From NCBI GenBank assembly GCA_950295325.1, contig OX485808.1:8186501-8250500 (forward strand): a DNA stretch of 64,000 bases, in the 5' to 3' direction. How positions within the stretch are numbered: the stretch's first letter is position 1; every line of letters begins with the position of its first letter. The notes under the pieces are model-generated. The model ran no database searches and was not told where the DNA came from. It saw only the letters and a program-made list of their open reading frames with translations. The position numbers and the translations under genes were made by a program. Positions 1 to 64,000 of the stretch are shown here, piece after piece. This DNA comes from Polytrichum commune (Eukaryota > Streptophyta > Polytrichopsida > Polytrichales > Polytrichaceae).

Positions 1-690
1 TTAGAAAACTCTCGAATGAAGTTGTGGTACTAATTGGCTAGGCCAAGAAATGACCTAAGCCTTTTTTGAATCAAGGGCCAATTCTCCTTTTGGATTGCCT
101 TGACATTCTTCATGTTTGTCCACCAATTTCCTTTGTTACCACACACCTCAAGAACTCAATCTCTCGTTGAGCAAAGTTATTTTTCACTCCTTGGCGGTAA
201 TGTTTTTTTGGGCAACACATTGGTGAATACATCCTTGTATCTCACCAACATCACACCAATGTTGTTTGGGGGAGGCCCATCTTTCCTAGCCTCCCCATAC
301 GTTCCTTGGAGTTGCTCCAATTCAACCACGACCATATTTTTTTATTTTTTATTTTATTTTTTCATTCGGTCCATTAAGACCAAATTCAACTTAGGTCCTC
401 CTACCATAGGAGTCATTGTTAATTTGAACTTCAATTCTTTGCCATTATGACACATCATAATGCACCGCAAGCACACCGGCTTGCACCTCACATCTATCAT
501 GTGAGTTTCAAAGAAGGCGGCCTTCACAATGACATGCATTTCATCTATTTCACATGATGAGAAATTTTGACAAAAATCCAATGTCCCACATTGAAAGGTT
601 ACATGCATCGCGGCCTCCTTTGTCTCATGCAATTCGCCCTGTCCAAACCGCACCTTGGTGGACTTGCCCGCTCTATCAATCGGCAAGCCC
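1..690 (-). pseudogene. Gypsy pol remnant (protease-RT linker and RT thumb)
   Basis: Reading leftwards from about 690, an open frame continues through a linker into MVVVELEQLQ (about 330-300) and the DVFTNVLPKK motif that normally precedes gypsy reverse transcriptase. The frame then jumps, across a deletion of the RT core, to an EFLRCVV-type motif (about 150) and, after a frameshift, to LRSFLGLAN followed by a stop. This order matches the known gypsy protease-RT layout with the palm removed. No active-site RT motif is present. Confidence 0.7.
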
Positions 691-1640
691 CAACTCCCTT
701 GTGAGTTTTGGGCTCAAGAAGAAATGGCTTGCCTCTTTGTCAACCCATGAGACATTTCTCCCATTCATTTGAGCCTCAAGGTACAAAAGATTTGGCCTTG
801 GCTAAAGGCTACTAGCCTTGGCCACAATGCCATCGTCTTACATTCGGTCCTCGGCAACACCATGAGTTTGGCTTGGTCCGCAAGGCCAACTTTTAACACT
901 CCGTCCGTGGCACAAATATGATCTAGCTTGGTACCACCAAGCCACCTTCTCACATTCCGTCCGCGGCACGAGCTAGCATGATTTGCCTTGGTATAATGGG
1001 CCAAACTACTTGCACTCATTTCCTTGGGACCTCTTTCGGCTAAACCCACTTTGTGGTGATGTGCCGCCCAACTTCTTCTTAACACCATCGGCTTCAATGC
1101 TCTTCAAATCTTTATGATTCGCACTACGTCCTCAAGAAGCTTTGGGGTCCTGAACATGGTTTTCACTACCCGCTTTTGAAACCCACCTAAAACGATGCAT
1201 TTTTTTAGAAAGCTCATCCATCCTAGATGTACCATTCATTTGGGTGTGAAATTCGCACATATACACCTTAAGAGACCCCGCGTGCCTCATGTGCCCCAAG
1301 TTCATTTCAACATCACCACCTTCTAAGCATTTCGAATTGGAATTTCAATCCAACATTAATGCCCTCCAAGGTTTTGGGTGCATTCGGTATTCTAGGCCCC
1401 AAATGCTTTTTTTGAGGTGTGCGGGAGCCCTTTCAAAGGACTCCACCAATTTCCTTACCGAATCCACCATCATGCCCACCATTGTCATTAGAACCAATGG
1501 TATGGTCAAATTCCCTTTACACATGATCTTTGTTCCAATTTGAGCCTCACAACCTTTTGGAAACCCCGGGCTAACCATAATAACCCTCACGTTTGATAGC
1601 CATGTCTCCCTCAAAGTGCTAGCTCAAATATTGGAACCCT

Positions 1641-1652
1641 GCTCTGATACCA
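1641..1652 (-). other. Primer-binding site, initiator-Met tRNA type
   Basis: The minus strand reads TGGTATCAGAGC, the classic plant LTR-retrotransposon primer-binding site complementary to the 3' end of initiator methionine tRNA. It sits two bases after the LTR terminus, which fixes the strand of the element. Confidence 0.85.
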
Positions 1653-1654
1653 AG

Positions 1655-2626
1655 TGTCGCAACCCTTGCTAGGTCCCTTAACAATCTTGCCAATTTTCGT
1701 TTCTAGCAAAGGTTACGAGCGCTAACCATTCGCATTCCGCCATGCTAATGGATAGCTCCTCTTACCCCGGACCAATAGTTCATAGGAGGGAACCAACCCT
1801 CCTACTTTGCTTTCGGGACTCACCCCTTAATCGGTAACCCATTTCCCCAATGTGGACTTCCATCCATGGAAGTCCAATCCTATGTTGATCATCGCGTTGC
1901 CGGAGCAACACTACAACAACCCGAAGCATACTAGGCAACTATGGCCTCACAATAGGCCAAAGCCCATGGAGGCCTTGCCGTTCGGCCTCGGGTGGGTGAG
2001 GCCACACCACCTCACCCATATAAGCCTCTAGGACTCTACGCGGGGCCCCTACCCCACCGTCAACCAACCTCTTGTCTCTCTACCAAGAGTTGGGGCCAAG
2101 TGGACATTTTCCCTTAGCCGCTGGGCCTAGAAGCCCCCAGCAGCTTCAGACCATCATAACTTCCTTGTATGATGTCTGATTCCAGCAACCAACCACTCCA
2201 TCTTCATCTACGCTTCACGTAGATGCCGATGGACTCCTCACTTGCCCCATTCGGGCAAGTGCTGAGGAAGTTATGCCTGTTTGAACCTTGGCAGTCCCGG
2301 GAATCACTCCCAGGCACTGCTGTAGCAGGGCGCTGTCCCGGGACAGCGCCCCACTCAAATGGCCATAACTCCTAGCTCACACCTCGGATTGAGGTGTTCT
2401 TGAGCATTCTAGAATCACCACGCCATGAGCTACGCACAGCTCATGGCCTTACCCTTGTGCCTCCTAGTCTTCGTGGATGGGAGGCGTTCCCAACGCCCGG
2501 GGACCTCACCCACACTAGGATCACTTGGGCCCTCTCACCAACGGCGCCACAAGTCCCGGGTGTCACTCCGGGGTCCCCCTTGTGCCCATGGTGTTTCGGG
2601 CACTCCTCATGGAGAGGTGCGCGACA
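1655..2626 (-). repeat. Long terminal repeat (5' LTR of the gypsy element)
   Basis: The 972-bp block starts TGTCGC and ends GCGACA on the plus strand, a perfect 6-bp inverted terminus of the TG...CA type. It lies two bases from the primer-binding site. It is richer in G+C than the DNA around it. The second LTR is outside the window, so the outer border rests on the terminal inverted repeat alone. Confidence 0.7.
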
Positions 2627-3290
2627 TCTAGTGGATCACACAAGCATGTCACTCACTTTCCATGTGAATTTGAGTGGTCAAAGGTTGTTTTTTGGGGGAT
2701 AAACATGGCATTTTCTTGTGTACTCCTTCCTTCAACTGTTATAATCTTAAAATCCAAAGGGTTATTCATGCCCATTTCCCACCTCAAAATAGCTCATCTC
2801 CCATGTGTCAAGATCATTTGAATAAATCCTATATAACCTCAAAACTCATCCATGAAATTCCACAACCAACATTGAGTGAAATGCACTCATGACAACCCTC
2901 TCATAGGCTTGGGAAGTTAGGGGACAAAGTTCCTATCTCAAGGTTTTGTGTGTTTCCATGCATTCCATTGCATGAGGATTTCCAACATAAGTGTGATTTT
3001 TAAACAAATGAAACAAATAGCTCTAATATTTTTGATTCAATTAATGCTCACAACTTGTACAAATGCCATTTTGATTCCACAATTTTCTGGAAAAATGGGT
3101 TTTCATTTGCATCTACATCCACTCTTCCAAAATTGCTCAAGTGTAGAGTGACCCTCATAACCAATAAATTTACAATCTTTTGTGTGTGTATATACACACG
3201 AAAAAATATTATTTTCAATATAAATAATTATTTTAATTTCATAAAAATAAACACAACCATTCAATATTTTAGATTTTAATGGTTATAAGT
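2627..3290. other. AT-rich spacer, no gene seen
   Basis: AT-rich DNA between the retrotransposon LTR and the YKT6 promoter. Short open frames here show no recognisable protein. Confidence 0.5.
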
Positions 3291-3295
3291 TAACA

Positions 3296-3303
3296 TATAA
3301 ATA
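3296..3303 (+). promoter_or_regulatory. Candidate TATA box of YKT6
   Basis: TATAAATA lies at the edge between the AT-rich spacer and a strongly GC-rich block (about 3320-3430) and about 380 bases before the YKT6 start codon. The placement suits a core promoter with a 5' UTR of roughly 350 bases. No transcript evidence is available. Confidence 0.4.
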
Positions 3304-3683
3304 CAAGATTTTGTGATTTTAATGGCGTTGCCCGGGGCCAAATATCGGCCGGGCGGGGAAAAGTTTCGTTTCCGGGCAGAACGGGCGGGCGGGCAGCGAG
3401 GCAAGACTGAATCGGCCTCCAACTTAGTGCCGAGGGTCGCCGAAGGCTCAAGGAAAGTATCGATTCACGATTTCTCACATGTCAACAATTTTTGCTGGTA
3501 GCTTCCGGCCGCATCTTGCTTGAATCGCAAGCTTTTTGGCATCTCGTAAGGCACAGAAGAACCGGATTTCTGTGAAAACAGGGACTTAAGGGTTTGGAAG
3601 TTGTTGGAAAAACAGAGACCTAAGGGTTTGGATTGATTATTTTTACTATAAGCAGGGGCGAGGTTTTTGGAATTTAGGAAACG

Positions 3684-5325
3684 ATGAAGATCACGGCGTT
3701 GCTGGTGATGAAAGTGTCGCCAGCGCCAGCATCCAGCACAGTCTTGTTAGCAAACGCCTCGGATGTGTCGCAGTTCGGGTTCTTTCAGCGACAAAGCGCC
3801 AAGGAGTTCATCGTGTTCGCATCGCGCACCATAGCTGGACGTACGCCTCTTGGACAGCGCCAATCGGTGGAGCAAGACGGTACGTTGTTCTATCTGGCCT
3901 GGATTTTGGGTGTTTTTTCTTGGAAATATTACACTGTTGTTTCGGAGCATGTTAAGTACTCTAGGCTGTGGTTCAGGATTATAAACTTTCGTTTCTGCAT
4001 GAATTTTTTCCATGAGCAGAATACGTCGTGCATTGCTATAACCGCAACGGACTGTGCGGGCTAGCGTTTGTTGACAAGGAGTACCCACTAAGGAGTGCTT
4101 TTTCAGTGATCAACAAGGTAATGGGACTCCAACTTCACTTCAAAGCCTTGTTTACTTACCAACTTGTGATTAGGGTTCCCAATGTTGTTTAATTTTAATT
4201 GTGAGTCCGAGATATGCTTGTTTGATTTAGCCTTTGGCTCAAGAGTTTATATGGCCAGGTCATCTAGGAAAGGATTTTAACCCATAATGTGTTCTTCATT
4301 GCAGGTGTTGGATGAGTATCAGACAACTTTTGGTGACTCCTGGAAGATAAAGACAACAGACAGCACAGACGCTTGGCCTTACCTACCAGATGCTTTAGTC
4401 AAATTTCAGGTGTGTTTATGCATATTTGCACCGTGCTCTTGGTGCACAGTCTCTACATTTCGAAAGGACTACGTATGTCCATGTGTTTTGTGCTTTGTGC
4501 TTTGTCATCAGCAAGGTGATCGTCTGTTTTCTTACGAGTCACTGCTTAAACCATAACTTGAGCATTTTTGGTCATACTGCAGAATCCAACAGAGGCTGAC
4601 AAGCTGGCAAAGATTCAGAAAGACTTGGATGAAACAAAAGTTATACTGGTACAGTGTAGTCCCTTAGTAATATCCTCTATGCATCCATGAATTCATGTCG
4701 TATTGCAGATAGAGCTGAGATGGAGAGGTAATTTTGTGAGCTGTGCTTCAGTGTTCTATTTGAATCTTCTGTTGCTTATAACAGGTAGAGGATTTTGAAG
4801 TTATTTGCAGTGCTTGTAATACATGCAGAATGTGTAGTTATGCCTCACTTTTATTGTGAAGAGTGAGAATGAGTTTGGAGTCAGTTTAGATTGGTATGCA
4901 ATTTAGGGCCTTAACCTTCAGGACATTGTTGACTTTGAAGGAACTCTGATAGTTTGATTTTTATTTTCCAGCATAAAACTATTGACAGTGTACTTGCACG
5001 AGGAGAAAGGCTCGACACTCTGGTTGATAAGAGTGCAGATTTGAGTTCAGCCTCTCAGGTACCTCTTCTGCCAAAATTGTAACCGGCAGCTGCATTTATC
5101 TCTGTATCTTTTATAACATTAGTAGTTCCTCGTGGAGGGTTTTGCGAGTACAGAAGTTGAAGCTGTATTACTCTGATTAAGACTCTGGAGAAGGTTTCTC
5201 AAATAACCAATTTACTTACATTATTTTGATGTTGATTTCTACTAAGCTTTTATGTTGTGTGTGACTTAATGCAGATGTTTTATAAGCAAGCTAAGAAAGC
5301 CAATCAGTGCTGCACTATATTGTAG
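3684..5325 (+). CDS. YKT61: YKT6-type R-SNARE (longin SNARE), 6 exons, 200 aa
   Basis: Exons: 3684-3879, 4020-4117, 4305-4409, 4583-4648, 4972-5058, 5275-5325. All borders are GT-AG and the frame is continuous (603 nt). YKT6 is a membrane-fusion SNARE of the ER-Golgi, vacuolar and endosomal routes that cycles between cytosol and membrane. The N-terminal longin domain (about residues 1-120) begins MKITALLVMK and includes YVVHCYNRNGLCGLAFVDKEYP. The R-SNARE motif (about 136-196) carries the zero-layer arginine in VLARGERLDTLVDK (R165). The protein ends NQCCTIL: C197 lies in a CaaX prenylation box and C196 is the neighbouring palmitoylation site, so the lipid-anchored, transmembrane-free form is preserved. 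The length equals the family norm of 199-200. The start is the first ATG of the longin domain, and all diagnostic residues are present. Confidence 0.95.
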
Positions 5326-8300
5326 ATGTCCGGGCTGGCTTCAACGCTGCAACTCTGTGCGGCTGTTCAATTTAATGGCCAGTCAGGCCAGGAACAACAA
5401 TGCTTGTTTCTGAGCTTGACTTCTTTGGTATCATATATAGGAATGATCACTTGCAAATCTTCATATCAGCACTGGGGCTTACCTGGTGGGTGTTTCAGGA
5501 CATAGGCAAATGTAGTACAATTCCCTGGGTAGACCCATTTCCACCCTTTCACGTCTCTTTTTTGTCCAGTTGTGCAGGAGTCTCTAGAATTCAGGTGAGT
5601 CTGTCTGCAGCTCTGGGCCTGACTAGGTCAGTGTTTGCCTGGAATCTCAGATTTAGAATAACAGAGGTGCACAAAAGTGTTGGATGGTTGTCAGATTAGG
5701 TAACCACTGATCATGAAATATCCTCAAGATGGCACTTGGATTCAATTTAAACTGGGCTGATATTTGGGCAAGAGTTTGTCAAAACTCTAGCCTTACTCCT
5801 TTGTAAAGTATGTTTGAAGTAATGTGGACTCATTTCTGTTAATCGGAGTGTCAAAGTGGCGGCTGTGTATCTGTCTGAAGTCCGAGTTTATAAAATCTTC
5901 TGAAGGCAATGTAATTGAGGTTTTGTTGATTTTCAAGGTTTTTGTAAGTTTTTTTGACTTAGACTCTGCCTTCTTCACCTTGTGGTTAAGGAAACCACGG
6001 TCACCATACCAGCATATTCCACCTACACTATCCCAGGAATTTGCTGTGCCTAGACAATCAAGCTGTGCTTGGGGACATATTGCTTCTCCTGTTATAATGT
6101 CTGTTTCTGGGGAAATGACAGTTGTTCTAGAACTTGATTGATTTGACAATTTTAGAAATACATCACAAACTCTAAATTGACACATATTAAAGGCCCTGTG
6201 ATACTCCACCCAACCGCTGTACAATATATGCTTTTGGTAGTGGAAAACAAAAACCAAATAATATTGGTATATTTGTTCAAAATTATGATCTGTATTGCCA
6301 AATCTGTAACTAATTTTAATTGGGGTATTGCACTGTTTATAAGTTGTTTATTTGAATAGTGACATGTGCCATGGTGGGGCAGTGAAAATTGTCCTTTGCA
6401 TGTTCACTTTGAAGAATTGTTTTTCTTCCAATAATGAAGTATCAGGTTTTGTGATATTACCCTATATGAACTCAAATGGAAGAATATAGGGGTAGAATAA
6501 TTGTTTAAAAGTGTTGGGCTTCTAGGTCAAATCATAGATGTTTTGTGAAGTGTAATTTGTTTTTAAATGCTTGCTTTTGGTGAACATTCAAAAGAAAGTT
6601 GTACAAGGTGAATTTAAAATTGCATTTGTATAATTGGAACCAACAAGATCATTGTTGTTTTCCACCAAATGTTTTTAGAAACATTTGATTGCAAAAAAAA
6701 TACGACAATTGATCCGGCCCTGCTTGTAGGTTTTGAAGATGGATAATATTATTACCTTCCACACCCATGGTATTTGTTATCCTTGCTTGGATTTGCTTGG
6801 ATTTACTTTGTCAATCCCTTATGCACCTTCAACCTTGTTCACAACCAATTTATGTTGGAAACTAGAGAAAAAGATTGCTACATAATGAGCTTTGACTTCC
6901 AAAGTTATTCAAATTCTATAATTGAGTATCCAACACAATACTCGGATGAGAGCCCTACAAATGAGCATGAGAATAGTGTTGGGCAGATGATGATAAGGGA
7001 TCCCAAAACAAAAGATATAGGATGTGGAAGTTGGTGAATTCAAATCATTTGCATGCTAGAACCTAACTGAGTCAAGAGAAGTAGTTAAAGCTTGGCAACA
7101 TGCTTTTAGGAAAGCAAGGAATATGCTCTATGATTACCAAGATAAAAGATGCAAGTCTTTATGTCATGTAGAAGCCTTTATATTACGTACTTGCCTAAGT
7201 TATGCTTAAGTTATGACTTGCCCAAAGCATGAATTTCTCAAACTTCTTTGTTTCTCTTGCTTACATCTAAGCTCAAATTAGGGCAACTAAGAATAGGACG
7301 TCAACAAATTTGTCCCTCAAGGACAACAATGCAAATCAAAACCTCTCTATAGCTTTTTGATTCCAAGACTCTTGCTTTCTTTTTTCACATGGTTATCTTA
7401 TAAGTGTATCCTAGATGGATATTAAAAAATTAATCATGGCATTAATGATAGATGATGAATACTAGTGTACAATCCTTTGTCAACATATCAAGGATCATAA
7501 TCGATCATGCATTAGAATAAGATAGTGGAAAAAATAACAACAATATAAAAACAAAATTAGAAATACAACCCAAACCTTTATACCTCATCGGAGGAGCTCC
7601 TTCGCAAGTGGTAAAATGCCTAGATCTACATATGATCTTGCATTTTCCACAAAAGTCATTGTTGCTTGCAAACATTTTCACAATCATAGATGCACAAAGC
7701 AAGACATGAAAGCCTCCTCTACATTGACCCGTATCATGTCAATGTCTAATTTTCCTTTAACAAACAAATCCATACCATCTTTGCAATATACTTTTGAAAA
7801 AATTGTTGCCGATTTTTAGTATTTACCAACTTCAATACATGCAACATCTTGAGTGTATTTCTACATGGCATGATAATCTCCAACTCCATTCACACAACTC
7901 TATCCTTGGAATAACATTTCTTATCTGAGTAACGTAAACCTAATGGACACGATTCAAAACCACCCCTTTGGTCGTTTGTAGCCATAGAACAATGTGTGAT
8001 GAAGAACACATGATGATACCTAGACAAACCCCAAGGTTAAGATTTTTTCTTTTCTTTTTTACAAAAGACGCCCTTAACAAGATGTTATGTTCAAGCTCCA
8101 ATATTTGTGATCATGTCCACTTGGGTAGTTACTACTCCCAGCAAAGTTAAAGCTTTTATGTTCTCATAATCTTGTCACATGTTGAATCCTAAGGTTAGAT
8201 ATGCCATCCTTAGATAGTAGGAAAGGCATGGGTGGAGCTTTCCATCTCTTAAAATAGAAACTAAAAATGATCTCTAAGATTGACATTTTCTATACAAACA

Positions 8301-9189
8301 AAGTGGACAAAAAAACTATATGATAGATCACCAACACTTTTGATCCAATTTGCAACCAACAAATAACTTATAATGGCAACCCAACCCATGTGCAGATGAG
8401 CATTTATCTCCTCCTTTTCAATTTATCTCTCTCAAATCATCCCTACATCTCCACCTATTCCATCACAACTGTTACAAATGTGAAGAATATGTTCAATTCA
8501 ACCCTAGTGTCAAATTGAAATTTGAAATATACGTGTATAGAACAAGCCCAAAAATAGTGGTTAAAGCTTTAATGATTGAGCACTCAAAGGATTCATCGTA
8601 AAAGGCATCAACCATCTCCAACTTGAGGTCATAAATGGAATTAAGTAATGTCACATTGGCTCAACAACATCAAAACTAAAACATATAATCATTAAAGCAA
8701 TTCTTAAAGTCTCTCGGATACTCATGTTGAGTTTTGATAGGGAGTTCCCCCCCCCCCCCCCCCCCCACTTTTGACATCTAATAATGTTCAAGGTTGTGAA
8801 TTTCTTCCGGCAATCTGATGGCTTTTTGAGACCTTGATTGTGAGCCATGCGATTTAAGGAAGGGGAGTTAAATAGCTCCAGATGACTGTGCCTCCCATGA
8901 ATTGTAAGTTCTAGTGTAATGCGAATCTAAGAGATGAGATGCTTGGAGTTCCTTAACCCTAAACACTGTGCAATCCTGGTTACTGATCATAGCACCCATT
9001 GAAGTTGCCTTGCTCATTAATCATAGTACTTAATTCTATCACCTTCACCAGCATGAGTTCTTAGCGAAAATGAGCGATCTTACGCTGATAGAAGAGCACT
9101 TAAGTGCTAAGCACAACGAAGAGTGGAATTGAGCATTAGAAAAGCTAAAGGAAAGCAAAAGACCACTTTGAAACAATAAGGACATTATT
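5326..9189. other. YKT6 3' flank and gene-free AT-rich DNA
   Basis: The first few hundred bases are presumably the YKT6 3' UTR. The rest is AT-rich and carries only short chance open frames without recognisable domains. A 20-base C tract is at 8747-8766. Confidence 0.5.
8747..8766 (+). repeat. Poly-C tract, 20 bases
   Basis: Twenty consecutive C residues, the longest of at least nine C or G tracts of nine or more bases in the window. Length in the assembly may be inexact because homopolymers are error-prone. Confidence 0.9.
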
Positions 9190-9445
9190 TTTATGGTATT
9201 TAAATAAAAATAAAAATAAAAAACCAACGTTGGGCAATCCGACGTGAATTTGAGGCTGTTGGCCCTACCCTGCTCAAGAATCCTCTTGGTACAAGGTGGG
9301 GCTTACTACTTACCTTGTGATGGGTGGGCTTTTGGCTTCCTATTTACCTAGCTAGTTTTTCCCGTCAAGTAGAGAGAAGATTTCACAGCGGGAATCGAAC
9401 GGCCAACCACGCCATTTGAAAATGGGTACCTCTCCACTATCACCC
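9190..9445 (-). mobile_element. tRNA-derived SINE-like element
   Basis: On the minus strand the head (about 9441-9375) contains an A-box-like TGATAGTGGAGAGG and, about 45 bases later, a B-box-like GTTCGATTCCC. The spacing is as in a tRNA promoter. A CCAT/ATGG stem around TTTCAA imitates an anticodon arm but is imperfect, so this is not a working tRNA. After an unrelated body the element ends in repeated TTTTTA units (about 9195-9222), a plausible SINE tail. I could not find clear target duplications. Confidence 0.5.
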
Positions 9446-9522
9446 GGTAGTTTAGGGTCATCTTGGACCTTATAGTACTTATAAGTAATCTATGTGCACA
9501 CAAACCTCTTAGCACTACATAA

Positions 9523-9642
9523 CATATGAGACTTGGGCAACATGTCCAACGTTAGTGAAAAGAACCCTACAAATCTATCACAATGGTAGATTTGTAGATT
9601 TTCTAGTGACATAAGACAATTTTATTGCCCAAGTCTCATATG
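9523..9642. repeat. Foldback repeat with 18-bp perfect arms
   Basis: CATATGAGACTTGGGCAA (9523-9540) is the exact reverse complement of 9625-9642. An inner perfect 11-bp pair, CTACAAATCTA at 9568-9578 and its complement at 9587-9597, surrounds an 8-base loop. The region between inner and outer arms pairs poorly. A short foldback MITE is likelier than a microRNA precursor. Confidence 0.7.
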
Positions 9643-12600
9643 CTTGTATTGTAGGAATTGTTCATTAGTTGAGTTGGTTGTTGAGTCATCATATGAAATT
9701 CCAATCAATGCTTCCATCCCATAATGCTTAAAGTGTCGTATTAAATGTACATTGTGCTTTTTCGTACTAGTCCACCTCCTAGGATATGAAACACACGATT
9801 AATATGAGATGGTTAGCAAATCCAAATTGAGGCCATAGCCACATTCCTTATAATTAGAAGCACTTACATGGCTAGCTAGACACCAACCTCTTTGAGCAGA
9901 GCCCTTGCCACTATTACCTGAGATGAAAATGCAAGCAATTCTATTATAGCACGTAGATGTTTTTTTTTTGAAAATTATGATCCTAGAATTAGCATCAGAG
10001 GCTCCAAAATAGTCTAGAGGGACTTACTTAAGATGAATAAACCACAAACCTATGGGGTCATGTTTTAATTGGATTTCCTTTACCTTGGTAATAGTGGTGG
10101 GGGTCCAACTCAAAGAGGTGGGCATCTAGCCTTGGCCTTGTAGACATCAATGGCACCCATTTTTCTCTATGAATGAGTATACTTGAAATCTAAAATGAGG
10201 TACCTAGCATAATACTTTTAGGATTCATTACTGATTCATGTTATGGCCGGAACATATGAAATAAAACTAGAGACTTAAATTCAATTTCAACACTATATTA
10301 AACATTTCGGGACTCTAAGACAAATTTGGGACTATTTTGAAGCTCATGTGGAACTCATGGAAAATTCATTGGGAATTCATGGGGAACAACCCATGCCATG
10401 TATGCATTCTTTGAAATACATGGGTTTTTGTACAAAAAACTTTGTTTACCAATAAGTTTAAATGAAAATATATTATCATACACCAAATGGGTAATACACC
10501 ACAACACAATTGAATTGAACCCTAGGTCTATTCTATATTCTACTAATGAATAATATTGTGACACTCTAGAGTATGAATTAAACTTCTAAGCTGTTCTAAT
10601 TAATTTGGTATCATTGTACATGTGTTTGATAAAAGAATATGAATTTACATAGCTAATTGATTGATAAATTGGTGACATGGATGACCATCATATCTATGTT
10701 AGGATGGAATAGGTATTCCAAATGATTATGTGTTTCATGAGTTGCTTCCTAAATAATCATCTCCATGAAGCACAAGTCTTGGATATGTCGTTGGACAAAC
10801 TCTAGTTGGGGGACTATGAGCCCTATATATTCAATAGAGTGCACCACTTTTCCCGAGCATGTGTGCTTGCATTCCAACCAAAAGTCGCCCATAATATCTC
10901 TCAAGAGCAGTTGTCATGGTCTTTTGGATCCAAAGGAAATTTCATGTGCACTTAGCTAAGAAGTTAAACTCATCATGAACATAAATCATTTGGGGGGGAG
11001 GGGGCTCCATCTTGTAACATACTCCATTTCCCAAAACAAGATGTAGCTAGACCGATTTGGGTGTGTTGTGCTATGTCTCCACCTAACTTGGCGGTCAATG
11101 GGGAGTATCCCCGTTAGATTCTTGTACAATGGTTCACACCCACTTCAATTGCTAGAGAGCTATCAAAGAAATGGAATGGGTGGGACTCAAACCCCAACTT
11201 TAAGTGGAAATGTGACTTGAAATATTCTATTCCTGACTAACAACCAATCAATTACATTTTGGCAACTTGGCCTCTCCTAGAACATGAAGATGTTGAGCTC
11301 CTAAAGATTGTTAGTCCACCAAAGCAAATCCAATTTGCCAAATATAACCTTTGTCATTGTTCTACACAAGAGCGTGGACGGAGGATGGTTGAGGAGGATG
11401 TTAGTGTCTCTAGTGCGCGATGGGGAGGTCATGGCCATGCAACTGGTGGACGACCGGCTCATGGATGCCCTCTCCGGTGATCAACGATGGAGGAATTACG
11501 TAGGGCGGTAGGAATGAGAAGGAAGCTTTGTTTTCAAGGTTTTGTGTTAGTCGATAGTGTAGACCACATCGACAAATGCCATGCACATATTTTGCATTGT
11601 TGACAAATACTTTTGGGTTGCTAGTCCATGGAGACCATACCATCTCAAGGTTATGGGGATTTTTATTTATTTTTGATTTTCTAAATGCTTTACATGCACC
11701 CTGTAACAAATTTTATTGATGTGGTGTATACACTACCTTAATGAAAGGCTTGATGTCAAGCAATGGACATGGTGGCATTAAATGTGTTTCACACTTGTCA
11801 GATATGTGTTATCATTTTGGTGACAATAATATTGTCAATTCTATATGTAAGACTAGTAAGAGGTGGACATGGTGTCTGTTGTGGAGGCCAACATGGATGT
11901 GAGTGTTACCACACTTTCATGTTCTCATATTCATAAATCAACAAGTTCACACGTTCCTATTTGTTGTTCCCACATTCCAAAATGGGAGTTTCCATGATCC
12001 TGCATACTATTCTCATGTTACTCTAAACCATTCTCCAACATGGCATGTTTCCACGTGACATTCCCATGTTTTTAAAAGCACATTCATATGTTCCCATATG
12101 CACAAAATAGATTTTTTTTTAAAGATTTTGGGACTCCCCAAAATCATGAAATGTTTACTATTGTGTTTTTCTTGATTTACAATAAACATTTCTTGAAGAA
12201 ATGTATAAATGCTAAGATTTCTCAAGATGTAACTCTCTATAATAGGTTCATCTACCTTAGATGTCATTGGGAGACTCTATGTGATTGTTTTGAGAGGGTT
12301 AGAATCATCTGGACTTCAATTCGGGAACTTGAAATAACAATCTTATATTTGTGATTCTCAAATTGCCACTAACCATAAGGATAATCATCTATGGATGTGA
12401 AAGTGCCCAAAATAAGCTCAATTGCCTTATAAATTACCTTGGATAAGGAGACCCTTGATGAAGAGTAAGGTCCTAGAGGGTGGACTCTTCATACCACGTA
12501 CGAACTAACGTGAGTGTAAGAAGGGGTATTATTGGAGGCATTAGCATACATAGTATATGTACGGGAGAGGTATTAGTTATCCTTAGTGTGCACATTCAAA

Positions 12601-13102
12601 AAGGATATTAAGAATTTTTGAAGTAAAGCTAGATGTACAAAAGGGGACCCTGATGCTTAGAGGAAACATGACAACATATGTGTTAGTCTCATTCAATTCA
12701 TGTTTTCATCCATGGACCTTATCATATGATAATAATCCTCAATGACTACCCTATCCAAGTTTGTTAGGGTTTGCATTTGGCTTCTAGGTTTTACAAATTG
12801 GAGGCTCTTGGAGAGCTCATGGGTTCTCTTGAGTTTTCCTCTCTAGATTGTGGCTAAATTATTGTGCTCTAGTCTTTGTTAGTTTGATGCAATTGTTGAG
12901 TTACATGCTATGGATGAAAAATTGTTCAATGACTTTCTCATTGGAATGTAAAAATGGATATTATATGTAATAAAGCCTATTCTCATCATGTTTTATATTC
13001 TTTAAGTGTAGTGAAGACACTTGAATAAAAAACTTAGTATAAATACATGAATCCATTTTCTAGCATGCCTTCAGTACATATTCATTTGTTTTTCTCCATA
13101 AA
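9643..13102. other. Gene-free AT-rich DNA
   Basis: I see no gene here. Short open frames around 11259-11709 on both strands show no recognisable family. A copy of a dispersed repeat with the core TTAGCAAATCCAAAT starts near 9771, before the SINE-distal part of this stretch. Confidence 0.5.
9771..9865 (+). repeat. Dispersed repeat family, copy near the SINE
   Basis: Shares the order ATATGAAACACA, GAnnnTTAGCAAATCCAAAT, a GGnCATAGCCA block and TTATAATT with copies near 34270-34440, 35675-35850 and 59530-59650, and inverted at 49880-49985. No coding sequence or clear ends; the family is probably a MITE or SINE not otherwise identifiable here. Confidence 0.6.
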
Positions 13103-13110
13103 GTGTATGT

Positions 13111-13859
13111 CAGAGCCCTACATTGGGTGCCCATACCCATGCCCATGCCCACCCATGCCCATGGGTTTTGGGTGGGCATGGGTGGGCATGGCTACGATAT
13201 TATTGTTCATGGGTGGGCATGGGTGGGCATGGCTGCGATATTATTGTTCATGGGTGGGCATGGGTTTGATATTATAATGGGTGGGCATGGGCTAAAGCAA
13301 AGCATATTGGAAGGGGTCATTAAATGAGCTCTCATTCAATGCTTTCGAGGGTAAGAGCACCGAATCACCTTCACCCAGTAAGGTGAGTCCATCCTTCAGT
13401 GTGTCTTCTTCTTGTTCTCCTCCTCCTCCTTCTTGAGTGTGTCCTTGGGCTCCCAAGAATCCTCGGTCTCTTTTTTGTGACTTTCTTGTGCTTCTGCTTT
13501 TCCCACCCTACCTTAAACCCAGTCCTGCCAAGAGGATTCCAAAACTTAAGAAAGAGAGGATGTTGTAAAGTGGTAGGGAGCGAGAGGAAAAAATGCAGGG
13601 AATACGCTAACCAAGAAGCGCTCCGGGCTGAAGCCAGCGATAGTGAACGACCTTTTATTTGTCCGATCCAACCAAGACTTGGTGTAGGCGGGTAATACAC
13701 ATTACACAATTTTTGAATACATGGGCGCAATTTGAATAGCATGGGTGGGGCATGGGTGGGCACATGTCATGCTATGGGTGGGCATGGGTGGGCATAGGTT
13801 GCTGCTGATGGGCATGGTCCGGGTATGGGTGCAAATTTAAAGGAAAATGTTGGGCTCTG
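13111..13859 (+). mobile_element. hAT transposon derivative, copy 1, with G-rich subterminal arrays
   Basis: The element begins CAGAGCCCTACATTGGG and ends with the complement of CAGAGCCCAACATTTTCC. It is flanked by a perfect 8-bp duplication GTGTATGT (13103-13110 and 13860-13867), the hAT hallmark. Both ends hold arrays of the 10-mer GGGTGGGCAT. Positions 13601-13687 encode the last 29 residues of a hAT transposase on the plus strand, ending at TAG. The middle (about 13320-13600) does not match the other copies and may be captured sequence. It is a non-autonomous deletion derivative; the perfect duplication suggests recent insertion. Confidence 0.9.
13601..13687 (+). pseudogene. hAT transposase C-terminal fragment (copy 1)
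   Basis: The frame reads NTLTKKRSGLKPAIVNDLLF and onward to NQDLV then stop, nearly identical to the end of the longer fragment in copy 3 at 43131-43565. This is the tail of the hAT C-terminal dimerisation domain (TxxRxxLxPxxVxxLLF). Everything upstream of it in the domain is missing. Confidence 0.8.
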
Positions 13860-13879
13860 GTGTATGTATATAGGGGGGT

Positions 13880-15035
13880 TTAATTTCATAGTGTTCGCGG
13901 GTTAGGCCGAAGTCAGCAACCTTGACGGTATAGATACCTTTGTCAGAAGAAGGATCTTCGGGAGTGACAAGAATGTTCAGTGACTTGAGGTCCGGTGTGA
14001 CATGCCCATTGTGGTGTGGATATACTCCATTCCTTGCGCAATTTGCAACCTGAGATCAACAACTTGGAAATGTGAGAAAGGTGAGTTTGTCTGGCCGCAG
14101 TTGACACATTATGTTTCCCAGCAGACCGTACAAGTCTGTATGCATGCATTTCATGATAAGCTCGCATTTGTCTGCGGCCTCCGAGCAGCGGATTCGATGC
14201 ACTAATTAGTGCGGGTGGTTAGATATGGCAGGAGCACTTATCTCTTGCCTCAAGATTGGTTTTCTCAATTAGCCGGAGAAAGAGAGTTTTCTTGGCCTAC
14301 TTCTCACCGAGCCAAATGTTTTCGACACACACACTTTACCGCCTTCAGCAATCAATTTACCTGGAGGAAGTACTTGTGCATTCAACCTTAAGAAGACGCA
14401 AGGTGACCCATTGAAATCATTTGTAGTGCTCCTCCCAGCTATCACCGGCTCATGCGAGTCTGCGGCCTTCCATATTTCAACCAGCTGACATGCAAGGCAT
14501 ACGTTGCTCATCATTATGCCATTTTTGCCATTCTAATCACCCCACTCACCGCTACAAACATGGTTCCCCTTCAATTGTCCTCACTACTAGGCTCGGGAAG
14601 TTTCACAAAAATCGATGCCATTATGCTAGTATTGTAGCCTTACGTACGACTGTAACTGAAAGTATATCACTTTCTAAACCAATTATTAAGAATCTCTTCA
14701 GCCTCCTTCGTTGCTGCGCTCAACTGGTGAACGACATCCAACTTTCCTTCACATGCTTCTTCATCAAACACGTTGCCGCCATGTAACAATTGCTCACCTA
14801 ATTCAGAAGCAACAACACTCCAAAGACACCAGCTCAAGAGAAGTGATTTCATGCACCATTGTAGACCATATAAGATCACTGCAAAATCTTCCTCAGGGCG
14901 ACCTTGCTTGATGGCTACTTCCAATCACTGATCTACATAACAACAATCTGCGATGAGCTTTTGTACACGCTTCACCAAACGATAGAGTTGTGGTGCCACT
15001 GCAGGAACCCGTGCTCGCGGAAACTGCCATGCTAA
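13880..15035 (-). pseudogene. Protein kinase pseudogene
   Basis: The minus strand carries, in order, an N-terminal helical segment (about 15035-14670) with QLYRLVKRVQKLIADCCYVDQ split by a TGA, and GLQWCMKSLLLSWCLWSVV. Then come ELIMKCMHTDLYGLL (about 14170-14110), LQIAQGMEYIHTTMG (about 14050-14010), the catalytic loop as PDLKSLNIL (about 13992-13970) and VKVADFGLTRE (about 13920-13890). Kinase subdomains VIb and VII are recognisable, but the H-R of HRD is lost at a frameshift, several frames are needed, and the glycine loop and the C-lobe after DFG are absent. The remnant stops 13 bases short of the hAT target duplication. The N-terminal part resembles the helical region of some plant MLKL-like or receptor-like cytoplasmic kinases; that assignment is tentative. 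Confidence 0.7.
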
Positions 15036-15469
15036 TACTGCAAGGGTCCTCGGATAATACGGATAATAAGACTATTTGAGAGTGATAATAGCTCTATAAA
15101 AATGTGTTATAGAAGTATTATAGAATAATTTAAAATAAAAGTTAGACTAAAAATATTATAATGATTATATAATCTCATATTGTATTACTTATTTTGTATT
15201 AAAATATATTTTCTAGTAATTATTGAGATAAACAAAATTCAAGGTTATGGACTAGCTAGCTTGGTATCAAAAACTTCATGGGCACTGCTGAGAACTACGA
15301 TTTGGGAGAGTGACAAACCTCTGTTAAAGCAAGCCTGCACAACAATAGCAAGGCAAATATCTACTATTGAGGTTAAACCCTAGTCACTTCCAATGACAAA
15401 ATTTGATATATCCACCTTGGGGTAGCAACTTGTAGTTACCCGTCGATGGTAGGTAAACAAGTGAAAGTA

Positions 15470-15556
15470 GCTGACACACCTACATAAGTGAAATGCACTG
15501 ACACACCTACGTAAGGTGAAACTCCATGACACACCTACATAAGTGAAAGTAGGTAA
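15470..15556. repeat. Short tandem repeat, three units of about 30-35 bp
   Basis: Three successive units share TGACACACCTAC followed by rTAAGTGAAA-type sequence. No coding potential is seen. Confidence 0.7.
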
Positions 15557-17350
15557 TTGCTAAAGCCATCACCGGTAGGGCGATGTTGCCATACTAATCC
15601 TAGAAAAAGCAAACGGTGATGCTATCTGACTAAACTAGAAAAAGAAAACGCGGGGCCAGCTCCACAAAGATTATTAGTTTTAAAACTACATAGATATTGA
15701 CCAGCAGTGATCACCTGATGAGGTTCCTCCTTCGACATTATGGCTCACATTATGAAAAGAGCTAGTCATCTGGACCGTGGTCCATTGACACAGATGACAA
15801 GTGTGTTCATTGTAGGTGTTCAAAAGAGCCATGATCTGTACTAGTGTAGGACCCCGTAACACAAAATTACTTCATTATACAATTCTAAACCATTATGTGT
15901 TATATTACAACTTGTTTATCCACATAAATTTGATACCATTAGATTCATCTTGACTTTCTCTTTATCAACATATAAAAAGGATGCTCGGTTAATAATCATA
16001 TTGATACCATTATACCGGGCGAAGTGGTTTCTTACCAAGAGCTTCCTGAGTATCTTCGAGCTTGCCTCTCAGTAGTATACACTGTCGCTGGTTGATTCGT
16101 AAAGAGTCACCCAATGTGATACTAAGAGTGTTCTCTGTGGTTTTGCAAACTTAAATTGAGAACATCATCAGATTATGTCATTGATCTTGAAATGCACCAA
16201 ACTAGTCTTGAACCTCATCAAGACTTTCAGCCAAATTAAACAAGCCACACGCTAACCATATAGTAAGTGGCAAGGAGTGGCATGCGTATGAATATTGGCG
16301 AAGCATTCCTACTGAAGGGGCAACAAATCACACATTCTTGGGACTCCACATGCGAGCACAGGCCCTTACTTCGGACATCATCGGATGTGTTAAGTGATCG
16401 CCTACTACCATAAATGTGTTGCTATACAGACCAGGAGCGCCTCGAGCACTCATTCGAAGAGCCTTGTCGGTAGATTTATCCACACCTGCACAAATGTGTC
16501 TAAGATTCGTGCCTTAATGTGATGGGGCAACCGTTTTAACGAGGAGATCGCCGTGGCAATCCTGCGGCCGCAAATCAGGCTATCCCATCACCTTCTTCTT
16601 TGCAGGCCAACAACACTCGGAACCACATTCGATTCCCACTGATAATTCTCACTGTTAAATTCCACGGATGATTCCCACTAATAAGTTTCAGAATCCCGGC
16701 GGTTGGCTAAATGAACGGGTTCAAGCTGGAAACATGGACTCTGGCAGAGTGTTTGAGGATAGTTCAAATATTGTGACCCACTAGCCGCGCAACATGAAAG
16801 TGGTACATGAGCCAAGAGTGTGCTTGGCTGGGCAACGAAATTCTGGAGAAATGAGCATGATCTTATCTGTAACGAGTTTTAAAACTACCCAGTGCTTCAT
16901 TTCTGAGTTGTATCCATTGTACCTCTAGAACGATCGGTATCTTTGCTGATGTCTCGAACCTTAGCTGGATTATCTCCGCAGCAAATCAGGCTTCCAAGCC
17001 CAACCGGCTACATGTTGTGATCATTCGGCTTCACTTTATCGAATTGAGAGGATTTGCTTACGAGAGAAGGATCATGTTGTGATGATCTACGGTGAAAAAA
17101 TAAAATTTTGAGGCAGGTTATGAGGCTACTTTTTAAGATTTATGCTGCTCAATGGTCACAGGAATTTGGGTTTTCTCAGTTTATGGGCTGATGACATTTC
17201 ACTAATATGAGATAGCGGACTTCTTCAGTAGGTTACAAACACCCCTAGGAGCACAACTCCTATTTCCATTTGGCACCAACAAGATAAACCTACTCAACTT
17301 GGTATATCATTTGCACTAAGATTTTTTCATATACATTTTCCTCATTCACA
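15557..17350. other. Gene-free DNA
   Basis: No gene or element recognised. Base composition in 16000-17000 is a little more balanced than in the neighbouring spacers, so this could hold further decayed coding sequence, but no motif supports that. Confidence 0.4.
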
Positions 17351-19480
17351 ATGGCATCCAAGACCCATGACCAACCCCCAAGCTTATCACACGAGCTGCA
17401 AAATTTTATTGGTAGTTTTTACCCAATATTCTTGCGGGGGGTCCAACATCTAGAGAATATGACTAAGTATGTTTATGGTACATTACAAATGGTTCTAATA
17501 TTCATGATCTCAAAACTTGGATGCATGATCTCAACCCTCAAGCTCAACTATCTTTTCTTAAGAATATGTTTCATATAATCTCACACAAAGAAGATACAAA
17601 AGTTACAAGACGATTATTTGTTAGCATGAATACAAACAAGGATTCGGAAAAACGAATCCCAGGAAAAATTAGTACGTGGCTTAATAGTTCATCTTCACAA
17701 ATGAAGATTGCAGATTCCAAGAGCGAGGTTACTTTGGACAACAAATTACCTTCTCATTTTTCTTTTGAATTTTGAATCCATTATGAAAATTGACAAATAT
17801 ACGCTTAAAGCTTTGGCCCCCACTTTGGGAGTGACTACGCAACAACCGGATAGGATCTCATGGAGTGATCTAAAACAATTTTATGAGAAAAACCGACTCA
17901 AGCACAATATACTTGAAAAATCTCTCCATAAATTCAGGAAATATTTTCAAACCATCATTGATGAGCTTCAAGGAAAGTATGTAGCACTCATGGATGGCAA
18001 CGCACTAGGGGGATGTTTTACAAGTGGCGCACAATTTGGGATAAATTTGGTCGGAGCTTAAATTTCTTCATGCAAGTCACATAACTTTAAGTGAAACTTT
18101 TTAGAACATTCGACTCTTGCAAAATTCACTTGCTTTGGAAATCTTGGATACAAAGAACGAGAAAACACTCAACGAGGATAAATTAACTAAGCTCACTACC
18201 TCACTTTCTAATTAAGTCAACAATCTACAAGGCATCGTGCAAACCCTAGAACAATGTTTGAAATTGATGGGAAAAAAATAGGAGATTCCTGAAAAATATT
18301 TAGCCCGGAGACAATGCATGGCCTCAACACACTTCATACTCATACAAAGGAATTGGATTCTCACATCTTTAATTTTGAGACATCCATGACAACATCAACA
18401 TATCCTAACACCTCTCACATGTCCAAGTTAGAAAGAGACACAACCGAACTACAAGACTAGTTTAAAAACCATGAAAAAGATGCCACTTCATGGGCGTCTA
18501 AACTCAAAGACTATGGCCAAACATATCCTTTTCATGATCAAACAACACAACATGTACATGAATTATTGGAAAGAAAAAATCGCAACCAACACCTAAAATT
18601 GTCCAATATGGAAAACAAGTGAGCATGAGAAGACTCTCCAACCCACCCAAGGATTCTTATGACACATATTTTGGGGCACCTCACGTATCACAAAAGCCTA
18701 GAGAGTCGGAAAATTCAAACTCGTTAAACCCCACTTGATTTTTTTTCAAATGCCTCAATTAGGAGACAAAAACAATCTACGTAAGAGATCGCAAGAAACT
18801 TGTAGGTACACAAATCGGACTTGATGAAGATAGAACACCAACTCATCAAAAAAAATTTGCTGAAAAATGGGGAAAAGTGAACTTAGAACGTTGGAAGTTG
18901 GGGAAAATAGCGAAGATCATACATGGAGAAATTATAGTCCTTGAAGATGGGTCAAAAAATTGGTCATGCAACATGACATACAAGCCAGACTAATTGAAGC
19001 AACATCAGGGGACAAACCTCAACCTCATAATTTGTGCCCCATTTCTTGTGTCTCTTGGAATTGTAGAGGTTATTCTATGCATGACAATATTTTAATAGCA
19101 AGTATTTTTCCAACTATAAATCTAATATTCTTAGTAAAAACCTAGGAGAAAGATGGAATAGGTATAGCAAAAATTCTTGCTTATAGTCATTTTCCCATTG
19201 CACAAGATGAATATGATAATATACAATCCAACACCACTACTCAAGGACATGGGGGTATTGTTGTATTTATTAAGACATCTATCTGCACATGGGTCTCACA
19301 TCGCCCCTCTTCTCACACAAACATGCATATATAGATTACAATCCACAAGGATATATAGAGGTCTCTCCACATATATGTATATTGGTATATGTTACTATTC
19401 ACCCTCTAGCGCCAAAAGGTACAAATCTACAAATAGAGACCCCTACACTTTTCTAGCATCTAGGGGTTAAGATAGAAGCA
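17351..19480 (+). mobile_element. Decayed L1-type LINE (ORF1 remnant and endonuclease start)
   Basis: A series of plus-strand open fragments (17351-18061 and onward) broken by stops resembles a LINE first ORF but has no diagnostic motif. At 19053-19070 the frame reads SWNCRG, the start of the APE-type endonuclease of plant L1 elements. GHGGIVVFIKTSI follows near 19245-19285 after a frameshift, and YYSPSSAKRY near 19395, in the order expected for the endonuclease. No reverse transcriptase domain follows and no poly-A tail is visible, so the copy is truncated and degenerate. Confidence 0.65.
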
Positions 19481-20247
19481 AAGATGACTCTTTGTGTTAC
19501 ATATGAAGTTGTTGATAATGTGCGTGGGCCTTATGTGGTCACACTTTTTGATTGAACATGATATTTGTGACATATGGATGGATACAAAAAAGACTTGGGT
19601 CATGGTGAGACTGGACTATGTGCTCAAAAGACATTAACTATTCCAAGTTTAATTATTAGTACAAGAGAGAGGGTCTAGACAATCACTCAAAAAGAAAGGG
19701 AATCTTCACTTCAACTACGTGTAACTTTTTCATCTCACCTTTTGCTTAAAAACTTGAAATAAAATTTTGGGTGTTTCATTATTGCTACCAATGCAAGATC
19801 ACATCCACCAATCAAAGTACAGTATGTGTAGTTAGAGATGCCCACAATAGGACCCACATACCTTAAGGTTGGGTAACTAAACCAACACTAAAAACAATTT
19901 AGCACGTTTATGAAGTACATTTGGTTAAGTGGTATGCATGATTGGCTTAGCAAATTTGCTTTAGAATTCTAGACATAATTAAATTGCACATCATGTGAGT
20001 TTACTACACATTTCTAAAATCACTTACCTCTAAATCTGTCCTTCAACCACCACCTTTTCCAATGCAAGCGGCGCCCGAAACCATCCCGACACTCGCCCAA
20101 AACCTCTCCCACATTGAAACCAACACTCCACCCAATAAAAAAAATTGAGCCCTTACAACTTTCGCATGCAAGATCTTAATAATTCATCGTAAGAAATTCA
20201 CCCCACTTTCGCCTAAAATCAATTCCGCATTTTCCCGGACTCCCTTG
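19481..20247. other. Gene-free DNA downstream of the LINE
   Basis: AT-rich sequence with no recognisable gene. The first part may be further eroded LINE sequence. Confidence 0.4.
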
Positions 20248-20255
20248 CTTGTCAC

Positions 20256-20579
20256 CAGAGCCCAACATTTTCCTTTCTAATTGCACCCATACCCAGACCA
20301 TGCCCATCAGCAACGACCTATGCCCACCCATGCCCACCCATAGCATGACATGTGCGCACCCATGCCCACCCATGCCCACACATAGCATGACATGTGCCCA
20401 CCCATGCCCACCCATGCTATTCAAATTGCGCCCATGTATTCAAAAATTGTGTAATGTGTAATGTGTAATTGTGTAATTGTGTAATTATGCCCCACCCATG
20501 CCCACCCATGCCCGCCCATGAACAATAATATTGCACCCATGCCCACCCAAAACCCATGGGCGCCCGATGTAGGGCTCTG
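20256..20579 (-). mobile_element. hAT MITE, copy 2, with C/G-rich subterminal arrays
   Basis: The element runs in the opposite orientation to copy 1: it starts CAGAGCCCAACATTTTCC and ends with the complement of CAGAGCCCTACAT. It has a perfect 8-bp target duplication CTTGTCAC (20248-20255 and 20580-20587). It is only 324 bp, consists almost wholly of CCCACCCATG repeats plus a short ATTGTGTAAT-rich centre, and has no transposase sequence. It lies about 720 bp past the 3' end of the PI4K-alpha coding region. Confidence 0.9.
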
Positions 20580-20587
20580 CTTGTCAC

Positions 20588-21296
20588 CCAAATGCACTCC
20601 TACTTTGCATTGGAGACATTAAGATGGTTTAAGGTGTGTTTTGGGTACAAGATGAGGCATGCATAGGTGTTGGTTTTGGGTGGGGTGTTGGTTATAGCAC
20701 CCTCTACCATATGCTCATAGAGCATACACCAAGTGCTGTGATTACAATGTAGTCTTTTGAAAATCAATTAAATATCAGGCAAAGTGTTTGATGTGTAGAA
20801 GTGGCAGTTGTCAATGTATACAGAAATCGATTGCTATAGATGTGATATTGTGTGTCTAAAGAATATAAGAAATCACTGTACAGCCTTCATCCAGATGCAG
20901 TAAGGAAATATGGAAACTTGACATGTCAAGTTAAGGGAAACTGGAAATGGCTACTTGAGCATCTTAACAAGTAGGAAATCAAACATAGTTAGTACAACCT
21001 GTTGCAGTGAATGCCAGATTAATAGACGACCCTAGTGCCCAATCAACTTTTGAAGAATAAGAAGGGTGGCAGGGTGCTATCAATGCATTGCAATAGCTTC
21101 CATGAATTCACACCCTTTTCCTGACTCAACCTACTATAGTACACGAGAAGAACTGGAAGATTTGATTCCTTCTTCCCACTTACTTTTTAAGTAGCTATAG
21201 TATATGAATTTTGTAAATTGCACCAACCAATGGTGTACCTTGGATTTTTGGACGTCTGATATTGTATTGTTTTGATATACGAGAGGATTCAAAGTG
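20588..21296. other. 3' flank of PI4K-alpha
   Basis: No gene is seen. The part next to 21297 should hold the 3' UTR and polyadenylation signal of the minus-strand kinase gene. Confidence 0.5.
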
Positions 21297-24200
21297 CTAT
21301 CTCTCAATGCCCTGCTGCAAGTATTGGATGAGATCATAACCAGCTGTGCTCCATTTATTGTAAGCATCTGCACAAGTTTTGATCATAAATGTTGCAGCTT
21401 CACGCTCGCTCATTTCAGGGTGAAATCGCTTGCGTAGGTTACCAATTGGATCTCCACGACTAAAGCATGGAAGACCGCTGTCAACCATGAGAAGTACAGT
21501 GCTCAAAATCCCTTCCATATGGGGCCTTGCGGCTAGGTACCCCCTCACACACAAACTGCCAGCACATGCCACTAGTTAGTATCTTCATAGGAGTTTAAGA
21601 GCAATCCATGTTAATCCTTGAAGGACCTATAAACACAATTTTCACAAGCCTCACAAAGTCTTTGAACCACACTGTATGATTATGAGTTTGAAAGTTCATC
21701 AAGTACACTATCTTATGGCAAGTTCTAAACTGTACACATCATTGAAATACCAAGTATGCGTTTGCATCCAAAAGCACCCAGACTGTGTATTTGAATCTAA
21801 ATCTTCAATAAAAATAATGTATATAACCGATTTCAAAAGTACACTTGAAGAATGATTTTTTTTTATTAGGATAACTTTGGACACGATTACTTAATTCATT
21901 CTATCTATCGCACTCTTCCAATAGGTGCAATACACAACTGCAATGTGTAGAATATTTTCTCACTATTGCCACATATAAGTGTACTTCGCTCACTTCTTGC
22001 AACCTCTTCTGATAAATACTGTTTGAAGCTCCTACACAAATATATAAATTTATACTATTTGGGTTGATTATACATTGCAGTTGTGTATTGCACATACAAC
22101 ATCCAACCACATGGATGTTATCATTAGGTAGTTTCTAACAGTTCTTATCGTTCAAGAAATAGCTTTAGAGTTAATTGAGAATTAACTTAGATTATCCTAC
22201 TTGTCAAAAGACACTTTGGTCGTACAAGAGTAAAGGAGCCAAAGCTGGACGTTTTGTTGTTAAGTCAATTGTGCTTATGAAGTGAATCTCTTTTAGTGTG
22301 GAATCAAGGGGAGTGTGGAAGTATAATTTTGGAGTATCACCTGACAAAATGATTCCAGGTTTCACTCTTCATTGACCCAGAAGGATCCAAAAGCTGTGTC
22401 ATCTCATGGCTAAGCTTGAAGTCTGCATTCTCAAATCGCATATTACCTCCTGGAGATGTTTCCAGGATGAAGCCAAAGTCAATGTGTACTAATCTTCCTT
22501 CACTGTTCCATGCCACATACTGTTGTTAGATTAAGGTTCTCACCTAGTCAAAGGATCCTATACATTCCCATCCTCGGATCCCTATGTCCCAGATTGTAAA
22601 TAGAACATTAAAATAAAAAGGAATTGACATAATCGTTGCAAAAATGTGATTGAGAAGAATACTACTTGTCAAAGAGTAGGTTTCCATTGTGCCGATCTTT
22701 TGGTTGGAGAAGGAGACTTGCGACAGCATAGCCAGCACTACTCAGCACAAATTTGTCACGAGCTTCTTCAAATCTAGCAGACCCAACTGGGCCATACTCT
22801 TGTTGAAATATTTCAAACAACCCACCATCTGTCACCTCTCCCATTTGACTTCTACTTCTGGTATTTGGCACAACCTGAAAAAAACAGAGATCAATTTACC
22901 TCTTGTCAGGATGTATGGTCAGTCACAAATCCAAATTCTATCCTGCAAAAACAGTCTCAACTATGAATATATTCATCACTCCCTCTAGACTCATGTTATG
23001 ATACACTGATTGATTGTTGTACTTCCTCTAGTTTGATACAAGTCTCTCTTTCCATGCAGAGCAAGAGTAAATCATGGCTTGAATCACAAGAGATTCACAC
23101 CTGAAAGCACTAACAAGACAAGCCAGACTCATAGCTCCAGTTTAGAGAACCTTCACAGTTGAATCATCAAACAATAGAACTTCAAGGTTATATTGAATGT
23201 ACCTCAATAATTCCTCTTCCATAACCAGTGGGTAGCACTCCATATGGAAATAAATACAAGTTAATGCCTACTGCTTCCCAGATGTTCCTAAGTAGTGCTA
23301 TGACCTGCAGAGCCAGGACATCTTGCCGACAATCATCTCCGACCTGCATCCACCAAATACAATGCTCCTTAAACTAATCATTGAGAAGGTGAATAATGTC
23401 TTATCATGAAAGTGCAATCTTACTGTTAGTGATAGTTCACTCTAAACTGACAACAGGCAATATTCTATATTTCGAGTGGATACTTATTTTTTGGTTTAAC
23501 CCAACTTCAAAAGTAATCATCAGGCAAATTGCTAAATCCCCATCAAAGCTCTGCTGTGATCAAGTAGCAAGTCATCCATTACAAACTTCCAGGGGCAAAA
23601 TTATCATGTAGATGCAATAATATGCTGTAATCACATCTTGGATTCAGGAATTATGTTGTAATAATTGCATGATTTCCTTATTTTTTTCAAATATGAAACA
23701 CATTGTGCTGCTACGAAGCAAATACTTACATAAGAATAGCACATTTATCATAAGATAATTATATTACACAACACTAGGTATAACTTAGCAAAACAATAAC
23801 ATAATGCAACACCCTTTGGAGATTTGTGGTGTATTGACAGGGTATGTCAATTGACAACACCAGGCTGGTAAGCTTCTCAATATTCCAGCAGAATTCAGTA
23901 CCTTAACTGCATACACTCAACTTCATGGTTTGCTGAATTCCAACAATGAAAGGACACACTGACCTTAAATATGCAGGCTTGAAGTTTGACATCATTTGGA
24001 TCACCATCATTGTCAATGACGTTGAAAGTGATCATAATGGGCACTTTTGCAGCTGACTGTAGAGGGATACCACTGTCTAATTTGATACCTCTGACCAACT
24101 TACTTGGTGCAGTTGGCAAATACAGGTCATTTCCTTCCACTTCAATCTTCTCAAGTTCTCTGCTCAATCCAGTATCAGTGTCAAAAATACAGGTCTTTTT

Positions 24201-27200
24201 TCTAGAAATGAAAAAATCTCAAACATCAACAGGTTCTGCTTTTGAGTAGTTATTAAGAAACTGACAAGATAGTGGGGACAAGTTTGAGAAGTACCTACGA
24301 ATACCAGCTCGCCGCTCCTCTTTGGGTAAAGGATATAAAACTCCAGAAATGGAGGTCACTTTGTCAAAAAATCGGAATTCACGTATAAATATATCATGAG
24401 CTTCTGGAGTGAAACTATCAATGATGCGCTGCTTGACTCGTGGTACTATCTCATACAGTGCACTTGCCTGGCATGTCATTTTGGTGGGCATAATCATTTA
24501 GTGACATGAGCAATCCATTAAATATCTATTCCAACAAAAACATTTGCAACATGACAACTTGGGAGCTCTTACAAGTGTATGGCTGATCAATGATACTGAT
24601 GACATGATTTATGACTGACTATATATGCACAATCAGAGTGGATGTGATGTGCACTGAATTGTAGCCCATTGCAACAGTCTACATTGGATACCAACACATA
24701 ATGCATGAAAGAAACATAGTACCCTTTAAATATGTGTGTGGTTTTGGTCTTTACCTCATCTGCACACTCTTCTTTCCCAATATCTTCCGAAGAAGGTGGC
24801 TCCTCCCCCTGCCGTCACAACAAAATATTCTTAATGTTCATGGTCTTCCTATTGGATGGCCGACGTAACTTTACTGGGAAGACCATATAAATAGATCACA
24901 TTACCTGAAGCTGCCAGATCAATATATGGGCAAACAAGTTGCTGCGTCTAGCTGCCACCATCAAGTACCCTTCCACCAATCCCTGAACATGACAAAAGTT
25001 AGATGAGGGTTAACAAATTTAGCAGCTGGTTGATATTAAATCAGAATCTACATGTTCCTTGAAAATTAGCCTGGTCATTCGCAAAGTGACTGTACGTCTA
25101 ACCAGTGTTGGCGGTAATTATCTGTTGTGGTTTCTTTATCTATTTATTTGATAGTTTAGTGGAAAGAGGAGACTGGGCACTTACTCCTTGATCATAACGG
25201 AGGGCTTGCACAAGCTGAGGCATGAAGAAGGTGACTCTCTCAGGTGGATAAGTCTCCATGACTCGAAGGACATATGCCATCACACGATGATGGCCCTTGT
25301 AGGCTGGGGTTAAAAAATCAAGAGCACGCGTTATTGAACAGGGCGCCCAATGGGGTAACCAACGCAATACTCGAGAGTCCTCTTCAACTGCCTTTGGAGT
25401 TACGAAGTATGGTAAAGCCTCTGGAATGTTGACTAGATCTTGTAAATTGGCCTGCACAAATAAGTGACTCGTTTGACCACTCTGGTCTGGTAATCAACTA
25501 AGAATTACATGCTGCCAGCAACTAACTGAGGTATCAAAGTCTCATCAAATATAGTGGACTGCTGGTTTGTATAGAACATGGAAGAGATTAATTCATTGGA
25601 AATGCAGTCACATATTCATCCAAAGGTGTGTAATAATCTCGGAGTCATGTATTAGTTGGGAGAAGTCATTAACAGAGCAAAAATGCAATCAGTCTTCCCA
25701 AGATGTATCTGTCTTTAGGAACACACCTGAACCATACCGCTAACCTCCATCTTCAATGCAACAGAACCTGGAAACCTTGCAACCAAAGCAAGAGCAATGC
25801 GGGGGTCCACAGACCAAGCTGTCTTTACAAAATTTCCCCACCGCTCCGACACCAATCTTTGTAATCGAGGGAGTGCATATACTCTGCAAAATAGTCATAT
25901 AATAAACATGAAACCAACGTATGAAATGTACACTAGGATTCCACATCAAACAGATCAGTTGCATGCACTAAAATTGATCTTCTCTTGCTCCATAGAAATC
26001 GATGGAATTGACAATCGTCTCTTCATGCCTTTTTATCTCCCTGATCCTTCCATGCATAGCTTAAGTTCTCCAAGTGAATGCATCAAGCACAAGTTCAACT
26101 ATTTTCAATGTCAAGCAACAACAAAAAAATGACCACAGGATCTCTGCCCACTTTCTGGCATACAAGACTGTGCTTGGCAAATTACACATACTTCAGTGGG
26201 TAGGCCCATGTGTCAAGTCGATCCGCCTCATGTTGACATAACATACTTAGCAATTGCTTGTGTCTTTCTCTTGAATCACTGTCCACCTTACCCCAGACTG
26301 GGTGATCCATCTCCATCTGCATATTCAACAGAATTCCGCTTCATGTTATGAATTGTTTCTGGCATCAATTTCCATCAGATTTGTCAAAAGACTGCATGGA
26401 AAAGCATGTATGTAGTGAAGTCCTTGTTGGGCTTACACTGACTTATTCAAATTGCAAAAATTGCATGAAATTGCATGAAATATAGAAACAATGTTACCAC
26501 TGTAAGATAAGTGGATGGACTAAACTGATCATTTTTTTGTAATCTTCAAAAGTAATAGTAGGTTGTTTTCCATTTGAAATCTTGATGATAGCCTCACCTG
26601 CATGGAAAAACCGGATGGAGCTGATGGTGAATGAGCCAGGCGAATCGATGCTGAAGAAATAAGTCGGGCAGAACGTGAAGAATACAGACGGCTTGGTGCT
26701 TCCTGTTGACTGCTGATCTCTGGCTGATCTGCTGCCAACTGCTGAGTAAATGTAGCCATTGCCTGAGCCTCTGCTTCAGCCATTGCATTATTCATTTGGA
26801 ACCAGCTCGGCTCCACTGCAAACCACTCAAATGCAGCTCTACATCACACAACAAATACCAATAAGATTAACTTCCTCTAAGTTGGCTTACAAAAGATCAG
26901 AAGTTGGATACTGATACAATGTTCTTAGCTTCAAGCACCAGATATATATCCCTAGGGTCTAGAATGAAGGTGTATTGAGGTTATTTGGCAAACATACTGT
27001 GTAGACCAGACCAATTTTTAGGGTAGTCATAAATGTCAGATTCCAAGTAAATTTGTGTAGAAACACTATGACATTCCCACCTATAAATTCGATCTCGCAG
27101 CAACTGCACACCAGTATTTCCAGCTGCAAACCCTGTCTGCGTCACACATTCACAGATTTTTAAGCCCAGAAGCAAGAGAGTGAAAAAAGTGCCAGCTGCC

Positions 27201-30200
27201 CCAGGGTGCGATGAAAAATGAGTATGTGTCTGTACTGAGCCTTGCATCAAGCGCACCATGAGCAGTAACTGGTCACTACCACTGTGCTTCATGACCTGCA
27301 CACAAATATGGTGTTAATTCATCGCATTTAACCAATTTTTCACAAAAATAAGAATATATTATATGATCTGATAGGATTCTATTACAATGGAAGTACAGGA
27401 ACACAAGCCACACCTCCCATTTTTGAACTCATTCAATTTATAGACTCCACACTCCATCTAAAATAAAACCTCAGTTTTCATTTACTAAGTTCCACCAACC
27501 TCAAATCTGTCAAGGAAGAAGCCAAGCCATAATCTATGCGCGGTTATTCCTTCCATAGGATCTTCAGCAGGACACGGTAGAGGCTCTCCAGGAGTCAACT
27601 GGGGACGGAGTTGCATTACAGGGCCTGAAGTACAAATACCTGCAGAAAACAAACCTCGCCTGCTTTCCATTGTCCACAACCATGCATCTACAAGCTCTGC
27701 TAACACCAAAGAACTCAAGTGAGGGGTTGCTGCAAAAAGCCATGTCCATACATATACTCCTGTTTCCATCACTTCCGAAGTAAATATGTGTGCAGGACTC
27801 CAACACAGCAGTCGCAGTAGCTGGAATGTGCCTTTAGTTGTTACCCTCGCTTTGCTCTGCACATAAATTGGAAGTTTCAATACGGATGCATTCCTGTCTG
27901 TCACAATGCACACACAACCTTCTGCACAACATTAAGCCTCAAACATCTATACCCACAATACCTTCACTGAATTTTTGATACACGCTAAGAAAGCAGAAGA
28001 AGAGTGTCATATCTGTACCACATCAGACAAGAGAAGAGCAGCAGCTTGTAAGCAAGCATCACGATATCTCCCTTTATCTATAGATAGCCCAAGCTGTGCG
28101 TCATTCACAAACTGCTGAAGCTGCTGTATAAATCGATCAATAAGAATGACATGTGATGAGCCCTCTCCATCATCTTCGTCTCCATTCCCCTTCTTTTCTA
28201 CTTTGTTTCTGGGCCTTTGTACATCTGTTAGTGTCAGAGTGCCCATGCTGACCCCAATCATGCGCTTCATTCCAGCAATCTCCCCAACATAATTTGATTT
28301 TACATTTGCACTTGTAATCCCAACAGAGAGCACATCCATGCTGCTCATGTCACCCCCAGCAGCAGCTGCAGTTGCAGCTGTGACTGCAGGGACAGCACCC
28401 ATGATAGAGGCACTTGGATCCAGCCGGATATCTGACAATAGCGCAATTATGTCACTTGAGTGAGATACATTCTGGGATGTTGTCACTTGCCGGAAATATT
28501 CCTGTAGTCCAGATAGCCAGCCCAAATTATTAGTTGCATCCCTCAAAGGCATCTCTAAAACGGTGTTGAAGAACACCTGACAGTTCACTGTTCTCACACT
28601 AAGAAATTCAAGCTTCTCTTAGCGAAGTGCAAATCTGCTGTAAAGTTAACATCACTTCCCATACCTTGAGATGAGATTCAACAACATTGATAAGTGCATC
28701 CAATAGTTGTCTTGATCATATGAACCTCACATGTTATACAGAATGTCTCCATTTGCAGTAGGATGAAGGATGGATGAAATAATTAACTACATATGACCCA
28801 CCTGTATGAGGCCCTGTGTTGTGGATGGAGCAAATAACAGAGCATAGGTAATCCACTCTTGCACTCGTTGATGTGTCAGTGCACGAATAGCAGTAACTAC
28901 CCCAGAGTCCACACCAGGCAAAAGTGGAGGTTGCTCTGATAATAATCGTAACATTGCTTCCAAACACCTCTTATTCCACAATACCTGAAACAAAGTAAAA
29001 TTATGAAGCTTATAAGTTCTAGGTCTTATAACTTCAGTTCAAAGAAAACATCCCCAATCAGAGAATCAGAAAACCATGTTATTTATTTTATCTGAATGGA
29101 GCTACACTATATACTCAAAGCTGATGTAGCAATCATAAGACATGCAATAAGGCTAGAACACAGAGGTTTGAGCAAACACGTACTTGTGGAAATTTGTTTC
29201 TCAGCTGACTAAGTAAGCTATCCGCAATTTCACGAACTGACTCATCCCGATGTGACGCATACTTTATCAAGAAACGGGTATGAGCCGTTAAGATTTCTTG
29301 TTTTGTCTCCACCTCTTCTCCACTCAAAAAAGGCTCTTCCTCCTGCCATAATAGTGCTGATTAAGCAGACTAATAGACAAAGTGAGGCCACACCAGAATG
29401 CAAATTATGAAATGCATGAAGCATGAAGATATATAGCAACTCGGTGACAAACTGATTATCCCTTGGAAGGGTTTCCCAAAAAATTGTACCAAACTATATA
29501 TTTTTCTAAGTCTGAGGTACAAACATATGTATAATCCATGTCTCCTTATTTGGTTCAGCTCTATGTAGAACATTGGCAATGGCATATTAGATCCATATTT
29601 TACCAGCCATGTAAGAGCAGCACCAAAGGCACGATAGACAATTGCAACCAGACACTGGTATACAGCAGGATTTGGGCTTGGAGTCTCCAAGTATGCAAAT
29701 AGGCAAATTAGAGCACTTCTCATCCCTCCCTCTGTTTTCTTGTTTAACAATCCTCCACAGTGAGTGAGTCGCAATGTCTCCAAGAAGACAACTGCTAGCA
29801 GATAGGTTGCCTTAACCCCTACACACAACAAAAGAACCTCAAAGTTATAATGACAATTGACCATTTGGAAACAGTCCTTGAGACAGTGACCTATAAATGT
29901 TTGTGTCCTCTCCAAAGACATTTAATTATCCATAACATCACCCTTCCACCCTGTTGCATGATATTTGAATCACAAATCTAACCAAGCATGAACCAGATGT
30001 TCAAATTTGCATAAGAGTTCAGAGACAACCCAGAAGCAGGATACCGTAGATTAATCACCACCGGACATTTTAACAGTTGTACCTGTTATTGTGTACATAG
30101 AAGCCACATCAACTTGCCCACCCAACGCTGCAGAAAGAACTGTGCGTTGAGCATTCACTGCCTTTTCACTATTGCTAGCTCTGCGACTATCTGGGTTGTG

Positions 30201-33200
30201 TAGTGCATTCAGTTCCTGCTCATCTTCCAGCCACTTCACTGAGCTCACAACCTATTTTCAAAAATCATGTACACAGCACAAACTCAGGAACTAGATGGGG
30301 TAGTCACTGACCTGATCAAGAACAGAGAAAAGGCATATTATTGTAATGGCTTAGCTAGAGGATACGTAGATTTTTGTAAGCTCATTGACCGGCTACAACC
30401 CTACATGCAAGAACTTTACAAATTTGGCTGTGTCACTTGACTTGATCAATTTTCTATAATTTAAAAGTGTCATTGCATGTGTAGCATAAACAACTCACCA
30501 ATGGTGGGGTGACTAGACTAAGGCGTCGAACAGATGCAGACCATTCAGGACTCCATAAATAAGGGCCAGATACTGATTGGATCCCACTCATGAATGCTTG
30601 ACTTCTGCCCATTGAAGATGATTTTGATGACGCCTGAGATTTTTGGATAGGTGGGGCTAAACCAAACAAAGCAATGTAGAACCACAAGTTGCGTAGCAAC
30701 TTTAATGAAGGCAGTTCCATCTCTTCTACAGGGTCTACATCTGAGCATATTTCAGCCAAAGCTGGAAGAAGTGGTCCGAGAAGCTGTACCCCACTCCTGT
30801 ATATCGAATGTTACAAGTCAGACTCTTTACAGACCACTTGAAAAAGCTGTGTAGAGATTCCTAAGATATAATCAGGATTTGTACAAACCTATGCTCATAT
30901 GTTTCTAGTGTACTCTGAACACCTACTCAACTGCACAGTTGTTGACAGACAAGATTATGTGAGAGTTGTACCTTCCATCATTGGCCTCAGTGGCTAGACC
31001 AACATCAGAGAACAGAATCAGCATACGCTGCCGGTAATCACATCGTAATTTTGCATCTTTCAACCTCTGAGCAATACATAAGAAAGCACCTGGCAGAGTC
31101 TGCAACAAACAATAAAATTAATTGGTTGCATACTTGCCAGTTCCTAGAGTAATGAGTGAAATTGGGCACAAGTATACACATACCTCTTGGTAGTGCTACA
31201 GCATGAAAATTGCCAAAACAATGCTGATGGTGACTGGAGAGCAGAGACAATACCTCCTCACACTCGGTAGTAAACTCAGGAGCAAGGGGATGACTGTAGG
31301 TTGGATCAGCAACGAAGAGCCTGCTCATATAGCTACGTGTCAGCTGCACTACAACCTCCCTGTATGACTTGTCACAACCCAAGCATGCCATACGTGCCAG
31401 TGCATCCAAGACCTGCACCAGAGGTTGTCTGTTACTATTATTTTGCCATCAGAAGCAGTGAAGTCTGATAAACATTCAAATTACACTAACTAGGATGTAT
31501 GACTGCAAGATATAGAGCGGTCTATACTTACTTTGAGGCGTACAAGACTTGGAACAGAGGCATCGCCCTCTTCCAGGCTCTCTATGAAAAGAGGCAAAAT
31601 CAAATCAACTGCAGCTGACTTGTTCAACAAGACAGCAACATCTGCCAAGGCAGAGATTACATTGAGCTGGGTCACTGCTGTCATTTGCTTCTCTTTCTTT
31701 TCCTGCTCCAGCACCATGTCAGCTCACTGTTTAGATACTGGCAGCCTTCAAATAGCTTAAGACCAAGTCATAGACAACTGCTACATTCCATGGTTCAGCA
31801 GACTTAAGGGCTCCCAAAACCTTGGGGTCCTTCAGGTTCTTAAATGTAATATTATTGTGTCATTGGATGTGGATCCTATCTATCCCCTTTCAGAATGCAC
31901 TAGAGTTTGAAACATATGTAGCAGGCATTGCAGCACCAAGGTGCCATCTGTGAAAGTCAATCACGTCACTGCATTGTTCTTTCTTCGAAAGCCTCCAGTC
32001 TTACCCAGGCATAAGGAACAAATGTGAGATACAATGAAACATTTGCAGAAGATGCAGTTTTTGAACTGACAACTGGCAATGCTTACATTAGGCTTCATGC
32101 CTGTGAGATAAGATTTGGTAAGCAGTCAATAGTTCTTTGTGGTCGAAGAACATAACCCTTTGGCTGATGGGGTTCATTTGTTCTACATTCAATATCTCAT
32201 CCAGGGTCTCTTTAGTCCAATGATCTTTACAAAGAACAGTGCATTCACGTCAAAAATCTCAACCAGTATGTATTCATTCACCTGTGCCAATCGCTCCCTA
32301 ACATAAGCTGCCAAAGATAAGAGGAAGGACTCGACTGCTGCCTTATCAGAATTCCAGCCCTCTGCAATCAATGTGCAAATAGAGCTGATAACACTTGCTG
32401 AAAGGGAATTTTGACTTATTCCTGACGTGTCTACCTGCAATTCAATCAGCCTCTATCAGTTGATCCATCTGGCTGTAACACATCAGAAAGGAGAACTGCT
32501 TGATGATGTGTTAGGCAGAAGGGAAGTGATGGTTCGGAGCAGTGACCTACTTGACCGCAGATAGCCAGCAGAAGTGTCTTGAACCGTAGGAGAAGGATCC
32601 TGAGCATCTGGCTGCCATATGAGGCACCAACTTTTGCAACGCCAGAAACTAAAATTCCAACAAGAACTTCACATGATTTTAATCTACGCCATGGTGATGT
32701 GATGCAAGCATCTGCCAAGTCCATCAACAATGACAATGTATCTCGAATCGGGGCCTTTGGCAACCTGCCATCTGAGTGGCTCCTCACCAATCTCCCTTTG
32801 TATTCGGGTTTAAGCAACAATTGGTGCTGCATAACAGCTGCAATTTGAGCAATTTGAAGCTTCACATTCATTTTGGCCAGCAGAGGGACGCCATCCACTG
32901 GCCAGTCTCGCTTACGAATCTGTGAGGAAAACAGTTAGACAAGCAGTCAAACATTTCGGATTCTTCCACATCTCTGCAGAAAGACCATGACCACCTGCAG
33001 TAGTCAATGAAGTAGACAGAAATTTATTATACTTGACAACACAGCCAAAAATCAGAGTTTTGAAAGGAACTGGTAATCCTATCGATATACCTATACAGCT
33101 ACAATGAGCAAAATAGAAGGTGAGGTGCATGCCTTTAAAAGAAGGACCAAATTTCTAAGGTGTCCAATAGTCACAGCTTTCAGTTGGGCAACAAGCTTCT

Positions 33201-34146
33201 CATCATGTCTGGCTTGCTCTAAAATTTGCCCAAGTAGTCGAATTGCAAGGTCCTGCCGTTCTAGAGTTTCAAGCGTCTCTGCTTCCAAAGAAGCCTGCAG
33301 ACCTCTCCATCCCCTGCTGTCATTATTTGTCTTGTCCAAGCTCCCGTTACTTCCAGTAGAACCATTTGCAAGACTTCCCAGACCATTGGGACTGATTTTG
33401 GACGGAGTGGATTTGGGGGTGTGAAAAGTACAGTTTTCATCTGTGTACATAGCAATTTCGAAAGGCTCATCAATTGAGGGCTCCCGATGCAAAATTCTTG
33501 TACTTCCATCATTATTCTCAGGTGTGTGAAACAGTAAAGGTGATGCATCATTTGGAGATTGATCATTCGGAGAAGATGCTATTGCAGCTCTAGCAGGCAT
33601 TATCCACTGCTGTAAGAGACTTAACCCTGCACGCTCTGCATCGACTGCATTCAATGTCGGGCACTGCTTTGATAATGCTGAGAGTAATGCTTTCACCACA
33701 GGGAAGTTTTCTTTAGAAAGGGTAACCCCTTCCTGCATTGATTCTGCCGTAACCTGCTGGATGAAGCCAGAGATGACTCTACTGACATCTATGGATACAG
33801 CCAAACATGCCTCAGAGATCTCAGCAACATACTTGATGAGCTCTTCAAAGTACACATCAAATTCATCCGAGCTGAATGGTGCATCCTCCTTAGCAATAAA
33901 AGGAACCCCCCTTAGAAACTCCAGCACAAGAGAGAAATGATCAGGTGTACTGTGACATCCTCCAGTGCGAGCAACAAAGCGAGCCAGCAGTAAGATTCCA
34001 TTAAACTGACGCCCTGTAAGTTGCACTGGCACCCGGTTTGTGAATCCGGGAGCTGGACATTGCCTCCATAGCACATCAATTCCCTCTGCAGATGGAGCTG
34101 GCCCACTCTCCGCCAACACGTTACAGAGCTCCGCCAATGCCTTCAT
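21297..34146 (-). CDS. PI4KA1: Phosphatidylinositol 4-kinase alpha, 26 exons, 2044 aa
   Basis: Exons (minus strand, 5' to 3'): 34146-33133, 32919-32551, 32434-32282, 31702-31532, 31412-31254, 31099-30972, 30796-30499, 30251-30083, 29818-29604, 29342-29184, 28984-28802, 28501-28019, 27856-27500, 27295-27081, 26838-26598, 26316-26192, 25883-25727, 25451-25185, 24982-24905, 24808-24755, 24467-24295, 24159-23964, 23343-23203, 22874-22666, 22502-22341, 21555-21297. The sum is 6135 nt with frame continuous throughout; about 2030 aa is usual for plant PI4K-alpha. The enzyme phosphorylates phosphatidylinositol at the 4-position, mainly at the plasma membrane in a complex with scaffold proteins. A large alpha-helical N-terminal region is followed by the PIK helical domain (about 1439-1650) and the kinase domain. 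Visible motifs are GDDCRQD (about 1790), catalytic loop DRHNGN (about 1895), HIDFGF (about 1913) and C-terminal [13 protein letters not shown]. All catalytic residues are present. Intron 1 has a GC donor; other introns are GT-AG. The start is the only ATG opening the conserved N-terminus MKALAELC. Confidence 0.95.
21925..22093. repeat. Inverted repeat in PI4K-alpha intron 25
   Basis: Left arm 21925-21949 and right arm 22071-22093 are reverse complements apart from a two-base insertion (core ACACAACTGCAATG). About 120 bases separate them. This looks like a short foldback insertion in the intron between exons 25 and 26. Confidence 0.7.
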
Positions 34147-35379
34147 TGCTGCTCCCTACTCTACCAATCCTCAGCTGACATCCATCCTTTGAAGTATCCT
34201 TTGTAGTAGCCTTGGTAACGGGTATTGCGAACAACTTGGAGATCAATTCGCAATCTCAAATGTGGTAAGGTTAGTGTTTTTAGCTCTGCACCCACTTCTC
34301 GTGGGATATGAAACACATCGCAATTAGTGCAAGATAATTAGCATATCCAAATTGTGCTTCTACGCATTTTTCTCGGAACTTTGAGCTCATGTGGATTTTC
34401 TATGTATTGTCAAAGTAAAAACATCCTTACTCATTCAATGATCGTATAGGAACCCCAATTCGCAATTTTTTGTTCTTGGATCCACAACTAACTAACCACA
34501 CGCCACTCAAATACAGGTGTCCATTTAAGACAAGTAACCAAATTAAGGCCGCTTACCTTACCGAGTATTGCAGAAACTTGGAGCTCAATTCGCAGTCTCA
34601 AAATGTGTTTGTGAGAGCGTCCAGAGCTATGACCTGCTGATGAGGCCCCCCACTTAGCACTGGCCGCTACATACTTGCACTTCACTTCACATGCTTATGA
34701 TTCACAACAATCGAAAAGGATCTTCCAATGTCTAAATCCACGAACATCCGACCTCTACTTGCATTTGCTCGTGAGCAATGGCAATCTTCGAATTCTGCAT
34801 CTGCATTAACAACCTTGATAGCAATCGACAAACCCTCTCGGACCTGTGGCAATAAGAAAACAGTTACCGGAATCAAATTTCCCTCTGACAGTCACGAATT
34901 CGATGGTTACCATTGGAGGTGACCATGGTAAGCTATAGAAAACAGCCATGGAAGGCTCTCAAGGCTCTCCATCTCATCACTCCCAAACAACATTTTCCAA
35001 ATGCTTAGCTAACCAACGCACATGATTTCTCGTTGATCCAGCCAATAATGACGACAAACCAAACGCACTGAAGCCATCGCCCGCACATCTCACATTGCCA
35101 GAACGAAATCTACACTCCAAGACTCAAGACGCAACATAAAACCTCCAGAGCCCGGCGTACAGATCGCTCCCAACGGAGCTATATCAATCGAGCTTCCATT
35201 CTTTCTCAATCTACACAAAGATCCGCGAAATCCTCTCTCTACGATTTTCTCTTTGGCAATTGTCACACTTAACCCTCCCTCCATCCCTTGTTCCGCAATA
35301 TGAATCAAGATCCAAAGCAAACCATCAAAGAAGGAGCTCACATTCGGTTCTGCCTCTTCCGGCTGCCACAGGGAAGAAG
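34147..35379. other. 5' flank of PI4K-alpha with dispersed-repeat copy
   Basis: The promoter and 5' UTR of the minus-strand kinase gene should lie here; I cannot place a transcription start. A copy of the dispersed TTAGCAAATCCAAAT-family repeat lies at about 34270-34440. It is bracketed by a local duplication: the sequence around 34240-34262 (TTGGAGATCAATTCGCA) recurs near 34577-34600. Confidence 0.5.
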
Positions 35380-35642
35380 GGAAAGATGTAACAGCAGCTT
35401 TCGGAGGTAATGTTTGTTCGGGAACTTACGAAATGGTAATAGTGGCAATGCCGGACGAGGGATGCATTGAATTGCAAAGGAGCGATTGTGCCGCCAAAGG
35501 CAGCTTTGAAATGCCAGTGAAGGGCCCCACAGTAAAGGCCGTCAGAAAGCAGCATTCAAGGGGTTCAACCATTGAGGTCTCAAGCCAGGTCTCAGTACAC
35601 GTCATCCTCAATCGAGATCTCATCTTAGGCCCCCCCTTACAC
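35380..35642 (+). other. Coding-like orphan segment, possible gene fragment
   Basis: A stop-free stretch of about 85 codons reads through EGKDVTAAFGGNVCSGTYEM, VIVAMPDEGCIELQRSDCAA and HVILNRDLIL to TAA at about 35645. It is preceded by an acceptor-like GCCACAG. Amino-acid composition looks genuine rather than random, but I do not recognise the family. A diverged, frameshifted second copy lies at 38140-38275. It could be an exon of an unseen gene or a captured gene fragment. Confidence 0.35.
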
Positions 35643-35645
35643 TAA

Positions 35646-37810
35646 TTAAGGTAACTGGGCCTAAAAATGGAGACTTTTAGCGCTGCACCCACTTCCCCTA
35701 TGGTATTAAACTAGGGTTTTAAACAAGCCCTGTACTAGCACAAGATCATTAGCAAATCCAAATCAAGGTCGTAGTCATTTCCTTCATAATTTTGGAAGCT
35801 CGTGTGAATATTCTATTCATTATCAAAGTGAAGATCCTCTTCTTCCTTGAATATGTAACATTTTTCAATGAATTGTGAGCAATTACTTATTAATCTTCTC
35901 GTAATCAAGTTGGTGATTATTGATTGAAAGGATGTTGACATAGGCTAACCAATTAAGTTTGGTGTTCACCATCCGAGATTCTTTATGAATTGGGACAATG
36001 ATGCACATAATGTTTGTGTGATGTTGGAATCTAGAGGGTTAGGTGCCAACCCCATGAAACCCGTAACTCCCCCCCCCCCCTCTTTGTGTTGACTATTGCC
36101 TATTAACACATGTTGAGCACATAGTCCAATCTCACTTTAACTCATATGTTTTTTTATGTACATTCTTGAATCCGTAATTGACCATTCAATTATTGATGTT
36201 CAATTGAAGTAAGTCACCAAATAAAATAGGTTTTCTTTACAGGGCAAACTTGCAATATGTGGGAGTTTGATCCTTGGAGTTGACAAGCGCTTCATCTAAT
36301 GCTTAAATTATTGAGAGCTTGAGGATTGGTCAATCTCTCAATAGTTTGAGCAAGTGTAAAAGTGCCCATGATGCTCAAAGTGTGACATCAATTTAGGGGA
36401 AACCATTTTAAACATGGGAGTAATCATGACAAGTCAAGGATGCTTGAAAATCCATTGGCTTAGTATTTCCCAACATGAGAGTTCTAGCTCTCGACATTCA
36501 TAAGCTATATGGTTCACGAAGATAGGTTAGGATTCAACTAAGAGCTTGTAAAGGAATGACTGAGAACGTGTCGTAATTGTTCCATGAAAGATTCATCAAA
36601 ATGACATATAAGCTTTTTCAGCCTAGGAGAAGTTGAAGCTCCCGAGTTGAAAGCTCAAGTATAAAGTGGACACTAGTAAAACACCCAACATCTTGGATGC
36701 ACAAATAACCAAACATTCTAATTTAGATATGCACAATATATAGGCAACCATATTAAAAAACATATTATGGCCACTCACTCACACCAATTCCAATTGCACC
36801 CTACGCCCACTCAACGCTAAAGATACATGGCCCACCTCCTATCCACATGTGCAATCCAACATATGAAAGGACTCTTAATAGCCAAACATGATCAAGCAAT
36901 CCAACTCATAGCACAAACACTACAAACCAACAAAATGACCAAATTCTTCACCCTCATAAATGCATGAACAAATCAACGACAAACCACAAGACTCCACAAT
37001 ACTTGAGTGGCTACACCCATGCACATGCCTCCAACAAACCATGCCAATGCACTACAAGACTAAGACCGGACATATTATACGTAATAGGAGCTTCGATATT
37101 AGTCACCCCCCCCCCCCCAATCCCCTCATTCAATCACACACTGCAACTCATGGAATTCAAATATTGCCATGATAAACACCCATAAATACCCATGAAAAAC
37201 AAAAACCGTATATGCAACCTAGTAACACACACACACACACATGTATATCCTCACAAAAAAATGGATGTAAAGTATACCCACTATAGTATACAATCCTTTC
37301 ATTGTGGGCTGCAATAATTTTCTAAAGCCCACACTAATTTTCAACCCACGCTAAAGTTCTAGTAGAACATTAGCTTGGGCCATAGTGATTATTATTTGTA
37401 GATAATCAATGTGGTGATTGCTTGTTTATGTACTACTTTTGATGTAAGGTGATTATTTTATTTTATGTAAGGTGTTGGTTGGAAGTCTTCATGAAGACTT
37501 AGGGGAAGACATGGGGTCTTGGATCCATGGTAATTCCACCTCAAATAAAAAATCAATGTGACTCATGTTAATAGGACTATTTAGTGTAGTTACCATCACG
37601 GCTGGAGTACAAGGAGCTATACACAAACACTCATTCACAAAGCTCAAATCCCTCCAAACCCACAAACCTACCATTAAAAACCTTATAAAACCAACACACC
37701 AAAACCCTAAACCCTAAATCCTAAACTTGACTAGCATCAAGCACTAATAACACCCATGCCATGACAACTGGCCACAACCATAGCTTACACTACACCACCA
37801 CCCCCCCCCC
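35646..37810. other. Gene-free DNA with dispersed repeat and homopolymers
   Basis: No gene is seen. It contains another dispersed-repeat copy (about 35675-35850), C tracts at 36069-36080 and 37106-37118, a short AC microsatellite near 37227-37241, and three telomere-like CCTAAA units at 37701-37726. Confidence 0.5.
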
Positions 37811-37969
37811 CATCATCCAAAAAGATGGCATTACTCTTTATACGTAATGGACGGCCACGATTACCTTAAAGAGTAACGGCTTACACTACCCCCCATCATC
37901 CAAAAAGATGGCATTACTCTTTATACGTAATGGACGACCATGATTACCTTAAAGAGTAATGGGCCGATA
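37811..37969. repeat. Tandem duplication of an 83-bp foldback unit
   Basis: CATCATCCAAAAAGATGGCA begins at 37811 and again at 37894. Each unit contains TTACTCTTTA and its complement TAAAGAGTAA about 35 bases apart, so each copy could form a small hairpin. An 11-base C run precedes the first unit. Confidence 0.8.
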
Positions 37970-38139
37970 TTCACATCAGTGCATGAACACCCACGTTTCT
38001 TTTTCTTTTTCTTTAATTTTCTTCTCAATTATGAACGTGAGTAAATAAGCATGCATGCGTAAGGGCTCCCCCGCCAATGAGCAGGCTCCTTTCTTTGAGC
38101 TCTCAACCCTCTCTACTGTAATGTACAGGAGGCCTTACA

Positions 38140-38275
38140 TGGCCGTCAGAAAGTAGTTACTAGGCCGTCAGACTTTCGCATTCAAGGGGGTTTAACATGG
38201 CACTGAGGTCTCAAGCGAGGTCCCATTCCACGTCGTTCTCAATCGACATCCTCATCTTGTTGCGTGTTCCCTTCT
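38140..38275 (+). repeat. Second, frameshifted copy of the 35536-35640 segment
   Basis: Both segments share GGCCGTCAGA, CATTCAAGGGG, GAGGTCTCAAGC and TCTCAATCGA-type blocks in the same order. Translated in the matching frame, the second copy keeps EVSSEVPFHVVLNR against EVSSQVSVHVILNR in the first. Codon-like substitutions plus an indel suggest a pseudogene copy of a coding sequence. Confidence 0.6.
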
Positions 38276-38592
38276 CCCGGTCCTTTTAAGACCTGGGGTT
38301 TGAGGTCCTCATCATTCACTCCTCACACTGGTGGAAGTCTCTTTATTTGGGCCGCATTTATATAAACGTACTTAAAGTGGACTTTCCCCAACCTTTTGCT
38401 TTTATTACAGCAACTGATACCAAATTTGCGATGATATGTATGCATCAAAATAGTTCTTTTTTTATTTATTTTGTTTTGACATAGTACTACCGTAGAGGGT
38501 TCTCTAGCTACTCCAACACATTTTCCCTTCAAAATTTGTAACGTGTCATGCTCACATTCGCCATAACCCACTTGTATTCCACGTGGAAACTA

Positions 38593-38969
38593 CACTAAAT
38601 ATGATATTCGGTGTCATATGGTATTTTGTGTCACTATGGTGACGTTTTGGATGACACTTCTTATGAACAAGTGAACAAATATTGTCATGGATGATGGATG
38701 AGTTCATCCATTGGCCAAAACGCTACCTTCTCTTGTCAACAACTTGTGATGAAGTATTGTCATGGATGATTGACATTCGGATGAAGAATCACTATGTGGG
38801 TGATAGTAATTGCAACACTGCAAATGTATAATCCCCCCACCCAAAAAAAATACAAGGAATGACAAATAATGTTGGGCTAACATTTAGTGTGGGTGGCACT
38901 ATACCCTGGTTTATAATTAGTATTGAGCAAGACAATTAGAATTGGTGACACTAAATATCGTATTTAGTG
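38593..38969. mobile_element. MITE with CACTAAATA termini, copy A
   Basis: The element starts CACTAAATATGATATTCGGT and ends with the complement of CACTAAATACGATATTTAGT, giving 24-bp terminal inverted repeats with three mismatches. A TA lies on each side (38591-38592 and 38970-38971). The interior matches the copy at 60701-61112. No coding sequence. The TA flanks fit a Tc1/mariner-like origin, but the superfamily is not certain. Confidence 0.75.
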
Positions 38970-39605
38970 TACATTCCGGCACAAGTAAAGATGAAATAAA
39001 GAGCCCTATATGATCATCGTGATGATGATTTCATTAAAAAAACAAATAGAGTACTTAACAAAGTGGACCCCAAGCCAGGTTTGGGAGCAAGACCATGAGG
39101 AAGACCCTTGATGTTATAAGCCCTTGAGGATATGTGCTTTCCGAGGTGAGGGCAAGCCAGGTTGGATTGCAAGCATAGGCAAGAGACAACTTTTGCATAT
39201 GAAAATATTTTTCATCCATCCAACATAAAAGTTAGACTCCCTATAGGTGTATTGTCAATTCATTTCAAACTACTTGGTGTAGATTAATTCAGGTGTCAAA
39301 TCGACCCAAAAAAAAGCTTGTGTTGGTAGAATGAGAGATTTGCATTGTACGCGAGAAGATTCGCGTGTCTCTACATGCGGTCCAACATGCCTTGCCCACA
39401 TATCGGGAAGCGTGATAGCAAAGAGACGATGTCAACCCTGTGTTGACATGAATGAGCAATGCTTCACCCTTGGTCGTATTGGCAAATTCATATGTGAACC
39501 CAAGTTGGTTTTACGGAACATGGCTATGGGACCATTGGTTGTTTCTTTATTGGGTTTCCACACCATAAGTGATGCAACACCAACCTTGGCCCAACTCATG
39601 GACAT

Positions 39606-39857
39606 GAACTACGATAGCATTCACATCCTCAAGGGCTTCTAATGTGAGGTGCAAGGAAGACACCACACTATATGCAACTTACAAATGAAGAACTACGATA
39701 GCATTCACATCCTCAAGGGCTTCTAATGTGAGGTGCAAGGAAGACACCACACTATATGCAACTTACAAATGAAGAACTACGATAGCATTCACATCCTCAA
39801 GGGCTTCTAATGTGAGGTGCAAGGAAGACACCACACTATATGCAACTTACAATTGAA
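39606..39857. repeat. 84-bp tandem repeat, three near-identical units
   Basis: Units start at 39606, 39690 and 39774 with GAACTACGATAGCATTCACA. The spacing is exactly 84 bases, a multiple of three, but each unit carries an in-frame TAA in the frame of the preceding open stretch (39331-39642). Near-identity points to a very recent expansion. Confidence 0.9.
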
Positions 39858-40320
39858 CTAAAAGTCACAATTGCAATGGCAATGACTATCTTCTCCCCCA
39901 CAAATCGAAAGACATGAGACATGCGCATGCACATGAATCATTAATTATTTTTATAATATTTTTTTTTAAACACACACACGTGCTTTGTTCACTACCTTGC
40001 CTCATTGCATACTTTCATTCACATGTGATTTATCGCAAACTCAATGTTGGATTTCAAGTATTAGATCCATAACATTATTTCACCTCCTCATGGATTTTTG
40101 TGGGGTTACGAATCTAGATGAGTTTGTTACCCAACATTTCCATAATATCCATTGTATATGGGGACTCGTGCTAATGTTGATGTTGGTTTGTGATGAATTG
40201 CGAGCATGGGACTGCACATAGTTAATGTTCGACCTTAATCTATGCCAAAAATGGCAAGGTACAACCAACCCGAGAATATTGAAGTCCCAAAATGGTGGTG
40301 GGTGTCCATTAACTCATGAG

Positions 40321-41334
40321 CAGGGTTCGGGAGATTTTTGAGCTCAACCAGCTAAAATCCGTCCCTTCATAATTTCTACCGGTTTTTTTAGGATTTGATC
40401 GGTTGCAAACTTATTGTCATTAATTTGGATCGGCCAATATCCTATAATTTTTTTCAAGTGCCGGTTAATTTCCTCTTCATTGTAATGACAACCGGCCAAA
40501 AACTCGGGCATTGATAAGTAAGTTGGTTTCCAATTATATCTACAAACAACATACACCATTCAACAACAATGTCCAAAGAACATATCAACATACAACAATA
40601 ATATGTAATGATATCAACATCCAACAAGAATGATCAACAATTTATCCGTAGCAGGAGTTGAACCTAAAATAAGCCATCAACCGGTTGATGGCCATGGATA
40701 AACTCTTCTATCATACCTAGGTCTTAAAACCTCATATTAGATTTGAGGCCACAACATGATAAAAGAGTAACCTGACATACCATACTATATACAAAAATGA
40801 AATTCACCAACTGTTAGAGTCAAAATCAACAATATCATCTTCACCTTCAAGAGGAAAACGCCCTGAAAGGTATCTTTGTGGATATGAAAACAAGCATCTA
40901 AACTTTGTAGAGTTCCTTCATAAAGCTATGGCTTCCATTAGTACATTATCAAGATCACCACAAAGATCTTCCATAGACACACTCATAATACATTCTAAAC
41001 ACTAGCCGTCAATAATGAAATGCAATAATGAAGCAAAAGCATCGTTAAGTTTCATGTGACCTACACGGCTGAGAACCTCCCTCATTCAATATCCGCCCAT
41101 ACCCTCAGGAGACCAGCCAATATCCGCCTATACCCTCGGGAGACCCAACTCATTTCCGCCATTTTCTGAACCTTAGGGGTTAAATTTCCTACATTATCTC
41201 ATATTGGTCGGTTGATTTCCTATACTCTTCATATTTAACTCGGTTATACGGCCGAAATCTCCCCAAAAAAATCGGTAATTTTGCAATTTCACTCGGCTAA
41301 CTTACAACTAGCTGCCGGATCTCCCCGATCATTG
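40321..41334. mobile_element. Second hAT family, non-autonomous, 1014 bp
   Basis: The element begins CAGGGTTCGGGAGAT and ends with the complement of CAATGATCGGGGAGAT. It is flanked by a perfect 8-bp duplication CTCATGAG (40313-40320 and 41335-41342). The interior has CCGGTT-rich subterminal sequence, two copies of an AATATCCGCC-CATACCCTC motif, and a perfect 20-bp palindrome at 40673-40692. No transposase is seen. Confidence 0.85.
40673..40692. repeat. Perfect 20-bp palindrome inside the hAT element
   Basis: GCCATCAACCGGTTGATGGC reads the same on both strands. It lies near the middle of the 40321-41334 element. Confidence 0.95.
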
Positions 41335-41342
41335 CTCATGAG

Positions 41343-42983
41343 CCAAGGTTGCAGAAATCCTACATATGAATGCATAGTGGCAACTCACAAAATGTTGTTG
41401 ACACGCAAGCAAAGGAAATGTGATTCGTTCTTTAGTATTCATCCAACAAAGTGTGGTTTGTACTTGAAATCTTTGGCACATGGAAACGGAAAGGACTTTC
41501 TTCAGACCAAAAATTTTCCTTATGAATCTTGTATATGCATTTGGTAGTGGAAGCTTACAATGTGCTTGTGATTTTGACAAAGAAAAAATAGCATATTCTA
41601 AGTATACATACCACTTAGTAGTGAATTTGATAGAGATTAAACACTTAGCATGGTCTTTTTGCAACCTTTTGGACACTTTTGCGGTTTTCTCTAGATATAC
41701 CATGCCAATAGCAACCTAGCCAACAACATCGCCTCCTATGGCCCCTTGCTACCCCCTTCCCCCTGGTGCACTTTCTATTAACGTTGAGTTGGGCCTATCG
41801 CCCCAACCCATATTCCCTGTCAAACCATGCGAACCATTGTCTACCATCTAGCAACCGACCCATAATTTCTTGTAAAGTTAAAAGTTACTAACTAAACCCC
41901 TAAACCCCTAAAGTTTAAATTACAAGGATATCAATAATATGGTTTAGTGAATGTTTGACTAATTGGATCTACTTCATTAACATATTATGCACTATCTACA
42001 AACAATCAATTAGAGAGTAGTGTGTGGTCTCCGAAACATTTGAAGTGTCATGACTTGCTAGAAACTATAAAAAAAAATTGGATGGCTAGAATCTCCTTAC
42101 TTTCATGTCCATGTTGATGCTTCAGATTTTTGCCAAAATGTCTTTACCTTCTTGTCGGGGGGGGGGGGGATTGACTCATTGGGGAGGTTCATATGGCATG
42201 TGCAACTGAGGGGTATTTTGATGTAGAGGTTGTATTAAATAGACAATTGCATTACCTAATTGATGTTTTAGAATACCAAACATTACTTAGAGTTGAGGGA
42301 GGGCAATAATACTTTATACCATTCCTTCATTATATCAAAAATAGCTTTGTGTAAGGGTTAAATTAAAGAACACCAATTGTCACATGTATAACCGTACCCA
42401 AACAACCAATCATCACAAGTGACAAAGATAGCCATACTAAAACAACAAAGAAACATCACAAAGCAACGGATACATAACCTATGTTCACATAATATCCGTT
42501 TTTGGTCCATACAAACAAAGTGTACTCCAAATTGCATAGTACATTCTTTTATTACAAACCATAAAATAAATCTAAAACAATAAAATTGGTCAAATTATGC
42601 ATAACACTCCATTTGTTATAATTTGCAATTCTCTATATTGTAAACAATAATTTACTTCCAAGAAATGTAGACTTTACATCCATTTTGCATTCACATACTC
42701 CGTTGGTCCCTCAAGCGTATTGTGAAGCGAACTTGGACCGGCTCCACCTTTTCCACCAACAAGAGTGCTTGAAGTGCCAATGGTCACGGGCCCTCAGTCT
42801 TGTCTGTGAAGTGGGCCATAGGCCATTGCAATGCATGCATAAAACCCCGGAAGGGGATTTGCCTGGGATTTGGCGAGAGAATTTAGTGTATTGAGGGCCA
42901 CTTCACACACAAGACTGAGAGCCCGTGACCATTGCACTTCAAGCACTCTCATTAGTGGAAAAGGCATAGCCAGTCCAAGTTCT
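41343..42983. other. Gene-free AT-rich DNA
   Basis: No gene recognised. A 13-base G tract lies at 42157-42169. Confidence 0.5.
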
Positions 42984-42991
42984 CTTCACAC

Positions 42992-43690
42992 CAGAGCCCA
43001 ACATTTTTCCTTTAAATTGCACCCAGACCCAGACCATGCCCATCAACAACGACCTATGCCCACCCATGCCCACCCATGCTATTCAAATTGCTCCCATGTA
43101 TTCAAAAATTGTGTAACGTGCATTACCTGCCTACACCAAGTCTTGGTTGGATTGGACAAATAAAAGGTCGTTCACTATCGCTGGCTTCAGCCTGGAGCGC
43201 TTCTTGGTTAGTGTATTCCTTGCATCCGAGAAGTTTGACTCCGATTTGGAGTTGGATGCAGGGATGCACAAAACCGAACGCGCCACGCGCGACATGATGG
43301 GGAATCTGGGGGCTCCTTTCAGCTTCCACCACAAGAGAATATTGAATTTCGCAGTGGTATCTCGATTCATTGGCAATGCTAAGCTCACCGCTGCAATGAT
43401 CTCATTTTTTCCGAGATCAGTGACCTTGTATGTCTCATACATACTGAACTCAAGCTCAATACGTGCGTTGAAGTTGCTAACAACTACGATCTCAACCCCA
43501 TTGTCATGAATCTCTTCTAACTCATCCTCAAACTCATCGTTATGCCCATGCCCACCCATGCCCACCCATTATAATATCGAACCCATGCTCACCCATGAAC
43601 AATAATATCGCAGCCATGCCCACCCAAAACCTATGGTCATGGGTGGGCATGGGCATGGGCATGGGTATGGGCACCCAATGTAGGGCTCTG
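42992..43690 (-). mobile_element. hAT transposon derivative, copy 3, with transposase C-terminus
   Basis: Same family as 13111-13859 and 20256-20579, in minus orientation. It starts CAGAGCCCAACATTTTTCC, ends with the complement of CAGAGCCCTACATTGGGT, and has a perfect 8-bp duplication CTTCACAC (42984-42991 and 43691-43698). CCCACCCATG arrays lie at both ends. It keeps more transposase than the other copies (43131-43565, minus) but lacks the catalytic core, so it is non-autonomous. Confidence 0.92.
43131..43565 (-). pseudogene. hAT transposase C-terminal dimerisation domain, open frame of 144 codons
   Basis: The frame starts with MGMGGHGHN, encoded by the subterminal repeat itself. It continues through KFNILLWWKLKGAPRFPIMS, ARSVLCIPASNSKSESNFSD and RNTLTKKRSRLKPAIVNDLL to a stop at 43131. 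WW-FP-AR-IPAS-SE-FS-R is the hAT dimerisation signature. The DDE catalytic part and the zinc finger are absent. The lack of stops suggests recent deletion or some constraint. Confidence 0.85.
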
Positions 43691-43698
43691 CTTCACAC

Positions 43699-44100
43699 TA
43701 CGCTTGAGGGACCAACGGAGTATGTCAATGCAAGATGGATGTAAAGTCTACATGGATTCCTACATGGCATCAAATAGATCATGTTTCATGGTCACTTGGA
43801 CTATTTTCAAAAACCACCTCTTGGAGGTAGGCCTAACACAAAATTGGGAGACCATAGCACTCCGAACGCTCACAACCGTTGATTTATTCTACTTTATCAT
43901 GTGCGAGGACCCGCATGAATGGAAATTCATTGAAATAGCATTTGGTTGAGGGCCCAATCACATATGACTTCACACTACACTTGAAGATCCATGACCACAC
44001 TACATGATTTTGGAGGTGTGTTGGGACGGCCTTTGGACACTTTCTTTTGGGCTCTCACAATCTCATGGTCACGGCTCTTGGCTCATGTGTGAAGTGACCC
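43699..44100. other. Short spacer between two DNA transposons
   Basis: An open stretch at 43704-43949 shows no recognisable protein. The sequence flanking copy 3 is imperfectly mirrored across it: 42900-42990 and 43691-44100 share phrases such as CTTCACACTACACTTGA and ATGACCA, suggesting an older host repeat. Confidence 0.4.
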
Positions 44101-44103
44101 TAA

Positions 44104-44816
44104 GGACCGCTTTACACCTAGGAGCGGGGCCAATTCCCCTAGAGGCTGATTACATGAAATTTCAGCCCCTTTTGGGTTGGAGGCCGACCTCAACTACACA
44201 TTATAATAAGATTATAATGGGGGCCAATTTTCCCATATGTAAAGGCCTTAGGGCCAAGAAGCTAGGCCGATTCAATAAATCTAGCATAACCCAACGATTC
44301 TAGCATAATCTAGCATAGAGCCGTTCATGTTTCCACATAATCCAATGGATATGGTTCGCTCAAAAAAATCATATTTTATTAAAAAAAAATTCATTGAAAT
44401 TTGACATTGGCCCCGAGGCCAAGAATTGGCCTTCCATTTTGGGTGCACCCAACTCAATGAGCTTGGGCCGTGTCAGACCATGCATTTTTTGATTAGAAAA
44501 TTCATACCATCAAATCGGCCCGGCCTCTAGGTGTAAAGGGGTTGGGGCCGACTTGAGCCTTTTGGACAATCACAAGTGAGGATTTCAAGCCTCTTACACA
44601 ACGAATCGGCCCCGCCTCTAGGTGTAAGGGGTTGGGGCCGATTTCAACCTCTTGACCAATCACAAGTGAGGATTTCAAGCCTCTTACACAACGAATCGGC
44701 CCGGCCTCTAGGTGTAAAGGGGTTGGGACCAATTTCAGCCTTTTGACCAATCACAAGTGAAGATTTCAAGCCTCTTACACAATGAATTGGCCCGGCCCCT
44801 GGGTGTAAAGCGGCCC
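44104..44816. mobile_element. PIF/Harbinger-like element with an internal array of its own end
   Basis: The left end GGACCGCTTTACACC and the complement of the right end, GGGCCGCTTTACACC, form terminal inverted repeats that continue imperfectly for about 35 bases. A 3-bp TAA lies directly on both sides (44101-44103 and 44817-44819), the target type of PIF/Harbinger elements. The right third is a 91-bp tandem array. There is no transposase, so it is non-autonomous. The superfamily call rests on the TAA duplication and the GG/CC ends. Confidence 0.75.
44513..44816. repeat. 91-bp tandem repeat, 3.3 units
   Basis: Units start at 44513, 44604, 44694 and 44785 (partial), each opening AATCGGCCCGGCC or a variant and containing CTAGGTGTAAAGGGGTTGGG. 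The last, partial unit is the right terminus of the surrounding transposon, so the array is built from copies of the terminal inverted repeat plus about 60 bases of inner sequence. Confidence 0.9.
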
Positions 44817-45080
44817 TAAGTTGGCCGCAACTCCAACGGCGAGGAGGTCAAGGGTGTGGGAAGGAGGGCATTTGTGGTAGGGTGGGGCGCTCAAGAGACA
44901 CCCAACTATTTGGTGTGGCAAAGGATGAGACCTTGTAGGCATGGAGCTTGTTAGACTAGGTGTTTGGGCATAGCTTCTGATGAGCCTGATTAAGTGCATG
45001 CATGTGCGTATTTAAAAGACGACGACGACGACGATGATCTCCACCTTTGCTGCTAAATTGTGGACGGTCGGGAACATTAA

Positions 45081-45525
45081 GGGGGGGTTTACACTATGGA
45101 CCATGAAGTCGTCCCACGTAAGAGGCCTATTTTGCGTGGGACGACTTCATGGGATGACTTCCATGGTCCAAGTTACTAAAATATTAGTTTTCATGGTTCA
45201 TGGGCCCTTCACTAGGTGTAAACCGAATGTGGACCATGAAGAATGACCATGCACCAAAAAGGCTTAAAACGGCATTTTTCTAACATGGGCCCTTGCTCTT
45301 TTTCCCGGACCACCTCTTTTGCTTGTCCCAACGGAAAACCCGTTGGACCATGGCAGTGGATAGAGTAGGCTTAAAAAATAATATTTTGTGGACCTCAACC
45401 TCCGTGGTCACTCTGCCATTTTTTCCTTGGTGTAAACCCAAGTCGTCCCGGGACGACTTCAATTTCCAATCACATCGCTTAGACGGCCGTGGGACGACTT
45501 CATGGTCCATAGTGTAAACCGCCCC
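45081..45525. mobile_element. PIF/Harbinger-like MITE, 445 bp
   Basis: The left end is a G run followed by TTTACACTATGGACCATGAA and GTCGTCCCAC. The right end is its complement for more than 30 bases, closing AAACCGCCCC. TAA flanks both sides (45078-45080 and 45526-45528). A partial inverted copy of the terminal GGGACGACTTCATGG lies inside at about 45137, so the left end itself can fold. A short GAC microsatellite sits just outside at about 45019. No coding sequence is seen. Confidence 0.85.
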
Positions 45526-45854
45526 TAACAATGCCAATGGGAGCTTATTTGATGCCACGTGTAAGTAAGCTTCTACATAGGGTGGCTTAAACCCGAGGCC
45601 TTAACTATGGGACTTCTTAGGTAAAGCATCCTGAGGTCGGAATAGTACTATGATGGGTGATTTTTGTACCACTTGATTTCAAGTGCGCCTCATCACTTGT
45701 GATCCACTCAATCAAAGTGGGGGTTATCCAAGTAAACTAGATATTTTCAACCAACCAGGTGGGAACTTCAAGCTTACCCTTTGGGGGGGGGGAGGTAGGT
45801 GGTGGCCAGTTTGTCTGCACTTGTTTGATTGTTCATCTTCTAAAGGGGGCATTA

Positions 45855-46076
45855 CACTAAATATTGTATTTATTGTCACTTACTCTTTGGAGTTACACAC
45901 TGCTATTTTTTTTTTACTACTGATGTGATTATTTGCCAAGTAAAGTTGTTGTTGTTGTATAATGTCCAAAAAACAAACAATTTGACATTTGTTGGAAAAA
46001 TATGAGATACACAATACACAAACATAGTATTGCATAAACTCAAAATAGTATGTGACACTAAATACAAAATTTAGTG
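45855..46076. mobile_element. MITE with CACTAAATA termini, copy B
   Basis: It starts CACTAAATATTGTATTTATT and ends with the complement of CACTAAATTTTGTATTTAGT, again with TA on both sides (45853-45854 and 46077-46078). At 222 bp it is the shortest copy of the family. Confidence 0.75.
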
Positions 46077-46714
46077 TAGTCATCAAGGGGTCCTCTACTT
46101 CTTGTAGTGCCTGATTCAAAATTACATATAAACTTAAACCAACTAAAAAATGAGGCAACACCATAATTCACACCTGTGACAACATTGGAGTTGTCTTTCT
46201 TTTTCTTTTTGCTTCTACATGTGGTGTTGAAGGAGATCGACTGACATCAACAACATTGTTGGTTGGATCCTCTTAGATCCTATACCCACACTTGCAAGTG
46301 GCATAGCTCCTCCTCGAAGCACATAGTGCAATACTCTTGCACAATGGGATTTGGCATAAAAAAACTAATTCATCGATTCATGCCTTGATTTTGCGTGCTT
46401 TGGCCATCACAAAGCCCACTTGAGCTTGCGCTGCGATTACAAACTCTATTTGCCCCAATTGCTCTAGTTTCTCCTTAGCAACCTCCACGCCCGTGAGCTA
46501 GTTGATGCACTAAAACAATGACCATTTGATGCAGTTTGTTGAGGTGCATCAATCGTGTTGTTTGATCCTCGTCCTCTACATCTAAGTTACAACCTCATGT
46601 TGTTCACTTGTGGTTTATGCTTCCTTCCTCCTATCGAAATTTGGAGCTCTCATCCTTTCCTCTCTCAAAAACGTCCAGCTAGGTATCTCCTTGCTGTAAG
46701 ACATGCAACATTGT
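46077..46714. other. Gene-free DNA
   Basis: No gene recognised between the MITE and the large foldback. Confidence 0.4.
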
Positions 46715-47085
46715 GCAAAATGCCCTGGGCTAGATCACATGCATCTTCATTCGGCTGGCCATGCCCCTCCCACGCCTCCTTCATTGCCCGGTCTTCATGT
46801 CCGCACCTGTGTGGGAACTCTTTCCCGTTGGGAACTAATGTGACTATACCCGGTCACTTAGCCATTAAGCTCCTTTGGTATGTGAAGGAACTCCATCAAT
46901 TAACTTGGAAATAATGAAAGTGATGTCAACTTCAATATTTGTAATTTTGAGTAGAAATTGTCACATTAGTTCCCAATAAGGAGTAGTTCCCATGTAGGTG
47001 CGGGCAGGAAGACCGGAAAATGAAGGAGGCATGAGAGGGGCAGGGCCTAGCTGAATGAAGATGTGATCTATCCCACGACGTGCAA
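46715..47085. repeat. Large foldback with arms of about 125 bp
   Basis: The left arm (about 46715-46843) is the reverse complement of the right arm (about 46961-47085) at roughly 80 percent by eye. Shared blocks include GTCACATTAGTTCCCAA, GAAGACCGG, AATGAAGGAGGC and GAATGAAGATG. The spacer is about 115 bases. No target duplication was resolved. Confidence 0.75.
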
Positions 47086-50000
47086 AATGACCACAAAACA
47101 ACTACAAACACACTCCAATGTGGTGTGGGTAAATATTTTGTTAGAAGATTGGCAAAATGAACAACCACATGTTTTTAACAATGGTAGAGACGTCCTATGA
47201 GGGGGAGAAAGGAACAAATGATCATGGCTTCTTGTTTCATTATTTGTTTTGTCAGAGAGACAAGACACCGCTAAAATTCTAGTTTTGTTGATATATAGTT
47301 TTGGAATAAAGAGGAGGTCAGTTGGGCCCTCCTCAAATTTGAAATCCTTCCTTATATTAAAGCCACTTCTTTGTGAATTTGGGGGGGGGGGTGAATGTTT
47401 TCTTTGGGTTATTTAGTGGTATTATGCGCGTCAAGGTGTCGTCTATAGGCATTTACAATTATTTCTTGTTATTTTAGGTGGAAATGTCAAAATCAAACCC
47501 ACCTAGCATTAACTTTTATCGTTTACATTCTTGCAATTGGGAGCATACATATATGTAAAATATTATTTCTGATATGCGAGGGTTTGTATAAATGACCTAG
47601 ATTGAATACATACTTGACTTAGTACATCTTATCACCATCATTGTATATAACCATATTATCATCTGTCTTTTTGTAGTGGGTTGTGTTAAATATACTTTCT
47701 GTGTCATAGACTAAGAAAAAATTGTTTGTTACATATACATGTTTGGGGCTTGCACAAACTATCACATAGACTATAGAAAACATTTCCACATTGCGTTAAT
47801 CATGAGAATGGGGAAGTCCCATGATACCATCCCATGACTTTTGCTACCCTTTCTCACTCATATAACCTTTTAATACTATGTGCAAGGCCCCACCTTCGCC
47901 GTCAAAGGATGGATTGTCTCTCTCCTTGCTTTGAGACCAAGTAGCACTTTTGGGATTAGCATTGCTGCAAACTTTGACATGTTTTGTAGGCCACTTCCTT
48001 TGTCCAATTGAGATGTTTCTTTACACCCTTGGAAGAACCTTGAACTAACTTTCAAACGGCAATTCGATCATCCAATTGGATAAGATCTTGATTTTAGGCA
48101 ATTAGGAGGGTGGTGCCGCTTTCAGAAGGCCATGTGAAGCTCCTTTCAAGATAACCCTCACACTCAATCTCATGAGGCTTAGTGTCACTCATATGCTTAG
48201 CCACCCCTCCGCATGGGTGGCCACCATCTTGTCATTTTGTTGGACTTGGGTGTCACCCCAAGATCCATTCTCGCTAGCATTGTGTCGAGCCACTCCAACT
48301 AGGGGCGTGACATTGTGGGTCAATGGTACGAAAAAAAGAAGTGGCACTAATGTGGTATTTCTTTCTTGCCAAATGTTGTTAGTCACAAGTGAACAAGACA
48401 CTCCTCCCCATTTGAGAAAGCGATTTCCAAGCATGGGTTCACTTGAGTCCAAAGTAGGGTCCGGTAAGTGTTGTTTTGGACCAAGTATATTGGACTTGAA
48501 CCATAATGTAAACCCACCCTAATACAAATAGCATTGTGGAAAACAAACCTCCCCCCCCCCAAAAGAAAAAGAAAAAGAAAAAGAAAAAACCATGCTTCCA
48601 ATGGGTCTGAATCAATGTTGGACCAATATATAGGTGCATGCATGATATCAATAATGTTCATTAATAATGGTATTAAAGAATCTATCCATGAATATCAAAA
48701 TTGCAATGCCAGTCAAATATTGATATTTGATGGGTATGTCAAAATTAAAAACTCTTTGTATACTCAAGATATTATTTGAATCAATACCATTCAAAATCAT
48801 ATTGATATTAGGACAATATTACATAGGTATGAATTCTTGCATTACATGAATGATATAAGAACAAACAGCTTCGTTGCAATATGCTTTGTCTTATCCTTTT
48901 TGACCCTACGTTGAATCCTACATGCACCATGCCCTCTCCTCATCTATAACTCCCTCCCCTTATGCCTCGTCTTAAATGTGGGAGTTTACTTAAGTTCTAT
49001 ATTTCATCTTTTACCCTACTCTACTCTACTCTACTGCATTCACCCTATATTTTAATTTTCCACTCCTTCTATCCGCTCAAGTGATGTTCCCACAAGGGTC
49101 CCACAATGCCTCTGTCCCAAGTTTAAGACAAAGCCAACAAAAATATCCTCAAACACCCATGCCCTGATACATTAAAGATTATATCTAGTATCACCAATTA
49201 ATTTTTTCATGCTCAATATTGATTGTAGTATGCCCGTGTAGTGTCACTAACACTATATGTAAATGTAACCTAACATTATTTATCATCCCTTGTAAAAAAA
49301 TTGTAGGAATCATAGGCTTACAATGTTGCAAATACTGTCACTCACTAAGTGATTTTTCATCCATGTTTCAATCGTCCATGACAATATTTCACTACATAAG
49401 TATTAGGATTTAGACAATATCAAAAGTGGATGAATGAAAAGTAAGTTGGAATGACAGTACTCGTAAACTTATTCGTAAGAAGTGTTATTAGAAACTTACT
49501 GCAGTGACATAAAGTAGTTAGTATAGTATCCAAAATCGTGAAATCTTCATTATAGATATCCATATGGAATGAGAAGAAGATGGCACCAATCCAACACTTG
49601 GTTTGATTTTTGGATGAATGCCTCAACTTAACGAGGACATGCCTAATTCAATTACTTCTCTTAATAAAAAAAATCTAGATTTGAGTGGTATGCGGTTTGG
49701 TGTGATTTTAAAAATGGGTACCAAAAAAAACATGTCTTTAAAAATAATTGGATTGTGTCCTCAAAATATGATGACCATTCTAGGTACAATAGTGAACCTA
49801 TTTGGGGGGGGGATCCTATATGACCATTTAACGAGCACAAGAGTCTTTAATTTCATAATGACTAAAATATGCATATGAACTCCAAAAATTACGAGGAAAG
49901 TGGCTATGACCTTGATTTGGGTATGGTAACCATCTCATACTAGTTGCATGTTTTATATCCTAGGAGGAGTGGGCTAGCCGGAAAAAGTAACCATTTAAAA

Positions 50001-50364
50001 CCCATCTGAGGTCAAGGCATCCATAGTCGATCATGTTCATTTAACAGCTCACTAGGGTACACATAATGCCGACATGGATATGAGATCTATAAATTTAGGC
50101 GAACAGAGACAAGGTTTATGTGGTGGCGGCTTGTAATTGATTACCCTCATAAGAGTTTTTGACAACTCTCGTAGCCAAGAATTAGCAATTAGATTAGCAA
50201 TTTTGGGTTAACCTATAGATTCATTGTGTGTTCCAGTAAACTTTACCGCTTCAAAATTTATAATGATTTCCATATCCATGAAAAAAAAAGATGATTTTTT
50301 GGGTGCATTCTCCTTAGAATTTGTTTCTCTTTGCAAGGTAATTAATCCCCAGCTGTTACTCCTC
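47086..50364. other. Gene-free DNA with repeat fragments
   Basis: No gene is seen. It holds G or C tracts (47381-47391, 48551-48560), a GAAAAA-type microsatellite near 48565-48586, an inverted interior fragment of the CACTAAATA MITE family (about 49300-49395), and an inverted copy of the dispersed TTAGCAAATCCAAAT-type repeat (about 49880-49985). Confidence 0.5.
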
Positions 50365-50511
50365 ATAACATTATTCAAATCCATAACAATGTTCTAGCGT
50401 GCAACTGACAATATTTCATAGAATATTCCTCACATTCAAACTGAATAGGAGAATATTCCGTGGAATATTGTCAGTCCCACATAACATTGTTATGGGTCTG
50501 AATAATGCTAT
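50365..50511. repeat. Foldback hairpin, 147 bp
   Basis: The two halves are near-complementary over most of their length: ATAACATTATTCAAATCCAT pairs with the end at 50492-50511, and TGACAATATTTCATAGAATA pairs with 50450-50473. Only about 25 bases form the loop. This is a compact foldback MITE about 600 bp upstream of the SLP1 start. Confidence 0.75.
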
Positions 50512-50670
50512 GCTTCCAAATAGATGCAAACTCTCTTACTTTGATTGGCTATAGGGGCCTCAACCCTAGAAGGAAGATTGGGGGGAAAGAGCACCAAAAG
50601 AAGTTCTTATTGAATGGTAAGTTAGAAACACCCTAGAAAGGGTGGCGATGATAAGGCTACCCAACAAGGA

Positions 50671-50708
50671 AAGGAGAGCGAGAGAGAGAAGAGAGAGAAG
50701 AGGAGAGC
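50671..50708 (+). promoter_or_regulatory. GA-rich tract upstream of SLP1
   Basis: An imperfect (GA)n tract lies about 420 bases before the SLP1 start codon. In plants GA repeats often mark promoters or 5' UTRs and bind BBR/BPC factors. No other core element is clear, so the role is inferred. Confidence 0.4.
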
Positions 50709-51130
50709 CTTTCACTTTCATGGCCTTGTTGTCACTCTCGTGGTTTCTTTCTTTTGTTGGCTTTCACTCTTTTGTTGTTCACATCACATCACATGGAAGG
50801 AAAGGAAAGCCTACTCCTCAGAAGCTGCCGCCCCTCTCGTTGATGATTTTGCGGCCCACAGCGACTCGCAGCAACCACTGTCACTTTTTCATTACCATCA
50901 CGTAACTTACGTACCCTTCAGCATCATCCAATCGCCAATTTCGTGTGGATATCACTCCCGGTGCAATTTGAGCTCGTAGAAATTCAACCATCTGCAGGGA
51001 TACATTTTGCAAAGTTGAGTAGGAGCGGGATATGGGTGGGTAGCTCGTCGGAGGAGATTGGCGATGGTAACGGTTTCCACATTGGGGCGTTACGAAGTTT
51101 GGGAAGAAGCTCTAGGGAAAGGAATTTGAA

Positions 51131-54100
51131 ATGGCAACGACGACGGTTTCTATTGCGTCGCCAACAAGCTCGCAGCAAAGGAGCTTGCTTGGCCAGCAGG
51201 AACTGAGCTCGCTGGGAATTGAGGGGTCCTCATCGTCATCGTCATCGCGGGTTAGGTTTCTGGGGTCGAGCAATAGCGCGTTATTGAAATGCGAGCGGGA
51301 GTATTTCCAGGTGAGCAGTAGTAGTGGTAGTAGCTCGGGGAATTGGCCACGGGTGGGGCGGCGAGCTTCATCGATTTGGAGTGCTGTGAGTGCTCGCGGC
51401 AGCAATGCTGGAATTGGGTTGCCGAGTAGCACTGAAGAATTGAGCAAGAAGAAAAGTTTCAAAGGTTTGGAGTCTTCCAGCTCGGTGCCCATCCAATTCG
51501 AGAGTGGAGAAGAGCCGCCCACCGTTGTATCTGCGCCGAACCGAAGGATAGTGGCCAGTAAGTAAATTCTTTCATCATTGACAATTTGATGTATGATGTG
51601 TGTGGACTAAGTAAAATCATCATATTCACAATTTGATGAACGATGTGTATGGACTACGTAGTTTTTCATATTCACAATTTGATGAACAATGTGTCTGGAC
51701 TAAGTAGTTTTTCATTTTCACAATTTGATGAACGATGTGTCTGGACTAAGTAAGTGCTCATATCACAATTTGATGAATGCCGTTTATGGACTAAGTAATT
51801 CCTAATATTCACAATTTGATGAATTACGTGTATGCTCTTTGCGAGTGGTCTCAAGTCGGAGGATAAAGAAGATGTATCTGAATTTGTGGGTTCTGTGTCC
51901 GTTGATTCATTAGCGCTGGTAAACCCCTCTCCCAGTGCCAAAAAGACTTAGCAAAAAATAAAAAAATAAAAAAGTAAGGGATCCACGTCATGAGTAAAGT
52001 GAAGTATTTTCCGTCCACATGGCTCAAGAGCACACTTGTGACGATTGCACTTTCGTAGTGCTAAGGAGAAGCCCTTTTGAAGAAGGTTTCCCTCTTGTAT
52101 GTCTGCACGCAAACTCAGTCCAGGTCATTGTGAGTCACAATATGTTAAATCATCGTGGCAATTAATCTCCAGTGAGAGGAGCTCCCTTTAGGACTAACTC
52201 TTAAAGGCCTGAGGCGTGAAGCATTATCTGAAATCTGTTTATAAATTATCATTTTCAAGGGATGCTTGAGAACCATCAAAAAGTGTGAGGCACCATCAGA
52301 GGATCACAACCATATAGATGAATTACAGATAGTATATATTGGTGGATTGTTGCAAGCATAATATGCTTTTGAAGTGATCAAATTTTCAAACTGATTCTTT
52401 AGATGTGAGCACATCATGAGGTATAGAAACTCATTCATGAAAAGTCCAGAAAGGATCTTACAATGATGAGAGGTGGAATGCAGTTGGTGATTTACATGGG
52501 GACTTTGAAAGAACACAATGGGCTCTACAATTGGCTGGAGTTTTGAGCAAGGATGGGCTACATCGCTGGGTGGGGGGCACTACGGTATGTTACTTATTCA
52601 CAATCTACTGCATTCCATCACTTACTGCGAGAAGAACTTTTCTTTCATCAATGTAGTTTTCCTTGAAATTCCTAAACCCTAAACCATTGAAAACATTAAA
52701 TACATTGAATACATTAAATACATTAAATACATTGAAAACATTAAATACATTGAGTGCATTGGTGTTGATGGGAAAGGAAGCACCTCTTTTTTTTCTTTTA
52801 AAAAAAAAACATTTGGTCATGGATTTATGTGTGGCACTGGCATCTGTCAGGTTTTGGTGCAAGTTGGGGATGTGCTAGACAGAGGAGAGGACGAGATTGC
52901 CATCTTGTCACTTTTGGCATGGCTAGGGAAGCAAGCACGAAACAAGGGTGGGGCTGTCTTTCAGGTTTTTATTTGACTGCTCAACTCCAATCTTTTATGT
53001 TCTCAGAGTAACTTCTGAAAGAGAGGAGCTTTGTCCCAACTTGTGTGTGAGCACGTTCTGGTAGTAGAGTTATCCTCTTACTCAACGGGCCTCTAGGCTT
53101 GGAGTTGGTTGTTTTGCATACACTACCTTCCATGTTTGGTGGTAGTGTGGAGGTTTGAATGAAGAACATTTTATATTGGTTCATTGATGATCAAACTCTT
53201 TTTGAGATGCCAAGAGGTGCTTAATTGAGTTTGGCCCTCAATGAAGCAAGATGGGTTGCTCTTTACTTAGATTCAAACACTACCTCTGAGCTCATACCAC
53301 AAGTGGAAAGAAACTATTGATTCTGTATGCAAAACCACCATTGGGAAATCATAGGGGACGAACTCATGAGAAAGTCCCTTTGAGTTAAAGGATAACTTCA
53401 ATATAGCAATGACTTTGTCTTACCTATCAAATTAATGAAGTTCGTCAATGACTTAATTGGATGGACCTTGATGCATTTGAAAACATATGCTCTCTTTTTA
53501 CACAGGTCCTGGGAAACCATGAGACGATGAATGTGGCGGGTGACTTCCGATATGTTGCACCTGGTGGGTTTCAAGAAGCAGAGGCATTTGCAGAGTACTG
53601 TGAAGAAGAGCACGGCGGCGACTGGGATGCAGCATTTGAAGTATGGCATGAAGCATCCCAAGAACTCAAAAGTGGCCATAGAATGGACCTCACTGGCTGG
53701 CTGCCTATGTTCAATCCTCTTAGGGTACGTGCTCATGACTTCCAACTACACTAAACATCTGATTTAGTGTGGCATTAAAATTGGTGTGCCATATTAATTA
53801 GAGCGGTCTTCATGACTTGTCATGTAGCATGAAGTGTCATATGACACCTTCTCTAGTTTCCACTCAATGAATGCAAGATAATTAATATGGATCAATGATG
53901 AATGATAGTGCAGGTCAGATTAAAAGTGTAGTGCACAACAAGAATGTGAAAGTGATTTGAGTTTGTTCCCTTTTGATGAGGCTGCTGGTCAAATGGACAG
54001 GGTTTTCTGTTACCACAGATCACAAATTTGTAAACAACGTTGACCCTTAAAGGGACTGGGGATATGTTTATATGGGATACATGACAGTTTGTCCAAAACC

Positions 54101-56598
54101 CTCACAAGTATTGAAACAATAATTTATTTTGTCTACGATATTGAATCCATATTTAGCACAACCTTTTAAGGAGAGGAAGTGAATCAAAAGCATATGTGAC
54201 AACATTGATTGAATATATGTGGTATGTATTTGATTCTAGGTCACTTATGCAAGCTCAAGTTCCCCTATCATTCATTTTACATATATGTATGCTCCAAGCC
54301 AAATAATGCACATGATAAATGTGCTGATTCTAGACAGGGTCACTTTTGACACCTTTAGCTAATCAAAATCAAGAAGTAATTTTAAACCTCTCTCCCCTTG
54401 ACGCCTTGAGGCCCAGAATGAGCCTCTCAGACCTTCAAGGGTTAAGAAACTGACATGACTTGGACGTGTGCACCTGACTTGATTTACAGATGCATAAGGG
54501 TGTTGCAACAAGGATGATGCTTTTCAGTCCAGGAGGGCCAGTTGCTAAGCAGTTAGCATGCCATGGGGTGGCACTGAAAGTGAATGACTGGTTATTTGCC
54601 CATGGAGGAGTTCTTCCTCATCATGGTAATTAATGTACTCATAACTCATACTATTATCTTCATTATTTTAAAGACACTATTCCTGGTGGAATTCCTGAGT
54701 AGGTAGATTGGAATCTTTGGAGTCATTCCTGCTTTGTTTCAGAGTGTGCTTTTCTAATGTCAGGGTATAATCTTGACACACCTAGTATGTCAAGATTATA
54801 TTCATTTTTATTGTATTTTGTTTTGTTTTTTAAAATACTGAATGTGTGACACAAGAGCTATGACTTGGTCTTTGGTTGAAGTATTGCCAAGCATCATGTT
54901 GTCATGTTTCTGCTTGGGTGCAGTGGACTATGGCTTGGATAGAATGAATCGAGAAGTAAGCATGTGGATGAAGATGGCAAATAATCGATGGGGCCAGCCA
55001 AGTCAAATGCCCTTCATTGCTGTTAAAGGTTTTGACAGCATAGTGTGGAGCAGGATGTATTCCAAAGAGAATTTTGAAAAACCTGAGGAGAAAATACAGG
55101 TATACATCTAACTGTGGCAAGGTGATAAGTTCAAGAGAGAGAGAGAGATGGCGCCACCCACTTGTGTTGGCGTGAATGAGGGATCACCTTGATCATAGCC
55201 ACAAGCTCATATGTGAACCTGAGACGGGTATATGGAGCAAGGGCTCTGGGTGAAGTGCAACTGCCTCTTGTTGGAGGTGGTCTCTTGTGGTATCCATGCA
55301 AGGAGAGGCCCCTATGTTGGTCGAAGGTTGTATATTAGTGTGTTGTGTGTTTATGTGGGTACCCTGAGGGTGGGTGTTATGGTGATAAGTTTGTTCATAT
55401 TCATAACAACACACATCATGCACTATTTTGCGGATCTCGCTGGTTAAGTGGCATGAAGACTTCATTAAATCTATGTCTCTCCGGCTTTGACTGTTCTCCT
55501 GAACACGTAAAACTGCAGGCTTGTGCCATACTTTCAGCAGCACTTACGGCAACGAATTCACGCGGCCTTGTGGTGGGCCACACACCTCAGACAATTGGTG
55601 CTAACTGGTATGATTTATTCTCTTATTTTTTTTGATACTTTGTTTCTTTTGGCTTTCATCATAACATCAATTCAATGTAGTGGAAGCATGTTAACACTGT
55701 CCTATTGACCACTTAACTGAACTTCAGAAAACACACAAAATTCTGGCAAATATCAAATTCTATCAAATTCTTCCTGGGTTGCTGTGTATGTCCTTGTTTT
55801 CCAGAAGAGAAGAGTAGTATTAGTATGGAAATTAGGGGGATGGAATTTGGGGAATGGATTTATTGATTGTCAATTGCGTTCATGCAGCAAGTGTGATGGA
55901 AAAATCTGGCGAATAGATGTTGGCATGTCCAGTGGAGTCCTTCATGCACTTCCTGAGGTATGCATGTGCCTCTGTCTTCTGTGTGAAAGCCATTGTTTCT
56001 GTTTCATCTGTATTGCTTCATTCCACGTTTCTGTTTCGCATTTTCCTGGGAGCACCTAGATCAATTGCAAGTGAGAGGATTACTACATTGATGATGGTAA
56101 ATGGTGTGGATAGATGTATAGTGTGACTTACCATGGGCAACCCTATACGGTGGCCCATATTATATACCATCATGCATGAAAGTAGTGTGCACCCCAGTTA
56201 CACTTTTGCCCCGATGATCTATCCACCTCCTTCCCCTGGGGTGGAAGTCTTTTAATCCAATAGAAATACCATAACCTACAACATGGACCTGTAATGTTGA
56301 ATACTGTGGGTTGGTATTTAGTGTGCACCCACTTTACTATACCAATGTTATTAGTGCAGAAATGAGCTCAATAGTGTGGCCCACAATTTCTACCATTTAC
56401 TATGTAGAGAATGCATAATTTTTGTAAATTTTTCTCTGAACTATTAACATAGATGCTGGTTGGTTGTCATCACAGGTACTTGAAATCATGGGTAATGAAG
56501 TGAGGATACTTCGAATGGCAGAGGAGTTTCTTCAGGAAGATGAAGATCCTGCAGAGGAGTGGTCTGGCAGTATGCGAATGCAAAATATGAAGCTCTGA
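51131..56598 (+). CDS. SLP1: Shewanella-like protein phosphatase (SLP1 type), 9 exons, 484 aa
   Basis: Exons: 51131-51557, 52484-52584, 52851-52964, 53506-53724, 54490-54625, 54924-55099, 55519-55607, 55888-55957, 56476-56598. All introns are GT-AG; the total of 1455 nt is in frame. This is a PPP-family metallophosphatase of bacterial-like origin; the SLP1 class of plants acts in chloroplasts. Catalytic metal-binding motifs are all present: GDLHGD (about 144-149), GDVLDRG (about 182-188), GNHE (217-220), HGG (about 325) and GHT (about 411). RRIVAIGDLHGD is built across intron 1. The first 130 residues are Ser/Thr-rich and low in acidic residues (MATTTVSIASPTSSQQRSLL), fitting a transit peptide. 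The start ATG stands in the context GAAATGGC. The C-terminus ends with an acidic stretch EDEDPAEEW. Substrates are unknown. Confidence 0.93.
51575..51835 (+). repeat. 46-bp minisatellite in SLP1 intron 1
   Basis: ACAATTTGATG recurs at 51581, 51628, 51674, 51720, 51765 and 51811, with spacings of 45-47. Each unit contains GGACTAAGTAnnT or a close variant. The first unit overlaps the region just after the true exon 1 donor, so donor-like sequence is repeated. Confidence 0.9.
52685..52756. repeat. 9-bp minisatellite in SLP1 intron 2
   Basis: Eight units of CATTGAAAA, CATTAAATA or CATTGAATA follow each other. Telomere-like CCTAAACCCTAAACC lies immediately before. The minus strand reads as an NVF tripeptide repeat, which is a by-product and not a gene. 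Confidence 0.9.
54766..54800. repeat. Perfect 13-bp hairpin in SLP1 intron 5
   Basis: TATAATCTTGACA at 54766-54778 is the exact complement of 54788-54800, with a 9-base loop. It lies about 130 bases upstream of the exon 6 acceptor. Confidence 0.85.
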
Positions 56599-57351
56599 AC
56601 ATGTCAGATATCCTATAATTTAGTGCTCAGTAATTAACAACTTCTTCGAATCACATAATTCCAAGCATCCACAATGGTTCTATGAGGCTTTACTTTACTC
56701 TAGAAAACTCAGAGAAAACCTTTCAAGATTCACCTCTTAACAGTTCCATGCAGGCGTCCCACAACAACAATTTTGGACTCAGTTTGTTCAATATTGAGTT
56801 CTTGAGATGAAGTTCATTGATTCAGGAAACGTGCAGACTACATTTTATTCATTTTAGGAAGGCAGTCACTCATTATCGAGTGCTTACCTACTCATGATGC
56901 ACATCTTGCTTATTGAGGTGGCATGGGGGTTGTACTCTTAAGATCATTTTTTGTACAGACTGATCAACCATAACTACTCAAGTATGGTGTGACCTTTAAT
57001 TGGCCAAGGGAAACACTGGAACTCCAGTCAATTATGCAATATTTGTTGGACCTTGTGTTTCCTTGCATGCCTTGAAGATGTTCGGTGTTGTGTTTATCCG
57101 TTTAGCTTCAATTCTGCACCATTATTAAACATATCTGTCATTCGGAATTCTGATTCTGTACTCTGCCACAAACTTGGGATCCTCCTGAGCTAGGCCTATT
57201 ATTTGCTGTCATGACCGTTCCGTCATAAACCACTACACAAGACCCTTGCAGAGGTGGTTAGGAGACCTTGGCAACCTTAACACCGCATACGTGCTTCTTG
57301 ACGCGCATTGAAGGAGAGAGCACTCATCAAATCACCCTCTCCTTTAAAGTA
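56599..57351. other. 3' flank of SLP1
   Basis: Expected to hold the SLP1 3' UTR. No other gene is seen. Confidence 0.5.
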
Positions 57352-58022
57352 CAGTAATCTCCCGTTTAAGTATGCACTTTGAACCAGAGTGTTGGTGCGC
57401 ACTTAGTTGGTAGGTGCGTACTTTAATCAAATCATTTTCTAAACCCTTTGATTCGATGAATCAAGACAAGAAACGGATGAAACCTAAGATAACCCGCTTG
57501 ATCGAAGCCCAACAATGTGAAATCATTGCAAAGTTGAGCAAGCTGAACGCATCAAGCAAGCGGGCAGCTTTCGATGATGCAAACAATGAAGAATATTGTG
57601 TTGTTATGATGAGGATGTTGATGAAGTTTTGGAGACGATGTGAATTAAAGAAGAACCACCTATCGATGACGAAATCTAGCCTATCAAGACATTTGGTGAA
57701 TTTGAAAGTGCTACCAACTTCAAAGGCTTTGAAGCTCTAGACATCATTGTCCTCGACATCAAAGACCAATTGCTTTGCTCCGATTTTCAAACGAAAGTTG
57801 GGCATATGTATGATGAACTACGGCGATCGTTTGAGACGTTACAACAAAACATTTACAAACTAACTTTGAATGTCAAGTGTAAAAAATTTATGCATATGCG
57901 ACAAATGACTATGCATGACATGTTCAAACAATAAAGTATGAACCCTAATTTTTGTCAAAAAAATTGCTCACTTAACCGGGATGCGTACTTAAACGGGTGC
58001 ATACTTAAGCGGGAGATCACTG
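57352..58022 (+). mobile_element. Pogo/Tigger-like DNA transposon remnant, 671 bp
   Basis: The left end CAGTAATCTCCCGTTTAAGT and the complement of the right end, CAGTGATCTCCCGCTTAAGT, form 26-bp terminal inverted repeats (CAGT...ACTG type). Subterminal copies of ACTTAAnCGGG lie near the right end. The interior has a fragment (about 57560-57930) reading VDEVLE, KEEPPIDDEI and ALDIIVLDIKDQLL across a stop, similar in style to the C-terminal tail of Tigger/CENP-B-type transposases, but no DDE motif. A TA precedes the left end; the right flank is TT, so the duplication is not intact. Confidence 0.6.
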
Positions 58023-60700
58023 TTCTTCAAGTATGTAAGCATCAACCTTCACGTGCAATATTGCAGAGTCCCCAAGAATCAAGGCTCTACATTAGAGTGT
58101 AGTCAACATTTCAACACAAACAATGGTTCCTAACACTTCTCGCCAACACCCTTTGTAAATGTACCTATATAACAAATCGCCCAATATCCATCAATGGTAG
58201 CGCATAGCACCCTGAAGCAATTAAAAATGATAATAAAAATTAAAACATCTATTCCAATGTTATTAAACTCGTACCCACATGTGCAATTAGATCAACAAGT
58301 CCATACACACAACTCAAGCAAGTTGTAGTCCCATACTAGGTTCTTGGTCCAATATTATTCCAGTTGAAGATAAGCTAAAAGTTATCATGGCAACAAACCC
58401 TTGAAGGGGGTAACCTCCACAACATTGGACATAACATGAGAAAATTTCAAGCTATGAGTTAAGGGTGGGGCCAAACACTCAAGATCTTTATAACCAAATT
58501 CTTTGAAGACTAATTTTCATGTGGCATGTCTACTTCATGAGTGTTCAATCAAAGTGTCTCTCATGGTTTGAGAGGGAGAATATGTGATGAATGAGGTTTA
58601 CCTAGGGAAGAGTGATGGATTAAATTCCATGTTGTGTTGGTCTTGGCAAAGTTTAGATGCACATCATACCTTGAAATTTGTTTGGCTGGTGTCAAGAGAT
58701 GGAGGCATTTTGGTTGGTGTGTGAAATGATATCTACCTAAGCGGAGCAAAGGTAGGTTAATTTAATGAAGAATTCTATCATGCACTTGTGTGAAAATTTG
58801 ATGAGGAGTACATTACCAAGAATCAATCGGCAATAAAAGCTATATCATAGTACAACTGCAATTAATCAATGTACTCCAAATCAATGAACAGGAAGAAATT
58901 TGAGCCAACTTGGTCGCTATCCTTATTGCTTTAGTACCAACCGGCTTTTCATTGAAATGCTTTAGTTATTCCTTGTATTTTTACTTTTCATAGTAGAATT
59001 TCTAAATATGGTTCGGTTCATTTCCTAGAGTTTTCATTTTGAATCAGTATTTTGGGAAAAACGAACCGGTTGATCTGTAACTAGTAGTCGGTTCTCTGCA
59101 TTCATTGCTCTGAATCATAGAGTGTAAAAGAGGTTGTGATGTCATTTAATTATAAAATTGTATAAATATTGAGAGATGTTTGGAGGAATTAAAGCATTTT
59201 GACCCTGGCCACCTTATTTGAGTTTGAAAAGAAAAAAAATTGTACACAACCTTGTTACCAAGGAAAAAGTGTTCTGCACATGTGTTAAGGATTAGTGCAT
59301 TCTGTCCATGTTATGGCTCAAATTTGGAAGCCTAAAGGAACATGGCATCCAAAGCTTGGCCAATTTGCTTCAGCTGAGAATCATGTAATACCCAATATTC
59401 AAGACTGTACAGACATTGCAGAAAAGTAAAGCTAGGCTAATCAAGGTGTAATATATCATTCATAATAATGTAGATGTCCTTTAGACGTTTTTTATTTGGA
59501 TGCTTTTCTCGTTGCATCCATTCATGTAAAATATGATGAAACATGTAATTAGTGTGAGATGATTAGCAAATCCAAATCATGCATGTAGACATTCGCCTCA
59601 TGATATTCGAAGCTCAGATGATTATCATTTTCATTATTGTTGTGTTGGCAAAAGGCACATCTACCTTAAATACCAAAACACTTGTGTCTATCTTCTATGT
59701 TGATGCAACGACATTTCTGATGTTTTCAGTCTCTCCCAGCTTGGTTCCTGATGTCAAAGTGATGTTCCCATCAACGTCAATTTTTGCAGGTGGTTCCCAG
59801 TACAGAGTACTTGACATAAGATGGCACACAATTCACTGATGGGCAATGAGAGGAATACGATGCACTAATATTTGCAGCAGGTATTAATAGCAACGTCTCA
59901 AAGTGGTTAAAGGTGAATTGCTGGAAATGAAGCTGCAATCTTCTGCCAAAAATTTGAGTACATAATCTGAATTGATTACTCTGAAAGTAACTTGCATCTT
60001 ACTTTGAGTATAGAGTGCATTATTTGTCAAAATCAGCACAGCTTCGCAATCTGACAAGATGCCAGGTCCTTGACCATCTCCTGGCAACCATACAATAGTA
60101 TTTTCAATTCAATTTAATGTTTAAGCAAAACATGTAATCTTTTGACAAAGGGGAGAGTACCACAAGATAAGAATATGTTTCCTGCATTTTGCAGGGTAAT
60201 GACGACCTGTAACTTAACAAAGATGGATATCTGAAGCATACTTCAAGGAATGATTGGAAGGGAAAAAGGGGGCTGTGCACACTTGGATTTGGAAAAAGGG
60301 CAAAGTGTATTGCTGGAACTAGCAGAAGACAGACATCAACTGAGATGTAAAGGAATATATGTAGCATCCTGAATCATAACTTGTGTAAGTAAGCACAATT
60401 TTGTGAAAGCAGATTTTTTGTTGTAAAAAGTGACACAAGTGTGCTTCTGACCTGCATACAACATCTTCATAGCATATTACTGATGCTCTACAGGACCGTG
60501 ATGCACATGGCAATCTTACTATCACAATTTTGTGAAATGAATGAAATAATGCCTACTAGAATTGCATGGTTTGAGTGGTCGATGCAATCTTTTATTCACA
60601 GCCTAGTCTGTAACAGTGCAACAGATCCCTCGGCAGACTGGAGTGGTATTGGTGGGATCCAGTAGCAGCAGCAATCGCCATTTGTTGTTACATATATCTA
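58023..60700. other. Gene-free AT-rich DNA
   Basis: No gene recognised. A dispersed-repeat copy with TTAGCAAATCCAAAT is at about 59530-59650. Confidence 0.5.
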
Positions 60701-61112
60701 CACTAAATATTTCTTTTGTTGTCATATGGCATTTTGTCACTGTGGTAACTTTTCTAATGGCACTTCTTATGATGAGTTTACAAGTACTATCTTCCCAACT
60801 TGCTTTGGTCCATCCACTGTCCAAGACCCTACCTGCTCTGCAGGACTGCTGACATGCGCATGTGTACTTGCTCTTGCTCACCCACTCTTCTATGGCATAA
60901 TGCATGAAATTCATGCCAATTATAGTGACAAAGTTTGCATATTCTGCATCCTACCATTTATGTAATGACATATTGTCAATGATTGACATTTGAATGAAAA
61001 ATCACTTAGTGACAGTGATTGCAACATTGTATATCTATAATGCCCAAAAATCTTCACAAAATAATATCAGGTTTAGATTTAGAATTGGGGACACTAAATA
61101 CAATATTTAGTG
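60701..61112. mobile_element. MITE with CACTAAATA termini, copy C
   Basis: The left end CACTAAATATTTCTTTTGTT and the complement of the right end, CACTAAATATTGTATTTAGT, mark a 412-bp relative of 38593-38969. Shared interior blocks include GTCATATGG, TATTGTCAATGATTGACATT-like sequence and AGTGATTGCAACA. TA is present on the left only. Confidence 0.7.
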
Positions 61113-61686
61113 TGGTGATTATTTATGGAAGGATCCAAAGTTAAACAAATCTGAAAGCAAATTGTCTTGTCCAGCTGATTTCACACAAATATATTCATCA
61201 TGTGAGGACATGGTAATGTCAACTACAATCAAGTCATATTTGCAAGTGCACTAAGTTGGAGGATTTCTTAACAAACTGGGGAAAAATTGGACTCATGTTC
61301 CAGCAACATAACACTGGAAAAATGCAAACACGTACGCAAGTTTAAGACTGATTCTAGTCAAGCACAATACTCTTATTACTTCAACCCTTTTGCAACCCAT
61401 GAGCTCATGATCTTGCACCTCATGGCATGATATGAAGGTGAAAAAAGCATCAGAGCACAAGGGGTGTGTACTATCTACAAAAATCTTAACTAAGTGACAT
61501 TCTGTCTTAGTGATGGAGCTCTTGAGCTGTGAGGCACCACTTGATTAGTATAGAGTTTCAATCCCTCAATTATTGTGCGCCACACTGAATCCCCCAATGT
61601 AGTTGGATTAGTATGACATGCATTTTTCACATGTCTGCAGGAAGGAGACATGATACACTCACCGAACGTCACCTTGCTTAGATTGT
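61113..61686. other. 3' flank of the LysM gene
   Basis: AT-rich with no gene. Should include the 3' UTR of the minus-strand LysM gene. Confidence 0.5.
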
Positions 61687-62826
61687 TCATTTTGGTAACA
61701 CTAGTGTTTCTCCAACGACAATGTTATTTCCGTCTCCAATTTTGTTCACTGCTACCAAGGAATCCACTGACACCTGGGCATGGCATAAAAGTTCACAGTT
61801 AATAAGCGCTTAGAACATCAAGCAAGAACGAATATCACACAAGCTTCACTGCGTGAAATCTGAACTCCAGACACCCAGTCCTCAAATTCTACTGTGTAGT
61901 ACTCATGTATGTGCATTGTAACAGTGTAAACCAAAGGAAGTCTTTGGGACTGAAGGTGAGAAGAAAAATATCTGAGAGCGTTTCAATGAAGGAACGAAGT
62001 TCATTGTGTCAATGATAAAGCATAAATCTCTTGATCTCGATAGTGATCCCTTGACTCAAAGAAACTCGGTTAACACGTCAAGATGATTCTGGTTACGAAG
62101 TCTTACCCCATATTTCCGGGCAATACCCCAGAGTGTGTCACCCGAATGTACTTCAATTGTTTGGCCACCAACTTTCTTGTGCAAACCGTTCAGTTTAGCC
62201 TTTTGGGTTTTATTGTGGCCGAATTGAGAATGCCCCCTTCCTGCAGCTTCCAAGGAGCCCTTTACTTCCTTGCCCGCAAGTTCTCCATTCTCGACACCTT
62301 TCACTTCTTTGCCACCTCCAACCAGGGTGCCCTTGATTTCCCTGCCCACATCTTTCAAACCTTCCTTGATATCCTTGTCAACCTCCTCCGCGTTCGCTAA
62401 AGGTCCCTGCGTACAGTGATGTGCAGTAGCGCATAACACCAACAATTTCTTGTTATTATAATAAACTTCCAACATGATCAAGGAAATTGGCCCCTCAATA
62501 GTAAAGGAAGAATTCTTTTGCTTCATATTTGGGTAACATCCGTTGCAAATGTGTTACTTCATATTAATTCATCTCCTACCGCTTGCAAGGAACCACATCG
62601 GCGTAATACGCACCTTCTCTTTAGATTCGCCCTCCTTTGTGACGTGTTCTTGAGTGTGCACAAATTGCTTTTTATTTCCTCTCCCGGTAACCGATCTGAA
62701 CAAGCTCCAAGCAATGCCCGCGCCAACGAGGACACCTGCGGCCTTGGCAATGGTTTCATCCTTGATAGGTTTTCCTTCCTTTCCTGCTTTAGGAGGCCCT
62801 CCATGTTTGGCATCATTAGCTGCCAT
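61687..62826 (-). CDS. LysM-domain membrane protein, 3 exons, 199 aa
   Basis: Exons (minus): 62826-62614, 62406-62107, 61773-61687; all GT-AG, 600 nt in frame. The N-terminus MAANDAKHGG leads to a single hydrophobic segment AAGVLVGAGIAWSLF (about 29-43), a likely membrane anchor with no cleavable signal. A Lys/Glu/Gly-rich linker follows (about 72-150) with repeated GREIKG and GKEVKG blocks that look LEA-like. The C-terminus is one LysM domain (about 153-199), beginning TIEVHSGDTLWGIARKYG and closing with VSVDSLVAVNKIGDGNNIVV and TLVLPK; the domain is split by intron 2 after YG. LysM domains often bind GlcNAc-containing glycans, but without a signal peptide or kinase domain this is not a chitin receptor. 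It resembles the small LysM proteins of unknown function found in plants. The first ATG of this frame was taken as the start. Confidence 0.9.
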
Positions 62827-64000
62827 TCCTTCACCCCTGAGCAAGGAAATGAAGACAAGGTTTCTTAGTTAAACACCAAAGACCACAAAAACACCACAAC
62901 ATCAACAGGCATGAACTTCAGGCTCAATACAAGTACTAGTTTCATAACACTCCAACAACAACCGAGGACAACGCCATGTATTTTTGCAGGAATTTGCAAC
63001 TGTCTAGCTGCGTGGACCACACAACCATACTGTACATACAATCATGTCATTGGACGACACACATTCCAACGTCATGATCGACTTATGACAAAATTGACAA
63101 AGGTTGTACAGGCATATTCACTTGGAAATAAGTGGAGGCCCTTCGGAAAGAATCTCGGATTCTCCAGTTCACAGAAACCGAAAACATCATTTTGTCCGGT
63201 TCAGGCAGGCACAAACCATTTTTTGAAGGAACTACAAAACTCGCAGTAATAGCAAACATGAGGCACAAACAACGAACTCAGACCACAATTTCCACCTGGT
63301 TAAAAAATCTCTGGAACCTGGGAAGGCCAGTCTAGAAAACACAAATGAAGGCTCTCAATACAAAAGTGGAGAACGACGTTCACAAGCCAGATTGAAATTC
63401 TCTCCTGTTTCACAACAATCCAGAGCCGTTCTAATCTAGGAGAAAATCAGTTTTCCTGTACGAAATTGAAAACAGAGGAACACTGCAGTCCACGCACCCT
63501 AACGAAGGGATTGCAGCATCCACATATATAACTGACGTCTTCAAAGACTGTCATGCTTAAAAGTTCCGCTATTTCAAAGCTTCCAAACAGCTAAAAGGAG
63601 AAAACACAACTTGAAATGAAATAGTATTGTAGCAGAGAACAGAAAGTCCACAGACATTTTTCTCCTTGAACTTCAAAGACACTATTTAGGCGCACAGTTT
63701 CGGAGTCCGGTCTGTGAACACAAACGAATACTTCCAATCCAGTAACGGATTAGTTTTAAATAAATGAATACCTCGATGTACATATGCATCAATCCAGTCC
63801 CCGAACCTGACCCGCGAAGCTCATTACAAAGAGAGGATCGATTAGCAGCACAAAAATGAAAAGCGAAAACTAGTAACAAAAGTCACGGAAAATGCCAGTC
63901 CATGTACCCGAACGAAGTGATCTCAGCAACCACAAAACCGATCGTCCTGCGACAAAATGCTTCAGGGTTTAGATACTCCAGAGGCTCCAACAGCTTCTTA
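62827..64000. other. 5' flank of the LysM gene
   Basis: Promoter and 5' UTR of the minus-strand LysM gene should be in the first part. No other gene is recognised. Two diverged direct copies of a CAGTCCAnGnACCC-AACGAAG-type block occur near 63486 and 63896, about 410 bases apart. Confidence 0.45.

Follow-up and report, generated by a model that had tools for sequence, protein, structure and literature searches.

The TIRs of hAT transposons are short and start with YARNG, and in the Ac/Ds system non-autonomous deletion derivatives are known. According to the available portion of PMC10368747, Tol2, Tag1, Ac, and Hermes need about 100–220 bp of end sequence, and the BED zinc finger of Hermes binds short end repeats, whose motifs are AAGT/AAGC and whose orientation is asymmetric between the two ends. 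The accessible text of PMC3143072 gives CG/AATTCAT as the sequence bound by Herves, and cites a report that the plant hAT element Tag1 uses AAACCC and TGACCC. Quadruplex-forming sequences, on the other side of the subject, are carried by plant LTR retrotransposons, some of them with CD evidence, as stated in the available excerpts of PMC3902901 and PMC5838962. The accessible part of a human survey (PMC4407331) also lists hAT-Charlie among the TE groups with quadruplex-forming sequences.

Here we compare these systems with a locus of Polytrichum commune, a 64,000-nucleotide stretch of contig OX485808.1 that is hereafter called the window. An initial annotation, made from the letters of this DNA, had reported hAT elements with G-rich subterminal arrays that match the quadruplex consensus, and its author knew of no hAT family described with such a design. 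On the second point, searches of open-access full texts gave no title on quadruplexes at hAT ends or in hAT subterminal repeats; a hAT group, hAT-Charlie, is listed in the accessible part of PMC4407331.

Three non-autonomous members of one hAT family

A search of the whole window for CAGAGCC ... GGCTCTG with matching flanks returned exactly three pairs, which delimit three related elements, A, B, and C, with CAGAGCCC termini and an 8-bp TSD that is perfect in all three. Copy A (13111–13859, forward strand, 749 bp), which is classed as a non-autonomous hAT element by its TIR and perfect TSD, is flanked on both sides by GTGTATGT. Copy B (20256–20579, reverse strand) is 324 bp long, consists of the two ends alone, and has the TSD CTTGTCAC. 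Copy C (42992–43690, reverse strand, 699 bp) has the TSD CTTCACAC and sits inside one arm of a fold-back repeat. A is therefore on the opposite strand to B and C. The TIRs, CAGAGCCCWACAT, are 13–14 bp long with one internal mismatch between the two ends, and CAGAG is present at all six ends. Together, the elements occupy 1772 of the 64,000 bases (2.8% of the window). The remaining CAGAGCC/GGCTCTG sites in the window form no pair with matching 8-bp flanks, even when one mismatch is allowed, and a BLAST search of the window with the three elements as queries (E 1e-3) found only the elements themselves and one another. By the MITE criterion of a short, non-coding element, B fits, as it has no hAT frame, A does not fully fit, and C does not fit, as it has a 145-codon hAT frame.

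The surroundings of copy C record its insertion. The fold-back (long inverted repeat) spans 42665–43753, with arms at 42665–42817 and 42895–43753, the second of which is split by the element. Once the flanks of C are brought together around one copy of the target, the joined sequence can be aligned through the junction to the intact partner arm with no gap. This arm reads CTTCACAA, in one copy, where the target of C is the near-identical CTTCACAC, and it thereby provides a direct view of the empty site for C.

The hAT identity given in the initial annotation is borne out not only by the 8-bp TSD and TIR, but also by a transposase remnant. Copy C has an open frame (43131–43568, reverse strand) of 145 codons plus a stop, about the first nine codons of which are array sequence. 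Its residues 68–141 (43146–43367) match the hAT dimerisation region, PF05699 (E = 7.6e-21, 74.2 bits versus a cut-off of 21.4), and the protein matches the Hermes transposase with E = 6.5e-10. Residue 110 is Glu and aligns, as counted on the alignment, with position 572 of the full-length Hermes chain, which we take to be the catalytic glutamate. Only the Glu region of the DDE triad is present in these copies, while the regions of both Asp are absent. Copy A retains the end of a transposase-like frame (13592–13678, forward strand; the last 28 codons plus the stop), which corresponds to the end of the hAT dimerisation region and is homologous to copy C. On its own, this frame end scores under the PF05699 cut-off (E = 0.011, 16.0 bits versus 21.4), and A and C are 94.7% identical over 170 nt in the BLAST of C against the window. 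Copy B has no hAT dimerisation frame. The scanned frames of the three copies gave no Pfam match to the N-terminal BED zinc finger, and none of them retains the transposase N-terminus. For an autonomous partner in the window, all 16 stop-to-stop ORFs with 130 aa or more and selected shorter frames were scanned with Pfam, and a hAT domain was found only in the copy C frame. The PF05699 and Hermes matches in C indicate that the copies derive by internal deletion from an autonomous hAT element outside the view, and all three are non-autonomous representatives of a single hAT family, shortened by internal deletion. Pack-type gene capture was considered for the interiors of A and C and ruled out for C, because the interior of C holds the hAT transposase domain.

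The interior of A (about 13297–13592, 0.3 kb) gave no Pfam match near the cut-off in the scanned frames and has no second copy in the window. It carries AAGGTGAGT, which resembles a 5′ splice site. Beside the 3′ end of A, at 13840–14055 on the reverse strand, lies a protein-kinase-like fragment (PF00069, E = 4e-4, 20.3 bits, under the cut-off of 31.7), which is possibly a decayed kinase gene. Elsewhere in the window, five ORFs at 27488–32934 (reverse strand) match the PI4-kinase N-terminal region PF19274 and are probably exons of a single gene, and an ORF at 62059–62553 (reverse strand) contains a LysM domain (PF01476, E = 1.9e-6). Minisatellite-like tandem arrays are located at 39606–39857 (84 bp), 44513–44810 (91 bp), 51559–51834 (46/91 bp), and 37806–37959 (83-bp period). 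No relative of the protein encoded by copy C was confirmed among prokaryote genomes (65 pattern matches), viral contigs (7), or phages, and a 20-mer had no match in the viral contigs; these collections are non-eukaryote, so both results carry little weight. Rfam at gathering scores gave 0 matches.

Subterminal arrays and their match to the quadruplex consensus

The tandem 10-mer GGGTGGGCAT, to which the initial annotation had drawn attention, is far more frequent than chance allows. It has 21 exact matches in the 64 kb, all of them inside A, B, and C, as compared to 0.17 expected, and none of 100 shuffles reaches this number. At one mismatch or less there are 26 units; the mismatch of the five inexact ones breaks a G-run in two cases and leaves the G-runs intact in three. 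Twenty-four of the 26 units are on the transposase sense strand and two on the opposite strand, with the same bias at both ends, and any sense transcript crossing the ends would therefore carry units. All 26 are subterminal, at distances of up to 178 bp from the 5′ end (178 in A, 82 in B, and 143 in C) or up to 158 bp from the 3′ end (106, 158, and 84, respectively), a position that fits hAT binding repeats, as had been suggested. The sense-strand units number six in A, three in B, and four in C at the 5′ end, and three, six, and two, respectively, at the 3′ end. The repeat number, the conservation of which had been put forward as a test, thus ranges from 2 to 6 per end among the six ends.

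In the transposase orientation, the 5′ end of A and C opens with a C-rich array on the outside, and a G-rich array lies inward of it; B is without the outer array. In A, the outer C-rich array (13127–13161, forward strand) contains the unit in reverse orientation and forms the left hairpin arm, and the 5′ G-rich subterminal array (13163–13291, forward strand) contains the six sense-strand GGGTGGGCAT units. The 3′ G-rich subterminal array of A is located at 13739–13795 (forward strand), and this end has one extra, longer GGGTGGGG variant. In B, the 5′ and 3′ G-rich arrays occupy 20486–20555 and 20316–20417 (both reverse strand), the latter with a 42-bp higher-order repeat. In C (reverse strand), the outer C-rich array (43634–43673) is a hairpin arm, the 5′ G-rich subterminal array (43545–43633) holds one broken unit, GGGTGAGCAT, and the 3′ G-rich array (43055–43079) has two units. 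In each of the three copies, a distance of exactly 64 bp separates the end of the final 3′ unit from the terminus. The unit starts are mostly spaced by 10, 22, 31, or 32 bp (11 bp for the GGGTGGGG variant), with 27 bp occurring twice, and these spacings, few of which are independent, are mostly close to whole helical turns.

How well do the arrays match the quadruplex consensus? Using the G3+N1-7 rule and counting non-overlapping matches across the window, we found 17 matches: 5 in A, 5 in B, 3 in C, and 4 elsewhere, three of which hold runs of at least 12 G. The shuffled window yields a mean of 0.34 matches and a maximum of 3 (200 shuffles), and each element exceeds all 2000 of its own dinucleotide shuffles. 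Accordingly, the consensus match that had been claimed holds, with 13 of the 17 window matches in the elements. Within 13111–13300, three matches are present, at 13142–13160 (reverse strand), 13163–13182 (forward strand), and 13211–13227 (forward strand). The 17-mer GGGTGGGCATGGGTGGG, with loops of 1-3-1, has 8 exact matches and is absent from 100 shuffles; every match is on the sense strand, and none of the six ends is without one. This sequence, which had been described at both ends of A and C and as repeated in B, is therefore present at both ends of B as well. The G4Hunter prediction across the copies is graded. At |score| ≥ 1.5 the elements own 12 of the 33 window stretches, some of which overlap, while at |score| ≥ 1.75 they own 2 of 14, and they are thus not the strongest sites of the window. 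RNA folding that permits quadruplexes places one or more of them in the optimal structure of every one of the six ends.

The same stretches also form another structure. In A and C, the C-rich outer array of the 5′ end pairs with the G-rich inner one to give a hairpin of 13 to 20 stacked pairs (13111–13191 and 43609–43690). In A, the arms of the inverted repeat, 13143–13161 and 13173–13191, are 19 nt long and 100% identical. The A stem has a folding energy of −29.3 kcal/mol (z −3.85) and the C stem −24.8 kcal/mol (z −3.23), and in neither case does any of 200 shuffles fold as well. The 5′ end of B shows no stem excess (z −0.27, with equally good folds in 67 of 200 shuffles), and neither do the 3′ ends of A (z −0.97) and C (z +0.66) as compared to shuffles; the B 3′ end was folded without a shuffle control. 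In the 5′ ends of A and C, the stem would be a competitor of any quadruplex, because both draw on the same bases.

Finally, we compared the copies for G-run integrity, which had been proposed alongside repeat number as a sign of constraint. Substitutions affect 9 of 227 positions in G or C runs of three or more and 35 of 527 positions outside them (Fisher p = 0.18), in three pairwise, non-independent comparisons of both end blocks with an uncertain repeat alignment and low power. The G-run data neither support nor exclude a constraint on folding.

Candidate roles of the arrays

The simplest reading, and probably the correct one, sees the arrays as subterminal repeats for transposase binding that slippage has amplified, and their quadruplex potential as a by-product. 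The missing autonomous transposase would most likely bind the GGGTGGGCAT units at the two ends through its N-terminal zinc finger, which is assumed here, and binding at both ends would then lead to the assembly of the excision complex, as suggested by the unit positions and by the other hAT elements. The unit number differs between the copies, and the process that altered it was probably slippage and duplication. Tandem repetition of a motif with two G3 tracts would create the quadruplex match, which is probably not the reason that the repeats were kept. G4 matches would arise automatically when a G/C-tract motif is repeated in tandem. Several observations point to putative binding sites: the units are confined to the subterminal zone of both ends, which resembles the end lengths that other hAT elements need, the 3′ distance of 64 bp is constant in all three copies, the unit spacing is mostly near helical turns, and the G-runs are not significantly better preserved than other positions. 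The reported Tag1 motifs, AAACCC and TGACCC, provide a precedent for a G/C-tract motif. The constant 64-bp distance and the unit positions may, however, reflect just common descent, and the one-strand arrangement of the units at both ends is not the mirror layout expected of symmetrical ends. The sequence shows the hAT identity, the arrays, their orientation, and the differing unit number; from these we infer transposase binding, slippage, and the lack of a quadruplex role.

A G-rich subterminal stretch might instead have grown by slippage in one ancestor and then been carried along by transposition as a neutral minisatellite, with neither binding nor a purposeful fold. Consistent with this idea, the unit number is unequal between the copies, tandem-repeat periods of 6, 10, and 41–42 bp overlap within the same array stretches, and the G-runs have no significant excess of conservation. 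At both ends, nevertheless, the units occupy the subterminal zone of hAT elements, with the constant 3′ distance, and at least two units plus one exact 17-mer GGGTGGGCATGGGTGGG are kept at all six ends. This retention would be expected even without selection, since A and C have diverged by about 5%. We consider such a neutral origin unlikely, although it retains an appreciable chance. If the arrays were instead functional quadruplexes, the G-rich strand would fold at both ends and alter excision, replication, or silencing; alternatively, as the G-rich strand is also the sense strand of the transposase, quadruplexes in the untranslated parts of the RNA would damp transposase expression. The exact consensus match at all six ends, the sense-strand placement of 24 units, and the RNA-fold optima are in line with a folding function, as is the lowered reporter translation in yeast caused by a plus-strand G4 of a maize LTR, described in the available part of PMC5838962. 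The authors of that text, however, deduce that plus-strand G4 are selected against in maize, opposite to the pattern here. Furthermore, the G-run preservation is not significant, with the low power mentioned above, and hairpins are rival folds at the 5′ ends of A and C. We consider a functional quadruplex improbable. The suggestion in the initial annotation that the binding sites themselves fold into quadruplexes and thereby affect excision or silencing is possible, but it gained no support beyond the consensus match.

The hairpin itself could be what matters, if the 5′ stem of outer C-rich and inner G-rich arrays served, for example, in strand transfer or as a small-RNA source. The stems of A and C, which surpass all of their shuffles, speak for this role, but B has a perfect TSD without a 5′ stem, and no stem is seen at the 3′ end of either A or C; we consider this role very improbable. 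It is also conceivable that binding and folding are combined, such that the repeats are bound as duplex for excision and double as sense-strand quadruplexes at both ends. Folding in the single-stranded or transcribed state would damp transposase expression or block re-binding, and the arrays would act as a built-in copy-number brake. We regard this combination as highly improbable.

What would each outcome mean? If the repeats both bind and fold, the family would offer a clean system for asking whether the DNA structure of transposon ends controls excision; the papers on transposon quadruplexes cited here concern, in the text available, mainly retrotransposons. If the repeats only bind, as the preferred reading of transposase-binding repeats would have it, a tandem G-tract motif yields quadruplex matches as a by-product, which is a caution for G4 surveys of transposons.

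Comparison with known systems

The family shares its basic layout with Ac/Ds, Tag1, Tol2, Hermes, and Herves: an 8-bp TSD, short TIRs, a C-terminal dimerisation domain, and short repeats clustered within about 200 bp of the ends. Ac/Ds likewise has non-autonomous deletion derivatives, as represented here by A, B, and C. When compared by the reported hexamers, Arabidopsis Tag1 has motifs with a CCC tract, similar to the G/C-tract unit here. The AAACCC/GGGTTT hexamer occurs three times in A, once in B, and not in C, and the TGACCC/GGGTCA hexamer occurs once, in A only. Tag1-like hexamers as the family motif were ruled out, as both are absent from copy C, and this absence argues against a closer link to Tag1.

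As regards quadruplexes, plant LTR retrotransposons (Lexa 2014, Tokan 2018) likewise have potential quadruplexes at preferred places near the element ends, in the available excerpts of PMC3902901 and PMC5838962. They are Class I elements with the motif in LTRs near promoters, and some of their sequences were folded in vitro, according to these excerpts. Human hAT-Charlie is a hAT group listed with quadruplex-forming sequences, and the accessible part of the survey (PMC4407331) is silent on subterminal binding repeats.

Nearly all units lie on one strand at both ends here, and the repeats of Hermes, as far as the available descriptions go, are asymmetric too. The motifs named for Hermes, Herves, and Tag1 in those descriptions have no second G3 tract, in contrast to the unit of A, B, and C, which is G-rich and whose tandem 10-mers fit the G4 consensus. 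What distinguishes this hAT family is its G-rich tandem unit together with the sense-strand bias.
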